DNA of 64,000 nucleotides from Stackebrandtia endophytica (GTDB taxonomy: Bacteria; Actinomycetota; Actinomycetes; Mycobacteriales; Micromonosporaceae), in assembly GCF_006716355.1 (NCBI RefSeq), contig NZ_VFOW01000001.1:3038001-3102000 (forward strand), in the 5' to 3' direction. Position numbers and translations under genes: made by a program. Positions 1-64,000 of this stretch are shown here, one piece after another. Below the pieces are notes generated by a model that saw nothing but the letters and a program-made list of their open reading frames with translations, was not told the DNA's origin and ran no database searches. Position 1 is the first letter of the stretch, and each line of letters starts with the position of its first letter.

Positions 1-355
1 CGACCAGACCACATTGGAACTGGGGCCCGAGGACAAGTACGGTGATGTCGTCAGCGGTTCGATCGCCGCGGATCTGCGCAAGATGATGGAAAGCGTCGTC
101 GAGAGCGGCACCGGTACCGGTGGCAGCGCCCGAGTCGACGGGTACACCGTCGGCGGAAAGACCGGAACCGCGCAACGTGGCACCGACGATCAGGGAGTCG
201 ACCTGCCCGAGCACGGTTGGTTCACCGGTTACGGCTTTGATTCCAACGGGGAACCGGCAGTCGCGGTGTCGGTCTTCCTGTCCAGCGCCGGAAATGGCGG
301 CAGCAATGCCGCCACCCAGATCGCCGGTGACCTGATGAGGATGGTGCTGCAATGA
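1..355 (+). CDS. pbpA: Penicillin-binding protein, C-terminal end (partial)
   Basis: The frame is already open at base 2, so the gene starts upstream of the window and only about 117 codons of the transpeptidase domain are present. The KTGT motif of class B penicillin-binding proteins is at about 158-169 (GGKTGTAQ), followed by the HGWFTGY segment usual after it. The family crosslinks peptidoglycan peptides on the outer face of the membrane. The two downstream Ser/Thr kinase genes give the actinobacterial pbpA-pknA-pknB order, which supports PbpA/FtsI-type rather than another PBP. The stop lies 64 bp before the next start. The N-terminal anchor and catalytic Ser cannot be seen. Confidence 0.9.
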   Translation, partial: DQTTLELGPEDKYGDVVSGSIAADLRKMMESVVESGTGTGGSARVDGYTVGGKTGTAQRGTDDQGVDLPEHGWFTGYGFDSNGEPAVAVSVFLSSAGNGGSNAATQIAGDLMRMVLQ

Positions 356-419
356 CATTGGCGCCGGGCGGGCACCATGGAAAACGACGTCAACCACCCG
401 CGAGTAAGGACAGACAGAC

Positions 420-1856
420 ATGATGAGTCCGGGCAACAAGCTCGGTGGCCGGTATCGGCTCGACGAGCGTATTGCCACCGGCGGCATGGGGGATGTGTGG
501 CGTGCCACCGATGAGGTGTTGGGGCGCCAGGTCGCGGCCAAGGTGTTGTTGCCGTCCCTGTTGAACGAGCCGGGCTTCGTCGAACGATTCCGTGGCGAGG
601 CACGGGTCGTGGCCACCCTGACCCACCCCAACATCGTGCGGGTCTACGACTACGGCGAGAACCCGATGCCCGGTGGCGGCCAGGTCGCCTACCTGATCAT
701 GGAGTTCATCGAGGGTGAGGCGTTGACGGCTCGCCTGCAACAGAAGGGCCGACTGACCGTCGAGGAGGCGCTGCCGATCCTCGCGCAGGCCGCCGAGGCT
801 CTCGACGCGGCTCACCAGCACGGCATCATCCACCGTGACGTGAAGCCGGGCAACCTGTTGCTGGCCCCCGGTGACAAGGTGATGCTGACCGACTTCGGGA
901 TCGCCCGTTCGGCGTTGACCGGCGGTTTGACCCAGGCCGGTTCGGTGTTGGGCACGGCCGCCTACATTTCGCCGGAGCAGGCGACCGGGCAGAACATCAC
1001 CGGTCAGGCCGACGTCTACTCGTTGGGCATCGTCGCCTATCAGTGTCTGGCGGGCCGGCGTCCGTACGACAGTGACAATCCGGTCGAGCTGGCCATGCGG
1101 CACGTCAACGACACTCCCGCTCCGCTGCCGCCGGACGTCTCCGAACCGGCACGGCAGTTCGTCGACCGCGCGCTGTCCAAGGACCTGTCGGCGCGGTTTG
1201 CGACCGGTCAGGCCATGGCCGATGCGGCACGTGCCGCACTGTCGGGGACCACGGTGCCCGGCGGGATGCCGGCTGCCGGGGGTGGTTACGCACCCGGAGT
1301 GGCTTCGGGTTCGGCGGTTCCGCCGCCCGGACGTGGACTCGACGACCGGACGTCGGTCGGTATGCCGTTCGATCCGGCGACGCCGGCACCGCAGCAGAAG
1401 CGCAATCGAATGATGTTGTTCGTGGCGATCGCGGTGTTGCTGGTCGTGGTCGCGGCGGCCGGGGTGTACGCGTTGGTGAGCGGTAATCAGGGTGCCGACG
1501 CCAATCTCGCCGATGGTGAGGAGACGACCTCCCAGTCGGCGGAGGAGAGCGCCGACACGGGGATGAGCATCGACGTTGCGACATACCTGAACCAGAATCC
1601 TCAGCAGGTGAAGGCTGAGCTGGAGGAACTCGGGTATGAGACCGTGACCATCGACGGAACCGGCATGTTTGTGAGTGATGTCACACCAAATGAACCGGCT
1701 GGGTTCGAAACCCCCATAACGGTTCACGCGAGTATGACAAAGGTGAATCCCGACGACCCGGGAACCGGGCCTGGCGACGACCAGTCCGACGGCCCGGGCA
1801 GTTCCGACCCGAGCGATGATTCCAGTTGCCTGGGCGTCCTCTGTATTCCCGAGTAG
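420..1856 (+). CDS. pknA: Membrane Ser/Thr protein kinase, PknA type
   Basis: 478 aa. The kinase domain is near residues 10-270, with a Gly-rich loop (ATGGMGDVW), Lys41, the HRD loop ending in Asp140, DFG at 158-160 and a GTAAYISPEQ activation end. One membrane segment is at about 331-353. The roughly 110-residue outer part holds a single weak PASTA-like unit (VATYLNQNPQQVKAELEELG) and ends in an acidic Ser/Asp tail with CLGVLC. In the family these kinases phosphorylate cell-division and wall-synthesis proteins. The AAGGA about nine bases upstream selects the ATG at 420; the next codon is also ATG. It lies between pbpA and pknB in the same direction and is probably co-transcribed with both. 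Confidence 0.93.
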   Translation: MMSPGNKLGGRYRLDERIATGGMGDVWRATDEVLGRQVAAKVLLPSLLNEPGFVERFRGEARVVATLTHPNIVRVYDYGENPMPGGGQVAYLIMEFIEGEALTARLQQKGRLTVEEALPILAQAAEALDAAHQHGIIHRDVKPGNLLLAPGDKVMLTDFGIARSALTGGLTQAGSVLGTAAYISPEQATGQNITGQADVYSLGIVAYQCLAGRRPYDSDNPVELAMRHVNDTPAPLPPDVSEPARQFVDRALSKDLSARFATGQAMADAARAALSGTTVPGGMPAAGGGYAPGVASGSAVPPPGRGLDDRTSVGMPFDPATPAPQQKRNRMMLFVAIAVLLVVVAAAGVYALVSGNQGADANLADGEETTSQSAEESADTGMSIDVATYLNQNPQQVKAELEELGYETVTIDGTGMFVSDVTPNEPAGFETPITVHASMTKVNPDDPGTGPGDDQSDGPGSSDPSDDSSCLGVLCIPE

Positions 1857-1888
1857 TACCAGCACACTGACACAAAGGATATGTAACG

Positions 1889-3712
1889 ATGACGGCGCAG
1901 CCAAGACTGCTCGGCGGCCGGTACGAGATCGGTGGCGTCCTCGGCTATGGAGGCATGGCTGAGGTACATCGCGGTCGCGACCTGCGCCTGGGGCGGGACG
2001 TCGCCATCAAGATGCTGCGCAACGACTTGGCGCGGGACGAGACCTTCCTGACCCGGTTCCGACGCGAAGCCCAGAACGCGGCCTCCTTGAACCATCCTTC
2101 GATCGTCGCCGTGTACGACACCGGTGAGGACGCCGGTAACAGCGCGGTCCCCTACATCGTCATGGAGTACGTCGAGGGGCGCACCCTCAAAGAGGTGTTG
2201 ACGGCGGAGGGCCGCCTGGCACCTCGGCGGGCCTGCGAGATGGTCGCCGACGTATGCGCGGCGCTGGACTTCAGCCACCGCCACCAGATCATTCACCGGG
2301 ATGTCAAGCCCGGCAACGTCATGCTGGCGACCAACGGCCAGGTCAAGGTGATGGACTTCGGCATCGCCCGCGCCATGGCTGCCGGTCAGGCCACCATGAC
2401 GCAGACCTCGGCGGTCATCGGGACCGCGCAGTACCTGTCGCCGGAGCAGGCGCGCGGTGAGACCGTCGACCGCCGCTCCGACGTCTACGCCACCGGCTGT
2501 CTGTTGTTCGAGCTGCTGTGTGGTGACCCGCCGTTCACCGGTGACAATCCGGTCAGCGTCGCGTATCAGCACGTTCGGGAGGCCCCCCGCACTCCGAGCT
2601 CCATCAACCCGGATGTTCCGCCGTCGGTGGACGCGATCGTGTTGAAGGCGTTGGCGAAGAACCCCGCGAATCGGTACCAGACCGCCGGGGAGATGCGCGA
2701 CGACCTGGAGCGCGCGATCGCGGGTCGACCGGTCATGGCGACCCCGTTGATGGGGGACGACGAACGTACTCAGCTGCTGGCGGGTGCCTCCGACGATGAG
2801 ACTCGGGCGGTTCCGGCAGCGGTGGAGGAGCCGCGCAAGAACCGCAAGGGCGTTATCGCACTGTGGACGGTGGCGTCGTTGTTGCTGGTCGCGGCGTTGG
2901 GCTACGGGTTCTGGTATCTCACCGAGGGCAGCAAGGTCGATGTGCCCAATGTGGTCGGTGAGGAGCAGGAGGTCGCGGAGGCCGCGATCCGGGAGGCGGG
3001 CCTGGTGCCCACCGCCGTTCCGGTGTTGTCCGAGGACGATCAGGAGGGGCTCGTCGTCACGCAGAGTCCCGACGGTCTCGAACGGGTCTCGGTGGGCTCG
3101 GAGGTGAGGTTGGAGGTCGGCACCGGTAGCGGCTTGGTCGAGGTCCCGGACCTGTCGGGGGCCAAGACCACCAACGAAGTCATCGACTTGCTCAACGACG
3201 TGAATCTGAGTGTCACCTTCGAGGATGTCGACGGTGTCGAACCCGGCTTCGTGTCGCAGGATCCGCCGAAGGGCGAGAAGGTCGAGCCCAAGACGAAGGT
3301 CACGGTCGAGTGGTCGAGGGGAAACCTGAGCCAGGTGCCGAACGTGGTCGGGGAAACCGAGGACAACGCCTGCAACACACTGTCCAACAATGGTTTCAGC
3401 TGTTCGGTCACCTATGTCACCGGTGATCGTCCGCTCGGTACGGTGTTGAGCCAGGATCCGGGTGCCGGTCAGGAACGCGAGGGCGGCCAGGTCAACCTGA
3501 CGGTGGTCGGGGTGTCGGTGCCGAGTCTGGTCGGCATGACCATCGAGGAGGCTCAAGCGGCGATGCCGGACGGGCTGACCCTGTCGCCACCCGACGGAGC
3601 CGAACCCGATTGGGAGATCACGAGTCAGAGTCCCAGTGACGGCGACGTCGTCAAGGGGGGAACCACGGTGACGGTCGAGGCCGAGTCCAGTGGTGGCCTA
3701 CCGACCGGTTAG
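1889..3712 (+). CDS. pknB: Ser/Thr protein kinase with four PASTA domains, PknB
   Basis: 607 aa. The N-terminal kinase has Lys41, HRD at 136-138 and DFG at 156-158. The activation loop is ATMTQTSAVIGTAQYLSPEQ, whose Thr171 and Thr173 occupy the positions autophosphorylated in mycobacterial PknB. A juxtamembrane linker is followed by a membrane helix at about 320-341. Four PASTA repeats then run to the end (starts KVDVPNVVG, LVEVPDLSG, LSQVPNVVG, VSVPSLVGM). PASTA modules bind muropeptide or lipid II fragments in the family, so the protein senses wall precursors outside and signals inside. It starts 32 bp after pknA, with AAAGGAT upstream, and is followed by a strong hairpin terminator. Confidence 0.96.
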   Translation: MTAQPRLLGGRYEIGGVLGYGGMAEVHRGRDLRLGRDVAIKMLRNDLARDETFLTRFRREAQNAASLNHPSIVAVYDTGEDAGNSAVPYIVMEYVEGRTLKEVLTAEGRLAPRRACEMVADVCAALDFSHRHQIIHRDVKPGNVMLATNGQVKVMDFGIARAMAAGQATMTQTSAVIGTAQYLSPEQARGETVDRRSDVYATGCLLFELLCGDPPFTGDNPVSVAYQHVREAPRTPSSINPDVPPSVDAIVLKALAKNPANRYQTAGEMRDDLERAIAGRPVMATPLMGDDERTQLLAGASDDETRAVPAAVEEPRKNRKGVIALWTVASLLLVAALGYGFWYLTEGSKVDVPNVVGEEQEVAEAAIREAGLVPTAVPVLSEDDQEGLVVTQSPDGLERVSVGSEVRLEVGTGSGLVEVPDLSGAKTTNEVIDLLNDVNLSVTFEDVDGVEPGFVSQDPPKGEKVEPKTKVTVEWSRGNLSQVPNVVGETEDNACNTLSNNGFSCSVTYVTGDRPLGTVLSQDPGAGQEREGGQVNLTVVGVSVPSLVGMTIEEAQAAMPDGLTLSPPDGAEPDWEITSQSPSDGDVVKGGTTVTVEAESSGGLPTG

Positions 3713-3762
3713 CCGTCCTCGACCACGGACACGTGTGAACTCAAGACCCGCGTGAACGTCAG

Positions 3763-3796
3763 ATCGGCCCGCATCGCCTCGGTGGTGCGGGCCGAT
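3763..3796 (+). terminator. Hairpin terminator after pknB
   Basis: The arms ATCGGCCCGCA (3763-3773) and TGCGGGCCGAT (3786-3796) are exact reverse complements around a 12-base loop. The stem can extend inward by two pairs, one a G-U. There is no long T run, as is common in high-GC actinobacteria. It closes the pbpA-pknA-pknB unit. Confidence 0.75.
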
Positions 3797-4008
3797 TCCG
3801 TGTGCGTCGGCGGCACCCGGACGGGCCGTCGCCGACGCGCAACAATGCGAGGACAATGGTTGCATCCCTTACGATCCGGTTCGTCCCTCACACCAGGTCA
3901 TGTCTTCGAATTGGATTGCCGTGTCGGCCGCTTGCGGTTCGTTCCAGGAAGGCAGTCGTTGAACACCATCGATAGCTCATGTGTCGACCTCCCCCGCGGG
4001 ACGGTGAC

Positions 4009-4833
4009 ATGGCGCGACTAGATCACTCGATATCCACCGTGCGGTTCGGCGTACTCGGCCAGGTGAGGATCTGCGGCACCGAGGACGTCCTTCCGGCGAC
4101 CTACCTGCGACGGGGGTTGCTCGCGCTGTTGTTGTTGCACGGCAACCAGTTGGTGCCTCAGGAACGGATCATCCGGTTGTTGTGGTCGCAGCCGCCCCTA
4201 TCGGCCCGCGCCAATCTGCGAAGTCAACTGTCTCAACTGCGGCATGATCTCGACGAGGCCGTGCCGGGGCTGTCGAATCGGATCACGGTGCAGCGGTCGG
4301 CTCGCGGTGGCGGTGGTGGTGGCATTCGGATGGCGATCGATGAGCGTGAGGTCGACCTGTTGGAGGTCGAGAGGCTGGTGACGGCGGCGCAGTTGAACGT
4401 CAAGCAGCGGGATTCGGTGACCGAGTCGCTGTTTCAGTGCCATCGCGCCGCCAACCTGTGGCGTGGTGACTTCGGGGTCGATCTGCCCGACACCGACTGG
4501 TTTCGCGCCAAGAGCGCCGCGATGGCGGAGTTGCGGTGCGTCATGGCCGAGACCCTGCACACCGCGGAGTTGACGACCGGGCACTACCACCACGCTCTGG
4601 TGGGCTTGAACACCGCGATCGCCGAATACCCGTACCGCGACCGATTGTGGCTGCTGCTGGTCGGTGGATATTTCCTCGCGGGTCAACCGACGAAGGCGTT
4701 GGACTCGATGCGTTCCTGCCGGTCGAAGTATCGAGAGGTGGGACTCGACGCCCCGTCGGTATTGGTGCAGCTGCATCGTCCGATGCTTGACGATGATCGC
4801 GCCGCTGTTAAGGCGATTCTCCAGATCCTCTGA
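4009..4833 (+). CDS. SARP-type transcriptional activator (winged helix plus BTAD)
   Basis: 274 aa from the ATG at 4009; an ATG at 3979 in frame is possible but lacks a ribosome site. Residues about 5-95 are an OmpR-like winged helix (VRFGVLGQVRI, RRGLLALLLLHGNQLVPQE, NLRSQLSQLRHDL). The rest is the helical bacterial transcriptional activation domain (LWRGDFGVDLPDTDWF, YPYRDRLWLLLVGGYFLAGQ, ALDSMRSCRSKYREVGLDA). The length fits the small SARP class (ActII-ORF4, RedD), which activates antibiotic or peptide gene clusters through direct heptamer repeats at 11-bp spacing. A matching repeat block lies immediately downstream, before the precursor peptide gene, so this is probably the pathway-specific activator of the cassette. 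Confidence 0.9.
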   Translation: MARLDHSISTVRFGVLGQVRICGTEDVLPATYLRRGLLALLLLHGNQLVPQERIIRLLWSQPPLSARANLRSQLSQLRHDLDEAVPGLSNRITVQRSARGGGGGGIRMAIDEREVDLLEVERLVTAAQLNVKQRDSVTESLFQCHRAANLWRGDFGVDLPDTDWFRAKSAAMAELRCVMAETLHTAELTTGHYHHALVGLNTAIAEYPYRDRLWLLLVGGYFLAGQPTKALDSMRSCRSKYREVGLDAPSVLVQLHRPMLDDDRAAVKAILQIL

Positions 4834-4859
4834 GCCACAACACTTCTACGGATTCAACC

Positions 4860-4903
4860 GGATGCGTTACTGGTGCGTTACGGATGCGTGAGGTCGATAA
4901 CTT
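4860..4903 (+). promoter_or_regulatory. Three 11-bp direct repeats and -10: predicted SARP site
   Basis: Three head-to-tail units, GGATGCGTTAC (4860-4870), TGGTGCGTTAC (4871-4881) and GGATGCGTGAG (4882-4892), repeat at exactly 11 bp. A weak -10-like GATAAC/TAACTT is at 4896-4903, a few bases after the last repeat. SARPs bind direct repeats of this period just upstream of -10 and take the place of a -35 element, and none is visible here. The site lies 27 bp after the SARP gene and about 80 bp before the precursor ATG. The pattern is read directly from sequence; binding is inference. Confidence 0.7.
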
Positions 4904-4984
4904 TCCTCTGAGTTCACCGGAGATCACCGGAAACTCTACTGTGGATTAGCTCGATAGAGCTGCCGCGCCCATATAGGAGGAATC

Positions 4985-5080
4985 ATGATCAAGTTGGCCA
5001 CCAGCAACAACGCCACCCCCGCCGCGACCGGTCGTGGAAACGGTGTCTGTGGCGCCGGATGTGCGACCCAGCCCAACTAG
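4985..5080 (+). CDS. Putative RiPP precursor peptide (31 aa, Cys pair)
   Basis: 31 aa, beginning MIKLATSNNATPAATGRG and ending NGVCGAGCATQPN, with Cys22 and Cys26 as the only cysteines. A strong ribosome site (AGGAGG, 4976-4981) sits just before the ATG. I infer a precursor because of its size, its Asn/Ala/Thr leader-like first half, a Gly-rich Cys core at the C-terminus, and the next gene, a radical SAM/SPASM enzyme of the peptide-maturase type. Thioether (sactipeptide or ranthipeptide-like) or other carbon-based links at the CGAGC core are possible. I do not recognise the family. No separate leader peptidase is in the cassette, and a processing site cannot be assigned, although GRG at 16-18 or the following Gly are candidates. 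Confidence 0.72.
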   Translation: MIKLATSNNATPAATGRGNGVCGAGCATQPN

Positions 5081-5091
5081 CGGTAGTCGCC

Positions 5092-5117
5092 GGGGTGTCC
5101 GGTTCGCTGGGCACCCC
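5092..5117 (+). terminator. Attenuating hairpin between precursor and rSAM genes
   Basis: GGGGTGTCC (5092-5100) pairs with GGGCACCCC (5109-5117), nine pairs including one G-U, around loop GGTTCGCT. No T tract follows. RiPP operons often place such a stem just after the precursor gene, so that precursor mRNA is abundant and stable and only part of the transcription reaches the enzyme gene. It starts 11 bases after the precursor stop. Confidence 0.6.
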
Positions 5118-5311
5118 ATGGCGAAGGAGTGTTTCGGCATTGCCTGAGAAGCTGTCTCTGGTCCTCGTTCGTCGCGCAACAGAACAGCAGGTTCGAAGAC
5201 GGCTTCTGCGACACCCCACCCGCCTATCGGCCGTCGAATGACCCGTGGCGCATCACATTGCCGCCGAGGTCGACCCCCATCGTGCCCAGTCGCAGTCAGC
5301 GGAGAACAGTG

Positions 5312-6661
5312 ATGCAGCGATCCTTCTACACCGTCATCAGTAAGAACGCCTACCGTGCCCCCGACGGTGGACTATATCGATTCATCTACGCCACCCGGAC
5401 CGCGACGGCCGCCGCGTTCCCCAGCACCGTGTTGGACGCCCTCGAAGCAGGCGATCCACAGTCGATAGACGTCGAATCGTTGGACCAGCTGCGCGACATC
5501 CTCGCCGTCGACGACGAGGGCGTCGACGAACTCGGTGCCGTGCTCGACCATCAACGCGCCCGGTCCCGCGACTATCGGGAACGCAACTTCACTCTGTTGC
5601 CGACCTCGTACTGCAACATGGGTTGCGAATACTGCGGGCAGCTGCATCGAAAGGGCGGGCTGCCCCGAAACCATCGCGACTCCATCGCCGAACGGGTCGT
5701 CTCGGCCATTGAGGACCCGGCCACCGAATCGCTGTTCGTCAACTGGTTCGGGGCCGAGCCGCTGGTGGGCTATCCGGTCATCCGGGAGTTGAGTCAGAAG
5801 TTCACCGCCAAGTGCGCTGAACTGGGCAAGGCGTACCGGGCGGCCATGGTCACCAACGGTTCCCTGTTGACCCACGAGAAGGCGGTGGCGCTGCATCGCG
5901 AGGACCGGGTGGTGCAGTTCGAGATCACCCTGGACGGCCCGAAGCGCATCCACGACGTCCACCGGCCCATGAAGAACGGCAAGGGATCGTTCGACCACAT
6001 CATCACCGTGTTGCGTGAGTGCCTCGCCGATCCGCAGCTGGCGGACCTCAACTTCACGATACGAACCAATGTAGACGTCAACAACGTCGACTGGGTCCCC
6101 GAGTACATCGAGGAGATCCACGGACACGGTCTGGCCCAACCGAATGTGGCCTTCTACTTCGCGCCGGTCTACCCCTGGGGCAACGACGTCTCCGCCGTAG
6201 AGATCGACAGGCGCGAATTCAGTCACCGGCAGGTCGAGTGGTACACCACCATGAACGAACTCGGCATCGGAATCACCCTGCTGCCCGAGCACGTCACCGG
6301 ATCGGTGTGCATCGCGACCAACCGGGGAAACGAGGTCATCAGCAGCACCGGCAACGTGTTCTCCTGCTCCGAGCATCCGCTGGTCCCGCAGTATGAGGCC
6401 ACCGCGGGAATCGCGAAACTGGGAACCCTGCAATTGCCGATTCGACCCGTCGGCCAGTTCGACGACTGGCACGACAGTATCGAGGCCGGTGAATCGGATT
6501 GTCGAGGCTGCAAGATGCTGCCGGTATGCGGCGGTGCCTGTCCGAAACAGTGGCGTGACGGCAATGTCGCCTGCCCGCCGTTCAAATACACCGTGCAGGA
6601 ACGGTTCGACCTGATGGCCCGGTTCAACGGCTTCACCGTCGAGGCGAAGGAAGCCGTGTGA
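5312..6661 (+). CDS. Radical SAM/SPASM peptide-modifying enzyme
   Basis: 449 aa from the ATG at 5312 (GGAGA seven bases upstream; a GTG precedes it directly). Residues 1-95 form an N-terminal region of unknown fold that could recognise a leader. The radical SAM motif is Cys101-NMG-Cys105-EY-Cys108. The C-terminal SPASM region has Cys352 and then the run Cys397-RG-Cys400-x5-Cys406-GGA-Cys410 with Cys421, enough for two auxiliary 4Fe-4S clusters. SPASM enzymes of this length commonly make thioether or C-C links in ribosomal peptides. The adjacent 31-aa Cys peptide is the likely substrate. Upstream reading continues open to 5129, but the extra residues look non-coding. The MFS gene follows after 13 bp, so the two are co-transcribed. 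Confidence 0.9.
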   Translation: MQRSFYTVISKNAYRAPDGGLYRFIYATRTATAAAFPSTVLDALEAGDPQSIDVESLDQLRDILAVDDEGVDELGAVLDHQRARSRDYRERNFTLLPTSYCNMGCEYCGQLHRKGGLPRNHRDSIAERVVSAIEDPATESLFVNWFGAEPLVGYPVIRELSQKFTAKCAELGKAYRAAMVTNGSLLTHEKAVALHREDRVVQFEITLDGPKRIHDVHRPMKNGKGSFDHIITVLRECLADPQLADLNFTIRTNVDVNNVDWVPEYIEEIHGHGLAQPNVAFYFAPVYPWGNDVSAVEIDRREFSHRQVEWYTTMNELGIGITLLPEHVTGSVCIATNRGNEVISSTGNVFSCSEHPLVPQYEATAGIAKLGTLQLPIRPVGQFDDWHDSIEAGESDCRGCKMLPVCGGACPKQWRDGNVACPPFKYTVQERFDLMARFNGFTVEAKEAV

Positions 6662-6674
6662 ACGGACGACGACC

Positions 6675-8000
6675 GTGTTGATCAACCGGCCCTACCGGCT
6701 GATGTTGGCCATCAACATCATCAGCGCCCACGGCTACTCCGGCGTCAACAACGCCTGGCGTATCTGGATCGGCGCGGTGCTGCTGGCCGGCGTGACGTTC
6801 TCCCCGATGGTGATCGCCGCGGTGTCGTTGGCGGCCACCATCGCCACGATCCTCACCGCGCCGTGGGCCGGCGCCGTCACCGAGCGATTGAACAAGTGGC
6901 GGGTCGCCATCACTGCGGAGTACGTCGACGCGGGCGCCTTCCTGATCGGCGGATTGTTGCTGTGGTTCGGATCCGAGCTGCACTGGTGGTTCGCGGTCGC
7001 GGTGATCGCGGTGACTGCGACGGTGCGGGCGATCTCGGAGTCGTTCAACGACGCCGCCGGGATGGTGATCTTTCGCGGCATCGTCCCGGAACGACAGTTC
7101 GGCAAGGGAGTGGGTTACCTTCAGGCCGCCAGCGCCTCCGGCAACAGTGTCGGTCCGGCGGTCGGTGCGACCCTGCTGGCGTTGTCGAACATCGTCTTCG
7201 TCTACCTGGTGAGCATGTGCGCCAGCCTGGCCAACATCGTCATGCTGCGCAGAATGCGCCGGACGTCCGGGGTGAGTCTGGATCCGATGGCCGACACCGC
7301 GAGCCGTTTGAGTGTGCGACGAACCGGCGGCGACGTCATGGAGTCCATTCGCATCGTCGGTCGGGATCGCCACCTGCGCAACATCTTCATCCAGTCGATG
7401 ATCGTCAGCGGCGCGATGGCGATGTTCGTGACGGTGGAACTGTTCTTCATCCTGGAGAACCTGCGGGTCGACGCGTGGTGGTACGGCGTGGCCGTCGGCC
7501 TGTTCGGAGCGGGCACCTTCCTGGGCTCGCTGGCGGCCTCGCAGGTGTCCGACCGATTCGATGCGGGAACCCTGGTCTGGGTGCTGTTGGCGACCAGCGG
7601 CGTCACGTTGCTGGTGTTGTCGCGCATGACGGCGCTGGAGTTCGCGTTGCCGTTGAACGTCCTGTTCGGATTGAGTGTCGGCGCGTTGAACTCGGTGCTG
7701 GCACCGCTGTTCCTGCGGTTGACCGCGCCGGAGTTCACCGCCCGGGTCAGTTCGTTGTTCAGCACGGTGTCGCGCAGCAGTTCGCTGTTGTTCACCGCGG
7801 TCAGTAGCGGCCTCGCGGGGACCGTCCTGGTAGGACTGAATGAGCAGTGGGGATGGATTCGGTTTCAACGCATCGACGTACTGTTCGCCGCGGCCGGTCT
7901 CTGCCTGCTGGTGGCGGCCGGATGGTCCCGATACGGACTGGCCGGGGTCTCCGCCGAGGCCGCCGACCGTCGCGAGGCGGCGAAGGCCGGCACCGAATGA
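6675..8000 (+). CDS. MFS transporter, likely exporter of the modified peptide
   Basis: 441 aa with about 12 hydrophobic helices, for example ALLLWFGSELHWWFAVAVIA-type segments and IMFVTVELFFILENL in the second half. It starts with GTG at 6675, 13 bp after the radical SAM gene. The MFS loop between helices 2 and 3 is seen as APWAGAVTERLNKWR. It resembles the MFS group with efflux roles (enterobactin exporter, macrolide efflux type). Its position as last gene of the cassette suggests that it exports the finished product or gives self-protection. There is no ABC peptidase-transporter, so the leader must be removed elsewhere. The substrate is inferred only from context. Confidence 0.85.
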   Translation: MLINRPYRLMLAINIISAHGYSGVNNAWRIWIGAVLLAGVTFSPMVIAAVSLAATIATILTAPWAGAVTERLNKWRVAITAEYVDAGAFLIGGLLLWFGSELHWWFAVAVIAVTATVRAISESFNDAAGMVIFRGIVPERQFGKGVGYLQAASASGNSVGPAVGATLLALSNIVFVYLVSMCASLANIVMLRRMRRTSGVSLDPMADTASRLSVRRTGGDVMESIRIVGRDRHLRNIFIQSMIVSGAMAMFVTVELFFILENLRVDAWWYGVAVGLFGAGTFLGSLAASQVSDRFDAGTLVWVLLATSGVTLLVLSRMTALEFALPLNVLFGLSVGALNSVLAPLFLRLTAPEFTARVSSLFSTVSRSSSLLFTAVSSGLAGTVLVGLNEQWGWIRFQRIDVLFAAAGLCLLVAAGWSRYGLAGVSAEAADRREAAKAGTE

Positions 8001-8012
8001 CCACCGAAACGT

Positions 8013-8046
8013 CGTGGGCCGCCGACCTCTTGGTCGGCGGCCCACG
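8013..8046. terminator. Bidirectional terminator between MFS gene and fahA
   Basis: CGTGGGCCGCCGACC (8013-8027) and GGTCGGCGGCCCACG (8032-8046) are perfect 15-bp reverse complements around the loop TCTT. It separates the plus-strand MFS gene from the minus-strand fahA and can serve both. Confidence 0.85.
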
Positions 8047-8064
8047 GAACGTGAAGAGGATGCC

Positions 8065-9282
8065 TCAGCCGATGGCCGGTCGAATCGTTCCGGTCACATC
8101 ACCCAGTCCGATCGTGGTGCCACGTGGTCCCGGTGCGGTCGCGGTGATCGACACGGTGTCCCCGTCGACGAGGAACGTCCGAATGGAACCGTCGGCCAGG
8201 GTGACCGGCTCGTTGCCCGACCAGGTCAGTTCGAGGAAGCTGCCGCGTTGGTGAGGCTGCGGACCGGACACGGTACCGGAGGCGTAGAAGTCGCCCGGTC
8301 GAAGCGACGCCCCGTTGACCGTCATGTGAGCCAACTGCTGCGCGGGGGTCCAGTACATCTCCGCGAACGGGGGACGTGCCACCTCGGTGCCGTTCCAGTT
8401 GACCGACAGGGTGATGTCGTACCCGTACCGGTCGGACTCCTTCAGGTACGGCAGAACCGCCGGCTCCTGCACCGGAGCGGGCACCCGGGCGGCCGCCAAC
8501 GCGTCCAACGGGGTGACCCAGGTTCCGATGGACGTCGCGAACGACTTGCCCAGGAACGGACCCAGCGGTTGGTACTCCCAGGCCTGGATGTCACGGGCCG
8601 ACCAGTCGTTGACCAGGACGACGCCGAAGACGTGTTCGGTGAACCCGTCGGCGGCGACCGAGGAGCCGAGCTGCGACGGCGCGCCGACGACGAAACCGAC
8701 CTCGGCCTCGATGTCGAGACGGGCACTGGGGCCGAACGTCAGGTCGCCCTCGGGGGTACGGCGCTGTCCACTGGGGCGCACGATCTCGGTGCCCGACGGG
8801 ACCAGGGTCCCCGCGCGACCGTGGTAGCCGACCGGAAGGTGCTTCCAGTTGGGCATCAACGGGTCGCCGTTCGGACGGAAGATCTTGCCCAGGTTGACGG
8901 CGTGGTGCTCCGAGGAGTAGAAGTCCACATAGTCCGCCGGAGTGAACGGCATGTGCATGATGACCCGCGAGACCGGCGTCAACAACTGCGAGACGGTGGC
9001 CTTCAACTCGACGTTGGTGAGCGCCTCCTGAAGTTGGCTGCGCACCTTGCCCCAGGTTTCGCTTCCCGCCGCCAGCAACGGATTCAGGTTGGCCGCACCC
9101 AGCGCCGAGCAGGTGGTGCATCCGGGGCAGCTGCTGCCGGAGACCAGCGCCCGAACATCCAGGACTTGGTCGCCGATGCGGACACCGATACGGGGTGACG
9201 CGTCATCTCGGGTGGAGAAGACACCGTAGGGCAGATGGTGAACGCTGTAGAGACTGTCGGCAGCGCCTTCGACCCAGCTCAC
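8065..9282 (-). CDS. fahA: Fumarylacetoacetase
   Basis: 405 aa. It hydrolyses 4-fumarylacetoacetate to fumarate and acetoacetate, the last step of tyrosine and homogentisate breakdown. The N-terminal domain (YGVFSTRDDASPRIGVRIGD) is followed by the FAH fold with FYSSEHHAVNLGKIFRP, the metal-site region DIEAEVGFVVG, NDWSARDIQAWEYQPLGPF and GTVSGP near the end. The length is typical of fumarylacetoacetase rather than of the shorter FAH-domain hydrolases. The start is GTG at 9282 with AAGGAG about nine bases before it; that ribosome site lies inside the last codons of the upstream gene, so the two are translationally coupled. Homogentisate dioxygenase is divergent about 1 kb away. Confidence 0.95.
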   Translation of the reverse strand: MSWVEGAADSLYSVHHLPYGVFSTRDDASPRIGVRIGDQVLDVRALVSGSSCPGCTTCSALGAANLNPLLAAGSETWGKVRSQLQEALTNVELKATVSQLLTPVSRVIMHMPFTPADYVDFYSSEHHAVNLGKIFRPNGDPLMPNWKHLPVGYHGRAGTLVPSGTEIVRPSGQRRTPEGDLTFGPSARLDIEAEVGFVVGAPSQLGSSVAADGFTEHVFGVVLVNDWSARDIQAWEYQPLGPFLGKSFATSIGTWVTPLDALAAARVPAPVQEPAVLPYLKESDRYGYDITLSVNWNGTEVARPPFAEMYWTPAQQLAHMTVNGASLRPGDFYASGTVSGPQPHQRGSFLELTWSGNEPVTLADGSIRTFLVDGDTVSITATAPGPRGTTIGLGDVTGTIRPAIG

Positions 9283-9285
9283 TTC

Positions 9286-10098
9286 TTAATTCTCCTTGTT
9301 GACCAGGGATAGACCGGATAGGTCGTCGAGCGGCTCGTCGATGCTGCACGAACCGAAACCCACCCACAACGGTCGCTGATACCCGAGCATGTGTCGAACC
9401 CGCTCGGCGAGGACCGTGGAATCACGGATTTCCAGACATTCTGTCACGGTCTCAACACTTTCCGACCGGTGGGCCAGTTCGGCCGCGGCGAGGACGTTAC
9501 CGAAACCGTGATGCGTGAACCCGGTCGCGGGGTCGGTGTGCCGTGTGAACTGGTGCAACCCCGCAGTCAGTTTGAACGACATGTCCTGTCGGGCACACGC
9601 GATGATCGCCGTGGCGAGTTCCGCCGGGCTGGGGAACAACTCGGCGCGCAACCCGCCGGTGCGAAACTTCGGAGTCGCGCCGGCGTGACGCAACAGCGGC
9701 AGCTCCACGTCGAAATCGGAGGCCACCGGTATTTCAGCGAATACCGGAATCCCGAAGCGATCGGCCAGTCCGGCGAGGGTCGCCAGGTCGTCGTCGGCGG
9801 TCGGACGGGCCTCGATCTGGGCCGGTACACAGTTGCCGGGAAGCTTCTCGACCGCCGGAACCAACGCGGCCACACCGGTGTCGGCGATCAAACCGATCGG
9901 CAACGGCTCGTCCTGGTCGGGCACCTGCGACAGCTTGCTGACCGGCAACAACAGCGGTCCCACCAGGTCGCGGTACCAAGCCCGTCGGTACCGCCGGTGG
10001 TTCTCCAACGCCGTGCCCACGGCGGCGTTGCCGGGCGGGAAGACCGCGGCGTCGTCGATGAATCCGTTGAACACGGGAGGTATTGCACGGTATGCCAT
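9286..10098 (-). CDS. Unknown protein between hmgA and fahA
   Basis: 270 aa from the ATG at 10098 (MAYRAIPPVFNGFIDDAAVF); a GTG at 10131 is an alternative. I do not recognise a named family. Visible features are an N-terminal DDAAVFPPGNA segment, alternating hydrophobic strands and helices (GLIADTGVAALVPAVEKL, FGIPVFAEIPV, LRHAGATPKFRTGG, SFKLTAGLHQF) that suggest an alpha/beta barrel, and HHGFGNVLAAAELA. There is no signal or membrane helix. Its stop is three bases before the fahA start and its NKEN end carries the fahA ribosome site, so it is made together with FahA. A role in homogentisate catabolism is likely from context. Maleylacetoacetate isomerase is otherwise missing here. Confidence 0.75.
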   Translation of the reverse strand: MAYRAIPPVFNGFIDDAAVFPPGNAAVGTALENHRRYRRAWYRDLVGPLLLPVSKLSQVPDQDEPLPIGLIADTGVAALVPAVEKLPGNCVPAQIEARPTADDDLATLAGLADRFGIPVFAEIPVASDFDVELPLLRHAGATPKFRTGGLRAELFPSPAELATAIIACARQDMSFKLTAGLHQFTRHTDPATGFTHHGFGNVLAAAELAHRSESVETVTECLEIRDSTVLAERVRHMLGYQRPLWVGFGSCSIDEPLDDLSGLSLVNKEN

Positions 10099-10251
10099 TG
10101 TTCTGAGAATAACTGAACAACCGTTAACCACCGGCTCTGCTGGGCTACCGGTCGATCACCGTATGCCAGAAAGCCACGATCATCGCGCGTTAGGCTGGCC
10201 TCACCGGCCGGGTGCGAAGACCGGCAGTTTTGAACGTCGAGGAGTCAAAAG

Positions 10252-11436
10252 ATGCCCTACTACCGTGCCGTCGGGGAGATCCCCCACAAGCGACACACCC
10301 AGTTTCGGCAACCGGACGGCAGTCTGTACGCCGAGGAACTCATGGGCCAGGAGGGATTCTCATCGGATTCCTCGCTGCTGTATCACCGAAACCTCCCCAC
10401 GGCGATCTCCTCCAGCGTCGAATACGACCCCCAGGCGACGGAACCGGCGGCCAACCACCCCCTGAAGCCCCGGCATTTCCGCACCCACAAACTCGACGCG
10501 ACCGGGGACGCGATCCTGGGCCGCCGCCACCTGTTGGCCAACGGCGACTGCCGAATCTCCTACGCGGTGGCCGATCAGCCGTCACCGCTGTACCGCAACG
10601 CCGTCGGCGACGAATGCATCTACGTCGAATCCGGTGAAGCCACCGTGGAGACCACTTTCGGCGCCATCGACGTCAGCTCCGGCGACTACTTGATCATTCC
10701 GATGTCGACGATCTACCGAGTCGTCCCCACCGGTGAGGAACCACTGCGCACCCTGGTGGTCGAGTCGACCGGTCACATCACCCCGCCGAAGCGGTACCTG
10801 TCGGTGCGAGGCCAGTTCCTGGAGCACTCGCCCTACTGCGAACGCGACATTCGCGGTCCGGAGGCTCCGCTGCTGGTCGACGGGAAGGACGTCGAGGTGT
10901 ACGTCCAGCACCGGGGGCGTGGATCGAAGACGATCTGGACGAAGTTCACCTACGCGAACCACCCGTTCGACGTGGTGGGTTGGGACGGACACTTCTACCC
11001 GTGGGTACTGTCCATACACGACTTCGAGCCGATCACCGGCCGCATCCACCAGCCGCCGCCGGTGCACCAGACCTTCCAGGGCCCCAACTTCGTGATCTGC
11101 TCGTTCGTGCCGCGCAAGGTCGACTACCACCCCGACGCGATCCCGGTGCCCTACAACCACCACAACGTCGACTCCGACGAGGTGCTGTTCTACACCGGTG
11201 GAAACTATGAGGCCCGCAAGGGATCGGGGATCGAACAGGGCTCCATCTCTCTGCACCCGGCCGGGTTCACCCACGGCCCGCAGCCCGGCGCCGCCGAGCA
11301 CGCCATCGGTATCGACTACTTCGACGAGTTGGCGGTCATGGTCGACACGTTCCGACCGTTGGAGCTGTGCGAGGGCGCGCAGGCCAGCGAGGACTCCGCC
11401 TACGCCTGGACCTGGAACCGGCCGCCCTCGGCCTGA
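10252..11436 (+). CDS. hmgA: Homogentisate 1,2-dioxygenase
   Basis: 394 aa. This Fe(II) enzyme opens the ring of homogentisate to maleylacetoacetate. The cupin iron ligands fit the human pattern: YNHHNVDSDEVLFY gives a His and a Glu six residues apart, and HPAGFTHGPQPG gives the third ligand, with His in THGP. Other family landmarks are YYRAVGEIPHKRH at the start, GDECIYVESGEA and GWDGHFYPWVLSIHDFEPI. It is shorter than the 430-440 aa eukaryotic forms, like other actinobacterial members. GAGGAG lies about seven bases before the ATG. It is divergent from the unknown gene-fahA pair across about 150 bp, and a strong hairpin follows the stop. Confidence 0.96.
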   Translation: MPYYRAVGEIPHKRHTQFRQPDGSLYAEELMGQEGFSSDSSLLYHRNLPTAISSSVEYDPQATEPAANHPLKPRHFRTHKLDATGDAILGRRHLLANGDCRISYAVADQPSPLYRNAVGDECIYVESGEATVETTFGAIDVSSGDYLIIPMSTIYRVVPTGEEPLRTLVVESTGHITPPKRYLSVRGQFLEHSPYCERDIRGPEAPLLVDGKDVEVYVQHRGRGSKTIWTKFTYANHPFDVVGWDGHFYPWVLSIHDFEPITGRIHQPPPVHQTFQGPNFVICSFVPRKVDYHPDAIPVPYNHHNVDSDEVLFYTGGNYEARKGSGIEQGSISLHPAGFTHGPQPGAAEHAIGIDYFDELAVMVDTFRPLELCEGAQASEDSAYAWTWNRPPSA

Positions 11437-11445
11437 TTGTTCGTC

Positions 11446-11480
11446 GCTGACTAGCGCACCACTTCAGTGCGCTAGTCAGC
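11446..11480. terminator. Terminator between hmgA and the zinc-ribbon gene
   Basis: GCTGACTAGCGCAC (11446-11459) and GTGCGCTAGTCAGC (11467-11480) are perfect 14-bp complements with loop CACTTCA, followed by CTTGGTT. It lies between convergent genes and can act in both directions. Confidence 0.85.
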
Positions 11481-11503
11481 CTTGGTTCGCCCCGGACGGT
11501 TGA

Positions 11504-11863
11504 CTAGTCGAAGAGTTCTTCGAAGAAGCTCTTGCGGCGCTTCTTGCGGTAGCCGTAGCCACCGCCGCCGTGGTGCGCGTGCTTGTAGTAGGGCTGACCG
11601 TGGCCGTACGGCGAAGCCGGCGGCGGGTACTGCCCGGGAGGTGTCGGGGCCGGAGCGGCGGTGGTCGCCGGTGGCGCGGTGGCGGCGGGTGCCGGGGAGG
11701 AACCGCCGGTGTTGAAGCGAGCGTCGGCATCGATCAGGTGCTCCAGCTCGCCGCGGTCGAGGAAGATCCCGCGGCATTCGGTGCACTGGTCGATGGTCAC
11801 GCCGTTACGCTCGAACTGGCGCATCTTGGCGTGGCATTTGGGACAGGTCATCTCCATACCCAT
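11504..11863 (-). CDS. TFIIB-type zinc-ribbon protein
   Basis: 119 aa. The N-terminal zinc ribbon has two Cys pairs (MTCPKCHAKM and IDQCTECRGIFLD), the zf-TFIIB pattern found in many small bacterial proteins. A Pro/Ala linker follows (residues about 55-95), then a His/Gly/Tyr segment (YYKHAHHGGGGYGYRKK) and a basic-acidic end (RRKSFFEELFD). The family function is unknown; the ribbon probably binds zinc or nucleic acid. It may start at MGMEM or at the internal Met before TCPK. Its nearest upstream gene on the same strand is the membrane glycosyltransferase, 34 bp away. Confidence 0.8.
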   Translation of the reverse strand: MGMEMTCPKCHAKMRQFERNGVTIDQCTECRGIFLDRGELEHLIDADARFNTGGSSPAPAATAPPATTAAPAPTPPGQYPPPASPYGHGQPYYKHAHHGGGGYGYRKKRRKSFFEELFD

Positions 11864-11896
11864 AAACGGTACCTGGAGTTCACTGAAACCAGTGGG

Positions 11897-13234
11897 TCAG
11901 CGTGGCTGAATCGGGTCATCGTGTTCGGTTTCGGCACTGATGACCGATTCACCGGCGGAGGCATCGGTCGTCGACACGACTTCGGCGTCAGCGGCCCCGA
12001 CCACCCCCGGTTGCGCGGCGATGTGGCTTGACCAGGGGGAACGCGGCTGCTCGGTCTCCCGAAGCACCCACCACCAGATTCCGAACACCGCCGGGTAGAG
12101 CAGGTACCCGAAACGGCTGGACGGCATCAGACACATTGCCAGCAGCAGACCCACCGCGCACATCGCCGCCGCCTGGTGGGCGAAACGGAGGGGGCGACGC
12201 CACAGGTACACCGCGAATCCGACCGCCGACACGCCCAGCAACAGCAGGGCGATGGTCCGACCGCCGGGCAGGTTCTGTGCGATCAGGTATCCCGGCAACG
12301 GTGAGGCCGCCGTCGACTGGACGACGCCCTCTCCCAACGGGTAGCCGATCACGTTGTCGTAGAAGGCGTCGAAGTCGCGCAGCACGACCGGCAGCAGGGT
12401 CACCGCGGGCAGTGCCAGCGCGGGTACGGCGAACCGCCCGAACACGCCCCTGCGCCACGCCAGCACCGCGACCACGATCAGGACCGGCCAGGCGAACAGT
12501 TTCAGGGCCGCGGCGATCCCGATCGCGATACCGGCGGTGACCGCGCGGTCGGTGGCCAACGCCGCCAGCGCCAACACACCGAGCGCGACCACCGGCAGGT
12601 CGTCCCCGCCGGTGGCCAACGTCAACGCGCACACCGGCACCACGAACACCGCCTGAACCGCTCGGACGGACGCGCCGGTGGTCAGGCCGCGTTCCCGCAG
12701 CATCCGCAGCGCCAGCCACACCGCCGCAACGGTCGCGGCGGCGAAGTAGATCCGGGCGTCGGTGAACCAGTGCTCCCCGAACCAGGCGCGCGGCAACCCG
12801 AACAGGGCCATCCCCGGCTGGTACGGGTTGTATCCGGACACCGGGTCGGCCAGTGCGGCGATCTCGGGCGTGGTCAGGTACGGGTTGCCGGACTCCCACA
12901 ACCGGATCCCGGAGTCCTCGATGACGAGGACCTCCTCCTGAGCACGTCCGGCGATGCCCTGTGCCCGCTGCACCGCCTCCGCCAGCAACGGAAACCCGGC
13001 GACGGCGACGCCGCACCCGATCGCCACGGTCAGCCGGTTGCGCACCGGTGGTGCGTACCGCGTCAGGAGCATGACGGTCAACAGTGCCGCCGGGACGTAA
13101 CCGCCCAGCACGACCGCCCCCCAGAAGCGGTGCGCGGGCAGGGTCGAGGCGAGTGCGGTGTAGACCGCGAACGCCGCGGCCAGACCGTACAACGCGAGAT
13201 CGAGATACAACGGCCGTCGCGAGTGTTCCATCAT
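11897..13234 (-). CDS. GT-C-like membrane glycosyltransferase (GT87/DUF2029 type)
   Basis: 445 aa with about 10 or more membrane helices from residue 8 on (LYLDLALYGLAAAFAVYTAL, AVVLGGYVPAALLTVMLLT and others). The first outer loop has IRLWESGNPYLTTPEIAALA and SGYNPYQPGM, the type of loop in which polyprenyl-phosphate-dependent mannosyl- or arabinosyltransferases of this fold carry their acidic catalytic residue. The C-terminus (about 50 aa) is a soluble acidic tail. In actinobacteria such proteins build lipoglycans or wall glycans. The donor and acceptor cannot be told from sequence. It precedes the zinc-ribbon gene on the same strand. Confidence 0.7.
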   Translation of the reverse strand: MMEHSRRPLYLDLALYGLAAAFAVYTALASTLPAHRFWGAVVLGGYVPAALLTVMLLTRYAPPVRNRLTVAIGCGVAVAGFPLLAEAVQRAQGIAGRAQEEVLVIEDSGIRLWESGNPYLTTPEIAALADPVSGYNPYQPGMALFGLPRAWFGEHWFTDARIYFAAATVAAVWLALRMLRERGLTTGASVRAVQAVFVVPVCALTLATGGDDLPVVALGVLALAALATDRAVTAGIAIGIAAALKLFAWPVLIVVAVLAWRRGVFGRFAVPALALPAVTLLPVVLRDFDAFYDNVIGYPLGEGVVQSTAASPLPGYLIAQNLPGGRTIALLLLGVSAVGFAVYLWRRPLRFAHQAAAMCAVGLLLAMCLMPSSRFGYLLYPAVFGIWWWVLRETEQPRSPWSSHIAAQPGVVGAADAEVVSTTDASAGESVISAETEHDDPIQPR

Positions 13235-13270
13235 GTCCTTAGTGAGCCTGGGGCGTTATGCGGCGTCACA

Positions 13271-14152
13271 TCATCGCAGGGTCAGCTGGCGCCCGACGAG
13301 TCCGTCACGGGCACGACGTTGCGCAGTGGACAGCTCACTGGTGTCGGCCAGCGCCTCGGCGTAGCGTTTCCCGAACTCCGCGACCGGCGACTCGCACTCG
13401 GCGGCGGTGGTCGCGGCGGAGAGGTCCCAGACCGGGACGAGCAGTCCGTGCGCGCGGAACATACCGGCGAACTTGGAGTCGTCGACGAGCTTCAGCTTCT
13501 CGTCGGTGCGCAACCGGGCCAGCGCGTTCAGCGCGGTGTCCTCATCCTCGGGCAGCACGATCCGCACGTGGGTCTGTTCCGGTGTGGCACACCAGTAGGC
13601 GGACTCGGCGGCGTCCAGGACGGTCGTCGGGTAGATGGACGCGTTGGCGCGTTCCATGCTCGCGGCGACCTGCGGGTTGTCGGTGTCGGTGTCGGCGGCC
13701 AGCCAGTAGTCGAACGAGTCGTGCAGCGTCATGTCGAGTGGCTCGTCGGCGAGCAGGTCCTGGAGTCGCAGCCCGGGACCGGGTCGAGCCGGAACCGCCA
13801 CCGGCCGACCGGGCTCACCGGCCAGGGCGGCCAGCAGCGAGGCGGCGATGTCGCGACTGACGTCGCCGGACTGGAACTGGCGTTGCAGCGCCACGAAGAC
13901 GGTGCCGTCGGAACGGTTCATCGCTGGCCATGCCAGCGGCAGCACCGTGGTGACGAGCAGTTCGCGGTCACCGACGTGTTCGGTGTATTCGGGTTTGAGT
14001 TTCAAAGGCGCCGTCGCGGCGGGCAGCAGCTCCCGCATCGCGACCCAGGAGCCTTCACCGGGCAGATTCTCGAACGGGCGAGCCACGAACACATCGCGGA
14101 CCTTGGGTTTACGCGGTGCGTTCTTGGCGCCGTGTTTGCGTCGCTTACTCAC
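13271..14152 (-). CDS. DUF5926 family protein
   Basis: 293 aa from the GTG at 14152 (VSKRRKHGAKNAPRKPKVRD). The longer reading to 14239 would overlap the next gene by 77 bp and looks non-coding. The body has the landmarks of the actinobacterial DUF5926 family: VFVARPFENLPGEGSWVAMR, VLPLAWPAMNRSDGTVFV, GDVSRDIAASLLAAL, LQDLL and TLHDSFDYWL. Many relatives carry an N-terminal SEC-C zinc motif (CPCGSG), which explains frequent wrong SecA labels; this copy has only a basic N-terminus and no such motif. The function is unknown. It sits 10 bp after an ATP-binding regulator gene on the same strand. Confidence 0.82.
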   Translation of the reverse strand: MSKRRKHGAKNAPRKPKVRDVFVARPFENLPGEGSWVAMRELLPAATAPLKLKPEYTEHVGDRELLVTTVLPLAWPAMNRSDGTVFVALQRQFQSGDVSRDIAASLLAALAGEPGRPVAVPARPGPGLRLQDLLADEPLDMTLHDSFDYWLAADTDTDNPQVAASMERANASIYPTTVLDAAESAYWCATPEQTHVRIVLPEDEDTALNALARLRTDEKLKLVDDSKFAGMFRAHGLLVPVWDLSAATTAAECESPVAEFGKRYAEALADTSELSTAQRRARDGLVGRQLTLR

Positions 14153-14162
14153 AGCGAACAGA

Positions 14163-14600
14163 CTACGGGTGGACTGCCCGCTCGGCGTCGGGAGCCAGCC
14201 GTGCCCACACGGTGCGTCCACCTTTGTCGTCCTGGACACCCCAGGTGGTGGACAGGGCGCTGACGATCAACAGCCCGCGTCCGTCGGGGGCGGAGGTGTC
14301 GAGGTTGCGCATGCGCGGCAGTGACGCGGCTCCGCCGTCGGTGACCGCGAATTCGAGTTCGGTGTCACTGAGTCGGCAGGAGACCGACAGGTCGCCCTCG
14401 GGCAGCGGGGTGGCGTGCCGCACGGCGTTGCAGATGAGTTCGGTCGCCACCGCGTGAAGGTCCGCCAGGTGTTGCGGTACGAGGCTGCCGACGTTTTCGG
14501 CCAGCCAGCGGCGAATAGTCGAGGCACTTCGGGCATGGTGAGGTACTCGGGTATGCCACGAGGTGGGGCTATTCACCACCGTCCGCATCCGCGCCTCCAC
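14163..14600 (-). CDS. RsbW/SpoIIAB-like ATP-binding regulatory protein
   Basis: 145 aa from 14600, or 141 aa from the internal Met at 14588. It has a GHKL ATPase fold of the small anti-sigma type: N box ELICNAVRHA, G1 VTDGG and G2 GRGLLIV. It has no membrane or phosphotransfer domain. Streptomyces and relatives hold many such proteins, which act as anti-sigma factors or partner with PP2C phosphatases. No sigma factor or antagonist gene is beside it, so the partner is unknown. The gene ends 10 bp before the DUF5926 start. A short open frame upstream (14573-14821, minus) is not convincing. Confidence 0.8.
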   Translation of the reverse strand: MEARMRTVVNSPTSWHTRVPHHARSASTIRRWLAENVGSLVPQHLADLHAVATELICNAVRHATPLPEGDLSVSCRLSDTELEFAVTDGGAASLPRMRNLDTSAPDGRGLLIVSALSTTWGVQDDKGGRTVWARLAPDAERAVHP

Positions 14601-14842
14601 GACTGGTCTAGGTCTTCAGGATCCATGTCATTCGGCTGGGAGAACGTGGCTGGCGTTTCCAACAGCCGGGACCGATACGGCTCGGTTAATCCACCGAACA
14701 GTGAGTAGATCCGTCTAGAAGATACCGCTCCATCGCCAAAACGGCACACCCGTCGGACCCCGGGGTCATCTGGATGGGGGATGAATATGGGTGGCTTATG
14801 GGAGTTTCTGCGTGGCTCCACTGTCGATTGACAGCACAGGGT

Positions 14843-15592
14843 TTAACCTAAATCACGCTCAGTGTTCACCGGCCGGCCAAGTGTGGCCAATGCCATAGCC
14901 GGATCGTCGGTGATGATCGCGGCCGCCCCGGTTTTCGCGACGAACTCGACGTCCTCGGGCGTGTTGACCGTCCAGACGAACACGTCGAGTCCGGCGTCGC
15001 GGGCACGCTCCACCAGACCCGGCTTGGACTTCACGTATTTCAGGCGCGGCCCGATGATGCGTGCGGCGTCGGGCACGGTTCCCAGCGGGTACTCGTACAG
15101 CCACACCAGCGGCATCGCGTCGTCCAACGCGCGGTATCGGCTGACCGCGGCGCGGGCGAACGACATCACCGTGACCTGCACATCCGGGAACCCGGCGAGG
15201 GCCTTGTGAACCTCACGCTCGACCTTCGCGCCGTAGCGGGACGGGTGCTTGGTCTCGACCAGAATCCGCACCGGGCGGGGCGCCTCGTCGACCAGTTCCA
15301 GCACCTGCCGAAACGTGACGATCTGATGTTGTTCGGCACCGTCGTGGTGTTTTCCGGCGAAATTCAGCTTCTGCAACTCCGCCAACGTCAGGTCGGAGAT
15401 CGCGCCGGTGCCGTTGCTGGTGCGATTGATGGTGCGGTCGTGGTGGCAGACCAGGTGACCGTCGCGGGTGAGCCGAACATCGCACTCGATCGCGTCGGCA
15501 CCCAGTTGGATGGCCTTGACGTACGCGGCGAGACTCTGCTCCGGAAGGTCGACGTTGGCACCCCGGTGCGCGACGATCATCGGTTCCGACAT
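14843..15592 (-). CDS. Glycerophosphodiester phosphodiesterase
   Basis: 249 aa from the ATG at 15592 (MSEPMIVAHRG). It hydrolyses glycerophosphodiesters to glycerol 3-phosphate and an alcohol. Catalytic residues of the GDPD barrel are visible: AHRGANVDLPEQS (His, Arg, Glu), AIECDVRLTRDGHLVCHHD (Glu, Asp, His) and the strand near the C-terminus LDVFVWTVNTPEDV. There is no signal peptide, so it is probably cytosolic, unlike the secreted GlpQ type. It has no clear operon partner; the next gene on this strand is the small peptide at 15751-15930, separated by a terminator. Confidence 0.92.
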   Translation of the reverse strand: MSEPMIVAHRGANVDLPEQSLAAYVKAIQLGADAIECDVRLTRDGHLVCHHDRTINRTSNGTGAISDLTLAELQKLNFAGKHHDGAEQHQIVTFRQVLELVDEAPRPVRILVETKHPSRYGAKVEREVHKALAGFPDVQVTVMSFARAAVSRYRALDDAMPLVWLYEYPLGTVPDAARIIGPRLKYVKSKPGLVERARDAGLDVFVWTVNTPEDVEFVAKTGAAAIITDDPAMALATLGRPVNTERDLG

Positions 15593-15701
15593 GCGCCGAA
15601 GCATAGTCAACGAATCTGCATCGAAGTGGACGTAGGTTTAAATTGCGGAAACCCTCGATGTCTTGCCAGGTCATGGATGTGTTCGGGCCTTGAACGCGAG
15701 A

Positions 15702-15729
15702 CCGCCGCACGGTCGAGACCGTGCGGCGG
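15702..15729 (-). terminator. Terminator after the 59-aa peptide gene
   Basis: CCGCCGCACGGTC (15702-15714) and GACCGTGCGGCGG (15717-15729) are perfect 13-bp arms joined by two bases. It begins 21 bases after the stop of the small minus-strand gene and isolates it from the phosphodiesterase gene. Confidence 0.8.
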
Positions 15730-15750
15730 AAAGCTGAGTGTCGCCCCGCG

Positions 15751-15930
15751 TCAGGAGCAACCGGCCAGGGCCGGTTCGCGTTCCACCGCGACCTCGGCGG
15801 CCTCCGCCGGGACGGCGGTGACGGCAGCGGACGCGCGCGTCGTACGACCACGGCGGTGACGGCCGATGTATTTCGCGGGGTTTCCGGTGCTGCTGGATCC
15901 GGTCTTGTCGAACCCGAAGTTCTTGGGCAT
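15751..15930 (-). CDS. Small basic peptide of unknown function (59 aa)
   Basis: 59 aa from the ATG at 15930, beginning MPKNFGFDKTGSSSTGNPAK, then a very basic middle (IGRHRRGRTTRAS), an Ala/Val/Glu-rich third part and the end PALAGCS. A near-perfect ribosome site (AGGGAGGAC) is a few bases upstream and decides the start; the frame extends further up to 16008 without a good start. A dedicated terminator follows. The single Cys is the penultimate residue. There is no hydrophobic signal. I recognise no family. It may be a small nucleic-acid-binding or structural protein, or a peptide precursor, but no modifying enzyme is adjacent. Confidence 0.65.
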   Translation of the reverse strand: MPKNFGFDKTGSSSTGNPAKYIGRHRRGRTTRASAAVTAVPAEAAEVAVEREPALAGCS

Positions 15931-16040
15931 GGTGTCCTCCCTCTGGTGCGGTCCGATGACCGCAGGTTCGGCGTCGTCGAGGCGAAGATTACCGAGGGGG
16001 TATGACATTCCTCCAGGCGTTATTCACTGAATGACGCCGG

Positions 16041-16415
16041 TCACCGCGTCACGATCAGAATGAAGTCCAGCAGTGCCGCGGCTCCCAGAACCAGGGCCGG
16101 CACCGCCGCCGACGGTGGATCGTCGACCCGCCGGTGGGCGACCGTCGCCCCCACCATCAACACCACGAGGCCACCGGCGGCGATCAACCCGATGGGTCGC
16201 CACCACAGCCCCAGGATCAACCCGAGCGCGGCGGCGAGCTCCACGAAACCGAGCACGCGGTAGCCGTTCATCGGTACGCCCAGATGCTCCGCCTGGCTCT
16301 GCGCGGTCGAGTTCGCGACGGCTTTGGGCCAGCCGGTGGCGATGAACGCCACCGCCAGCAGCAGCGACAAAATGATGATGATGACATTCACGGCATTTCC
16401 CCCATCCCGCCTCAT
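16041..16415 (-). CDS. DoxX-family membrane protein
   Basis: 124 aa, perhaps starting at the internal GTG (VNVIIIIL, about 16391). Four membrane helices: VIIIILSLLLAVAFIATGWPK, VLGFVELAAALGLILGL, PIGLIAAGGLVVLMVGATVA and AVPALVLGAAALLDFILIV. GWPK after the first helix and GFVELAAALGLILG are typical of DoxX/DUF4345-like quinone- or thiosulfate-related membrane proteins, whose roles in actinobacteria are mostly undefined. It is separate from its neighbours, with its start about 120 bp from the divergent GDT1 gene. Confidence 0.8.
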   Translation of the reverse strand: MRRDGGNAVNVIIIILSLLLAVAFIATGWPKAVANSTAQSQAEHLGVPMNGYRVLGFVELAAALGLILGLWWRPIGLIAAGGLVVLMVGATVAHRRVDDPPSAAVPALVLGAAALLDFILIVTR

Positions 16416-16538
16416 CCTAGGACGTGGAGACGGGGCCCATGAGAAAAACGCAGGTCATGCCGGTGGCGGCCACGCGATCATCAGGGGTTAGCCTCAGCAG
16501 GTTTGACCGGCCCACACCAGTATGGAGACGCACGCCCC

Positions 16539-17126
16539 ATGAACCTGATTCCGTTGCTGGCCACCTTCGGTGTCATCTTCGTGGCCGAGCTGCCCGACAA
16601 GACGATGATGGCGACGCTGGTGCTGTCGAGCCGGTACCGCTGGCTCCCGGTCCTCATCGGAGTATCGCTGGCGTTCATCCTTCAGTCGGCCATCGCGGTG
16701 GCCGCCGGCGGACTGCTCGGGCTGCTGCCCACCTGGGTGGTCCTGTCGATCGTGGCGCTGCTGTTCGCGTTGGGCTCGGTGTTGTTGTTCCGGGAGAGTC
16801 TGTCCTCGGACGACGATGAGGAGGACATCGCCAAGCGTCGGGTTCGCGGGTTCTGGTCGACGGTGGTCACCAGCTTCGCGGTGCTGTTCGTCGCGGAGTG
16901 GGGCGACGCCTCACAGCTGGCCACCGCCGCGTTGTCGGCGCACTACGGTGCACCGGTGCTGGTGTTCCTGGGCGCGGTGATCGCGTTGATCTCGGTGGCG
17001 GCGCTGGCGGTGGCACTGGGGAAGGTCGTCGTTCGTTACGTGCCGTTGAAGTGGGTCCAGCGGGGCGCGGCGGTGCTGTTCGCGTGTTTCTCGATCGTTG
17101 CCGTGGTGGAGTTGGCGACCGGCTGA
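16539..17126 (+). CDS. GDT1/TMEM165 (UPF0016) cation exporter
   Basis: 195 aa from the ATG at 16539 (MNLIPLLATFGVIFVAELPDKT). Two copies of the family signature E-x-G-D-K/R-T/S are visible: AELPDKT (Glu17, Asp20, Lys21) and AEWGDASQL in the second half, with Asp and Ser. Six helices are arranged as two inverted triplets around an acidic cytoplasmic loop (SSDDDEEDIAKRR). Known members move Mn2+ or Ca2+ against H+ or Na+. Bacterial members mostly export manganese. No manganese riboswitch-like element was seen upstream. It is a single gene, with the VOC gene 46 bp downstream. Confidence 0.9.
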   Translation: MNLIPLLATFGVIFVAELPDKTMMATLVLSSRYRWLPVLIGVSLAFILQSAIAVAAGGLLGLLPTWVVLSIVALLFALGSVLLFRESLSSDDDEEDIAKRRVRGFWSTVVTSFAVLFVAEWGDASQLATAALSAHYGAPVLVFLGAVIALISVAALAVALGKVVVRYVPLKWVQRGAAVLFACFSIVAVVELATG

Positions 17127-17172
17127 ACCGGTTATCACCCGTGATGTCACAGTCATGCGGCACCCTGTTGTC

Positions 17173-17616
17173 ATGTCGACATTCACAGTCACCAAACTTC
17201 AGACCCGGTTGCCCGTGGCGGACGCCGACGCCGCCATCGAGTTCTACCGCGCGGCACTGGGGGCGACCCTCACCCAGCGGATCAACACCCCCGACGGCAA
17301 GGTGATCCACGCCGAGCTCGATCTGGGAGCGGCGGGGACGATCAGCGTGAAGGAGGCCGACGGCGCCGACCCGGTGCCGTCGGGGCCGGGTCCGCTGATC
17401 TCGATCTACGTCGATGACGCGGACGCGGCGGCGGAGTCGTTTCTGGCGGCCGGCGGCACCGTGATCTACCCGGTCTCGGATTGGGCCTACGGTGAGCGGG
17501 CCGGTCGGTTGTCCGACCCGTTCGGCGTCCAGTGGGGGATCGCGCAGATCACCGAGGATCTCTCCAATGAGGAGATTCAGCGGCGAACCGACGAGATGTT
17601 CCGGGAGGCGGGCTGA
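17173..17616 (+). CDS. VOC-superfamily (glyoxalase/PhnB-like) protein
   Basis: 147 aa from the ATG at 17173 (MSTFTVTKLQTRLPVADADA). The pattern of two beta-alpha-beta-beta-beta units is clear: AIEFYRAALGATLTQRI, then ISIYVDDADAAAESFLAAGG, VIYPVSDWAYGERAGRLSDPFG and QWGIAQ. This is the PhnB/YycE-like subgroup, often annotated as a glyoxalase or bleomycin-resistance relative; the substrate is unknown. The Asp-Pro-Phe-Gly end is standard. It follows the GDT1 gene by 46 bp and could be read with it. Confidence 0.85.
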   Translation: MSTFTVTKLQTRLPVADADAAIEFYRAALGATLTQRINTPDGKVIHAELDLGAAGTISVKEADGADPVPSGPGPLISIYVDDADAAAESFLAAGGTVIYPVSDWAYGERAGRLSDPFGVQWGIAQITEDLSNEEIQRRTDEMFREAG

Positions 17617-17703
17617 CCGTTCCCGCTCGCTCTCGCGCCCGCCAGTCGGGCTTTTGGACAATGTGAAAACGGGTGGCCCGGGAATCGGTCGTCACCCGAT
17701 TGG

Positions 17704-17733
17704 TTGATGTGCAAAGCTTTGGTTGCACATCAA
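17704..17733 (+). promoter_or_regulatory. Perfect 11-bp inverted repeat, predicted ArsR operator
   Basis: TTGATGTGCAA (17704-17714) and TTGCACATCAA (17723-17733) are exact reverse complements separated by eight bases. The repeat directly abuts the AAGGAGG ribosome site of the SRPBCC gene. The second gene of that pair is an ArsR-type repressor, so this is most likely its operator, giving autoregulation of both genes. Confidence 0.75.
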
Positions 17734-17742
17734 GGAGGACGC

Positions 17743-18612
17743 ATGTTCGACACCGACCGCATCGAACGACATATCGCCATCAACGCTCCGGCCGACCGGG
17801 TCTGGGAACTCATCGCGACCCCCGGGTGGTTCATCAACGACGGCGAGATCGTCGAAAACCGCATCGAACCCGCCGGACCCGACCTCAACATCGTCCACTC
17901 TCCCGTTCACGGCGCCTTCCCACTGCGCACGATCAAACTCGACCCGCCCAGGTATGCGGCGTTTCGATGGCTGTCCGACCCGGTGGCCGGCTCCGCGCCC
18001 TCGACGCTGGTCGAGTTCTGGATCGAGGAAACCGACGAGGGCGTGATCCTGCGCGTGGCCGAAAGCGGCTTCGACACGCTGAGCGACTCCGATGAGGACC
18101 GTCGACGCAACATCGTCGAGAACACCGAGGGCTGGGAGACCGAACTGACCGCCGCGTGCGGATACCTCGACGAGACGACGGTGCGTCGCGCCGGTCACGT
18201 CGACGTGCCGGTCGCCGCGGTCTGGCCCGCGCTCACCACCGAATCGTTCGCCCGGTGGTACCCGGTTGATCAGGTCGACATCGAGCCCGTCCCGGGTGGA
18301 CGGATGCTGCTGAGGACTCAGAAGGGCGCCACGTTCACCGGTGAGGTCGTGGCCGTCGAGCCCGAACAGGCCGTCACCTATCGAATCGCGGTCAGCCCGG
18401 ACACCGAGCCCCAGACCGACAACAGCACCCTCGTGACCATCATGGCCAAGGCGTCGGGCACCGGCACGTTGGTGACGGTGCAGCAGACCGGTTTCACCGA
18501 ACTAGCGCGACGGTTCGGCGAGCCCGTGGACAACGCCGCGAGCGAGGCCAAGGCGTGGGAGGTCAACCTCGCGGCACTGCGGGACTATCTATCGGGCAAT
18601 GTCTCGGTATGA
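17743..18612 (+). CDS. Tandem SRPBCC (AHSA1-like) domain protein
   Basis: 289 aa from the ATG at 17743, chosen by the strong AAGGAGG upstream; the frame is open from 17704. Two START/SRPBCC domains: residues 1-145 (RIERHIAINAPADRVWELIATPGWF) and 146-289 (VRRAGHVDVPVAAVWPALTTESFARWY), each with the hydrophobic-ligand-cavity pattern of AHSA1 proteins (FTGEVVAVEPEQAVTYRI). Such proteins bind small hydrophobic ligands and are often paired with ArsR regulators in actinobacteria. The stop overlaps the ArsR start by four bases (ATGA), so translation is coupled. Ligand unknown. Confidence 0.87.
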   Translation: MFDTDRIERHIAINAPADRVWELIATPGWFINDGEIVENRIEPAGPDLNIVHSPVHGAFPLRTIKLDPPRYAAFRWLSDPVAGSAPSTLVEFWIEETDEGVILRVAESGFDTLSDSDEDRRRNIVENTEGWETELTAACGYLDETTVRRAGHVDVPVAAVWPALTTESFARWYPVDQVDIEPVPGGRMLLRTQKGATFTGEVVAVEPEQAVTYRIAVSPDTEPQTDNSTLVTIMAKASGTGTLVTVQQTGFTELARRFGEPVDNAASEAKAWEVNLAALRDYLSGNVSV

Positions 18613-18959
18613 CTGAAACACCGTTGGTATCGACGTTCGCGGCCCTCGGCGATGAGACCCGGTGGAACATCCTGGTGCGCCTGTCCCGGCGTGCCGCCTC
18701 GGCGTCCAAACTGGCCGAGGAGTTCCCCATCACGCGGCAGGGCATCCAGAAACACCTGGAGGTTCTGCGCGCGGTGGGGCTGGTCGAAACCCGTCGCCAC
18801 GGCCGGGAGGTCCGGTATGTGGCGCTGGGCTCGCGGCTGGAGTCGGTGGGGCGCGACCTTCAGTCGATCGCCGTGTCGTGGGACCGGCGGTTGGCGAGCA
18901 TCAAGGCGCTGGCCGAAGCCGCCGACGCCGCCGCCGATGCCGACGGACAGAACAGCTGA
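18609..18959 (+). CDS. ArsR-family transcriptional repressor
   Basis: 116 aa from the ATG at 18609, overlapping the SRPBCC stop. Winged helix: FAALGDETRWNILVRLSRRA, SASKLAEEFPITRQGIQKHL as the recognition region, and VETRRHGREVRYVALG as the wing. There are no Cys metal sites, so this is not a metal sensor of the SmtB kind; it belongs to the SRPBCC-associated ArsR group. The likely target is the inverted repeat at 17704-17733. A C-terminal Ala/Asp tail follows the DNA-binding domain. Confidence 0.9.
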   Translation: MTETPLVSTFAALGDETRWNILVRLSRRAASASKLAEEFPITRQGIQKHLEVLRAVGLVETRRHGREVRYVALGSRLESVGRDLQSIAVSWDRRLASIKALAEAADAAADADGQNS

Positions 18960-19380
18960 ACCGCGCGGAGTCCGACCGGCGTGATCCCCGATGCGATGCC
19001 GCCTCCGCTGAACCACGAACCCGCCGAAACGCCGCCCCGTTCGGTGCCGGCATCGGCGATGAGCAGGCGGAGGATGACCAGGCGAGCGATGAGCATCGGT
19101 CGACGGTGATCCCGCCCCGGCGATGACCAGGTAGTCCGGTGTCGAGGAAGGGACCGGCACGGTTGACGGCTGCGGCGACCCGGTCGGTGGCCGACCGCGG
19201 CCACCCGGCCACCGGAGTCGCCGTCATCCCGGTGCCGCGCCCGGAAGTCACCTTCCGGAAAGCCGTCGCCCGGATCATCATCGGGGTCGGCGGCTCTGCC
19301 GACGCACCGTACTCGCGGCTACCGGGGAGTCGGCAACGGCGGGCACGTAATGCGGACCTCCGGCCGTCCGGGGAGCGTCG
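18960..19380. other. Intergenic stretch with no convincing gene
   Basis: About 420 bp between the ArsR gene and the convergent membrane-protein gene. Several open frames cross it on both strands, but none has a ribosome site, plausible composition or recognisable motif; they look like high-GC chance frames. No clear terminator hairpin or repeat was seen. Confidence 0.5.
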
Positions 19381-20193
19381 TCATCGAGGCGGATCGAGCG
19401 GGTGACCGCCGGAGGCCCCGCCGTCCCCGGGGGAGCCGGAGGGACCGTGGGAACCGGGGGGACGCCACGCCGAGTCGTCGGCCGGGTCCACCCAGGTCGG
19501 GGATTGACCGGGCGACTGTCCCGGTGGCGCGGTGGGGTCGTAAGGCCAGGGGGTCGCCGGTGCCGAGTGCGGACCGGGTCCACCCTGACCCGGATTGAAC
19601 GGCTCGTAGTAGCCGGGCATCGGCTGGTATGGCGACGGGGCGCCCTGTTGTTCGGCCTTGATCTTGCGGAAGTGGATGTTCACCGAGGACTGGGCGATGA
19701 GGATGATCGCCACGACGGAGACCACCGCCGACACCAGGTCGAGGACCGTCGCGGTGGTCATCTGTGTCAACGGGAACTCTTCGGGGACGGCGCGATCCCT
19801 GCCGTAGTCGTATATCGCGGTCAAGACGATCGAACTGTAGGCGCCGCAGCACAGTCGCCAACCGATCGACACGCCCGCGAACGTCCACACGAGAACACGG
19901 CCGGCGTTCTTCCCGTACATCATGACGATGCCACCGGCGGCCATGCCCAGAGCCAGGACGAGCGACAGGCCCACCACTATGTACACCATGCCGTCGAAGA
20001 CGGCGAGCGCCTCCATCGTTTCGCGGTCGCGAACGTTTCGGCTGCCCGACACGGTCATGAAGCCCTGATACGACACCAACCACAGGACACCCGACGCGAT
20101 GGCCGACACCACGGCGGTCATCACGGTGATGAAACCGGCGGTCAGCATCCCCGGTTTGGGGGTGGAGGTCGAGGGGGCGGAGTCGTGAAGCAT
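19381..20193 (-). CDS. Four-helix membrane protein with Pro/Gly-rich tail
   Basis: 270 aa. Helices are at about 17-45 (MLTAGFITVMTAVVSAIASG), 62-92 (AVFDGMVYIVVGLSLVLALG), 93-125 and 146-170 (TVLDLVSAVVSVVAIILIAQ). The last 85 residues are a cytoplasmic, low-complexity Pro/Gly/Ser segment (YQPMPGYYEPFNPGQGGPGP). No catalytic motif is visible and I cannot name a family beyond 'actinobacterial membrane protein'. The overall plan, with four helices and a proline-rich tail, resembles the tandem paralogues at 55-58 kb, although direct sequence similarity is not obvious. Single gene. Confidence 0.7.
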   Translation of the reverse strand: MLHDSAPSTSTPKPGMLTAGFITVMTAVVSAIASGVLWLVSYQGFMTVSGSRNVRDRETMEALAVFDGMVYIVVGLSLVLALGMAAGGIVMMYGKNAGRVLVWTFAGVSIGWRLCCGAYSSIVLTAIYDYGRDRAVPEEFPLTQMTTATVLDLVSAVVSVVAIILIAQSSVNIHFRKIKAEQQGAPSPYQPMPGYYEPFNPGQGGPGPHSAPATPWPYDPTAPPGQSPGQSPTWVDPADDSAWRPPGSHGPSGSPGDGGASGGHPLDPPR

Positions 20194-20348
20194 GCATCGA
20201 GCCTAATGAGTGCAGACCAACCGGTCATCGAGCGTTCGCCTGACTCGTCCCATTCGCGGGGAGGACGGCGCGTGCGCCAACCGGAGACCCTGCAGAAGGC
20301 GTCGGAAACCTGACAGTTCGTCATGTTCGCGTCCGTTTGGATGAGGGG

Positions 20349-20864
20349 ATGGCCATCACCGTCGCCGCGATCGCCGCCGTCGCCTCCATCGTCTCCGCGG
20401 TCGTCGCGGGCTGGTTCGCGCACTCGTCTCGTCGGCACGAGCTGCGGTCGCGCCGCGCGGAGGCCGCCCATGAGCGGCTGGTGGAGCAGAAACGTGAGAT
20501 GTACGAGCCGATCGTCGACCTGCTGGGAAAGATGTTCACCTCCGACGTGTTGCCGACACCGCAGCAACAGCTGCACAAGCAACGGTTCGACACCTGGGTA
20601 AACCTGTACGGATCCGACGGTGTGATCGAGGCTTACTCCCGATTCCTCATCGCGATGCCCACCGGACCGCCCGCCGAGATCCAGTTCAGGCTCTACGCCG
20701 ATTTCCTGCTTGAGGTCCGCAAGGACATGGGCCACGTCGACACCACGGCGAGCCGAATTCAGATCCTCGGCCCTCAACTGTTGAACTTCCCCGACAAGTC
20801 GAGCTTGACCGATCCCGATCTCGCCGCCGTCTGCCGCCGAGCTGGTTGGAACCCGCCCTGGTGA
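20349..20864 (+). CDS. Single-pass membrane protein of unknown function
   Basis: 171 aa from the ATG at 20349; a TTG at 20337 is an alternative. Residues 1-22 form one helix (MAITVAAIAAVASIVSAVVA), followed by a long cytoplasmic helical region ([20 protein letters not shown]) and an alpha-rich domain (EMYEPIVDLLGKMF, WVNLYGSDGVIEAYSRFLIA, YADFLLEVRKDMGHVDTTAS). The layout, an N-terminal anchor then a soluble helical domain, recurs in phage-defence and membrane-associated hypothetical proteins, but I see no active-site motif. Divergent from the gene at 19381-20193. Confidence 0.7.
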   Translation: MAITVAAIAAVASIVSAVVAGWFAHSSRRHELRSRRAEAAHERLVEQKREMYEPIVDLLGKMFTSDVLPTPQQQLHKQRFDTWVNLYGSDGVIEAYSRFLIAMPTGPPAEIQFRLYADFLLEVRKDMGHVDTTASRIQILGPQLLNFPDKSSLTDPDLAAVCRRAGWNPPW

Positions 20865-20895
20865 CGGGCCTGAAGCCGGTATGACGGCGCGGGGC

Positions 20896-20923
20896 TCCGC
20901 CGCCACCGACCGGTGGCGGCGGA
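20896..20923. terminator. Bidirectional terminator before clpB end
   Basis: TCCGCCGCCACC (20896-20907) and GGTGGCGGCGGA (20912-20923) form a perfect 12-bp stem with loop GACC, between the convergent 20349-20864 gene and clpB. Confidence 0.8.
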
Positions 20924-20934
20924 ACCTCGACGCA

Positions 20935-23520
20935 TCAGTTGATGCTCAACGAGTTGTTGTCGGCGGCCACCTCGACGGTCACGGTGTCACCGTCGTGAAC
21001 CCGGCCCGACAACAGGGCACGCGCCAGCTGGTCGCCGATGGTGTGTTGGACCAGGCGACGCAGCGGCCGGGCACCGTAGACCGGGTCGAAGCCGCGTTCG
21101 GCCAACCAGGTCTTGGCGGCGTCGGAGACGTCGAGGGACAGCCGCCGGTTCTTCAACCGGTTCGCCAGTTCGTTCAACTGCACGTCGACGATCGAGGTGA
21201 GCTGATCGAGGTTGAGCGCGTCGAACACGACGATGTCGTCGAGCCGGTTCAGGAACTCCGGTTTGAAGTGATCCCGTACGCCACCGAGGACGGCCTCACG
21301 GCGAGCCTCCGGCGACAGAGTCGGGTCGGCGATCGCCGACGACCCTAGGTTGGAGGTGAGGATCAGGATCGTGTTGCGGAAGTCCACGGTCCGGCCCTGC
21401 CCGTCGGTGAGTCGACCGTCGTCGAGCACCTGCAACAGGGTGTCGAAGACACCCGGGTGGGCCTTCTCCACCTCGTCCAGCAGGACGACGCTGTAGGGAC
21501 GTCGTCGCACCGCCTCGGTGAGCTGACCACCCTCCTCGTAACCGACGTATCCGGGCGGCGCCCCGACCAGGCGCGCGACCGAGTGACGCTCGGAGTATTC
21601 GCTCATGTCGATGCGAACGATGGCCCGCTCGTCGTCGAACAGGAACTCCGCGAGGGCCTTGGCGAGTTCGGTCTTACCGACACCGGTCGGACCGCAGAAC
21701 AGGAACGACCCGGTGGGACGGTTCTCGTCGGCGATTCCGGCGCGGGCGCGGCGCACCGCGTCGGAGACCGCGGTGACGGCGGCGGTCTGCCCGATGACCC
21801 GCTTGCCGAGCTCCTCCTCCATCCGCAGCAGTTTCGCGGTCTCGGCCTCCAACATGCGTCCGGCGGGGATGCCGGTCCAGGAGGAGACGACCTCGGCGAT
21901 GTCGTCGCTGTCGACCTCCTCCTTCAGCATGGCCCCGGCGATCTGCAGCTTGGTCAGTTCCTGCTCGGCGTCGCCGAGTTGCCGCTCCAGCTCCGGGATA
22001 CGGCCGTAGCGAAGCTCGGACGCGGTGGCCAGGTCGGCGTCACGTTCGGCGCGGTCGGCCTGACCGCGCAGTTGCTCCAGTTCCTCCTTGGTCGCCGAGA
22101 TCGCCGAGATGCGTTCCTTCTCGGTGTTCCACCGTTGGGAGACGGCGGTCAGTTCCTCACGGCGGTCGGCGAGTTCGCGGCGCAGCCGTTCAAGGCGTTC
22201 CCGGGAGGCCGGGTCATCCTCTTTGGCCAGCGCCATCTCCTCGATTTCGAGGCGCTTGACGGCCCGTTCGATCTCGTCGACCTCGACCGGCCGGGAGTCG
22301 ATCTCCATGCGCAGTCGGGAGGCGGCCTCGTCGATCAGGTCGATGGCCTTGTCCGGGAGGAACCGGTCGGTGATGTACCGGTCGGACAGGCTGGCGGCGG
22401 CGACTAGCGCGGTGTCGGTGATGCGGACGCCGTGGTGCACCTCGTAGCGTTCCTTCAGCCCACGCAGGATGCCGACGGTGTCGGCGATGCTGGGTTCGCC
22501 GATGAGCACCGGCTGGAACCGGCGTTCCAACGCCGGGTCCTTCTCGATGTGCTGCCGGTATTCATCCAATGTGGTGGCACCGACCATGCGCAGTTCGCCG
22601 CGGGCCAGCATCGGCTTGAGCATGTTCGAGGCGTCCATCGAGCCTTCGCCCTTGCCCGCGCCGACCATGGTGTGCAGTTCGTCGAGGAAGGTGATGATCT
22701 GTCCGTCGGAGGCCTTGATCTCCTCCAGCACCGACTTCAGTCGTTCCTCGAACTGGCCCCGGTACTGGGCGCCGGCGACCATCGCGCCCAGGTCGAGGGA
22801 GACGACTCGGCGATCGCGCAGCGACTCGGGAATGTCACCGGCGACGATGCGTTGGGCCAGGCCCTCGGCGATCGCGGTCTTCCCGACACCGGGTTCACCG
22901 ATCAGCACCGGGTTGTTCTTGGTCCGTCGCGACAGCACCTGAATGACGCGGCGAATCTCGGTGTCGCGACCGATGACCGGGTCGACCTTGCCCTCTCGGG
23001 CGGCGGCGGTCAGGTCGATGCCGTATTTCTCCAGCGCCTTGTAGCTGCCCTCCGGGTCGGCGCTGGTGACCTTGCGGTTGCCGCCCCGCACCGACGGGAA
23101 CGCGGCCACCAGATTCTTCTCGGTGGCTCCGGCGGCGGACAACGCGTCACCGACCGGGCCACCCACCTGCGCCAGGCCGGCCAGTAGGTGTTCGGTGGAG
23201 ACGTACTCGTCGCCGCCGGAGGACGCCAGGCGGTCGGCGGCGTTGATGGCGTTGAGCAGTTCCCGCGACATCGAGGGCTCCGCGATCGAGGAACCACGGG
23301 CGCTGGGAAGGCCCTGCAACCCCTGGTCTGCGGCGGTGACGATGGCGTCGGGGTCGGCGCCGACGGCGCGCAGGAGAGCCGGACCGGTGGAGCCGTCCAC
23401 GGTCAGCAATGCGTGCAGCAGGTGCCACGATTCGACGATGGCGTGCCCGGACTGGGCGGCTTCGTTGGCCGCGGTCGTGATCACCTCGCGGCTCTTGGTC
23501 GTCAGTCTGTCGACGTTCAA
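20935..23520 (-). CDS. clpB: ATP-dependent disaggregase ClpB
   Basis: 861 aa, the full family length. It dissolves protein aggregates together with DnaK. Order: Clp N-domain (1-145, [20 protein letters not shown]), AAA1 with Walker [14 protein letters not shown] near 205, the coiled-coil M domain (about 400-530, rich in Glu/Arg/Leu), AAA2 with Walker [15 protein letters not shown] near 605, and a C-terminal small domain. There is no ClpP-binding tripeptide. The start codon is TTG (23518-23520), read as [12 protein letters not shown], with GGGAGA upstream; the position matches ClpB N-termini. A HAIR element 36 bp upstream indicates HspR repression. Confidence 0.97.
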
Positions 23521-23555
23521 GGTGTCTCCCGTTCAGGACGTTGAGATTCAGCGAA

Positions 23556-23576
23556 CTTGAGTCTAGTCGACTCAAC
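23556..23576 (-). promoter_or_regulatory. HAIR element (HspR operator) of clpB
   Basis: CTTGAGT (23556-23562), a 7-base spacer, then ACTCAAC (23570-23576). The HAIR consensus CTTGAGT-N7-ACTCAAG is matched at 13 of 14 arm positions. HspR controls clpB and dnaK in actinobacteria. It lies 36 bp from the clpB start. Confidence 0.85.
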
Positions 23577-23650
23577 CTTTGTTCGGCCACCGCCGCCGCG
23601 CTGATCCCGCCGACCACACGAATCTCGTCCGACATCTATATCGTCAAGAG

Positions 23651-24409
23651 ATGACTGTGAATCCGATCGCGCTCGTCACCGGCGCCGGGCGAGGGATAGG
23701 TCGGGTCACCGCGATCCGGTTGTCGCAGGCGGGCTATCGGGTGGCGTTGACCGCCCGCAGCCGCCGCCAGCTGTCCGAGGTCGCCTCGCAGTGTCCGGGC
23801 GAAACGCTCACCGTGCCCGGCGACATCACCGAGCCGGGTGCGGTGGAGGCGTTGTTCGCGACCACCGAACGGCAGTGGGGAACCGTGACCGCGTTGGTAC
23901 TCAACGCGGGTGCCGCCACTTCGGCGCCGGTGACCCGAATCACCGATGAGGACTGGCGCCACCAGATCGGGGTGAACCTGACCGCGCCGTTCGAGTGCCT
24001 GCGGCGCGCCGTTCCGGGCATGCGGGAGGTCGGTGACGGTCGGATCGTCGCGGTCGCGTCGATGGCCGCGAAACGGGGTGAGCCGTACATCGCCGCCTAC
24101 ACCGCCGCCAAGCACGGTCTGTTGGGGCTGGTCCGTTCGGCGGCTGCGGAGTTGGCCGGAACCGGCGTCACCGTCAACGCGGTCTGTCCCGGCTATGTGG
24201 ATACCCCGATGACCGAGGCCTCGGTGGCCACGATCGTGGCCAAGACCGGCAAGTCGACGATCGACGCGCGCCGGTTGCTGGCCGGTAAACAGCCGATCGG
24301 TCGCCTCATCGATCCCGATGAGGTCGCCGACGCGATCATGTTCTGTGTCAACAGCCCGGCGGTCACCGGCCAGGGCATCAACATCGATGGTGGAGCGGTG
24401 CAATCGTGA
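23651..24409 (+). CDS. Short-chain dehydrogenase/reductase
   Basis: 252 aa from the ATG at 23651. Rossmann NAD(P) motif TGAGRGIG at 10-17, LNAGA, catalytic Ser in AVASMAAK and YTAAK (Tyr-x3-Lys), then CPGYVDTPMT and the C-terminal GQGINIDGG. It is closest in form to 3-oxoacyl-ACP/3-hydroxyacyl-CoA dehydrogenases. The last four bases overlap the RidA start (GTGA), so the pair is coupled. With the CoA ligase and PaaX nearby, a 3-hydroxyacyl-CoA step in aromatic CoA-thioester breakdown is the best guess; the exact substrate is unknown. Confidence 0.88.
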   Translation: MTVNPIALVTGAGRGIGRVTAIRLSQAGYRVALTARSRRQLSEVASQCPGETLTVPGDITEPGAVEALFATTERQWGTVTALVLNAGAATSAPVTRITDEDWRHQIGVNLTAPFECLRRAVPGMREVGDGRIVAVASMAAKRGEPYIAAYTAAKHGLLGLVRSAAAELAGTGVTVNAVCPGYVDTPMTEASVATIVAKTGKSTIDARRLLAGKQPIGRLIDPDEVADAIMFCVNSPAVTGQGINIDGGAVQS

Positions 24410-24840
24410 ACGAGTACCTCAACCCGACCGAGCTGGCGAAGCCGTCCGGGTTCTCCCACGCCGTGGTCGCCGCACCGGGGCGCACCGTATACCTGGCTGG
24501 GCAGACCGCCATGGACGCCGATGGCGCCATCGTTCACCCCGGCGACGTCGTGGAGCAGTTTCGTCGCTGTCTGGCCAATCTGTTGACCGCGTTGGCGGCG
24601 GCCGGAGGCGGGCCCGAGCACGTGGTGAGCATTCGCATCTATCTGACCGACGTCGGTGAGTATCGCCGCCGGGCTCGTGAGATCGGCGCGGTGTGGAAGC
24701 AGCTGATGGGCACCGTTTACCCGGCGGCGGCCGGTATCGGGGTGGCCGGGTTGTGGGATGACGACGCGATGGTCGAGGTCGAGGGTGTCGCGGTGGTGCC
24801 GGGGACCGGTAACGATGGGGCGAGCAGCCGCGCCGCCTGA
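24406..24840 (+). CDS. RidA-family enamine/imine deaminase
   Basis: 144 aa, GTG start overlapping the SDR stop. Features of the YjgF/RidA fold: LAGQTAMDADGAIVHPGDVV, LANLLTALAAAGGGPEHVVS and the conserved Arg in VVSIRIYLTD, which binds the substrate carboxylate in active members. The C-terminal part varies (VAGLWDDDAMVEVEGVAVVP). It hydrolyses reactive imines to ketones and ammonia. In aerobic 2-aminobenzoate-CoA clusters a RidA-type protein removes the amino group. The 3' end overlaps the convergent paaX gene by 124 bp. Confidence 0.88.
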   Translation: MNEYLNPTELAKPSGFSHAVVAAPGRTVYLAGQTAMDADGAIVHPGDVVEQFRRCLANLLTALAAAGGGPEHVVSIRIYLTDVGEYRRRAREIGAVWKQLMGTVYPAAAGIGVAGLWDDDAMVEVEGVAVVPGTGNDGASSRAA

Positions 24841-25592
24841 TCACCGGCCGGTTTCGCCAGTCGAAGTTCCAGGTCGTGAAACAGGGTGGCGGCCCGGATG
24901 CCCGGCCAGTCGGCGGGTAGCAGTTCGGTGGGCAGACCGGGGTCGAGGAAGGGGAGTCGTCGCCAGTCGTCGACGGCTCGCATCCAGGTGGGCAGCGGAT
25001 CGGCGTCGGCATCGGTGTCGTGGTCGCGCACGAACTGCCGGTACATCGTGGCGAGTTTGGGCAGGTCCCACCACAGGGTCACCGATTCGGCCAGTGGCCG
25101 GTCTCCCCAGTAGTCGGCGCGAAACAGTGACGCGTACTGGTGGAGGTCGTGGCGGTGGAGCATCGCGGTGGTCGCCGACATGGTGGCGGCGGGGGCGATC
25201 CAGACGCCGGGTGCGGCCTGTCCGAACCCGAGCCAGGTCAGTTTCCCCCGCAGCAGATGGCGTTTGGCGCGTAGTGATTCGGGGATGGAGAACACGCACA
25301 GCACCCAACCGTCGGAGACGTCGGCGGGTTGGTGTCGGAAGATCCGGTCGTCGCCTTCGGCGAGGACCCGGGCGCCGACCCCGGTGAGGGCGTAGCCGGC
25401 GGCGCCGTCGACGCGGGTGGATTGGAGCATGCCGCGTCGTTTCAGCCGCGAGACGGCGGCGCGGACCGCCTGTTCCTCGATGTCGAGGGTCGCCAGCAGC
25501 CGGACCAGGCCCGATACCGGTAGGGCACCGCCGGCGGCGCGCGCATAGAGGCCGTAGGCGGTGACGATGAGGGAACGGGGGCTGGCGCTCAT
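24717..25592 (-). CDS. PaaX-family transcriptional repressor
   Basis: 291 aa from the ATG at 25592 (MSASPRSLIVTAYGLYAR). N-terminal winged helix (LVRLLATLDIEEQAVRAAVS, RLKRRGMLQS), a central domain typical of PaaX (GWVLCVFSIPESLRAKRHLL, LTWLGFGQAAPGVWIAP) and a C-terminal PaaX domain (WWDLPKLATMYRQFVRD, RLPFLDPGLPTELLPADWPG). PaaX proteins sense aryl-CoA thioesters such as phenylacetyl-CoA. The last 35-40 residues are Pro/Ala/Ser-rich and antisense to the end of ridA, so they may be a run-on. It is divergent from the aryl-CoA ligase gene and is the probable local regulator. Confidence 0.9.
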   Translation of the reverse strand: MSASPRSLIVTAYGLYARAAGGALPVSGLVRLLATLDIEEQAVRAAVSRLKRRGMLQSTRVDGAAGYALTGVGARVLAEGDDRIFRHQPADVSDGWVLCVFSIPESLRAKRHLLRGKLTWLGFGQAAPGVWIAPAATMSATTAMLHRHDLHQYASLFRADYWGDRPLAESVTLWWDLPKLATMYRQFVRDHDTDADADPLPTWMRAVDDWRRLPFLDPGLPTELLPADWPGIRAATLFHDLELRLAKPAGDQAARLLAPSLPVPGTTATPSTSTIASSSHNPATPIPAAAG

Positions 25593-25796
25593 GGGGGCGG
25601 GGTCCCTTCGCGTGGTCGTGCGGATCGAGCGACACCGATGCCCGGAGTATCGACAAAGTACTGGTCGCGGCGGCGGTGACGTGGGGTGGCTCGGTCGTCG
25701 GGTACGAGGCGCCGACGGATCGATCCCGGCGGGTTCGGCGTCGGTGTCGACGACATCCGAATGACCAGACACTTTACCGGTGACGATGCCGATATC

Positions 25797-25826
25797 TTGA
25801 CGCACGTCACAGTTACGGAATACCGT
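25797..25826 (+). promoter_or_regulatory. Candidate promoter/operator of the aryl-CoA ligase gene
   Basis: TTGACG (25797-25802) is followed after 18 bp by TACCGT (25821-25826), a TAnnnT -10. TGACG-CA-CGTCA forms a short inverted repeat over the -35, and TTACGG-AATA-CCGTCA lies over the -10. A start near 25833 supports translation from 25871 rather than 25829. Repressor binding by PaaX is inference. Confidence 0.4.
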
Positions 25827-25870
25827 CAATGTCGACGAGCTCGTCTCGGATAGTGGAAAGGCTCGCGACC

Positions 25871-27457
25871 ATGGCGTCATTGCCCGTTCTGAGTCCATCC
25901 GTACACATCGATACATTTGCCCGTGACAATTTGCCGGACACGACGTCCTGGCCCGAACTGGTCTTCGGTCTTCCCGAGCTGCGATACCCCGACCGGCTCA
26001 ACTGCGCCGAGCGCCTGCTCGACGGCGCGATCGCCGAGCACGGCGCCGATCGTCCCTGCCTGATCACCGACACCACACAGTGGAGTTACGGGGAGTTGGC
26101 CGACCAGGTCGCGCGCATCGCCAATGTCCTGGTGTCGCAGGCCGGGCTCGTCCCCGGCAACCGGGTGCTGTTGCGCGGTCCGAACAACCCGATGATGGTG
26201 GCCTGCTGGCTGGCGGTCCTGAAAGCCGGCGGCGTCGTGGTCACCACGATGCCGCTGCTCAAGGCCGCCGAACTGCGCACCATCGGGGAGATCGCCCACA
26301 TCGACCTCAGTCTGGTCGACGATCGGTTCGACGAGGAACTGGCCGACGCCAACATCGCGCCGATGCTCGGTTTCGACGAGTTGACCGAACGCGCCGCCGG
26401 ACAGTCGGACCGGTTCGTCACCGTGGCCACCGCGGCCGACGACGTCGCGTTGCTGGCCTTCACCAGCGGCACCACCGGACGTCCCAAGGCGACCATGCAC
26501 TTCCACCGCGATGTGTTGGCCAACGCCGACACCTTCGCCCGGCATGTCCTGCGCGCCACCGCGCAGGACGTCTTCGGATGCTCGCCGCCGTTGGGTTTCA
26601 CCTTCGGGCTGGGCATGGAGGTGGTCTTCCCCATGTACGTCGGCGCGTCGTCCCTGTTGCTGGAGAAGGGAACTCCGGACCTGTTGCTGCCGGCCCTGGT
26701 CGATCACGGGGTCACCGTGATGGCGACCGCGCCGACCGCCTACCGCGCCATGTTGGGGATGATGGCCGACGGGGTCGGCGACCTCCGGTTGCGCCGCTGC
26801 GTATCGGCGGGGGAGCCGCTGCCCGCGCCGACCTGGCACGACTGGCGGGAGGCGACCGGGTGCCGACTGATCGACGGCATCGGGTCCACCGAGATGCTGC
26901 ACATCTTCATCTCGGCCGCCGACGACGACATCCGGCCCGGCGCCACCGGTCGTGCCATTCCCGGCTATTCGGCGACCGTTCTGGACGATGATGGTCGTCC
27001 GCTGCCACCGGGTGAGCTGGGGCGGCTCGCGGTCAAGGGCCCCACCGGTTGCCGCTACCTGGCCGATCCCCGCCAGAGCGACTACGTGCAGGACGGCTGG
27101 AACCTGACCGGTGACATCTACCGCCGCGACGACGACGGCTACTTCTGGTACCACTCCCGCAGCGACGACATGATCATCTCGGCGGGGTTCAACATCTCCG
27201 GCGCCGAGGTCGAGTGGGCGCTGCTCGGTCACCCGGACGTCGCCGACTGTGCCGTGGTGGGGATCCCCGACGACGAACGCACCATGACCGTGAAGGCGTA
27301 TGTGGTGCCGCACCCCGGACAGACGACCTCGGAAGCCGCGCTGATCGAGTTCTGCCGCGACCGGATCGCCAGTTACAAGCGGCCCCGGCAGGTCGAGTTC
27401 GTGACCGCGCTGCCGCGTACCTCCACTGGAAAGGTGCAGCGCTACCGGTTGCGGTGA
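25871..27457 (+). CDS. Aryl-CoA ligase, 2-aminobenzoate/benzoate-CoA ligase type
   Basis: 528 aa from the ATG at 25871 (GGAAAGG about ten bases upstream). An AMP-forming acyl-CoA synthetase: P-loop LLAFTSGTTGRPKATMHFH, A5 region DGIGSTEMLHIF, YVQDGWNLTGD and the C-terminal catalytic Lys in PRTSTGKVQRYRL. FNISGAEVEWALLGHPDV and the N-terminal LPELRYPDRLNCAERLLDGA follow the 2-aminobenzoate/benzoate-CoA ligase group. With SDR, RidA and PaaX next to it, activation of an amino-aryl acid is plausible. The 2-aminobenzoyl-CoA monooxygenase/reductase that would follow is not in this window. Confidence 0.88.
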   Translation: MASLPVLSPSVHIDTFARDNLPDTTSWPELVFGLPELRYPDRLNCAERLLDGAIAEHGADRPCLITDTTQWSYGELADQVARIANVLVSQAGLVPGNRVLLRGPNNPMMVACWLAVLKAGGVVVTTMPLLKAAELRTIGEIAHIDLSLVDDRFDEELADANIAPMLGFDELTERAAGQSDRFVTVATAADDVALLAFTSGTTGRPKATMHFHRDVLANADTFARHVLRATAQDVFGCSPPLGFTFGLGMEVVFPMYVGASSLLLEKGTPDLLLPALVDHGVTVMATAPTAYRAMLGMMADGVGDLRLRRCVSAGEPLPAPTWHDWREATGCRLIDGIGSTEMLHIFISAADDDIRPGATGRAIPGYSATVLDDDGRPLPPGELGRLAVKGPTGCRYLADPRQSDYVQDGWNLTGDIYRRDDDGYFWYHSRSDDMIISAGFNISGAEVEWALLGHPDVADCAVVGIPDDERTMTVKAYVVPHPGQTTSEAALIEFCRDRIASYKRPRQVEFVTALPRTSTGKVQRYRLR

Positions 27458-27566
27458 CCTCGCCGGGTCGAAACCCGTTCGGGCCGGGCGCTTCTCATGC
27501 CGGTGACCGGTGGGCTGAAGGGCACTACCCGCGTTCAGATCATCACGACCTTCCTACACTTCCCCG

Positions 27567-28514
27567 ATGGCGTTTCTACGGTGGTCGGAGGCGATGAACG
27601 GCGCGCTCTATGGCGAACGGGGCTTCTATCGTCGGCACCGACCGGCCGACCACTTCCGTACCAGCGCGCAGAATCCGGTGTTCGCGACGGCGGTCGCCGA
27701 GCTGGTGCGGCGAGTCGACGACGCACTGGGGCACCCCGATCCGTTCACGGTCGTCGACATGGCCGCCGGTTCCGGGGAACTGTTGCGTCGTCTGGTCGAC
27801 CTCGAACCGCTGGACGGTCGACTGCGGGCCGTCGGTGTGGAATTGCGGGAACGCCCCGACGGGGTCCCCGACGACGTGGAGTGGCGTGACACGCCGCCGC
27901 TTCGGTCGACCGGGTTGCTGTTGGCCTGTGAGTGGCTCGACAACGTCCCCTTCGACATCGCGATCGGTACCCGTGACGGACCGCGCTATCAGTTGGTCGA
28001 CACCGCCACCGGCGAGACCGGTACGGGGGAGTCGGTGTCGCACGAGGACGCCGACTGGCTGGCGACCTGGTGGCCGGTGTCCCGAGTCGGTGACCGGGCC
28101 GAGATCGGTCGGGCCAGGGACGCGGCCTGGCGGGAGCTGGTGTCCACTGTCGAGGCGGGTTTGGTGGTCGCGGTGGACTACGGCCACCACCGTTCCTCGC
28201 GCCCGGCAGGGCCGACGGTGACCGGGTTCGCCGCCGGGCGTCAAACCTCACCGGTGCCCGACGGAACCATGGACGTCACCGCGCACGTCGCGGTCGACTC
28301 GCTGGGTGTCGACAGCACACTGCTGCAACGGGAGGCGCTGAAACGGTTGGGTATCACCGGTTCTCGACCCGACTACGACCTAGTCCACCGTGATCCGCGG
28401 GGATACCTGCGGGCCCTGTCGGCGGCGGGGGAGGCGGCCGAGTTGCTGGATCCGGCGGGACTGGGGGGACACTGGTGGTGCCTGCGGGGGGTTGGCATGA
28501 CAGTTCCCTTGTAA
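27567..28514 (+). CDS. NDUFAF7/MidA-like SAM-dependent methyltransferase
   Basis: 315 aa. [28 protein letters not shown] is the diagnostic N-terminus of the NDUFAF7/MidA (DUF185) family. The SAM motif [15 protein letters not shown] comes next, then [13 protein letters not shown] (the E-x-x-D-x-x-P motif), [12 protein letters not shown] and the DVTAHVAVD segment. Human NDUFAF7 dimethylates one arginine of NDUFS2, the complex I counterpart of NuoD. Here the very next gene, 55 bp on, is a NuoD homologue that keeps that arginine. The actinobacterial version is shorter than the mitochondrial one. Soluble; no signal. Confidence 0.85.
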
Positions 28515-28569
28515 TCGTGCCCGACGTCCCCGCCACCCCTTCGACGCCGACTCGTGCCACGATGACTCC

Positions 28570-29706
<1,137 letters not shown>

Positions 29707-30008
29707 CAACGCCTCGATGAGGTCTTGAGCTGCCGGTTTGCCACGGTAGGCCGCTCGTCGAGTTGAATCGTCGGTTCACCGATCATCGAGACTCGGGCGA
29801 TGTCGTTCGACCGCATCATCGCCATTCGGCGAACTGTTGGAGGTGTACCGCGCCTCGGAGATGACAGGCGCCTTCGTTTTCGAGTATGTCGGGCGAAGGG
29901 CACCCACATTCCGTGGACGACCGGTTCGACCTGGATCGGGCCGGGTACGGCATCGTACTGCCGCACGACCGCCTCGCCCAAGGCGGCGTTTCGGACGGTG
30001 GCCCGGGC
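29707..30008. other. Intergenic stretch with no convincing gene
   Basis: About 300 bp between nuoD2 and the convergent membrane-protein gene. A 123-codon minus-strand frame (29610-29981) overlaps the end of nuoD2 and has no motif; I do not call it. No strong hairpin was found. Confidence 0.5.
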
Positions 30009-31412
30009 CTACCGTTCGCCGTAGTAACGATCCATATAGGAGCCTCCGCCGATGTCGCCGCGGGCCGGGCCGCGCTGACCTCGGGACAACTCACCCCAGC
30101 GAGGCTGTGGGTCGGCCTCGGCGTCGGCTATCGCATGGCGATCCGAGTCCCGAGGTCCGTAGCGATCGCCGCCACCTCGACCCTGCCGGTCGGCGGCGTA
30201 GGTGTCGGTGCCACGCCCCGAACCGCGCCGGTCCTCGTGGCCCCGTCCCCAACTCGGGTCCGGCCCGCCGCGACTCTGCCGCATTCCCATGCGCAACTCG
30301 GCCGACCGTTCCTCCGTCTGCCAACCGCCGGCGGAGCCTCCACCATCTGCACCCGGCAACGGCCGATCCCAGTTGCCGCCGTCGCGACCGCCGCTGGAGC
30401 GGTGCCAATCGTCCTCGTGACCGCGCTGTTGGCCGCGCTGTGGTGCCAGGCCCGACAGCAGGGAGTCCGCCTCCGCAGCGGAATCCTCGTTGGAGTGATC
30501 GCGGCCCATCTTGGGCAACTTCAACTTGCCGAACTTGCTGGTGCGCGGTTCCGGCTCCTGATAACCGGAAGGTCCGTTGCCGGCCTGATCGAAGTCGTAT
30601 CCCGGATCGACCGGCCGCATCGTGGTGGTCTCCCGTCGCGTCACCGAGACGGATTCGGTGACCCGCACCATCTCGCCGGTCTCCTCCATCGCGGCCTCGC
30701 GGCGTCGACGCTGCTCGCCGGCACTCGGCGGCTGGTAACCCTCCTGGGGCGGTCGCGGTCGGGGGATCTGCGCGGACTGCCCGGTGACCGGTTCACGATC
30801 GGAACGGCGATGGCCGACATCGTCGCCCGCGTCGCCGTAGTGGCGGGGAGCCTCGTGGTAGCGATCCGCCTCCTCGTATCCACGGTCCCGTCGGGGATCG
30901 GAATGGCGGTCGCCATCGCGGGTTCGCATCGGCGGATTGTGGCCCAGATCATCCCGGCGCGGGGGAGAGTGTTGCGGCCCTTGATGTTGCGGAAACGGAG
31001 TGTGTGGTTCCCGCTCCGCTTCGTGGTTCTCGCGGTGCGGTGGGCGGTGGGATTCGCCCGCCGGGTGTCCCTGTTCGGCACCTGTACTCCGAGGGCCGTC
31101 GGCGGCGAGTTGGCGCAATTGGCCACGCAGTTGCGACAGTGCGTATTGGGTCTGTTCCTCCATGTCGGCCATCGCGGCGAGGAGCTCGGCCTCAACGGTT
31201 TCGGCGTCACGCCGCAGTGCCAACGAGAGTCCTATGAGTACTACCGATCCCATGCCCATGACCAGCGCGAGGCTCAGGCCACTGATGCCGCCGCCGATGA
31301 GGAGGACCAGTGCGGCCAGTGGCGCCAGTCCCACACCGGCCCAGAACAGCACCGTCAGAACTGTTGTGTTGCGCCAGATCGGGGTGTCCGTGGAGCTTGC
31401 CTGCCTCGCCAT
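30009..31412 (-). CDS. Two-helix membrane protein with long charged disordered tail
   Basis: 467 aa. Residues 18-70 hold two membrane helices (LTVLFWAGVGLAPLAALVLL and SGLSLALVMGMGSVVLIGLS). A short coiled stretch follows (AETVEAELLAAMADMEEQTQ), then about 350 residues of low complexity, rich in Arg, Asp, Gly, Gln and His (RDGDRHSDPRRDRGYEEADR), ending YMDRYYGER. There is no enzyme motif. Such tails suggest a scaffold or membrane-surface assembly role. It is divergent from the conservon across about 550 bp, and proximity to the cvn genes may or may not matter. The long plus-strand open frame across it is antisense noise. Confidence 0.7.
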   Translation of the reverse strand: MARQASSTDTPIWRNTTVLTVLFWAGVGLAPLAALVLLIGGGISGLSLALVMGMGSVVLIGLSLALRRDAETVEAELLAAMADMEEQTQYALSQLRGQLRQLAADGPRSTGAEQGHPAGESHRPPHRENHEAEREPHTPFPQHQGPQHSPPRRDDLGHNPPMRTRDGDRHSDPRRDRGYEEADRYHEAPRHYGDAGDDVGHRRSDREPVTGQSAQIPRPRPPQEGYQPPSAGEQRRRREAAMEETGEMVRVTESVSVTRRETTTMRPVDPGYDFDQAGNGPSGYQEPEPRTSKFGKLKLPKMGRDHSNEDSAAEADSLLSGLAPQRGQQRGHEDDWHRSSGGRDGGNWDRPLPGADGGGSAGGWQTEERSAELRMGMRQSRGGPDPSWGRGHEDRRGSGRGTDTYAADRQGRGGGDRYGPRDSDRHAIADAEADPQPRWGELSRGQRGPARGDIGGGSYMDRYYGER

Positions 31413-31963
31413 ATCGCAATACGTTACTACCGAAGTGTCGCGACCGGTACACCCGAAACCCGTCGTGGAGTACCGGTGCGACGCAGCGAGAATTTTGGGG
31501 CATATCTGACAGATCGCCTACTGAGTAACACCCCCGGTCAACCCCATGATTGGGCGGTGCAACAGATTCCATAAAGGAACGTTTGTGGGAGAAAATCTCC
31601 GGTTCTGTCCCGTTCTCCGCTGCGTACTGATAACCTCTGGCGAGCACGGATCGTGTGCGACCCAGCTTTTCAGACTGTCCCAATTCTACAATGGAGACAA
31701 ACTGTCAACCATCGTGCGGCATCCGTATTCGAGCGGTCCATGTTTTGAGAAGGTGTCTGGTGAATCCAGGCCTGGACTGTTCGATCTGAGTGAGTTGGCA
31801 GGATGGTCTCGGACGCGAAGCGTCGACATGCGCGCTCGGCGCGGCGGAGAGGTGACCGGTGGAAACCCCGAATCGGCACCGTTCTCGCAGCTGAGCACCG
31901 CTTTCGCCGTTTCCAGCCCGACCCACGAATGTCGCATTAGCCAGACATGTTCCGAGGACACAG
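31413..31963. other. Long divergent promoter region before the conservon
   Basis: About 550 bp of lower-GC DNA between two divergent genes. A TACAAT box (31687-31692) reading toward cvnA is the best -10 candidate; a convincing -35 is not seen. Frames across it (such as 31546-31971, plus) lack motifs and are not called. The length suggests complex regulation of both genes. Confidence 0.4.
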
Positions 31964-34123
31964 ATGTCTAATAACGCCTCCGCGCCGCCGCAATCGGCCC
32001 CCCAAACCGCAATGCGGCGCGACAGCCCCGCCACCAGTGGGCACTCCGACGGCAAGAGTCGACGGCTTGTCTGGTTGGCGGTTCTACCCGGTGCTGTGAC
32101 CATCCTGGTCGCCGCCGCCACCATCACCTACCTGCTCACCGCATCGAGCACACCGTCGGCCGGGATGCTCATGGTCATCCTCGGCCTGGCCGGACTCATC
32201 TGTCTCGGTGCGGCCATCACCGCCGCGGCCAGCCTGTCCGGTATCGACCGCGCCCGACAGTCACAGATCGAGGGACTTCGTTCCGCCGCGATCGCCGACA
32301 CCGCCGCCCTCCCCGAACTTCTGCAGCAGCGGCAGTACGGCGAGGTCGCGCACCCCTACGGCCAGGCCGTCAACGCCCCCAGCAGCCTGGAATCCTTCGC
32401 CGTCGGCGGTGGAGAGTTCGCTCCACTGGCCCGTGACCTGGCGGCACTGCGTCGCACCGCCCTCGAAGCGACGATGCCCTACCCGAAGGCGCCCGCCCCC
32501 GCGGCCCACCCGACGCCGCCCGCGCCCAAGCCCGCCCCGCAAGCCCGCCCCGAACCGGCGGTCGACCAGCAGCGGCGCAAGCCCGAAATCGTCGCCAAAC
32601 CGGTCATCGCCGAGCCCATCGTGGCCACCGACCAACGCGTTGGCGTGTTCGTCAACCTGGCGCGTCGACTCCAGTCCCTGGTGCACCGCGAGATCAAGCT
32701 GCTCGACGAACTGGAAGCCCAGGTCGAAGACCCGGACCTGCTTAAGGGACTGTTCTCCGTCGACCACCTGGCCACCCGGATCCGGCGGCACGCCGAGAAC
32801 CTGGCGGTCCTCGGTGGCGCGGTGTCACGTCGCCAATGGAGCCGTCCGGTCAACATCTACGAGGTACTGCGGTCGGCCGTCGCCGAGGTCGAGCACTACT
32901 CGCGGGTCAAGCTGGTCCGCCCCATCGAAGGCACCCTGCAGGGCCACGCCGTCGCCGACGTCATCCACCTGGTCGCCGAGCTGGTCGAGAACGCCACCAT
33001 GTTCTCCGCACCCAACACCCAGGTTCTGCTGCGCGCCCAACGGGTCACGTCGGGCCTGGCCGTCGAGGTCGAGGACCGGGGACTGGGAATGCCCCGGGAG
33101 GAACAGAACCGGATCAACTCGATGCTGTCGACCCCCGACGAGGTCAACATCGACGAGCTGCTTCAGGACGGCCGGATCGGCCTGTTCGTGGTCGCGGCGT
33201 TGGCCCGGCGACACGGCATCGCGTTGCAGCTGCAAACCAACATCTACGGCGGTACGCAGGCCGTCATCGTGTTGCCGCACGCGATTCTGGGCGACGCCAG
33301 TCCCACCAAGGTCGCCGTCGAGGCGGCCGCACCCCGGCCCGCCGTCACGGCCGCACCGGCGCCCGCTCCACAGTTGACCGCCGCGCCGCAGTCGTACCCG
33401 CCGCAACCGGCGCCGGAACCGACGACCCCGCCCCGGCCGGTCTCCAACGACGACACGATCACGATTCCGGCGATCCGCGACGTTCCCGCGGACAAGCCGA
33501 GTCCGACCCCGGTTCCCGCGGCCTCGATGTCACCGACCTCGGCACCCCCGGCGATCCAGCCGGAGTTCACCCGGCCGGAGCCGGTCGCCGTCACCGGGCA
33601 GTGGTCGTCACCGGCGGACTCGCAGCCGCGAGCGGGCAATCCGGCGTTGTCACCGGATGAGATTCCGCCGGGTTCGTTCGACGGCTTCGCGCTGCCGGCG
33701 CCGGGCTCGATGCCTCCTCAACCGTCGTTCCAGGCTCCCCAGTCGAGTGAGCCTCGGGCCGGTCAGGCGGCAGCGGCGTGGCAGAACATGCCGCGCAGGG
33801 ATCCCGGAGTGACCCGACCGCACTCGGTTACCGACGAACCGTCGGGCGCGCCCACGATCGTCGAGCACCAGTCGGCCGGCGACGGGCGCTCGGTCTCCGA
33901 GTACTGGGGAGGCGAAGCGGCTGCCACTGCGTCACCGGCACCGCCGTCGACCGGGCGTCGCGACGATCGACCGGAACTGCCCAAACGTCGTCAACAGAGT
34001 CACCTGGCTCCGCAGCTGCGGGATGCCCCTCAAGCGGTTCCCCAGACCGAGACCGAGGGACACGACCCCGGCTTGATGAGCGCGTTCCAGCGGGGAGCCG
34101 CCAGGTCCGACGAAACCCCCTGA
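31964..34123 (+). CDS. cvnA: Conservon sensor kinase-like protein CvnA
   Basis: 719 aa. Two membrane helices (about 35-60 LVWLAVLPGAVTILVAAATI and 66-92 AGMLMVILGLAGLICLGAAI), a dimerisation-like helical region (about 220-300), and a GHKL ATPase domain with N box LVAELVENATMFSAP, GLGMP and RIGLFVVAALARRHG. The last 280 residues are Pro/Ala/Ser-rich and disordered. No phosphorylatable His box is apparent, as in other CvnA proteins. CvnA is thought to work with CvnB-D as a membrane complex resembling eukaryotic G-protein receptors. It starts the four-gene run cvnABCD. Confidence 0.9.
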   Translation: MSNNASAPPQSAPQTAMRRDSPATSGHSDGKSRRLVWLAVLPGAVTILVAAATITYLLTASSTPSAGMLMVILGLAGLICLGAAITAAASLSGIDRARQSQIEGLRSAAIADTAALPELLQQRQYGEVAHPYGQAVNAPSSLESFAVGGGEFAPLARDLAALRRTALEATMPYPKAPAPAAHPTPPAPKPAPQARPEPAVDQQRRKPEIVAKPVIAEPIVATDQRVGVFVNLARRLQSLVHREIKLLDELEAQVEDPDLLKGLFSVDHLATRIRRHAENLAVLGGAVSRRQWSRPVNIYEVLRSAVAEVEHYSRVKLVRPIEGTLQGHAVADVIHLVAELVENATMFSAPNTQVLLRAQRVTSGLAVEVEDRGLGMPREEQNRINSMLSTPDEVNIDELLQDGRIGLFVVAALARRHGIALQLQTNIYGGTQAVIVLPHAILGDASPTKVAVEAAAPRPAVTAAPAPAPQLTAAPQSYPPQPAPEPTTPPRPVSNDDTITIPAIRDVPADKPSPTPVPAASMSPTSAPPAIQPEFTRPEPVAVTGQWSSPADSQPRAGNPALSPDEIPPGSFDGFALPAPGSMPPQPSFQAPQSSEPRAGQAAAAWQNMPRRDPGVTRPHSVTDEPSGAPTIVEHQSAGDGRSVSEYWGGEAAATASPAPPSTGRRDDRPELPKRRQQSHLAPQLRDAPQAVPQTETEGHDPGLMSAFQRGAARSDETP

Positions 34124-34213
34124 CCCTGCCAGTGCCCTCCCCTGGGACACCGGCGTTTCCAAGCATCACCAGGCAAGACAGCATGACCGCCCCAAAAGGA
34201 GTTATCCACCATA

Positions 34214-34651
34214 ATGTTGAGTGATGTGCCGACGGGCCAGCCGAATGACCTGAATTGGCTGCTGCGCAGTCTGGTCGAGCGTGTTCCTCATACTCAGAGC
34301 GCCCTGTTGTTGTCCTCCGACGGATTGAAGAAGGCCTACTGCGGCCTCGACACCGACCAGGCCGATCACCTCGCCGCGATCGCCTCCGGTCTCTTCTCGC
34401 TGGCGCGTAGCGCGGGAGCCCGGTTCAACAGCGGCACGGGAGGCGTCCGGCAGGTCGTCGCCGAACTCGATGAGAGTCTGCTGTTCGTGTCCACCGCGGG
34501 AAGTGGCGCGGTGTTGACCGTGATGGCCGGCCGTGGGGCCGACGCCGGAGTGCTGGGGTACGAGATGTCCCAGTTGGTCAAGAGTGTGCGGCCATACCTG
34601 ACCACGCCGGCTCGACACGCAGCGGCGGGCGCCGGCGATACGGTGAGCTAA
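34214..34651 (+). CDS. cvnB: Roadblock/LC7 protein CvnB
   Basis: 145 aa. The roadblock/LC7 fold is seen in LNWLLRSLVERVPHTQSALL, LSSDGLKKAYCGLDTDQADH, FSLARSAGARFNSG and GSGAVLTVMAGRGADAG. Roadblock proteins regulate small GTPases, here CvnD. AAAGGAG lies 14-20 bases before the ATG. It is the second gene of the conservon, with only four bases between it and cvnC. Confidence 0.93.
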   Translation: MLSDVPTGQPNDLNWLLRSLVERVPHTQSALLLSSDGLKKAYCGLDTDQADHLAAIASGLFSLARSAGARFNSGTGGVRQVVAELDESLLFVSTAGSGAVLTVMAGRGADAGVLGYEMSQLVKSVRPYLTTPARHAAAGAGDTVS

Positions 34652-34655
34652 CACA

Positions 34656-35024
34656 ATGGACGGATTCGATGACGCATGGATCGATGATGACGCCGGGCGC
34701 CTCGTGCGCCCGTATACGGTTAGTAACGGACGTACCCAGCCGAGCGCGAAACTGGACCTGTTGTCCATGGTCAAGACAACGGGCCGGGTGGCGCATTCTC
34801 AACTGGGACTCGATCACTCGCAGGCGTTGTTCCTGTGTGGTGCTCCGATCTCGGTGGCGGAGATATCGGCTCATCTGAAGTTGCCGGCCGTAGTGACCAA
34901 AGTACTGCTATGCGACCTTGTCGACTGTGGAGCCGTCACCACGCACGCCCCCGGCCCCATCGTCGACACGACCGACCGCCCCCTACTGGAAGCACTGCTA
35001 GATGGCCTACAACGACGACTCTGA
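34656..35024 (+). CDS. cvnC: DUF742 protein CvnC
   Basis: 122 aa. Typical DUF742: an acidic N-terminus with RLVRPYTVSNGRT, then LDLLSMVKTTGRV, a winged-helix-like central part (SVAEISAHLKLPAVVTKVLL) and LVDCGAVTTHAP. The function is unknown; it always accompanies CvnB and CvnD. The ATG at 34656 is four bases after cvnB, and the 3' end overlaps cvnD by 23 bp, so the genes are translationally linked. Confidence 0.92.
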   Translation: MDGFDDAWIDDDAGRLVRPYTVSNGRTQPSAKLDLLSMVKTTGRVAHSQLGLDHSQALFLCGAPISVAEISAHLKLPAVVTKVLLCDLVDCGAVTTHAPGPIVDTTDRPLLEALLDGLQRRL

Positions 35025-35571
35025 ACCATTTCCCACCGCTCTCAAACTGCTCGTCGCAGGCGGGTTCGGAGTCGGCAAGACAACCTTTGTCGGCGCCGTT
35101 AGTGAAATCGAACCGCTCAGCACCGAGGAGATCATCACCGCCGCCAGTATCGGAACTGACAATTTGGACGGGGTGGGCGAGAAGTCCACCACCACCGTCG
35201 CCTTGGATTTCGGTCGGATAACCCTCGACCCGCAACACATCCTGTACCTGTTCGGCACCCCCGGGCAGGAACGGTTCTGGTTCATGTGGGACGAGTTGTC
35301 CGAGGGGGCGCTGGGAGCGGTCGTGTTGGCCGACACCCGGCGACTCCAGGACTGCTTCTCCGCGGTCGACTTCTTCGAACGGCGTGACATCTCGTTCGTC
35401 GTCGGGGTCAACGTCTTCGAGGACGCCTTCGACTACGACCCGGAGGAGGTCCGCGCCGCACTGGACCTCAAACCGCACGTACCGGTGGAACTGTGTGACG
35501 CCCGCGACCGAAAGTCGGCGACTCTGCTGTTGGTCTCCCTGGTCAAACACCTGTTGTCAGCAGCCAGATAG
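35002..35571 (+). CDS. cvnD: Ras-like GTPase CvnD
   Basis: 189 aa. P-loop GGFGVGKTTFVGAVSEI near the N-terminus, switch II FGTPGQERFWFMWDEL in place of the usual DxxG, and a Val-Gly-Val-Asn segment where the canonical NKxD would be, as in other conservon GTPases. It belongs to the MglA-like bacterial group and cycles between GDP and GTP forms, controlled by CvnB. It starts inside the end of cvnC. Confidence 0.93.
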   Translation: MAYNDDSEPFPTALKLLVAGGFGVGKTTFVGAVSEIEPLSTEEIITAASIGTDNLDGVGEKSTTTVALDFGRITLDPQHILYLFGTPGQERFWFMWDELSEGALGAVVLADTRRLQDCFSAVDFFERRDISFVVGVNVFEDAFDYDPEEVRAALDLKPHVPVELCDARDRKSATLLLVSLVKHLLSAAR

Positions 35572-35661
35572 CCGAACCCCGACAGCCGACAACGGCTCGT
35601 AAACCCGTCCGGTCGATCCCGCCGGATGACAAGACAAGGCTCTCAGAGAATCGGAAGTCCA

Positions 35662-36255
35662 ATGAGCTACGAGGACGAAGACCGTTATTCGATGACTCCG
35701 GTCGATCCCGAAGCCCCCGACCGGGTCGAACGATTGAAGCAACTGGGCCTGGGCAACCAGCCCGACCCCGAGTTCGACGAGTTCGCGCGCAAGCTCGCCG
35801 AGACCACCGGCGCGCCGTACGCCATGGTCAACTTCATCGACGAGGAACGCCAGTACTTCGCCGGCCTACACACTCCCGGATCCGACGACTCGGATCCGTC
35901 GGCGGCGCAGGACGCGGCGGCCGGCAACGCCGAACCGGGCCGGGTCATGGAACGCGACCACGGCTACTGCCCGCACGTCGTGGTGCGCAAGAAGGCACTC
36001 GTCTTGGAGGACGTGTGTGACTACCCCCGGTTCGCGGGAAACCCGGTGGTTGACGAGATCGGTATCCGGTCGTACCTGGGGGCGCCCCTGATCGACCACA
36101 CCGGAACCACGATCGGGACGATCTGCGTCGTCGACACCGAGCCGCGTCCGTGGGGACGACCCGGTTTGGAGACCATCAAGTCGATGGCCGCCGAAATGAC
36201 CGAACGGCTGCGGGCACGTGAGGCCGCGCAGGAGAACCAGACGGACAACCGGTGA
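35662..36255 (+). CDS. GAF-domain protein, fifth gene of the conservon
   Basis: 197 aa from the ATG at 35662 (GGAAG about seven bases upstream); 35626 is an in-frame alternative. One GAF domain covers most of it: FDEFARKLAETTGAPYAMVN, FIDEERQYFAGLHTPG, GYCPHVVVRKKALVLEDVCD and IRSYLGAPLIDHTGTTIGTI. Such GAF proteins bind small ligands or sense redox. It has no output domain. It follows cvnD by about 90 bp in the position where other conservons carry a cytochrome P450 (cvnE), so it may be the ligand-sensing partner of this one. A hairpin ends the unit. Confidence 0.85.
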   Translation: MSYEDEDRYSMTPVDPEAPDRVERLKQLGLGNQPDPEFDEFARKLAETTGAPYAMVNFIDEERQYFAGLHTPGSDDSDPSAAQDAAAGNAEPGRVMERDHGYCPHVVVRKKALVLEDVCDYPRFAGNPVVDEIGIRSYLGAPLIDHTGTTIGTICVVDTEPRPWGRPGLETIKSMAAEMTERLRAREAAQENQTDNR

Positions 36256-36303
36256 CTCGCGAGCGTGCCGGCGATGACCCGGCACGCTCGACGGACACCG
36301 TCG

Positions 36304-36330
36304 GGTGGGCGACCGGTCGGGCCGCCCACC
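36304..36330. terminator. Terminator between the conservon and the acyl-CoA dehydrogenase
   Basis: GGTGGGCG (36304-36311) pairs with CGCCCACC (36323-36330) around an 11-base loop, between two convergent genes. Confidence 0.65.
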
Positions 36331-36344
36331 GAACCGGTTCGGAC

Positions 36345-37544
36345 TCAGCCGCGGGTGTCGTCGGTCTGAACCAGGTGGGCCAACTGTTGTGACCACTGCC
36401 CCTTCGTCTGGCCGAGTGTGGTCTCGGCCAGACGAGTCAGCTGAACATCGCTGGTTCCGGCGGGCGCGAAGATGTGGTGGGCGTCGCGCAGATAGCGCTC
36501 GATGGGCTTGTCGGTGAACAATCCAGCCCCCGCGTGGATTTCCATCGCGTTTCGTGCCGAGTCCAGCGCCGATTCGACGTTGTAGTACTTGGCGTTCATG
36601 AGTTCGGTGTCGCAGGGCTGTCCACTATCGAGCAAATGAACGGCGTGGTAGGCGAGCAGACGCCCGGTCATCAGGCGTGAGGTCATCTCGCCCAGTTTCA
36701 GTTTGATGTTGTTCAGCTCGTACAGCGGCTTGCCGTAGAGGTGCCGGCTCTGCACGTACGCGGCGGTTTCGTCGACGATGGCCTGGTGAATGCCCAGCGA
36801 GACGGCGGTCAGATTGGAGCGGCCGTACAGGATCGAGGAGGAGTAGGCCACCGGCAGTCCGTCGCCCTCCTCACCGAGCCGGTTGGAGGCGGGGATGCGG
36901 CAGTCGTCGAAGACGAGTTCGCCGAAGGAGAAGCCGTGCAATCCCATCGAGGGCTTCTGCGGGTTCAGTGAGAAACCCGGCCGGTCCGCCTCGACGAGGA
37001 AGGCGGTCAGGCCCTTGGACCCCTCGCCGGTACGCACGATGACTCCGTGCAGGTCACCGACGTGGCTGTTGCCGACGAACACCTTGGATCCGTTGAGCAC
37101 GTAGTCGTCGCCGTCGCGGACCGCCTCAGCGGTCATGCCCAGCACGTGGCCGCCGGAGTCGGGCTCGGTGACCGCGATCGTGGGAAGGCAGTCGCCGGAG
37201 GCGATGCGGGGTAGCCAGGTCTTCTTCTGCTCGTCGTCTCCGAAGTGCACGATCTTGGCGACTCCGAGCTGAGACGCCTGCACCATCGCACCCATGGCTC
37301 CCGACACCCGGGACAGTTCCTCGATGATGATGGTCTTGGCCAGGTGCCCGGCACCCATGCCGCCGTGTTCGGTGTCGATGGTCGCGCCGATCCAGCCCTG
37401 CCTGGCGATCAGCCGGGACAGTTCATGGTGGACGGTTCTCGACTCTTCCATCTCCGCGACGCGACCGCGCACCTCGGTCTCGGCGAATTCACGGACCTGA
37501 TTTCGTAGCTGCTCATGTTTGGCGGTATTGAAATAGCCATCCAT
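36345..37544 (-). CDS. Acyl-CoA dehydrogenase-fold protein lacking the usual Glu
   Basis: 399 aa from the ATG at 37544, set by AGGAGGT eight bases upstream. Normal domain order: helical N-domain, FAD-binding middle (IAVTEPDSGGHVLGMTAEAV, NGSKVFVGNSHVGD) and C-domain (LYGKPLYELNNIKLKLGEM, LDSARNAMEIHAGAGLF, RYLRDAHHIFAPAGTSDVQ). In most family members the last motif is E-G-T, with Glu as catalytic base. Here the residue is Ala362, so the base must sit elsewhere, as in isovaleryl-CoA type enzymes, or the chemistry differs, as in some FkbI-like biosynthetic members. Single gene, no pathway partner nearby. Confidence 0.85.
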   Translation of the reverse strand: MDGYFNTAKHEQLRNQVREFAETEVRGRVAEMEESRTVHHELSRLIARQGWIGATIDTEHGGMGAGHLAKTIIIEELSRVSGAMGAMVQASQLGVAKIVHFGDDEQKKTWLPRIASGDCLPTIAVTEPDSGGHVLGMTAEAVRDGDDYVLNGSKVFVGNSHVGDLHGVIVRTGEGSKGLTAFLVEADRPGFSLNPQKPSMGLHGFSFGELVFDDCRIPASNRLGEEGDGLPVAYSSSILYGRSNLTAVSLGIHQAIVDETAAYVQSRHLYGKPLYELNNIKLKLGEMTSRLMTGRLLAYHAVHLLDSGQPCDTELMNAKYYNVESALDSARNAMEIHAGAGLFTDKPIERYLRDAHHIFAPAGTSDVQLTRLAETTLGQTKGQWSQQLAHLVQTDDTRG

Positions 37545-38573
37545 GTGAGGCCACCTCCTAGATTGCCTGTGGGGCAGGGGCGTGCAATCGAATGGGCACA
37601 CCACAGGTGGGGGTCGATTGAAATGATGTGCCGGTCACCGTGTTATGAGTGGATAGATGCCGTTCGCAGGGTGCCAATGCGGTCCCGTGGATTCCTGACA
37701 GATCGGCGGGATGTGTGGCCGGCGGTGATCGAGTCGCCCCTGGTGGGTTGGGGCGGTGGAGATGCCTCGCTCAGCCGACGTCGAGGGGGCTGGCGGTCTT
37801 GCCGCCAGCGGTTTCAGACACTCAAGGTTTCCCGCCTATGCGATCTCAAGGGGTCATCTGTCCGCGGGCGAGCCTAGCAAAGGTGTTTCCCACGTCGCAA
37901 GCATTCGTATGTCTGTTGAGGACGAAAATGACCCCTGAATCGTCCAGTGTCGACTTATGGGTTCGCGTAAGGATGCGGAAGATCAATTAGGGGTTTAAGC
38001 TGCGATGCGTGCGCTCCCACAACCGCAATAATCCATTGTGGCGTTCTTCTGAATTTCGGAAGTCTACGCAGCGTGTCATACATTTTACATACCAAGTATG
38101 TCCATTGTGAAGCGTCCGGCGACCGTTGAAATCCGCCTCGATGCACTCGTTGATCGGTCGTCGGTCGGATGGTTTGTGGGCTGGCGCTCGAACCCGATGT
38201 TCACGCAAAGTGATCATTGACGGGGCGTGTGGCCGCGCAGAGTAAACGGTCCACTCTGGTCGATTCGCTTTCGTCCAGCTTGGGGTGAAATGCCAGGTAG
38301 GTGCGCTGATGGGCGACTCGGCGGGATTCGCCTGTCGATAATTCTGAGTGCTCAATGGAAAAATGTCGAGCCAATCTGAATGCGCAGAAAGCTGTCAAGT
38401 CAGCAAAACAAATGCCCAATATGGACGTGACGTCAATGAGGCGTCATGGGTCCCGCGCGTGGCGGAGGTCAATCGCTGAATAGAGCGACTGCCTGACCAT
38501 GGAGTTCATTCGACGTCCGCAATGGAGTTCGTCGGAGTTTTTCCGGTGTGACGCCACAAATGCCGTAAAGACG
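37545..38573. other. Gene-free, AT-richer kilobase
   Basis: About 1 kb between the acyl-CoA dehydrogenase and hutI. From about 37,860 it is visibly less GC-rich than the rest. No frame on either strand has a ribosome site or motif. It holds small symmetric elements: ACATAC-CAA-GTATGT (38087-38101) and the direct repeat TCCATTGTG at 38032 and 38101. It may be a relic of an inserted element or an unrecognised RNA/regulatory region. Confidence 0.5.
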
Positions 38574-39773
38574 TCATGGCGACATATTTAAATATGTGAC
38601 CCGGATCACCGATAAGTGCGACAACCCGGCCCACTCTCGAATCCCGCCACGGAACACCTGGTCGATCAGCGGTACTCCCGGACGGTACGCGAGATGGACG
38701 TAACTGGGTGCGTCGAGAACCACCAGGTCGGCGCGACGTCCCACGGTGATGCTTCCGATGTCGTCGCGGCGCAGTGCACGGGCACCACCGGCGGTCGCCG
38801 ACCACAGTGCCTGCTCCACCGTCATGCCCATCTCGCGCACCGCCAGCGCGATCATCAACGGGACGCTCGACGAGAAGCACGAGCCGGGGTTGCAGTCGCT
38901 GGCCAGCGCCACCGTGACCCCGGCGGCCAACAGGCGCGCCGCGTCCGGATACGGCGATCGGGTGGAGAACTCCACCCCGGGCAGCAGCGTGGCGACGGTA
39001 TCCCCGTCGGCCAACGCGGCGATGTCAGCATCCGACAGGTAGGTGCAGTGGTCCACCGAGGCGGCACCCAGCTCGACCGCCAATTGGACGCCGGGTCCAT
39101 GGCCGAGCTGGTTGCCGTGCACCCGCAGGCCCAGACCGGCAGCGGCCGCCGCCGTCAGAATCGCGCGGGACTGGTCCACGTCGAAGGCACCGCGCTCGCA
39201 GAACACGTCCGCCCATTTGGCGTGGGGGGCACAGGCCGCCAACATGGGGCCGGCGACCAGCGCGGTGTACTCGTCCGGATCGGCCTCCGGCGGAACGATG
39301 TGACCACCCAGATAGGTGGTCTCCGGGGTGAAACCGGCGGCGATCCGCAGTGCGCGCATCTCGTCGTCGATGGTCAACCCGTACCCGCTCTTGATCTCCA
39401 CGGTCGTGGTGCCCTGGGCGTACATCTGGCGGACCAGCCGTGCAACGTTGTCGGCCAACTCGACGTCGCTGGCGTTGCGGACCCGATCCACAGTGGTGGC
39501 GATCCCGCCCGCGCTATAGGGCCGACCGGCCATGCGAGCGGCGAACTCGGCGGACCGATCCCCGGCGAACACGAGGTGGGAGTGGCTGTCGACGAAGCCC
39601 GGAATCACCGCACGTCCCGCCGCGTCGACATACTCGTCGGCGGCCGGGGCGTTGCCGGCGGCACCGACCCAGGCGATCCGGTCGCCCTCGACGAGGACCG
39701 CCGCGTGGCGGAGAACGGTGAAGGTGTCGTCGCAGACGGCGAGTTCACCGATGTGGTCAATGAGCAGGCTCAC
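38574..39773 (-). CDS. hutI: Imidazolonepropionase
   Basis: 399 aa from the GTG at 39773 (AGAGGA upstream). It hydrolyses 4-imidazolone-5-propanoate to N-formimino-L-glutamate, the third step of histidine catabolism. The amidohydrolase metal motif is [17 protein letters not shown], with [45 protein letters not shown], and [16 protein letters not shown] (metal Asp). The C-terminal tail after REWAGL is unusual and includes a perfect 16-bp AT palindrome in its DNA (38582-38597). It lies 97 bp after hutU on the same strand. Confidence 0.95.
38582..38597. repeat. 16-bp perfect AT palindrome at the hutI end
   Basis: ACATATTTAAATATGT is its own reverse complement. It covers codons near the hutI stop, in the AT-richer stretch. 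Such a palindrome is too weak for a terminator and looks more like a regulator site or an insertion-target sequence. Confidence 0.4.
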
Positions 39774-39870
39774 GTCGTTCCTCTCGACGGTCACGCGTCT
39801 TGAGCGCGACACGGGCATGGTGGTCCACCGGTGCGCCCGGGCGGGTGACGTCCCACCCGGGCGCCGAAGA

Positions 39871-41538
39871 TCAGGCGTCCTGCATGGGGATCTTGACCCC
39901 GCGTTCGCGTGCCACCTCGTCGGCTCGGTCGTATCCGGCGTCGACGTGGCGCATGACCCCGGTGCCGGGGTCGTTGGTGAGGACCCGGGCGATCTTCTCA
40001 GCCGCCAGTTTGGTGCCGTCGGCGACCGTCACCTGTCCCGAGTGGATGGATCGGCCCATGCCCACGCCGCCACCGTGGTGAAGCGACACCCAGGTGGCTC
40101 CCGAGGCGACGTTCAGCATTCCGTTGAGCAGTGGCCAGTCGGCGACGGCGTCGGAGCCGTCCTTCATCGACTCGGTCTCCCGATACGGGGAGGCCACACT
40201 GCCGGTGTCCAGGTGATCCCGGCCGATCGCGACCGGTGCCTTCAGCCGCCCGTCGGCGACCATCTCGTTGAATCGTTCGCCGGCCTTGTCCCGTTCGCGG
40301 TACCCGAGCCAGCAGATCCGCGACGGCAGTCCCTGGAAGGCCACCTTCTCGCCGGCCATCCGAATCCATCGAGCCAGCGATTCGTTCTCCGGGAACAGCT
40401 CCAGGATCGCCTGATCGGTGGCGGCGATGTCGGCCGGATCGCCCGACAGGGCGGCCCACCGGAACGGGCCCATGCCCTCGCAGAACAGTGGGCGGATATA
40501 GGCGGGAACGAATCCGGGGAAGTCGAAGGCGCGTTCGTAGCCGCCCAGCTTGGCCTCACCGCGGATCGAGTTGCCGTAGTCGAAGACGATCGCACCGCCG
40601 TCGAGGAAGTCGACCATGGCCTCCACATGTTTGGCCATCGAGGCGCGCGCCCGGTCGGTGAACTCCTCGGGCTTCTTGGCCGCGTAGTCGGCGGCGTCGC
40701 CGGGATCGACCCCTTCAGGCAGGTAGGACAGTGGATCGTGGGCGGAGGTCTGGTCGGTGACGATGTCGATCGGCACGCCCATCCGGTGCAACTGGGGGAC
40801 CAGCGTGGCGGCGTTGCCGACGAGGCCAACCGACAGTGCCTTGCGTTCCTCACGTGCCCGGGTCGCCATCTCGACGGCCTCGTCCAGGCTGTCGGCGACC
40901 ACGTCCAGGTAGCGGGTCTCGACCCGGCGGCGCAGTCGCACCGGGTCCACGTCGATGATCAGGCAGGCGCCGCCGTTCATGGTGACCGCCAGCGGTTGGG
41001 CCCCGCCCATGCCGCCGCAACCGGCGGTCAGGGTGAGGGTGCCGGCGAGCGTCCCGTCGAAGTGCTGTCGGGCCACGGCGGCGAAGGTCTCGTACGTTCC
41101 CTGAAGAATGCCCTGGGTTCCGATGTAGATCCAGGAGCCGGCCGTCATCTGGCCGTACATCATCAGGCCCATCGCCTCGAGGCGGCGGAACTCCGGCCAG
41201 GTCGCCCAGTCGCCCACCAGATTGGAGTTGGCCAGCAGCACCCTCGGCGCCCACTCGTGGGTGGTGAAGACACCGACCGGTTTGCCGCTTTGTACCAGCA
41301 GGGTCTCGTCACCGCGCAGCTCGCGCAGCGACCGCAGGATGGCGTCGTAGCTGCGCCAGTCCCGAGCGGCCTTACCGGTGCCGCCGTAGACGACCAGGTC
41401 GTCGGGGTTCTCGGCGACATCGGGGTCCAGGTTGTTCTGAAGCATCCGGTAGGGCGCTTCGATTTGCCAGTTCGCGCAGCTCAGGGTGGTGCCGCGCGGA
41501 GCCGTTACCGGGCGTGGTCCGGAGATCTCCTGTGTCAT
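39871..41538 (-). CDS. hutU: Urocanate hydratase
   Basis: 555 aa from the ATG at 41538. It converts urocanate to 4-imidazolone-5-propanoate using bound NAD+. Family landmarks: [12 protein letters not shown]-like NAD segment near the start, [36 protein letters not shown], the NAD+ loop and the catalytic Cys in [18 protein letters not shown]. The length equals the usual 550-560. The first 46 residues of the longer frame are not conserved and overlap the upstream tetR gene. It is followed by hutI; hutH is not in the window. Confidence 0.97.
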
Positions 41539-41564
41539 GGCCGCCAGAGTAACGCCGCGCGACG

Positions 41565-42164
41565 TCATCGGGCCCCGCGATCCCGGTGTTGCTCGACACC
41601 CGCCAGGACGAGGTCGACGACCTGGCCGTCGAAGTCCTCGTCGACGGGTTCGTCGCGGAACATGACGCGCAGCCACAATGCCCCGATGAGCAGGTCCATG
41701 ACCGCCTGCCGGTCGACGTCGGCGGCGAGTTCGCCCCGGTCGACGGCGCGTTGGAAGACGACCTGTTCACGTTCCAGCCGATCGGCGAAGAACCGTTTGA
41801 CCATGGTGGCCAGTGCCGGTCGGGACGCCGCGGCGGCGAACGCGGCGGCGACGGTGGGCGCGGTGTCGGGGGAGGTGAGCATCCGCCGGGCCTCCGCTAC
41901 GAGGCCGATCAGGTCGCCGCGCAGGCTACCGGTGTCGGGCACGGCCAGGTTGAGACTGTCCGAACCGATCAACGCGTCGGTCAACAGTTCGTCTTTCGAG
42001 CGCCACCATCGGTAGATGGTGGTTTTGTTGACTGTGGAGGCTGCCGCGACGCCTTCGATGGTGAGGCCGTCGTAGCCGTGTTCGGCCAGTTGGGACAGTG
42101 TCGCCTCGTACAGCTGGCGGGCGCGGCGGGGGCCGGAGCCGGGTGGACGCGAGGACGGGTTCAT
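41565..42164 (-). CDS. TetR-family repressor
   Basis: 199 aa. N-terminal helix-turn-helix ([40 protein letters not shown]) and an all-helical ligand domain ([36 protein letters not shown]). The start is close to two palindromes shared with the divergent hydrolase gene, so it probably represses both. It is also on the same strand as hutU, 26 bp before the hutU start, so co-transcription with the hut genes is possible. The ligand is unknown. Confidence 0.92.
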
Positions 42165-42182
42165 GTGGCGAGCTTACCGTAT

Positions 42183-42244
42183 GCAACGCGGCGTTGCGTT
42201 GTGTTTCGGGCGGTGTTAGGTTGAATGCAACGCAACGTTGCGTT
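42183..42244. promoter_or_regulatory. Two palindromic TetR operators
   Basis: Site 1 is GCAACGC-G-GCGTTGC (42183-42197). Site 2 is the perfect palindrome AACGCAACGTTGCGTT (42229-42244). Both share the half-site GCAACGC/GCGTTGC, with centres about 46 bp apart, in the tetR/hydrolase divergent region. Shared half-sites strongly suggest one dimeric regulator binding both. Confidence 0.8.
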
Positions 42245-42259
42245 TCTTCGGAGGTGAAC

Positions 42260-42952
42260 ATGTCCATACCCATCGTCTTCCTGCACGGCATCCGAGTCAC
42301 CGGAACCATGTGGCGCGGCCAGCTGGCCGCCTTCGACGACCGCGTCGCGATCGACCTGCCCGGACACGGAACCCGGGACGGTGAACCGTTCACGATGGCC
42401 GCCGCCATCGACGCGACCCGCACCGCCGTCGACGCCCTCGGCGGTCGCGCCGTCCTGGTCGGCGCGTCGATGGGCGGCTACGTCGCCATGGCCGCGGCCG
42501 CCGCCGAACCCCACCGGACCGTCGGAGTGGTCGCCATCGGAAGCACCGCGCTGATCACCCCGACGCGGGTGCGGCCGTACCGTTTGATGGGCCACCTGAC
42601 CGGACGGTTCGGCGACGCGATGCAGAGGTTCGCGATGCGACTGATGATGGGGCGAGCCGCCGCCGAAGACCTCACCGCCGGAGGCCTCTACACCTCCCGG
42701 GTATCCGAAGTCCTCGACGAACTCTCCCGTTTCGACCCACTCGCGGCGGTGCGGGCCTACCCCGGCCCGATCCGATTCGTCAACGGCGCCTACGACCTGT
42801 TTCGCACCGACGAGACCGAGTTCCTCGCCGCCGCCCAACACGGTGAACTGACCGTGATACCCCGAGCCGGGCACCTGGTCAGCCTGACCCGGACGGCCGT
42901 GGTCAACTCCGCGATCGCGACGGCCGCCGACCGCCACGTCACGTCTGGCTGA
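42260..42952 (+). CDS. Alpha/beta hydrolase
   Basis: 230 aa, ATG at 42260 with GGAGGTG upstream. Core: IVFLHGIRVTGTMW (oxyanion region), AIDLPGHGTRDG, nucleophile elbow VGASMGGYVA (Ser70), acid in NGAYDLFRTDE and His in IPRAGHLVSLTR. It resembles small esterase/lactonase-type alpha/beta hydrolases; the substrate is unknown. Two TetR operators sit directly upstream, so it is inducible by whatever ligand the divergent TetR senses. The 3' end overlaps the convergent AsnC gene by 14 bp. Confidence 0.9.
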   Translation: MSIPIVFLHGIRVTGTMWRGQLAAFDDRVAIDLPGHGTRDGEPFTMAAAIDATRTAVDALGGRAVLVGASMGGYVAMAAAAAEPHRTVGVVAIGSTALITPTRVRPYRLMGHLTGRFGDAMQRFAMRLMMGRAAAEDLTAGGLYTSRVSEVLDELSRFDPLAAVRAYPGPIRFVNGAYDLFRTDETEFLAAAQHGELTVIPRAGHLVSLTRTAVVNSAIATAADRHVTSG

Positions 42953-43442
42953 TCCGGGACGGCTCCGCGACCGCGGCCGCCACCAGCGGCATGGTCCGAT
43001 ACGGAACCTGCTCCGCCAACGCGATCACCGAGGACCCTCGCACGACCCCCTCGAACGAGACGATCTGGTCGATCACCCGTTGCAGGTCGCTGTTGGTGCG
43101 GGCGACGATCCGACACACCAGGTCGCCCGAGCCGGTCACGGTGTGCGCCTCCAACACCTCCGGTATCCGGGCCAGGTGCGCCGCGACCGGACGGTGACCG
43201 TGGACCTGCGCGATCTCCAGGGTCATGAACGCCATAACCGAGTACCCCAACGCCGCCGGGTTGATACTGGGACCGAAGTCCTGGATGACGCCCCGGGCGA
43301 GCAGTTTGTCCAGCCGCGCCTGCACCGTTCCACGTGCCACCGACAGCCGCCGGGCGCATTCCAGGACCCCGATGCGCGGTTCGGCGTGGAGGAGCGCGAT
43401 CAGCCGGGCATCGAGTGCATCCACCGCTGGCGTAGTAGTCAT
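42939..43442 (-). CDS. Lrp/AsnC-family regulator
   Basis: 167 aa from the ATG at 43442 (MTTTPAVDALDARLIALLHA). N-terminal HTH (RIGVLECARRLSVARGTVQA, RLDKLLARGVIQDFG) and a C-terminal RAM ligand domain (VMAFMTLEIAQVHGHRPVAA, HTVTGSGDLVCRIVARTNSD). It is divergent from hppD with 134 bp between starts, and such AsnC proteins commonly regulate tyrosine degradation in actinobacteria. The effector is probably an amino acid. Confidence 0.92.
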   Translation of the reverse strand: MTTTPAVDALDARLIALLHAEPRIGVLECARRLSVARGTVQARLDKLLARGVIQDFGPSINPAALGYSVMAFMTLEIAQVHGHRPVAAHLARIPEVLEAHTVTGSGDLVCRIVARTNSDLQRVIDQIVSFEGVVRGSSVIALAEQVPYRTMPLVAAAVAEPSRISQT

Positions 43443-43443
43443 A

Positions 43444-43484
43444 TTGCTCAGTGTATTGGCTGACTCGTCGGTAGATTTGAGCAA
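43444..43484. promoter_or_regulatory. Candidate AsnC operator between asnC and hppD
   Basis: TTGCTCA (43444-43450) and TGAGCAA (43478-43484) are exact inverse arms 27 bp apart, roughly three helical turns. One arm touches the asnC start codon. AsnC proteins bind such spaced arms as wrapped dimers. Confidence 0.5.
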
Positions 43485-43534
43485 CCTGTGCAAGATTTCC
43501 AGTAACACTTGCCTAGCCGCTGGTGAGTCCGTGA

Positions 43535-44758
<1,224 letters not shown>

Positions 44759-44759
44759 C

Positions 44760-44791
44760 GCATCGCTCAGACACGTGTCTGGCGGCGATGC
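44760..44791 (+). terminator. Terminator of hppD
   Basis: Outer arms GCATCGC (44760-44766) and GCGATGC (44785-44791), inner perfect palindrome CAGACACGTGTCTG (44768-44781), followed by AGTCTTCCTT. It begins two bases after the hppD stop. Confidence 0.8.
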
Positions 44792-45392
44792 AGTCTTCCT
44801 TGCCTACCAAGAACGTAGGCGGCGGAAGCCTGCGCCTTGCCAGACGCGCACCTGACCGGGCGCTATACCGCACTGTCCAGGTGCGCACCTCGCGGTGTTG
44901 CGGCCCGGCTCGCCTACCAACCCCGGGAGGCGGTGCCGGTCTGCGCCCCGCGTGGCGCGTGCCTGGACGGCGAATCCCACCGGCGCGAATCCGACCCACT
45001 TCCTGAAGCCAACCTGAAATCGGTTTGACCACTCAGCGTGGCCATTACGTATGGTGTGGTGGTGCCTTTGGGGTGGTTTAGCCCCCAAGGTTGGGGCGGG
45101 GCATGAACGGGCAACAGACCCCACGGGGGCCGGTTTGCCCGGGAATATCCCCCCTCGGGCGTGCTCGGGCGGGCCGGAGGAACGGGCCGACGACCACTCG
45201 GCCGATACCCAACGTGACCAACCCGATCGGGCCATGTGACCAATCGGATCGAGTCGACGTGACCAACCCGATCGAGCATCATCGGTGCACGTGATGGCGG
45301 TGTTACTCGTGGCGACGGCAGTCGGTTTCGAGTTGACGACAAGCGACGCCACCAGGTGGGCCCGGCACGGAAGACCTGTCAGAATTCCCTTG
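44792..45392. other. Intergenic stretch before the RDD gene
   Basis: About 600 bp without a convincing gene. It contains the 12-bp palindrome AGGTGCGCACCT (44879-44890) and the direct-repeat block at 45214-45277. Open frames on both strands lack motifs. A promoter for the RDD gene is expected near its end; no SD precedes that gene. Confidence 0.5.
45214..45277 (+). repeat. Three direct repeats of about 22-23 bp
   Basis: GTGACCAA followed by CCCGATCG or TCGGATCG starts at 45214, 45236 and 45259, spacings of 22 and 23 bp. Copies 1 and 3 are identical over GTGACCAACCCGATCG; copy 2 differs at two or three bases. Near-two-turn spacing puts the copies on the same face of the helix, as with protein-binding iterons. 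Confidence 0.6.
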
Positions 45393-46184
45393 ATGACCAA
45401 TATCGAGCCCGGCTGGTACCGCGATCCAGCCGCACCGGACACTCAGCGGTTTTGGGACGGCGAACAGTGGATCGGAAAACCGGTCGGTGTTGACGAGACA
45501 CCACCGGAGACTCCCGAGCCGCTGCCGCCACCGGAGCCTGAACCAGAACCGGAGCCTCAGCCGGAACCACAACCGGTGGCCCCACTGGGCAGTCGGCAGT
45601 TGTCGCCGGAGCAGACACGAAAGCTCATGGCGGGACGGGTACCGGCGAATCCGGGTTTGCGGCTGGTGGCGCGGCTGATCGACATCTCGATCGTCGCCGT
45701 CATCACGTTGGTCGTCAACGGGTACTTCATCTACCAGTACATCCAAGAGATCAGCCCGATGGTTCAACGGATCCTCGCCGATCCCTCCGCCGACCCGATG
45801 ACCCTGGTCACCGACCGCGCCAACCAGCTGCAATGGACGATCGTGATCATCACGGCGTTGATCTGGTTCGGCTACGAGGTGCCCGGAACCGTCAACACCG
45901 GTCAGACGATCGGCAAACGGGTCATGGGCATCCAAGTGGTGTCGATACCGCTTCCCAAGCTGCGATACAGCATGGTGATCTCGCGGTGGTCACTCATGTT
46001 GTTGCCGGTGGTGTGTTTTCCGTTCGGGGTGGTCGTGTCGATCGTCGACAGCCTGTGGTGCACCTACGACAAGCCGTTCAGGCAGTGCCTGCACGACAAA
46101 TCCGCGATGACCATGGTCATCGCGAAACCCCGGACCGACCGAATCGTCCAAGGAGACACCGATGTCCCGTCTAACCCGAACTGA
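45393..46184 (+). CDS. RDD-family membrane protein with DUF2510 domain
   Basis: 263 aa from the ATG at 45393 (MTNIEPGWYRDPAAPDTQRF). DUF2510 (GWYRDP...WDGEQW) occupies 5-30, then a Pro/Glu repeat (EPEPEPEPQPEPQP), then the RDD domain with Arg-Asp pattern LRLVARLIDISIVAVITLVV and three helices (WTIVIITALIWFGYEVPGTV, GQTIGKRVMGIQVV, LMLLPVVCFPFGVVVSIVDS). RDD proteins may transport ions or act as scaffolds. The 3' end overlaps the start of the aminotransferase gene by 23 bp. No ribosome site was found, so it may be leaderless. Confidence 0.85.
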   Translation: MTNIEPGWYRDPAAPDTQRFWDGEQWIGKPVGVDETPPETPEPLPPPEPEPEPEPQPEPQPVAPLGSRQLSPEQTRKLMAGRVPANPGLRLVARLIDISIVAVITLVVNGYFIYQYIQEISPMVQRILADPSADPMTLVTDRANQLQWTIVIITALIWFGYEVPGTVNTGQTIGKRVMGIQVVSIPLPKLRYSMVISRWSLMLLPVVCFPFGVVVSIVDSLWCTYDKPFRQCLHDKSAMTMVIAKPRTDRIVQGDTDVPSNPN

Positions 46185-47238
46185 TCTCGACGCCCTGCCG
46201 GCATACGTCCCCGGCCGCAGCCCCGCCGACCTGGCCCGTGACCTCGGACTGCCGGAGGCGATCAAACTCGCCAGCAACGAGGTTCCCTACGGTCCGTTGC
46301 CCGGCGTCATCGAAGCCGTCACCTCCGCCGCCGAGAACGCGCACCGCTACCCGGACATGGGTGTGGTGGCGCTGCGGGATGCGGTGGCGCAGCGGGTGGG
46401 TGTCGAGGCGAGCCGGGTGGTGACCGGTTGCGGTTCCGTCGCACTGTTCGAGCACCTGGTCAAGGCGACCTGCCTGCCCGGAGACGAGGTCCTCTACTCC
46501 TGGCGCTCGTTCGAGGCTTACCCGATCGTGGTCGCCGGTGCGGGCGCGACCAGCGTCCAGGTGCCCAACACCCCCGACCACCGGCACGACCTCGACGCGA
46601 TGCTGGCCGCCGTCACCGACAACACCAAGTTGATCGTCGTCTGCAACCCCAACAACCCGACCGGGACGACGGTCGACCGCGCGGAGTTGACCAGGTTCAT
46701 CGACGCGGTGCCCGAGCACATCCTGATCGTCCTGGACGAGGCATACCTGGAGTTCGTCACCGACCCGGAGGTCTGCGACGGGTTCGAGGAGTTCGGCGAC
46801 CGCCCCAACGTCGCGGTGCTGCGGACCTTCTCGAAGGCGTGGGGATTGGCCGGCCTACGTGCCGGTTACCTGATCGCGGCGGAACCGGTCGCCGATGCGA
46901 TCCGCAAGGTCGTGACTCCGTTCTCGACGAACGCGTGCGCGCAGTTCGCCGCTCTGGCGGCCCTGCGCGCCGAGGACGAGATGTCTCGCCGCGCCGCCCT
47001 GGTGGTGGCCGAGCGTGACCGGGTCATCCGGTCGCTGCGTGAGCTGGTGCCCGATGTTCCCGACAGTCAGTCCAACTTCGCGTGGCTGCCGATCGGGGAG
47101 CGTTCGGTGCCGTTCGCGAAGCACTGCGAGTCCCACGGCGTGATCGTCCGTCCGTTCCCCGAAGGTGTCCGTGTCTCCTTCGGAACCACCGAGCAGAACG
47201 ATCGTTTCCTCGAGGTGGCCGCGAAGTTCCTCGGCTGA
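46162..47238 (+). CDS. HisC-like aromatic/histidinol-phosphate aminotransferase
   Basis: 358 aa, ATG at 46162 with AAGGAGA upstream. PLP class I/II fold: LASNEVPYGPLP, CNPNNPTGT, LDEAYLEFV and Schiff-base Lys225 in TFSKAWGLAGLRAG, with VRVSFGT near the end. Its length and motifs fit the actinobacterial HisC2/phenylalanine aminotransferase group, which acts on phenylalanine, tyrosine and histidinol phosphate. It is not in a his operon. Being about 1.4 kb after hppD, it may feed tyrosine to 4-hydroxyphenylpyruvate. A terminator follows. Confidence 0.88.
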   Translation: MSRLTRTDLDALPAYVPGRSPADLARDLGLPEAIKLASNEVPYGPLPGVIEAVTSAAENAHRYPDMGVVALRDAVAQRVGVEASRVVTGCGSVALFEHLVKATCLPGDEVLYSWRSFEAYPIVVAGAGATSVQVPNTPDHRHDLDAMLAAVTDNTKLIVVCNPNNPTGTTVDRAELTRFIDAVPEHILIVLDEAYLEFVTDPEVCDGFEEFGDRPNVAVLRTFSKAWGLAGLRAGYLIAAEPVADAIRKVVTPFSTNACAQFAALAALRAEDEMSRRAALVVAERDRVIRSLRELVPDVPDSQSNFAWLPIGERSVPFAKHCESHGVIVRPFPEGVRVSFGTTEQNDRFLEVAAKFLG

Positions 47239-47249
47239 CGAGTAAGCGG

Positions 47250-47289
47250 GACGCCCCATCGGAGCGATTGATCGCGCCGACGGGGCGTC
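47250..47289. terminator. Terminator between aminotransferase and 47296 gene
   Basis: GACGCCCCATCGG (47250-47262) pairs with CCGACGGGGCGTC (47277-47289), 13 positions with one mismatch, between convergent genes. Confidence 0.75.
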
Positions 47290-47295
47290 GTCGTG

Positions 47296-47745
47296 TCACC
47301 GCCGCTTGGATGTCAGGAGCCTGCCTTCGTACCATTTCTTGGTGTCGGCGGAGGCCAGGAACGTGATGACGATGATGGTGAACAGGCCGGACAGTGCCAA
47401 TTGGCCGGGACCGTCCAGGTAAAAGAAGAAGAACACCAGTACCGCCAGATTGAGTGACTCGACCGTCAACGCTCCGAGTCTCCCCCAGTTGGCGTTGAGC
47501 CACAGTCCGACCACGAACGCCCCGTAGAGCACGGCCAGCGCGAGTGACAGTCCTCCGAACGCCGTCTCGACCCCGCTGCGGTAGCCACCCGTCGCGAGCA
47601 CCATCCCACCACTGACCAGAAGGGATAGAGCACAACGGATGGTGGCGATGATCTTGGCGGTGAGGACGATGGGCGGTTGTTTCCGTTGGGTGCGCGTTCT
47701 GGACACGGGAAACCTATCGACGATGGGGTATTCACCCACAGTCAA
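47296..47745 (-). CDS. Four-helix membrane protein of unknown function
   Basis: 149 aa. Helices: IVLTAKIIATIRCALSLLVS, GLSLALAVLYGAFVVGLWLN, RLGALTVESLNLAVLVFFFF and LALSGLFTIIVITFLASADT. A basic N-terminus (SRTRTQRK) and C-terminus (KKWYEGRLLTSKRR) place both ends inside. The start may be the internal GTG at about 47706. No family is recognised; it has no operon partner. Confidence 0.75.
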   Translation of the reverse strand: MTVGEYPIVDRFPVSRTRTQRKQPPIVLTAKIIATIRCALSLLVSGGMVLATGGYRSGVETAFGGLSLALAVLYGAFVVGLWLNANWGRLGALTVESLNLAVLVFFFFYLDGPGQLALSGLFTIIVITFLASADTKKWYEGRLLTSKRR

Positions 47746-48064
47746 TCAGGAATGACAACCCGACACAACACGGTAGTCCCGGGGCTTCCCCCATCGGGGC
47801 GACGAGATCAGCTGTGGCAGTTGGAACAGGTGTTGACATCGAAGACCGGAGAAGCGGTAACGGCTCGCTCGATCAGAGGCCTCCACCCTGGACGTGTCAA
47901 GTCGGCCCAGCGTCCAAGCGTGAGAATCAGAACAGCCGCGATCCCGTTTGAACTAGTGTGCGAGAGCCTGCACGGTTGTTCCCGGCAAACCGAACAGACG
48001 GTTCGGCTCGGTGTCGATGACATGAGCAGATGGTTGATCAGCCATCGGCGGGCATCGCATCTCA
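47746..48064. other. Intergenic stretch with no convincing gene
   Basis: About 320 bp between the small membrane protein and the dprA-like gene. Minus-strand frames here run into the dprA-like gene region without motifs. No strong hairpin was noted. Confidence 0.45.
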
Positions 48065-48982
48065 TCAGAAGGGCGGGTCGATACCGGGCAGATGTTCGGT
48101 GGTGATCGCCTGATCCGACAGTATCTGGTCGATCAAGTCCTCCAATTCGGAGAGGCTGGCGGCCACGTGGACGTTCGGCCGGTCGGTGGCTTCTTTCGCC
48201 CAGGACACTGCGAGCATCTTGTCGAGGAAGATCACCGGTCGGCCGTGTTGGAGAGCACGTTGCACCTGGATGCGGGTACCGCTGCGTTCGTCGGCTTCAA
48301 CGACGATGCTGGCCGAGGCGTAACCACTCATGATCGCGTTGCGCTCCAGGAACTGCCACCTGGTGGGCCGAACATGCGGTAGGTACTCCGAGATGACGAG
48401 ACCGGTTTTGGCGATGGCAGCCTGAAGCTCGCGGTTGGACGGTGGGTAGCACTGGTCGACGCCGTTGGCGATTACCGCCACCGTGCGGGCACCGAGATCG
48501 AGTGCCGTCTCATGTCCCGCGGTGTCCACCCCGTCGGCCAGTCCGGAGACGATGGTGATGCCGTTGTCGGCAAGCATCCGAGTGATGTGCCTCGTCCGGT
48601 GGACCCCGTCGTCGGATGCTCGGCGGCTTCCGACCACTGCGACCGCGCGGGTGTCGTCGGCGAGCGTTCCACGAGTGAAGACCACCAGCGGCATTTCGCG
48701 GACGCTTCGCAGCTGCTGTGGATAGTCCTGGTCGAAGTAGGCGTGCACTCCGATGCCCGAGTCCTTCCAGGCGGCGATCCGCTGCTCGGTGTCGTCGAGA
48801 AGTCGGGACAGGATCGCTTCGTGAAAGAGGCCCTCGGCCTCGTAAAGATGCCGTTGGAGGATCTCGATGCCGACTGCGGGATCATCCCGTTCGACGATCG
48901 CGTCGGCGACCTCTCGTTGCCTGATGCCGCGCCGCCCCAGAAGCGCGACCAAAGCGCTCCGTTCCGGGGACTCTGCCTTCAT
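48065..48982 (-). CDS. DprA/Smf-like DNA-processing protein
   Basis: 305 aa. N-terminal helical region (1-95), then the DprA Rossmann fold: VAVVGSRRASDDGVHRTRHI, VSGLADGVDTAGHETALDLG, YPPSNRELQAAI and RNAIMSGYASASIVVEAD with SGTRIQVQRALQHGRP. There is no C-terminal winged helix after about residue 290, unlike housekeeping DprA. DprA loads RecA onto incoming single-stranded DNA; stand-alone versions also occur in defence islands. The CRISPR array begins about 265 bp beyond its start in the opposite direction. It is not part of an obvious operon. Confidence 0.85.
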   Translation of the reverse strand: MKAESPERSALVALLGRRGIRQREVADAIVERDDPAVGIEILQRHLYEAEGLFHEAILSRLLDDTEQRIAAWKDSGIGVHAYFDQDYPQQLRSVREMPLVVFTRGTLADDTRAVAVVGSRRASDDGVHRTRHITRMLADNGITIVSGLADGVDTAGHETALDLGARTVAVIANGVDQCYPPSNRELQAAIAKTGLVISEYLPHVRPTRWQFLERNAIMSGYASASIVVEADERSGTRIQVQRALQHGRPVIFLDKMLAVSWAKEATDRPNVHVAASLSELEDLIDQILSDQAITTEHLPGIDPPF

Positions 48983-49247
48983 GACCGCATCCTAGGCAGC
49001 CTGGTGGTGGGCGGAGCCGTCGCAGGGCGAGGATCATCGGTCGAGGGCATCGTCCGCATGGGTAGGGATTGAGTGGTGTCGCTGGAATAGCCTGGGCCTC
49101 GGGTCCGAGGTTGGGGCGCAGCTGTCGAACCGGCCGGCCCGATCTCGTCGACCGCGCACGACGAACGGCATTAAATCCATAGTGGTGCTTGAAGTGATCA
49201 TGCTTCGGATTCGGCAGTGATCGTGATGGATCCGCAGGTCGGCTCTT
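48983..49247 (+). promoter_or_regulatory. Probable CRISPR leader
   Basis: 265 bp before the first repeat, between the dprA-like start and the array, with no gene. The last 80 bp (from CATTAAATCCATAG onward) are richer in A/T than the surroundings. Leader identity rests on the degenerate repeat being at the far end. Confidence 0.5.
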
Positions 49248-49519
49248 GTGCTCCCCGTGCATGCGGGGATGGACCACCAGGGGCGGAATGTGTCTGTCGT
49301 ATGGCGGTGTGCTCCCCGTGCATGCGGGGATGGACCGCTGGCGACGGTGGCGCTGGCGGCGATGATGGTGTGCTCCCCGTGCATGCGGGGATGGACCTCG
49401 GGTAACTGTCCATCTCTGTCTCTGACAGGTGTGCTCCCCGCGCACGCGGGGATGGACCTCCCATGTGGATACCCTTTTCTCTGTTGGTTGTGTGCTCCCC
49501 GTGCACGCGGGGATGGGGT
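49248..49519 (+). CRISPR. Type I-E-like CRISPR array, 5 repeats, 4 spacers
   Basis: Repeats of 28 bp start at 49248, 49309, 49370, 49431 and 49492; all four spacers are exactly 33 bp. Each repeat begins GTGCTCCCCG and, except the last, ends CGGGGATGGACC, a hairpin of the actinobacterial I-E class. Repeats 1-3 have TGCATG in the stem centre, repeat 4 CGCACG, repeat 5 TGCACG. The last one ends in GATGGGGT, a degenerate terminal repeat, so the leader is upstream (48983-49247). No cas gene is present in this window. The spurious peptides rich in SPHARGAH in six frames are translations of the repeats. Confidence 0.95.
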
Positions 49520-49593
49520 CGGCTACGGCCCAACGAGAGGCTTATGCCAACCACGCCCCGCCCCTCACCGGGGGGCCGAACCACCGCGCCCGG

Positions 49594-50751
49594 TCACCGG
49601 TCCGAGTAGGACCTGGCCAAGGGGGTGAAGGGGGTGGGCTGGCCGCCGGCAGGTTGTTGGACTGACGTCCACAGGCAGGGGAACGACCCGGTGCTGGAGC
49701 ATTCCGGTTGCCACCACAGGGCGACCTCGGCACCGCCTTGTTCCATCCCGATCAGGGCGGCCTCGATCATCTCGGGGGTGCTCGCACTACTGTCCGGCCG
49801 AAGCTCCACATAGAACTCCGACCACCAGATCGGCAGGTCGGTGCGTTCGGCCACCCATTCGGTGATGGCCTGGAACTTGTCGGTGACCTGGTCGGTCGTG
49901 GTGGGGTACCAGCTGCCGTCGGAGGTCTGGGCGGCGCCGTCGAGGGTGAAGAAGTCGGCCCCGACGTTGTTGTCCAGCCAGTACTCGACGGCGTCGAGCA
50001 CCCGGTGGTCGACCACTCCCCAGTCACCGCCGACGGCGCTCGGATGGCGGCCATCGTCCTGATAGGTCACCATCGGTGCGTAGGGTCCGCCGATGACGGC
50101 GTCGGGCCGCACCTCTTTAACCGCTTCGTAGACGGTGTTGTAGAAGGTGGTGAAACCCTCGTAGTCCCAGCGGTTCTGGTCGTCGTTCCAGAATCCCTTG
50201 AACTCGTTCCAGATCTGGAAGTATTTGACGTCTTGGTACCGCTGTGCGGTTTCGGCGGCGAGTTGGGCGAAGTCGTCGTAGTGTTCCGGCGCGACCGGGG
50301 CTTCCATCTCCCAGTCCATGTCGTCTTCGCCGTCGTCGTCCTCATCGCGCCCACCTCCGGGTTTCATCCATCCGGGCGCGGTGCACAGGGTGAGGACTGC
50401 GGTTCCGCCGGTGTCGCGGATGAGGTCGATACGGGTGTCGAGGGTTTCCCAGTTCCGTTGCGCGGATTCCGGGTCGGGCCACGGGTTCAGGGTTCCCCAG
50501 CCCATCAGGTGCTGGTTCTGAAGTGGACCGATGTCGGCCAGGATCTGCTTGGCGGCGGCGATCGAATCGGGTGCGCCCCAGTCGTCGATGCTGCGTTCGG
50601 TGTGGGTGACCCCCAGTTGCAGGTCACCGCTGGGTTCGGCCAACGCGGGCCAGCTGATCGCGGCGGCGGCCAGCACGGTGAACCCGGTGATCGCCGCAGT
50701 GACGATCCGTCCGATACGGCGACGCGAGGGGCGTCGATACGGGACGGTCAT
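49594..50751 (-). CDS. Secreted clan GH-A glycoside hydrolase
   Basis: 385 aa from the ATG at 50751, with GAGAGGAA upstream. A twin-Arg-like or Sec signal peptide (RRPSRRRIGRIVTAAITGFT, then VLAAAAISWPALAEP) is at 5-40. The barrel has the acid/base Glu183 in YFQIWNEFKGF and the nucleophile Glu312 in PIWWSEFYVEL, as in GH39/GH5-like families. An acidic insert (RDEDDDGEDDMDWEME) lies at about 135-150. The product acts outside the cell on an unknown polysaccharide or glycoside. Single gene, next to the CRISPR array by position only. Confidence 0.82.
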   Translation of the reverse strand: MTVPYRRPSRRRIGRIVTAAITGFTVLAAAAISWPALAEPSGDLQLGVTHTERSIDDWGAPDSIAAAKQILADIGPLQNQHLMGWGTLNPWPDPESAQRNWETLDTRIDLIRDTGGTAVLTLCTAPGWMKPGGGRDEDDDGEDDMDWEMEAPVAPEHYDDFAQLAAETAQRYQDVKYFQIWNEFKGFWNDDQNRWDYEGFTTFYNTVYEAVKEVRPDAVIGGPYAPMVTYQDDGRHPSAVGGDWGVVDHRVLDAVEYWLDNNVGADFFTLDGAAQTSDGSWYPTTTDQVTDKFQAITEWVAERTDLPIWWSEFYVELRPDSSASTPEMIEAALIGMEQGGAEVALWWQPECSSTGSFPCLWTSVQQPAGGQPTPFTPLARSYSDR

Positions 50752-50993
50752 GCGGTTTCCTCTCGGGCTGACACGGTCCCCACCGTAGGACGTGTCCGGT
50801 CTGGCCACAAGCCTTGCGAGTGGTCGGTGTCCTCATCGATATCGACTTGTGAACTGCCCGGGGCCGGAATCGGCGGTGTTCTCGCACTATGGCGCCGGTC
50901 GGCTACCCACCGCCCGGTGGTGATGCGGTCGGTGAGGAATTCGTCACGTGCGCAACGGATGCGAAGGCGGATTACCGTGAAGGGGTGATCCGA

Positions 50994-51818
50994 ATGTTGC
51001 GGTGGTGGAACTTCCGTCGGTTGGTCATCCTCGCGTTGACCGCGAGCCTGTCGGTGAGCGCTGTCATCGCCGCCGCCGGGTTCTGGGTGCATTGGCAGGC
51101 CGACGATGGTCGGTACACCGTGGATTCGGTGCCGGCCAAACCGGTGGTGTTGGTGTTGGGGGCGCAGGTGTATGCCGACGGTCGACCGTCGGCCTTCCTC
51201 GCGGCGCGGCTGGATCTGGGGCGGCGTCTGTATGAGGACGGTAAGGCGCAGGCGATCCTGGTCAGTGGTGACAACGGGCAGGCCGAGTACAACGAAGTCG
51301 ATCCGATGCGGGAGTACCTGATAGACGCCGGTGTCCCGGAGAAGCAGGTGGTGGGGGACTACGCCGGCTTCGATACCCGTGATTCCTGTGTTCGGGCGAA
51401 GGAGGTGTTCGGGGTGACGGAGCTGATCGTGGTGACCCAGACCTTCCATCTGGATCGCGCGATCGCCCTGTGCCGGGCAGCCGGGATCGACACCGTCGGT
51501 GTCGGTGACGACACGGTCAGTCAGTACCGTCCGCAGTGGAGATACGCGGTGACTCGGGAGTACCTCGCCAACGTCAAGGCGTGGTGGGACGTCTGGTTGG
51601 ACGTCCCACCGAGGTTCCTCGGTCCCTATGAGACCGGGATCGACGAGGCGTTGGCCTCGTTATCCGTGATGGTCGTCGTGCCCACTGGGTACCGAACCGA
51701 TGTCCTCACCCTCGTCGAGGACCACGAACTGGGCCATCAACCCCTGGTCCTCGTGGTAGAGGATGTGGCAGTGGCACATGTACGGCATGTTCGGGTCGCT
51801 GAAGTCCTTGAACTGTAG
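50994..51818 (+). CDS. SanA/YdcF (DUF218) membrane protein with run-on 3' end
   Basis: 274 aa from the ATG at 50994 (AAGGGG eight bases upstream). One N-terminal helix (LVILALTASLSVSAVIAAAG), then the DUF218 domain: VVLVLGAQVYADGRPSAFLA, ILVSGDNGQAEYNEVDPMRE, YAGFDTRDSCVRAKEVF and VVTQTFHLDRAIALCRAAGI. The family is linked to envelope barrier function. The expected end is about PPRFLGPYETGIDEA (near 51650). The frame continues for about 55 codons, the last 159 bp antisense to the multicopper oxidase gene, until 51818. The tail is probably non-functional. Confidence 0.85.
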   Translation: MLRWWNFRRLVILALTASLSVSAVIAAAGFWVHWQADDGRYTVDSVPAKPVVLVLGAQVYADGRPSAFLAARLDLGRRLYEDGKAQAILVSGDNGQAEYNEVDPMREYLIDAGVPEKQVVGDYAGFDTRDSCVRAKEVFGVTELIVVTQTFHLDRAIALCRAAGIDTVGVGDDTVSQYRPQWRYAVTREYLANVKAWWDVWLDVPPRFLGPYETGIDEALASLSVMVVVPTGYRTDVLTLVEDHELGHQPLVLVVEDVAVAHVRHVRVAEVLEL

Positions 51819-53198
51819 GGCGATCCGCACCGGCGAGCCGTGGTAGACCTGCACGGTGTCCTTCCAACCGGCTTCGTGTGGAGGCGGGGGTTGGTCACCG
51901 ATCGACAGCACCTGGAACTGGACGTCGTGGACGTGGAAGTTGTGCACCGACGCGTCCTGGTTCTCGATCTCCCAGATCTCGATGTCGTCCTTGTTGACTG
52001 CGAAGTCGATGCGGTTCATGTCCATGGTCTCCCGGTTGAGGGAGTACCCGGCCATCTCGAAGGTGCGGGTCGTGACCGCCTGTTCGATGTCGATGGCGGG
52101 CACCGGAACCAGTTCGTCCGGTATGGACTCGACGTCGGTGAGGGTGTCGGCGGCGCGGAACTGGAGGATGTCGAAGGTGTCGTCGCCACCGTGGGACCGT
52201 GATTCGAAGAAGTCGGTGCGCAGGTCGGGGGAGTAGCTGCGCAGCACGACCGTCTCGCCGGGTGTGAAGTCCACCAGCAGTTCGGCCCGTTCACCCGGTG
52301 ACAGTTGTAGGCGTCGCAGGCTGTGTGGTGCCGGCAGCAGGCCACCGTCGGAACCGATCACGACGAATGGGCGGTCGTCGGCGAATCCGAAGTTGAAGAC
52401 CCGGGCATTGGAGCCGTTGAGCAGCCGCAGACGCACGCGCCTGGTCGTGACGTCGAGGTAGGGACTGTGCGTGCCGTTGACCAGGATTTCGTCGCCGAGA
52501 ACACCGATGCCGCTGAACAGATTGGCCGCGTCATCCAGCTGATTGTCGCCGTCGAATGCCCGGTCTTGGATGATCAACGGGATGTCGTCGACGCCGTACT
52601 CGTCGGGAAGATCGAGGTTGTCGACCTCGTCGTCGTCCAGAATGAATAGACCCGCCAGTCCCTGGTAGACGTGCTTTGCCGTGGAACCGTGCGGATGCGG
52701 GTGATACCACAGGGTGGCGGCCGGTTGATCGATTGTCCATTCCGGAGTCCAGGTGTCGAGTGGCTCGACACTCTGGTGCGGTCCACCGTCCATGATGGCG
52801 GGAAGGTGCATCCCGTGCCAGTGGACGCTGGAGGTCTCCGGCAGGCTGTTGCGGACGTTGACCCGGACGACCTCGCCCCGTCGGGCTCGCAGCGTCGGCC
52901 CGAGGTGGTCCCCGTTGAAACCCCAGGTACGGGTGGGGCTGCCGGGCTTGATCCGACTTTCGCCGGGTGCCATGTGCAGGTCGAAGATGCGGGTGCCGGA
53001 GTCGTCGACCTGTCCCGGTTCCAGGTCGGGAATGCGCAGCGGGTTGGTGAAGTCGACCGACCCCACGGTGTCCACCTTGGCGCTGATCATCTGGTAGGTG
53101 ACGAATCCGCCTCCGCCGACGGCGGCGAGCCCGACTCCCGCGAGGCCGAACTTCAGCAGTCGGCGTCGTTTCATCCGTCGATCGGTGGAACTGGTCAT
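51660..53198 (-). CDS. Multicopper oxidase
   Basis: 512 aa with a Tat-like signal (RRMKRRRLLKFGLAGVGLA). All four copper motifs are visible: SVHWHGMHLP, LWYHPHPHGST, HNFHVHDVQF and the C-terminal MCHCHILYHEDQGLMAQF (type 1 Cys-His with Met). It belongs to the CueO/bilirubin-oxidase-like three-domain group and would oxidise metals or phenols while reducing O2 to water, at the cell surface. A His-rich end (GHDDHHG) may bind copper. No copper regulator or chaperone is next to it. The SanA-family gene overlaps its end on the other strand. Confidence 0.95.
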   Translation of the reverse strand: MTSSTDRRMKRRRLLKFGLAGVGLAAVGGGGFVTYQMISAKVDTVGSVDFTNPLRIPDLEPGQVDDSGTRIFDLHMAPGESRIKPGSPTRTWGFNGDHLGPTLRARRGEVVRVNVRNSLPETSSVHWHGMHLPAIMDGGPHQSVEPLDTWTPEWTIDQPAATLWYHPHPHGSTAKHVYQGLAGLFILDDDEVDNLDLPDEYGVDDIPLIIQDRAFDGDNQLDDAANLFSGIGVLGDEILVNGTHSPYLDVTTRRVRLRLLNGSNARVFNFGFADDRPFVVIGSDGGLLPAPHSLRRLQLSPGERAELLVDFTPGETVVLRSYSPDLRTDFFESRSHGGDDTFDILQFRAADTLTDVESIPDELVPVPAIDIEQAVTTRTFEMAGYSLNRETMDMNRIDFAVNKDDIEIWEIENQDASVHNFHVHDVQFQVLSIGDQPPPPHEAGWKDTVQVYHGSPVRIALQFKDFSDPNMPYMCHCHILYHEDQGLMAQFVVLDEGEDIGSVPSGHDDHHG

Positions 53199-53386
53199 CG
53201 CTTTCTTTCAAGTTGCCGGGGCCGACCGTGACTCTCACGTGTTGCCAACCTACATATGAGGGAGCCCTAGATGCCTCGGGGAAATCCCCGGCCACGTCCC
53301 TGACCTTTGTCTTCGTGATCCGACGAAACGGCAGCTGAAAGCCAACTCACATTCGTGATCTCGACCAGGTCTGTCACCATGGGGGC

Positions 53387-53599
53387 ATGACCGACGACCC
53401 CGACGGCGAGAAGAAGCCCGCGACCGTGTTCGGTGCCGACTTCGGCGAATGGGCGCTGGCCGTCTGCGTGGGAGGCGTCGGCGGCGCGGTCCTCGGGTCG
53501 ATGTGGGGAGACACCCCCACCGGCATGGGCATGGGGTCTGTCGCCGGGATCTTCTACCTGTTGTTCTGGCGCGGGGAGAAGAAGGAGTCGTCGAGGTAG
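53387..53599 (+). CDS. Small two-helix membrane protein
   Basis: 70 aa. Two Gly-rich helices: FGEWALAVCVGGVGGAVLGS and MGMGSVAGIFYLLFWRG, with charged ends (MTDDPDGEKK, EKKESSR). GGGGGC lies just before the ATG. There is no known family. Its stop is 54 bp before the fumarase start, so it may share that transcript. Confidence 0.6.
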   Translation: MTDDPDGEKKPATVFGADFGEWALAVCVGGVGGAVLGSMWGDTPTGMGMGSVAGIFYLLFWRGEKKESSR

Positions 53600-53653
53600 C
53601 GACGGCGAAATCCGCGGGGTGGCCCACCCGACGAGATTCGGTACCGTGGTGGC

Positions 53654-55300
53654 GTGACCACTGATTTCGCCTACACCGATCTGCTCCCCCTAGGCGCCGA
53701 CGACACGCAATACCGGAAGGTCTCCGGTGACGGTGTCGAGGTGATCGAAGCCGCCGGGCGGAAGCTGCTGACCGTCGCGCCCGAGGCGTTGACGCAGTTG
53801 ACCGCCGAAGCCATGCACGACATCTCCCACCTGTTGCGGCCGGCGCACCTGCGTCAGTTGGCCTCGATCCTCGACGACCCGGAGGCCTCGAACAACGACA
53901 AGTTCGTCGCGCTCGACCTGTTGAAGAACGCCAACATCTCCGCCGGTGGCGTCCTGCCGATGTGTCAGGACACCGGAACCGCGATCGTCATGGGCAAGCG
54001 CGGCCGCCACGTGCTGACCGACGGCGAGGACGCCCGGCACATCGCACAGGGCGTGTACCAGGCCTATCGCGACCTGAACCTGCGGTACTCCCAGTTGGCT
54101 CCGTTGACGATGTGGGATGAGAAGAACACCGGCACCAACCTCCCGGCGCAGATCGAGCTGTACGCCGAGGGCGATGACGCCTACAAGTTCCTGTTCATGG
54201 CCAAGGGCGGCGGTTCGGCCAACAAGTCGTTCCTCTATCAGGAGACCAAGGCGATCCTGAATCCGACCGCGATGATGCGGTTTCTGGAGGAGAAGCTGCG
54301 CGGACTGGGTACCGCCGCCTGCCCGCCGTACCACCTCGCGATCGTCATCGGCGGCACCAGCGCGGAGTACGCACTCAAGACCGCCAAGTACGCCTCGGCC
54401 CATTACCTCGACACCATTCCCACCACCGGATCCGATGCCGGCCACGGTTTCCGGGATCTCGAACTGGAGAAGCAGGTGCTGGAGCTGACCCGCCAGTTCG
54501 GGATCGGCGCCCAGTTCGGCGGAAAGTACTTCTGCCACGATGTGCGGGTGGTGCGGCTGCCTCGCCACGGTGCCTCCTGTCCGGTGGCGATCGCGGTGTC
54601 GTGTTCGGCCGACCGACAGATGCTGGGGAAGATCACCGCCGAGGGCCTGTTCCTGGAGCAGTTGGAGACCGATCCGGCGAGTTATCTTCCCGACACCACC
54701 TCACAGGACCTGGGCGAGGATGTGGTGAGGGTGGACCTGAACCGGCCGATGAGCCAGATCCGGGACGAGTTGTCGCGCTATCCGGTGAAGACCCGCCTGT
54801 CGCTGTCGGGTCCGCTGGTCGTCGCGCGGGACATCGCGCACGCCAAGATCAAGGAACGTCTCGACGCGGGCGAACCGATGCCGGATTACCTGCGGGACCA
54901 CGCGGTCTACTACGCCGGTCCCGCCAAGACGCCGCAGGGGTACGCCTCGGGCTCGTTCGGGCCCACGACCGCCGGACGCATGGACTCCTATGTAGAGCAA
55001 TTCCAGGCCGCGGGCGGTTCACTCGTGATGCTGGCCAAGGGAAACCGGTCCGGTCAGGTCACACGTGCCTGCCAACAGCACGGTGGTTTCTACCTCGGCT
55101 CCATCGGCGGGCCCGCCGCCCGGCTCGCCCAGGACTGCATCAAATCCGTTGAGGTACTGGAATACCCGGAACTGGGAATGGAAGCGGTGTGGAAGATCGA
55201 GGTCGAGGACTTCCCGGCGTTCATCGTGGTCGATGACAAGGGCAACGACTTCTTCGCCGCCACATCCAAACCGGTGCTGACGATCTCGACTCGCAACTGA
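53654..55300 (+). CDS. fum: Class I (Fe-S) fumarate hydratase
   Basis: 548 aa, GTG start. It reversibly hydrates fumarate to malate with a 4Fe-4S cluster. Domain order is N-terminal alpha ([10 protein letters not shown] with a cluster Cys), [37 protein letters not shown] and FFCHD-type Cys at [12 protein letters not shown], then the beta half with [18 protein letters not shown] and [14 protein letters not shown]. The length is as in FumA/FumB. It can recycle the fumarate released by FahA. A large nested hairpin follows the stop. Confidence 0.95.
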
Positions 55301-55303
55301 GTA

Positions 55304-55361
55304 CACCGTCCTTGGTGATATGTCGGTAACGTGTTCGCGTTACCACTCACCAAGGACGGTG
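55304..55361 (+). promoter_or_regulatory. Nested hairpin covering the next gene's ribosome site
   Basis: Outer arms of 15 bp are perfect: CACCGTCCTTGGTGA (55304-55318) and TCACCAAGGACGGTG (55347-55361). The inner stem is GGTAACG (55325-55331) with CGTTACC (55338-55344). The right outer arm contains AAGGACGG, the ribosome site of the gene starting at 55365. It can end fumarase transcription and, in read-through mRNA, block translation. Confidence 0.7.
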
Positions 55362-55364
55362 GCC

Positions 55365-56117
55365 ATGTCGTATCCGCAACAACCGATGCCCGATCATTCG
55401 AATCCCACGGGTGAGCCGGTGTCACCGAGCGCCGGGGCGTTCGGGCAATCGCCCCCACCGCCCATACCGGCGCCGCTGTCCCCACCGCTGCCCGGTGGCC
55501 GGCCACTGCCCCCGAGTCGCCCCGCCGGAGTCGTCGTCGGCGGCGTCGGCATGTTCGTCATCGGATTCTCCTATCTGGTGGTGATCGCTCTCGGCCTGTT
55601 CCAGCTCGTTGAACGATGGGGACTGTTGAGTCGGGAACCGGCGTTTCTCATCACCGAGCTCGTGGTCCTGCTGACGCAGTTGATCACCCTGGTCGTCGCC
55701 GTCACCGCCGGCGCGTTGGTGCTGATGAACAAGCCGGTCGGTCGCATGCTCAGCTTCGGAGTCGTCGGTGCCGTGTTGCTCATCGCGTGCCATTCGGTCA
55801 CTCGTGATTCCGGATTGCTCATCTCATATGGCATCGACCATGGTCGATGGATCATCCAGATTCTCTTCATCCTGCTGAGCGTCGTTCTGCTCGTCGTCTC
55901 GGTGGTCGTGGGCGTGATGCTTGCGCCGCAACGGGTCGAGGAATGGTTGCGCAACCGACCACACCCGGCGGTGGCCGGTCTCCCGGCACCGATACAGCAG
56001 CCGGTCGGCCAGATTCCGGGACAACAGCAACCCCCGGGCGTACCGCCGGTACCGGGACAGCCCTACTCCGGGCCGCCGACCCCGACGGACTATCAGCCCC
56101 CGCAGCCGCCCGCCTGA
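55365..56117 (+). CDS. MSYPQ-type membrane protein, paralogue 1
   Basis: 250 aa from the ATG at 55365 (MSYPQQPMPDHSNPTGEPVS). A Pro-rich cytoplasmic N-terminus (1-60) leads to four helices (AGVVVGGVGMFVIGFSYLVV, LVVLLTQLITLVVAVTAGAL, GVVGAVLLIACHSV, IIQILFILLSVVLLVVSVVV) and a Pro/Gln-rich tail (IQQPVGQIPGQQQPPGVPPV). It is one of three tandem copies sharing MSYPQ, RPAG(V/I), LVLMNKP(V/I)GR and RVEEW. The ribosome block AAGGACGGTGGCC is repeated before each copy. Function unknown. Confidence 0.85.
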   Translation: MSYPQQPMPDHSNPTGEPVSPSAGAFGQSPPPPIPAPLSPPLPGGRPLPPSRPAGVVVGGVGMFVIGFSYLVVIALGLFQLVERWGLLSREPAFLITELVVLLTQLITLVVAVTAGALVLMNKPVGRMLSFGVVGAVLLIACHSVTRDSGLLISYGIDHGRWIIQILFILLSVVLLVVSVVVGVMLAPQRVEEWLRNRPHPAVAGLPAPIQQPVGQIPGQQQPPGVPPVPGQPYSGPPTPTDYQPPQPPA

Positions 56118-56177
56118 TCGACGCACCACGACGAATTCCCGTACCGTAAAGCGGTTGAGAGCACCTAGGACGGTCAC

Positions 56178-56996
56178 ATGTCGTATCCCCAGCAGCCCTC
56201 CGGCGCCTCCGGTGAGACGGTGCAGCCGTCGCCGCCTCCGGAATTCAGTCCGCAGCCGTCTCCGCCCCCGGTGACCGCCCCACAAGCGCTGCATTACCCG
56301 TCCGGCCCCGCCGGCCCGCCGCCCGGACGTCCCGCCGGGATCGTCATCGGCGGTATCGGCATGTTCGCGATCGGGTTGGGATACCTGGTGTCGGCGATCG
56401 TGGCGGGCATCTCGGCCTTCGCGATGGGTTTTCACCCCGGCATGCTCGCCATGCTGGCCACCACGGTCGGACAACACCTGTCGACCGGTTCGACGACCCT
56501 CGCCGAAGTCGCGACCGACCTGCGGTTTCTGCCCGGTCTGATGATGGTGTTGCTCAACCTGTTGGTCGCGGTCGCGGCCTTCGCCGGTGGCGCCCTTGTC
56601 CTGATGAGCAAGCCGGTGGGACGAGTCCTGAGTCTGGTGATCGCCGGTGGCGCGATACTCATGACGTGCGGGTCGGGAGTCAACTCCATCACGATGTTGG
56701 CCCTGGGCGGCGGCCCCGTGTGGTTCAGCCTGATTCTCCTGCTGGTGAATCTCGGCCTGTTCGTCGCCGCGGTTGCCGTGGTTGCCGTATTGGCACCACG
56801 GCGAGTCGAGGAGTGGATGCGGCAGTCAGGTCAGACCACCCCCGTGGCCGCACCGGCGATGACGGCGGTCCCGACCCAGCCGGTCGGTTACGTCCCCGTT
56901 CAGCAGGCCCCGGCGCCGCAGCCGTCGGTCGCTCCCCCTCCGCCGGGGCAACCCCCGATGGACAACCAGCCACCGCAGGCTCCGCCGCCGGCGTAA
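56178..56996 (+). CDS. MSYPQ-type membrane protein, paralogue 2
   Basis: 272 aa (MSYPQQPSGASGETVQPSPP). Same plan as paralogue 1: Pro-rich start, PAGIVIGGIGMFAIGLGYLV, a helix pair ending in ALVLMSKPVGRVLSLV, LALGGGPVWFSLILLLVNLG, then RRVEEWMRQSG and a Pro/Gln tail ending PPQAPPPA-stop (TAA). It is a little longer than copy 1 in the second loop. AGGACGGTCAC precedes the ATG. A duplication of the whole unit including the ribosome block is the best explanation. Confidence 0.85.
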   Translation: MSYPQQPSGASGETVQPSPPPEFSPQPSPPPVTAPQALHYPSGPAGPPPGRPAGIVIGGIGMFAIGLGYLVSAIVAGISAFAMGFHPGMLAMLATTVGQHLSTGSTTLAEVATDLRFLPGLMMVLLNLLVAVAAFAGGALVLMSKPVGRVLSLVIAGGAILMTCGSGVNSITMLALGGGPVWFSLILLLVNLGLFVAAVAVVAVLAPRRVEEWMRQSGQTTPVAAPAMTAVPTQPVGYVPVQQAPAPQPSVAPPPPGQPPMDNQPPQAPPPA

Positions 56997-57021
56997 CGAT
57001 CGAACATCAAGGACGGTCACC

Positions 57022-58590
57022 ATGTCGTATCCGCAATCACCGGCTCCCGGTGAGTCGGTTCAGCCGACCTCGGGCGAGGTGGGGCACCCACCGCCTCCGT
57101 TGGCGGCCCCACCACCGGTGTACTCACCGTTTCCGGCCCCGCCCCGTCGGCCCGCCGGGATCATCATCGGGGCGATCGGCCTGTTCGCCATCGGGGTGGG
57201 ATACCTGGTGTCGGCGATCGTCTCCGGGGTCTCGGTGTACCACATGGCGTCACTCGTCGCCGAGAACGACCTGAACTTCGCGGTGATACTGCCGTATGTC
57301 TCGTCGCTGCTGATCGACCTGACGATGGTGATCGCCACCGTCGCCACCGGCATCCTGGTCTTGATGAACAAGCCGATCGGCCGTTCCCTCGCCTTCGTCG
57401 TCGCCGGTGCCGCGGTTCTCATGGCGTGTGGAACGGCGAGCCAGGGGTTGGCGATGATGGTGGCGCGCGGCCCGGAGACCGTGGTCGGGATGGTGGGGAT
57501 GGTGCTGTTCGCGATGCTGTTCGCCGTCGCGGTGGCCGTCATCGCGATGCTGGCACCGCGCGGAGTCGAGGAGTGGATGCGGTTCAAGGCCGACGGGGGT
57601 GGCTCCGGCCCGGTGCCGGGTCCGCCGCCGCTTCAGGCTCCGCCCGGACAGGCTGTCGGGCCGGTGGGTGTTCCACCGGCCGATCAACCTCCCGCGGCGT
57701 ATCAGCCGCCGGCGTTACGCGGCGTCCGGCTCGGCCGCCGGAGCCGGTTTGGCCGGGCGGCGTTTGGCGTAGACGTCGACGTACTCCTGGCCGGACAGCT
57801 CGGCGATCGCATCCATGATCTGGTCGGTCACCGCTCGCAACGTGATCCGGTTGCTGTGCATGCCTTCGTAGCGGGCGAAGTCCAGCGGTTTGCCGATGTT
57901 GACCTCGACCCTGCCCATGCGTGGGACGGTCTTACCCGAGGGCAGCACCTTGTCGGTGCCGACCAGGCCGATGGGAATCACCGGCGCGCCGGTGGCCAAC
58001 GCGAGGCGGGCGACACCGGTTTTCCCCTTGTGGAGTCTGCCGTCGGGGCTGCGGGTGCCCTCCGGGAAGATCGCGAAGATGCGCCCCTCGTTGAGGACCT
58101 GCTCGGAGGGCCCCAGCGCCTGGGCGCTCTTGCGTCCACCGGAGCGGTCGACGGCGACCTGCCCCAGTCGCTTCACGGTCGCCCCGATCAGCTTGCCCTT
58201 CACACCGCTGCGCACGAAGTACTCGATCTTGGCCATCGTCGCGATGTGCCGACTGGTGGTCAATGCGAGGAAGTAGTGGTCGGCCACCGACAGGTGGTTA
58301 CATGCCAGGATCGCCGGACCTTCCTCCGGAATGTTCTCTCGCCCTTCGAAGCGTGGCCGCCAGGCGGCCCGAATCATGGGGGCCACGGTCCACTGCAACG
58401 TTTTGTAAAGCACCGATGCGTCTCCCCGGTTGAAGCAGTCAAGAGCGGGTGTGAAAACGGTCAGCCGCGCCGAGTCCGGGCTGATCAACTGGCCAACGAT
58501 AGACCCATCGATCGCGGCTGTGACCACCGCAATCCCTCGATGAGGCGATCGGCACACGTGACCTGCCGCCGGTCGGGCGGCCAGGCGTGA
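57022..58590 (+). CDS. MSYPQ-type membrane protein, paralogue 3, with stop-loss extension
   Basis: The first 231 codons (57022-57714) match the family: MSYPQSPAPGESVQPTSGEV, RRPAGIIIGAIGLFAIGVGY, LVLMNKPIGRSLAFVV, RGVEEWMRFK and the end AAYQPPA, where copies 1 and 2 stop. Here the next codon is TTA (57715-57717), not TAA or TGA, and the frame stays open for a further 290 codons, antisense to the acyltransferase gene, to a TGA at 58590. The extension is hydrophilic with no motifs. It is either never made in full or a recent neutral gain. TTA is a very rare Leu codon in this DNA. Confidence 0.7.
   Translation: MSYPQSPAPGESVQPTSGEVGHPPPPLAAPPPVYSPFPAPPRRPAGIIIGAIGLFAIGVGYLVSAIVSGVSVYHMASLVAENDLNFAVILPYVSSLLIDLTMVIATVATGILVLMNKPIGRSLAFVVAGAAVLMACGTASQGLAMMVARGPETVVGMVGMVLFAMLFAVAVAVIAMLAPRGVEEWMRFKADGGGSGPVPGPPPLQAPPGQAVGPVGVPPADQPPAAYQPPALRGVRLGRRSRFGRAAFGVDVDVLLAGQLGDRIHDLVGHRSQRDPVAVHAFVAGEVQRFADVDLDPAHAWDGLTRGQHLVGADQADGNHRRAGGQREAGDTGFPLVESAVGAAGALREDREDAPLVEDLLGGPQRLGALASTGAVDGDLPQSLHGRPDQLALHTAAHEVLDLGHRRDVPTGGQCEEVVVGHRQVVTCQDRRTFLRNVLSPFEAWPPGGPNHGGHGPLQRFVKHRCVSPVEAVKSGCENGQPRRVRADQLANDRPIDRGCDHRNPSMRRSAHVTCRRSGGQA
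57715..58413 (-). CDS. 1-acyl-glycerol-3-phosphate acyltransferase (PlsC type)
   Basis: 232 aa from the GTG at 58413, chosen for GGGGAGA seven bases upstream; the frame is open to 58557. Acyltransferase motifs: NHLSVADHYF (His-x4-Asp), GQVAVDRSGG, FPEGTRSPDGRL and PVIPIGLVGT. It makes phosphatidate at the inner membrane face. The C-terminus is an Ala/Pro tail (KRRPAKPAPAAEPDAA) whose TAA stop is the same three bases that break the stop of paralogue 3. It lies alone on the minus strand. Confidence 0.9.
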   Translation of the reverse strand: MLYKTLQWTVAPMIRAAWRPRFEGRENIPEEGPAILACNHLSVADHYFLALTTSRHIATMAKIEYFVRSGVKGKLIGATVKRLGQVAVDRSGGRKSAQALGPSEQVLNEGRIFAIFPEGTRSPDGRLHKGKTGVARLALATGAPVIPIGLVGTDKVLPSGKTVPRMGRVEVNIGKPLDFARYEGMHSNRITLRAVTDQIMDAIAELSGQEYVDVYAKRRPAKPAPAAEPDAA

Positions 58591-58895
58591 AAGACAGCGG
58601 TTGCCGGGGGGATGCGCCCGGCTTCCGGGTCGGTGGTCGATGAACGCGCACTCGTTGACTCCGTCTCTCGTTCAGTGGGTGAGTCTCCATTGGAGACGGA
58701 GGAGTGCGGGCTGTTGACCCGCCAGGCTACCATCCGTGACGACTGATGTACGAATGGCGGCGACGTGGCGTAGCTCAATGGACACATTCGAATGGGGTCG
58801 TGTCGCATTCGACGGGTGTGAACCAAATCTGACAATTCGCTCACCAATTCGGTGGGAATCCCGGTTTGTCCCCATCAAACCGTTAGCGTGTCGAT
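58414..58895. other. Divergent region between plsC-like gene and deacetylase
   Basis: About 480 bp. It contains the small inverted repeat GTCTCC-ATT-GGAGAC (around 58692) and, just before the deacetylase, TAGCGT (58884-58889) followed after six bases by the ATG, as in leaderless genes. No further gene is supported. Confidence 0.5.
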
Positions 58896-59717
58896 ATGAG
58901 ACGTGCCGCCGTCGCCATAACGACCGCGATGGTCGTTGTGGTCACGTTGACCACCGGCTTCGTACTGGGGCGCACCATCGACAGCCAGCAGAGCGCCGCA
59001 TCGGAGCCGTCGCCCAAAACCGAATCACCGTCACCGCCGCCGACGAGCCCGGAATCGTCGGCGCCGCCGTCGGAGGAGCCGGTGCCCGAACTTGTTCCCC
59101 TCGAACCGGACGACACTTGGGATGGTCCGTCGGGAACCATGCGGCTGACCGGAACCGACGAGGTCGCGTTGACCTTCGACGACGGCCCGAGTCCGTCATG
59201 GACACCCAAGGTGTTGAACACGTTGTCCGCCTGGGGGGTCAAGGCCACCTTCTGTCTCGTCGGCAAGGAGGCCAGGGCCTATCCGGAACTCGTGCAGGAC
59301 ATCGTGAACCAGGGGCACACACTGTGCAATCACAGCTGGAATCACGAGTACGACCTGGGGAGCGAGTCGGCCGCGAAGATCCGCAAGAACCTGGAGCGCA
59401 CCAACGACGCGATCCTCGCCGCCGTTCCCGACGCCCACATCGGCTACTACCGACAGCCGGGTGGGCAGTGGACCAACCGGGTCGTCGGCGTCTCCATGAA
59501 GCTGGGGATGGTGCCGTTGCACTGGTCGGTCGACCCCAGCGACTGGGATAAATCGGTGAAGACCGCCCACATCGAGAAGGAGGTGCGCGGCGCGACCGAT
59601 GCGGGAGCCATCGTGTTGATGCACGACGGCGGGGGCGATCGGGGTCGGACGTTCTCCGCGCTCGAACCGATCCTGTCGGACCTGACGTCGCGGTTCCACC
59701 TCATCCCGCTGCCGTAG
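58896..59717 (+). CDS. Secreted NodB-type polysaccharide deacetylase
   Basis: 273 aa. An N-terminal anchor or signal (AVAITTAMVVVVTLTTGFVL) is followed by a Ser/Pro/Glu linker to about residue 70 and the NodB domain: ALTFDDGPSP (Asp95, Asp96), NHSWNHE (His146, His150 metal ligands), YYRQPGGQW, SVDPSDW and VLMHDGGGDR. It removes N-acetyl groups from peptidoglycan or another amino-sugar polymer outside the membrane. No ribosome site is present; a -10-like TAGCGT lies six bases before the ATG, so the mRNA may be leaderless. Confidence 0.93.
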   Translation: MRRAAVAITTAMVVVVTLTTGFVLGRTIDSQQSAASEPSPKTESPSPPPTSPESSAPPSEEPVPELVPLEPDDTWDGPSGTMRLTGTDEVALTFDDGPSPSWTPKVLNTLSAWGVKATFCLVGKEARAYPELVQDIVNQGHTLCNHSWNHEYDLGSESAAKIRKNLERTNDAILAAVPDAHIGYYRQPGGQWTNRVVGVSMKLGMVPLHWSVDPSDWDKSVKTAHIEKEVRGATDAGAIVLMHDGGGDRGRTFSALEPILSDLTSRFHLIPLP

Positions 59718-59722
59718 ACACG

Positions 59723-59757
59723 CCACGGGCCGTGCCCGATTCGGACACGGCCCGTGG
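59723..59757. terminator. Terminator between deacetylase and ABC permease
   Basis: CCACGGGCCGTG (59723-59734) and CACGGCCCGTGG (59746-59757) are perfect 12-bp arms with an 11-base loop between two convergent genes. Confidence 0.85.
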
Positions 59758-59768
59758 AGAGTCGCTTC

Positions 59769-61022
59769 TTAAGCCCGCAGCGTGACCGCCGGCGCCACTC
59801 GACTGGCCCGCCACGCCGGGTACACACCGGCGACGACCCCGACCAGGGCGCCGATGACCGGTCCGGCGGCCAACAGCATCGGGTCGAACGCGACCTGCCA
59901 GTCACGCGTCAGCGACACGATCGCGGTGACGTTGACCCCGACGATCGTTCCAACCGCACCACCGACGACGCCGATGATGGTGGATTCGCAGACGAACTGA
60001 CCGGCTATCGCCTTGCGGGACGCGCCGATGGCGCGGCGCAACCCGATCTCGCTGCGTCGTTCCATGACCGACACCAACGCGGTGTTGGAGACGCTCACGG
60101 CCCCGATGACCAGCGACACCGCCGCCAATCCGAGCAGCAGCGACTGGATGTCGCCCTCGACGCCGGTGCGGAAGTTGCTCAGGTCCGGCGGGACGGCCAC
60201 CTTGACCACCGAGGGGTCCCGCGGCCACAACGCCACGCTCGATTCACGTCCCACCTGTTCGGCGGCACCCAGTTCGGTGCGGATCCGAGCCTGCGGGCCG
60301 CTGAATCCGCTGTTGGCGGTCAGGCACTCCTCGACCGGAACGATCGCGGCGCGGGTGAAACCGGTTTCGCCCTTGGGCGCCTTGAAGATGCCGACCAGCA
60401 GGTACGGCTTGCGGTCGAGGAACAGCATCGGGCTGCCGGTGAGGTCGTTGATCCCGAGGTCTCGGGCCAGGATCTCGTCGATCATGATCACCGAGTCGCC
60501 GCGCGCGCCGTGTCCGGCGTCGTAGGCCCGTCCGGCCACGACTTCCAGTCCGATCGCGTCCATCGCGTAGCTTTCCACGGCCAGCACCGGGGCCGACCGG
60601 AAGAACTCGTTGTTCTCGGTGCGCGATACCCGCTTCTCCTGCTGTGACTCGCACACCAGGCCTGCGGCGACCACGCCGTTGAGCCCGCGGACTCGTTCGG
60701 AGTCGGTCACGGTCGGGAAGATCCCGGAGTTGGCGAGCTTGTCACTGAAACTCGCGGTGACCTGGGTGGCCTTGACGGCGTCGAACTTGTCGGACACGGC
60801 CGCCTGCGCCGTCGACGACAACCCCACGGTGGCCACGGTCGCCGCGATACCCATCGCGATGCCGGCGGCGGTCAGCCAGGCGCGCACCGTCCGCCCGCGC
60901 AGCGATGCGATCGCCTCGACGGTGATTCCCATGACCTGTACGCCGCGTCGACGTGGTCGATCGGTCTTCTCGGAATGCTTCGGTGCGCGGCGTTCACCTC
61001 GTCGGGGACGCAATCGCATCAT
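59769..61022 (-). CDS. MacB/FtsX-type ABC permease
   Basis: 417 aa. First helix after a basic N-terminus (VRAWLTAAGIAMGIAATVAT), a large MacB periplasmic-type domain (about 70-290) and three C-terminal helices (IQSLLLGLAAVSLVIGAVSV, AGQFVCESTIIGVVGGAVGT, MLLAAGPVIGALVGVVAGVY). The FtsX motif SVMERRSEIGLRRAIGA is intact. It shares a four-base ATGA overlap with the upstream HlyD-like gene. No ATPase gene is adjacent; the deacetylase and a terminator follow. Confidence 0.9.
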   Translation of the reverse strand: MMRLRPRRGERRAPKHSEKTDRPRRRGVQVMGITVEAIASLRGRTVRAWLTAAGIAMGIAATVATVGLSSTAQAAVSDKFDAVKATQVTASFSDKLANSGIFPTVTDSERVRGLNGVVAAGLVCESQQEKRVSRTENNEFFRSAPVLAVESYAMDAIGLEVVAGRAYDAGHGARGDSVIMIDEILARDLGINDLTGSPMLFLDRKPYLLVGIFKAPKGETGFTRAAIVPVEECLTANSGFSGPQARIRTELGAAEQVGRESSVALWPRDPSVVKVAVPPDLSNFRTGVEGDIQSLLLGLAAVSLVIGAVSVSNTALVSVMERRSEIGLRRAIGASRKAIAGQFVCESTIIGVVGGAVGTIVGVNVTAIVSLTRDWQVAFDPMLLAAGPVIGALVGVVAGVYPAWRASRVAPAVTLRA

Positions 61023-62227
61023 TCTCTGCCTCGATCGCGTTTGGCGACGACGACTTCATCGCCGGCGGCCAGGTCGCCCTCGACGGGGGTCACGGCGATT
61101 TCACCGTTGTAGTCGACGTGGGTCTCGACCACGACATCGGTGAAGTTCGTTCCGTCGTAGACGGTGACCTTCTCGGTGCCGTTGGCCGCCGTCCACACGG
61201 CGGAGGCGGGTACCACGAGTGCACCCTCGGGCGACTGGAGCTTGATCGCGGTCACCGACTGCGGGGTTCCCGGTTCGGCGTCGATCTTGCCGGACACCTT
61301 GAAGATCGCGATCTCGGTCGGGCCGGACGGTTCTTCGTACCAGCCGTCCTCGCTCTGTTCGGGGGCGGCGACCTCCTCTATCTCCGGGAAACTCGCCTCC
61401 TTGCCGTCGAGGGGACCACCCGAGAACGTGAACGGTGTGCTCGCCTTGAGCTTGATCAGTTCACCGGACTGTTTGGAGTCCAGTTCCACGACCACGCGCC
61501 ATTTGCCGGTGACCAGGCTCAACAGTTCACCGTCGGCGGGGGCGGCCAGTTTGGCCTTGATCTTGCCGACCGACAGGGGCAGTTCCGGGGCGAAGAACAC
61601 CTCGCTCAGCGGCAGCGCCAGTTTCTTGACGGGGGCGGAGCCCTCCTCGTCATCCTCCCCGAGCCCACCGGCGTCCCGATAGGAGGGTTGATACCCGGCG
61701 TTCTGGTACAGCTTCGTGACGTCGGCGGCGGTTCTCGCGTCGAACACGCCGGTGGCCGGAGTGCCGAACAGTGGGGCCAACGCCTGTTGCAACTGGGTGA
61801 CGTCGGGGCCCTGGTCACCTTCGACGAGATCCCGATAGGCGGGCACCTTGCCCTGCAACGCGAAATACGGTCGGCCGTTGATCTCGATGAGAATCGTTCC
61901 GGGGTTGACCTTGTCGCCTTTTTTCAGCGTCAGTTTCGACACCAGTGCCTGGCCGCTGTTGCCTTCGCCTTCGCCGTCACCGGCTCCCGCCGGGGCGTTG
62001 ACTTTCAGTTCGTCGGCCCGTTGCAGCTCACCATCCAGCCGCAACAGGTCCAACAGTTCGCGATCCTCCACAGTGGCGGTGATAACTGATTCATCGGGTG
62101 GAGAGGATTCGGCGGCCTGTTGGGCGGGCGTACGGGCATCGGCTGCCACCCACCACGCTGTCGCGGTCCCCGCGATCAACACGAGTGTGACCGCACCACC
62201 GATGATCCGTCCCTTGGTAAAACGCAT
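61019..62227 (-). CDS. HlyD/MacA-like membrane fusion protein
   Basis: 402 aa from the ATG at 62227 (MRFTKGRIIGG). One helix (IIGGAVTLVLIAGTATAWWV), a biotinyl/lipoyl-like half (VSKLTLKKGDKVNPGTILIE, INGRPYFALQG), an inserted peptidoglycan-binding-1 domain (LVEGDQGPDVTQLQQALAPL, TGVFDARTAADVTKLY), and a C-terminal beta domain (GALVVPASAVWTAANGTEKV). Actinobacterial fusion proteins of this type pair with MacB permeases, here the next gene by a 4-bp overlap. The stretch before the ATG has no good ribosome site. Confidence 0.87.
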   Translation of the reverse strand: MRFTKGRIIGGAVTLVLIAGTATAWWVAADARTPAQQAAESSPPDESVITATVEDRELLDLLRLDGELQRADELKVNAPAGAGDGEGEGNSGQALVSKLTLKKGDKVNPGTILIEINGRPYFALQGKVPAYRDLVEGDQGPDVTQLQQALAPLFGTPATGVFDARTAADVTKLYQNAGYQPSYRDAGGLGEDDEEGSAPVKKLALPLSEVFFAPELPLSVGKIKAKLAAPADGELLSLVTGKWRVVVELDSKQSGELIKLKASTPFTFSGGPLDGKEASFPEIEEVAAPEQSEDGWYEEPSGPTEIAIFKVSGKIDAEPGTPQSVTAIKLQSPEGALVVPASAVWTAANGTEKVTVYDGTNFTDVVVETHVDYNGEIAVTPVEGDLAAGDEVVVAKRDRGRE

Positions 62228-62441
62228 GAATTCGATAGCTTTCGCAGCAAGAAATGGACGATCCTCAGTTAGGACGCGCCCAGGAGGGCTTCGGGTTGTC
62301 AAACTTTCGTATTGGTCGTCGGTAATGATCCCGCAGCGGTGCCAAACCAGATTCGAGCGGTTCCATGACCCGTCGTGACCTGGGCGATCACCCGAACACC
62401 CGCTGTCGTCGGTGGCGTCGGCCACGGCCTAACCTTGTCTG

Positions 62442-63227
62442 ATGCGACCGCGGGGCGTGATTACACGCGGCACTACGGCTCACAACCGGCTCAGACGGTT
62501 GGATCGGTGGCTGAAGCCGCCCAACCATCCGCAACCGTTGGTCGTCGATCTGGGTTTCGGGGCGGACCCGGTGACCACGGTGGAATGGTATGACCGATTG
62601 TGGAAACAACGCGGTGCGGTACGAGTAATCGGTTTGGAGATTGACCCGCAACGCGTCGCGTACGCCCAGTCAGCGACAATTCCGGGAAAACGGGAATTTC
62701 GACTGGGTGGATTCGAACTCGCCGGTCTGAAACCTCACCTGGTTCGCGCAATGAATGTGTTGCGCCAATATCCCGAATCCGAGGTGGCGCAGGTGTGGCG
62801 GCTGATCGCCGCCAATCTCGCCCCGGACGGACGATTCATCGACGGCACCAGCAGTGAACTGGGACGGGTCGCCAGCTGGATCAGTCACGACACCCGGCGG
62901 CCGGTGACCCTCACCTTCGCCGTCGATCTGCGCACCATGACGACTCCGGCGGTATTGGCTGAACGATTGCCCAAGGCTCTCATTCACCGAAACATTCCGG
63001 GCGAACCCGTTCACGAGTTGTTGACGGCATTGGAATCGGCGTGGCGTCACTGCGCGCCCTACCGCGCCTTCGGTCCGCGTGACCGGTGGCGACGCAGCCT
63101 CGACACCCTGGCCGGGGCCGGTTGGCCGGTGCGGGAGACCCCGGCGCGTCGCCGCGACGGCACCCTCACCGTCACCTGGTCGGCGGTGGCGCCGCGATCG
63201 GGTCCGATGGCCGAGACGGCCGGGTGA
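62442..63227 (+). CDS. Class I SAM-dependent methyltransferase
   Basis: 261 aa. SAM motif VVDLGFGADPVTTVEWYDRL, GLEIDPQRVAYAQ (acidic end of strand 2) and AANLAPDGRFIDGTSSELGR at the post-core. N-terminal basic RGTTAHNRLRRLDRWLKPP. The substrate is unknown; the C-terminal half (VHELLTALESAWRHCAPYRA, RSLDTLAGAGWPVRETPARR) is not from a family I know. It converges with the cysteine dioxygenase gene with one base between the ends. Confidence 0.8.
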   Translation: MRPRGVITRGTTAHNRLRRLDRWLKPPNHPQPLVVDLGFGADPVTTVEWYDRLWKQRGAVRVIGLEIDPQRVAYAQSATIPGKREFRLGGFELAGLKPHLVRAMNVLRQYPESEVAQVWRLIAANLAPDGRFIDGTSSELGRVASWISHDTRRPVTLTFAVDLRTMTTPAVLAERLPKALIHRNIPGEPVHELLTALESAWRHCAPYRAFGPRDRWRRSLDTLAGAGWPVRETPARRRDGTLTVTWSAVAPRSGPMAETAG

Positions 63228-63228
63228 G

Positions 63229-63741
63229 TCACCAGTCGGCGCCGGCTCGGATCATCGACGCCAGCCACAGGCCGGACTCGTCGAACAGGTAACGACGCAT
63301 CATCGTCAGCCGGGGCGTGTAGACGTGGACACTGACCGCCGGCACGTCACCTCGGTTGACCAGGGCGTGCACCCCGGTGGCGGGGACGGTCGCGGATTCG
63401 TGTTCACCGATGACGTCGAGGTTCAGGCGAGGGACCTCACCGGGCACGACCGTGTAGTGCGTCAGGCTTCCGCTGGCGACGGCGAACCCCGCGGGGCAGG
63501 GGCGGGATCTGCCGCCGTGGTCGTGTAGGTCGGTGCCCTGGCCGGGCAACCACGCCAGCAGCCACACCTCCATGTCGTCGGTGGCCATCACCTTGCGTGC
63601 CGACCGTGACCGCGGGGTGAACCAGGCGGGCCACCGTGATTCGATCGCCAGGTCGCGGGCGATGGTGGCCGGTGATGTCGACTGTCGGTGGAGAGGAGCG
63701 ACCCGGGGCGTGGCGGAATCGGTCACGGACGTGGTGATCAT
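63229..63741 (-). CDS. cdo: Cysteine dioxygenase
   Basis: 170 aa. It oxidises cysteine to cysteine sulfinate with Fe(II) and O2. The cupin iron ligands are His73 and His75 in GTDLHDHGGRS and His125 in ATGVHALVNRG. The end is SVHVYTPRLTMMRRYLFDES, typical of bacterial CDO. Upstream, on the same strand, lies a 15-codon leader ending Cys-Cys-Arg and a hairpin (63767-63783), so expression probably depends on cysteine supply. Converges with the methyltransferase gene. Confidence 0.92.
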   Translation of the reverse strand: MITTSVTDSATPRVAPLHRQSTSPATIARDLAIESRWPAWFTPRSRSARKVMATDDMEVWLLAWLPGQGTDLHDHGGRSRPCPAGFAVASGSLTHYTVVPGEVPRLNLDVIGEHESATVPATGVHALVNRGDVPAVSVHVYTPRLTMMRRYLFDESGLWLASMIRAGADW

Positions 63742-63766
63742 GAGAAGAAGAGGCCTTGATCGGTCG

Positions 63767-63783
63767 GCCCACCGAATGTGGGC
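63767..63783 (-). promoter_or_regulatory. Hairpin between the Cys leader and cdo
   Basis: GCCCAC (63767-63772) and GTGGGC (63778-63783) form a 6-bp stem with a 5-base loop, 28 bases after the leader stop and 25 before the cdo ATG. It may take part in attenuation. Confidence 0.45.
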
Positions 63784-63810
63784 GGCGGAAGCTGGACGGC
63801 GGAGTCGTGA

Positions 63811-63858
63811 TTAGCGACAACAGCCGTACAGCGGCGAAAGCGACCGGTAGAGGTTCAT
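63811..63858 (-). CDS. Cysteine-rich leader peptide before cdo
   Basis: 15 codons: MNLYRSLSPLYGCCR, then TAA. Two adjacent Cys codons next to the stop are the mark of the leaderless polycysteine sORFs that act as cysteine-responsive attenuators in actinobacteria. A -10-like TAGTCT (63867-63872, minus) lies eight bases before the ATG, so the peptide is probably translated from the first base of the mRNA. The regulated gene would be cysteine dioxygenase. Confidence 0.7.
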   Translation of the reverse strand: MNLYRSLSPLYGCCR

Positions 63859-63872
63859 CGCGGAGAAGACTA

Positions 63873-64000
63873 CCGCACCGAGGTGTTGCGCCGCACCGTT
63901 TGTCCGTCCCCATGGCGCGTCGCGTCGCCGATGATGATCACCGGTACAGCGGGTTCTCGTAACTCGTATGGGGCTAAACGATTACAGGTGAGATGAGTTA
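63873..64000. other. Window end, no gene called
   Basis: About 130 bp upstream of the leader promoter. No frame has a ribosome site or motif. A gene may begin just beyond the window edge. Confidence 0.4.

Follow-up and report, generated by a model that had tools for sequence, protein, structure and literature searches.

An Asn-x-x-Cys peptide beside a radical SAM/SPASM enzyme in Stackebrandtia endophytica: a probable ranthipeptide-like cassette under putative SARP control

Introduction

In Streptococcus orisratti, a member of the NxxC subfamily of RaS-RiPPs is formed by the enzyme NxxcB, which links Cys23 of the precursor NxxcA to the C-beta of Asn20, according to PMC8326336 and PMC13361665. 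The pair is streptococcal and is listed with Rgg-linked systems. The ranthipeptide systems PapB/freyrasin and CteB/SCIFF are described as having Cys thioethers to Asp C-beta or Thr C-gamma. Regarding regulators, cluster-situated SARPs such as DnrI, ActII-ORF4, PimR and NosP are reported as BTAD proteins acting at heptamers with 4-nt spacers, and PMC4393881 places 8 bp between the last heptamer and the -10 element. The SARP clusters covered in review are polyketide, NRPS, hybrid, nucleoside, terpenoid and thiopeptide ones; the terms "radical SAM" and "RiPP" are absent from the main text of that review.

The cassette described here lies in a stretch of 64,000 nucleotides (the window). It shares with NxxcA/NxxcB an Asn-x-x-Cys core (N19-G-V-C22), a short precursor and a SPASM radical SAM enzyme, a likeness of motif and enzyme class. 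In contrast to that pair, it is actinobacterial, SARP-linked and equipped with an MFS exporter, and its regulator is a BTAD protein, where NxxC RaS-RiPPs have Rgg/SHP regulation. As in ranthipeptides, the SPASM enzyme adjoins a Cys-bearing precursor. No actinobacterial NxxC peptide was found in the open-licence PMC literature.

Results and Discussion

Four ORFs occupy positions 4009-8000, all on the plus strand, in the order SARP, 31-aa ORF, radical SAM/SPASM enzyme and MFS exporter (Table 1). The compact four-gene unit and the 31-aa ORF, preceded by its strong Shine-Dalgarno site, both put forward in the original prediction, are thus present. The distance between the kinase and FAH matches is 4,358 bp in the window versus 63-293 bp in all four same-genus genomes compared, which indicates that the cassette is a single discrete insertion; significant alignment between these genomes and the window is restricted to the cassette flanks. 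An alternative ATG at 3979 would lengthen the SARP by 10 residues. The inverted repeat closing the cassette is a possible terminator, and the stem-loop following the precursor stop perhaps serves to stabilise the transcript or to allow partial read-through. L031, L034, L035 and L032 have stem-loops in the corresponding position (z -3.25 to -4.66), and L056 a weaker one (z -1.73). A consensus promoter and terminator scan returned nothing useful, and the putative -10 element is absent from the promoter output.

Table 1. Features of the cassette and its flanks (window coordinates).
Feature	Position	Strand	Basis or remark
PASTA-type Ser/Thr kinase gene, left flank	1889-3712		gene name is our own reading
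Discrete insertion with cassette	3713..8062	.	gap comparison with G001-G004; edges approximate
Small SARP regulator, 274 aa, Trans_reg_C-like + BTAD	4009..4833	+	PF03704, E 6e-19
Putative SARP operator, GATGCGT-TACT-GGTGCGT-TACG-GATGCGT, 11-bp period	4861..4889	+	repeat scoring
Putative -10 element TAACTT, 8 bp past third heptamer	4898..4903	+	read from sequence; spacing per SARP rule
Shine-Dalgarno site AGGAGGA	4975..4981	+	sequence; ends 3 nt ahead of ATG
31-aa precursor peptide MIKLATSNNATPAATGRGNGVCGAGCATQPN	4985..5080	+	ORF and motif conservation
Stem-loop right after precursor stop, without T run	5087..5124	+	fold z -2.96
Radical SAM/SPASM peptide maturase, 449 aa, RRE-like N-terminal region	5312..6661	+	PF04055, E 4.5e-13
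MFS exporter, 441 aa	6675..8000	+	PF07690, E 1e-16, above cut-off
Perfect 15-bp inverted repeat, 4-nt loop, closing the cassette	8013..8046	.	putative terminator
Fumarylacetoacetase (FAH) gene, right flank	8065-9282	minus	gene name is our own reading

The evidence for the short ORF comes from its counterparts. Upstream of the genes for 32 homologous enzymes lie 67 SD-led ORFs, of which 29 carry (Asn/Asp)-x-x-Cys in their last 18 residues, compared with none of 46 other-strand ORFs and none of the 67 peptides reversed; consequently, the 31-aa ORF exceeds chance. One ORF of the 29, at -956 in L061, appears spurious. Counted by locus, and with ORFs chosen regardless of Cys, 26 of 32 enzyme loci have upstream an SD-led ORF that carries (Asn/Asp)-x-x-Cys close to its C-terminus. 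This figure, set against the other-strand control, identifies N19-G-V-C22 (codons 5039-5041 for N19 and 5048-5050 for C22) as the conserved element. Both checks that could have refuted the original prediction speak for it: a small ORF adjoins the enzyme homologue at 27 of 32 close loci, and the Cys core is kept among relatives, in the form (Asn/Asp)-x-x-Cys. At the remaining five (L036, L072, L073, L077, L080) no same-strand NxxC ORF was found, and none of eight distant homologues (L081-L086, L088, L089) shows a convincing NxxC precursor. In the 32 collected precursors, four of which were picked with the motif or a Cys in view, (Asn/Asp)-x-x-Cys occurs in all and NxxC in 30; counted from the first C-terminal Cys, position -3 is occupied by N in 29, D in two and G in one, and the adjacent positions are variable. 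Compared without gaps over their final 18 codons, seven close precursor pairs show mostly non-synonymous differences, with no synonymous excess.

The core originally proposed, VCGxGC, is not conserved: only the core clade approaches it, and it was rejected as the family core in favour of Asn-x-x-Cys. The window precursor was aligned with those of L031, L034 and L035. An NxxC-GxxC reading is common to the window, L031 and L035; L034 carries two NxxC motifs. The second Cys, C26 (codon 5060-5062), is, judging from these peptides, relevant in the nearest clade only. Precursors occur in tandem copies at L032, L033 and L038. A peptide-pattern scan of GTDB genomes, which reaches close relatives only, returned three loci. 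Two of four fetched plasmid homologues carry the motif, NGNC in Streptomyces (enzyme identity 37%) and NSGC in Rhizobium (34%); the Rhizobium motif is internal in its peptide. The Thermus plasmid homologue shows no NxxC precursor, and that of Methylomagnum adjoins CefA, a Cys-every-fifth protein.

The enzyme retains the expected cluster ligands. C101, C105 and C108 of the CxxxCxxC motif are invariant in nine aligned sequences, as is a complete SPASM-region set (C333, C352, C397, C400, C406, C410 and C421), so that the motifs predicted at 101-108 and 352-421 hold and C333 joins them. Among curated models, TIGR04463 scores best on the window enzyme and on seven scanned relatives, at 161-201 bits (194.2 for the window enzyme); none of the eight reaches the cut-off of 525, and membership was rejected. 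The named Methylomagnum member of this maturase group is the one adjoining CefA. No model named NxxcB is present among the best 25 of 56 NCBIfam matches. The window enzyme is therefore best read, from these scores, as belonging to an unnamed subfamily. The original prediction could place the peptide in no named RiPP family; its motif, however, resembles that of streptococcal NxxcA, an established RiPP with an Asn-Cys beta-thioether. The predicted structure has a pLDDT of 62, with most of 324-427 below 50 (alignment of four; SPASM part unreliable). From this weak model, the best fold match, at a TM of about 0.44, is 5wgg (CteB), titled thioether bond formation; TigE, a peptide-modifying enzyme, ranks fourth. 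The 5wgg match and the NCBIfam PapB model (94 bits) recall the PapB and CteB systems; in contrast to these, the PapB score is far under the cut-off of 340, only one of two Cys is conserved, and the acceptor Asn precedes the Cys.

The SARP scores 25.3 bits against PF00486, slightly under the cut-off of 26.2. The three heptamers upstream of the peptide gene give 19 of 21 pairwise identities, reached by none of 400 shuffles; they are the sole site scoring at least 17 in the window and the sole genome match at three or fewer mismatches. Such 11-bp repeats ahead of the likely target promoter agree with those of SARP-regulated clusters, and SARP control, earlier guessed from gene order, is now backed by an operator-like triple repeat. 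L034 has a counterpart of the 11-bp-spaced repeat, in which a 14-bp lag outscores the 11-bp lag (17 vs 15 of 21). In L035 two copies recur at 11-bp spacing (P about 0.02), with a three-copy score at chance level, and L031, L032, L033 and L056 have no operator-like repeat beyond chance. A SARP lies near the enzyme gene in just five of 43 loci. The original prediction called a SARP unusual for a radical SAM peptide; among RiPPs, a review lists a precedent in NosP of the thiopeptide nosiheptide. An MFS in place of an ABC exporter, also held unusual there, is no oddity in this family and directly follows the enzyme in 4/4 loci of the core clade (four enzymes, tree support 100/99), all with the order precursor-enzyme-MFS. 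In 15 of 43 loci, an MFS that clusters with these by similarity lies within about 5 kb of the enzyme; the window MFS is 37% identical to the one at the equivalent place in L034 and scores 98.7 bits, under cut-off, against TIGR00900.

Collectively, it is probable that the cassette makes a ranthipeptide-like RiPP in which a beta-thioether joins Asn and Cys, like that of NxxcA/NxxcB. The SARP would bind the three 11-bp-spaced heptamers and switch on the precursor-enzyme-exporter transcript, and the SPASM enzyme would grip the leader of the 31-aa peptide. A 5'-deoxyadenosyl radical would abstract a hydrogen of Asn19, most likely that on C-beta; the Cys22 thiol would join the radical carbon, giving a four-residue thioether ring with loss of 2 Da; Cys26 may be free or form a second ring in the core clade. 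The leader would be removed by a peptidase encoded elsewhere before export by the MFS, and any bioactivity is likewise presumptive.

It is unlikely that the product is instead a sactipeptide, with Cys linked to alpha-carbons, for example Gly23-Cys26 and Asn19-Cys22 in two four-residue rings. The NxxC-GxxC of the window, L031 and L035 suits this arrangement, Gly having no beta carbon, and streptosactin has a pair of four-residue sactionine rings (PMC13361665); against it, the family does not conserve Cys26, and the partner residue that is near-invariant, Asn or Asp, matches that of NxxcA and freyrasin, both beta-thioether peptides. Another radical change at Asn-x-x-Cys (epimerisation, a C-C bond or cyclopropane), with Cys just a hydrogen donor or cluster ligand, is quite improbable: fixed Asn-Cys spacing and Asp replacement suit a thioether better, even with the TigE match and further SPASM products such as the cyclopropylglycine of TvgB (PMC9062424). 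Least likely of all, the short ORF would serve as a regulatory leader peptide instead of the enzyme substrate; the stem-loop before the enzyme gene fits that role, but the amino-acid motif is common to several genera and a Rhizobium plasmid, the models that fit the enzyme best describe peptide maturases, and precursors occur in tandem.

A LanD-like flavoprotein is encoded at nine loci, and at each of the nine Cys is the last residue of the precursor. A doubtful, speculative extension of the thioether reading combines two adjacent rings of differing chemistry from NxxC-GxxC in the window clade (Asn C-beta and Gly C-alpha thioethers) with, in the LanD-like relatives, oxidative decarboxylation of the Asn-linked C-terminal Cys to an Asn-based aminovinyl-cysteine analogue without a dehydratase. 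Neither an NxxC system with LanD nor a ring predicted for this branch was found in the open-licence PMC literature.

Implications

An enzyme homologue at E <= 1e-90 is present in 29 of 354 genomes of the taxonomic family, the own genome included. Searches of the order (298 genomes, E <= 1e-60) and of the phylum (396 genomes, E <= 1e-70, no more than four candidates scored per genome among the matches listed) return the own genome alone, so the family looks rare outside the 354 genomes. An orphan enzyme and an ORF below gene-calling size thus become a testable family, with (Asn/Asp)-x-x-Cys read out at 27 of 32 close loci, and from their sequences the Asn-x-x-Cys peptides with their enzymes seem to form a so far unexplored family of cross-linked peptides. 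For the branch with LanD, a ring of its own kind is predicted, with an Asn-linked, decarboxylated C-terminal Cys. If the thioether reading is true, a SARP operator would be tied to a radical SAM peptide, a short natural substrate would be available for making Asn-Cys rings, and Asn-Cys thioether RiPPs would extend beyond streptococci, into actinobacteria and a rhizobial plasmid.

Cassette Boundaries and Regulation

The original prediction of a compact four-gene plus-strand unit is borne out, as all four ORFs could be placed and together form one insertion relative to four genomes of the same genus. The matches to the flanking kinase and fumarylacetoacetase genes lie 4,358 bp apart in the window vs 63-293 bp in those genomes, and good alignment is confined to the cassette flanks; the cassette is therefore a single insertion unit. 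It is a real, well-bounded RiPP cassette.

Features of the window and of loci carrying homologues of its enzyme (L numbers)
Feature	Location	Strand	Remark
Kinase gene	1889-3712		neighbour of cassette
SARP	4009-4833	+	274 aa
Putative SARP operator	4861-4889		between SARP and precursor genes
31-aa ORF	4985-5080	+	strong Shine-Dalgarno (SD) site in front
Stem-loop	5087-5124		no T run
Radical SAM/SPASM protein	5312-6661	+	449 aa
MFS protein	6675-8000	+	441 aa
Perfect 15-bp inverted repeat	8013-8046		closes cassette
Fumarylacetoacetase gene	8065-9282	minus	neighbour of cassette
LanD/CoaC-like flavoprotein beside NxxC enzyme	L032:7182-7931; L056:7661-8461; L061:7596-8189; L038:7315-8013		also L033, L037, L057, L058, L087
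B12-type radical SAM proteins	L032:3059-5239, 1069-3024; L056:8436-10580		also L033
ATP-grasp peptide maturase-like protein	L056:5130-6131		below cut-off; directly upstream of NxxC precursor

The heptamers of the putative operator (GATGCGT-TACT-GGTGCGT-TACG-GATGCGT) show 19/21 identities at a best lag of 11, a score equalled by none of 400 shuffles, and no second site in the 64-kb window reaches 17. When up to 3 mismatches are allowed, the pattern has one match in its own genome and none in six related genomes. TAACTT begins 8 bp after the repeats; SARP sites are described (PMC4393881) as heptamers with 4-nt spacers, the last one 8 bp ahead of the -10 element. The counterpart in L034, TATGCGT-TACA-TATGCGA-TAAG-AGTGCGT, is followed by TAGTCT 8 bp on (P 0.0075, though a higher-scoring other lag exists). 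SARP-like genes occur near the enzyme in 5/43 loci, a count that takes in the window itself and a case roughly 6 kb off, and number 6 to 26 in each of five genomes searched, so co-location by itself is weak; the repeats are the stronger argument for SARP control.

A stem-loop follows the precursor in 6/6 folded loci, clearly beyond shuffles in 5; in the window, L031, L032, L034 and L035 a strong one lies directly past the stop codon.

Precursors and Their Conserved Motif

Enzyme homologues were drawn from 41 genomes of relatives, GTDB species genomes and 354 genomes of the taxonomic family, 39 of which carry one at E <= 1e-25; at E <= 1e-90 the number falls to 29, counting the genome of the window. 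At each of the 32 loci with at least 36% enzyme identity, all SD-led ORFs of 18-95 codons within the kilobase upstream were taken, blind to Cys. [ND]xxC appears in the last 18 residues of 29/67 such ORFs, compared with 0/46 opposite-strand ORFs and 0/67 of the same peptides reversed. The expected conserved small ORF is present beside the enzyme in 26/32 loci. One of the 29 motif-bearing ORFs, at -956 in L061, seems spurious. The L075 precursor has a weaker SD and was found with Cys in view. Five of the 32 loci (L036, L072, L073, L077, L080) yielded no same-strand precursor ORF, and eight distant family homologues (L081-L086, L088, L089; 26-31% identity) show no convincing NxxC precursor. The latter enzymes adjoin a LuxR-family AAA regulator (L081 scanned as representative).

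Four plasmid homologues were also fetched. In Streptomyces (37% identity) the enzyme is accompanied by a peptide with an LNGNC end and a downstream MFS gene, and in Rhizobium etli (34%) it is preceded by a 77-aa ORF containing NSGC. No such NxxC ORF was seen beside the Thermus enzyme, and the Methylomagnum neighbour is CefA, a Cys-every-fifth protein.

The 32 precursors collected comprise 27 from the loci of at least 36% identity, three distant ones (L037, L038, L087) picked with motif or Cys in view, and two plasmid ones picked by position. All contain [ND]xxC (NxxC in 30/32), and the residue three places ahead of the first C-terminal Cys (Asn 29, Asp 2, Gly 1) is by far the most fixed, all other positions being much less so. 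The L034 precursor is an exception, with NCGC and NCSC in place of the usual arrangement. Leaders vary by clade (whole peptides of 23-33 vs 52-77 aa), and some precursors have a hydrophobic N-terminus. This is signal-like in L060, L063, L065-L068, L070 and L071, which lie near genes of similarity clusters represented in L065 by lantibiotic-dehydratase C-terminal and SagB-like domains and a SagD-type YcaO; these are possible hybrid RiPP clusters.

Enzyme and Proposed Chemistry

The top curated model for the window enzyme and seven scanned relatives, TIGR04463, scores 161-201 bits vs a cut-off of 525; none of the radical SAM or SPASM cysteines varies across nine aligned sequences. An AlphaFold model from four sequences (pLDDT 62) places strands, then three helices, ahead of residue 86, an order that may be read as that of a leader-binding RRE domain. 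In the PDB the model comes closest to 5wgg (TM about 0.44), titled for thioether bond formation in sactipeptides; TigE and SuiB likewise match in model and sequence comparisons. The window, L034, L035 and L031 enzymes form one clade (support 100/99), with the order precursor-enzyme-MFS in 4/4.

NxxcB of Streptococcus orisratti is reported to link the Asn20 C-beta of NxxcA to Cys23 (PMC8326336, PMC13361665), and in freyrasin the links run from Cys to Asp C-beta (PMC8326336). Given the constant Asn (or Asp) three positions ahead of Cys, the most straightforward reading is that Asn19 and Cys22 of the window peptide would be joined by the same type of bond, from Cys to Asn C-beta. A way of working like that of NxxcB is proposed here, rather than identity as an NxxcB.

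A PF02441 flavoprotein adjoins the enzyme in 9/43 loci, in two separate parts of the enzyme tree. Its nearest NCBIfam models are CoaBC/CoaC, with scores below cut-offs, and all four sequences inspected contain PxMNxxM[WY], which we take to be the LanD-type cysteine-decarboxylase motif. The C-terminal precursor residue is Cys in 9/9 loci with the flavoprotein (for three of these precursors the search looked for the motif or for Cys) vs 6/23 without (Fisher 1.8e-4, kinship ignored). This suggests that the flavoprotein adds C-terminal oxidative decarboxylation to the Asn-Cys link, hinting at an Asn-based aminovinyl-cysteine analogue. The B12-type radical SAM proteins sharing some of these loci are closest to RiPP C-methyltransferase models, below cut-off (one each from L032 and L056 scanned).

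These flavoprotein-bearing loci are a promising side branch. As for the window cassette, its chemistry, judged by motif, would be of a known kind, while the enzyme subfamily is unnamed and the regulation appears to be its own.
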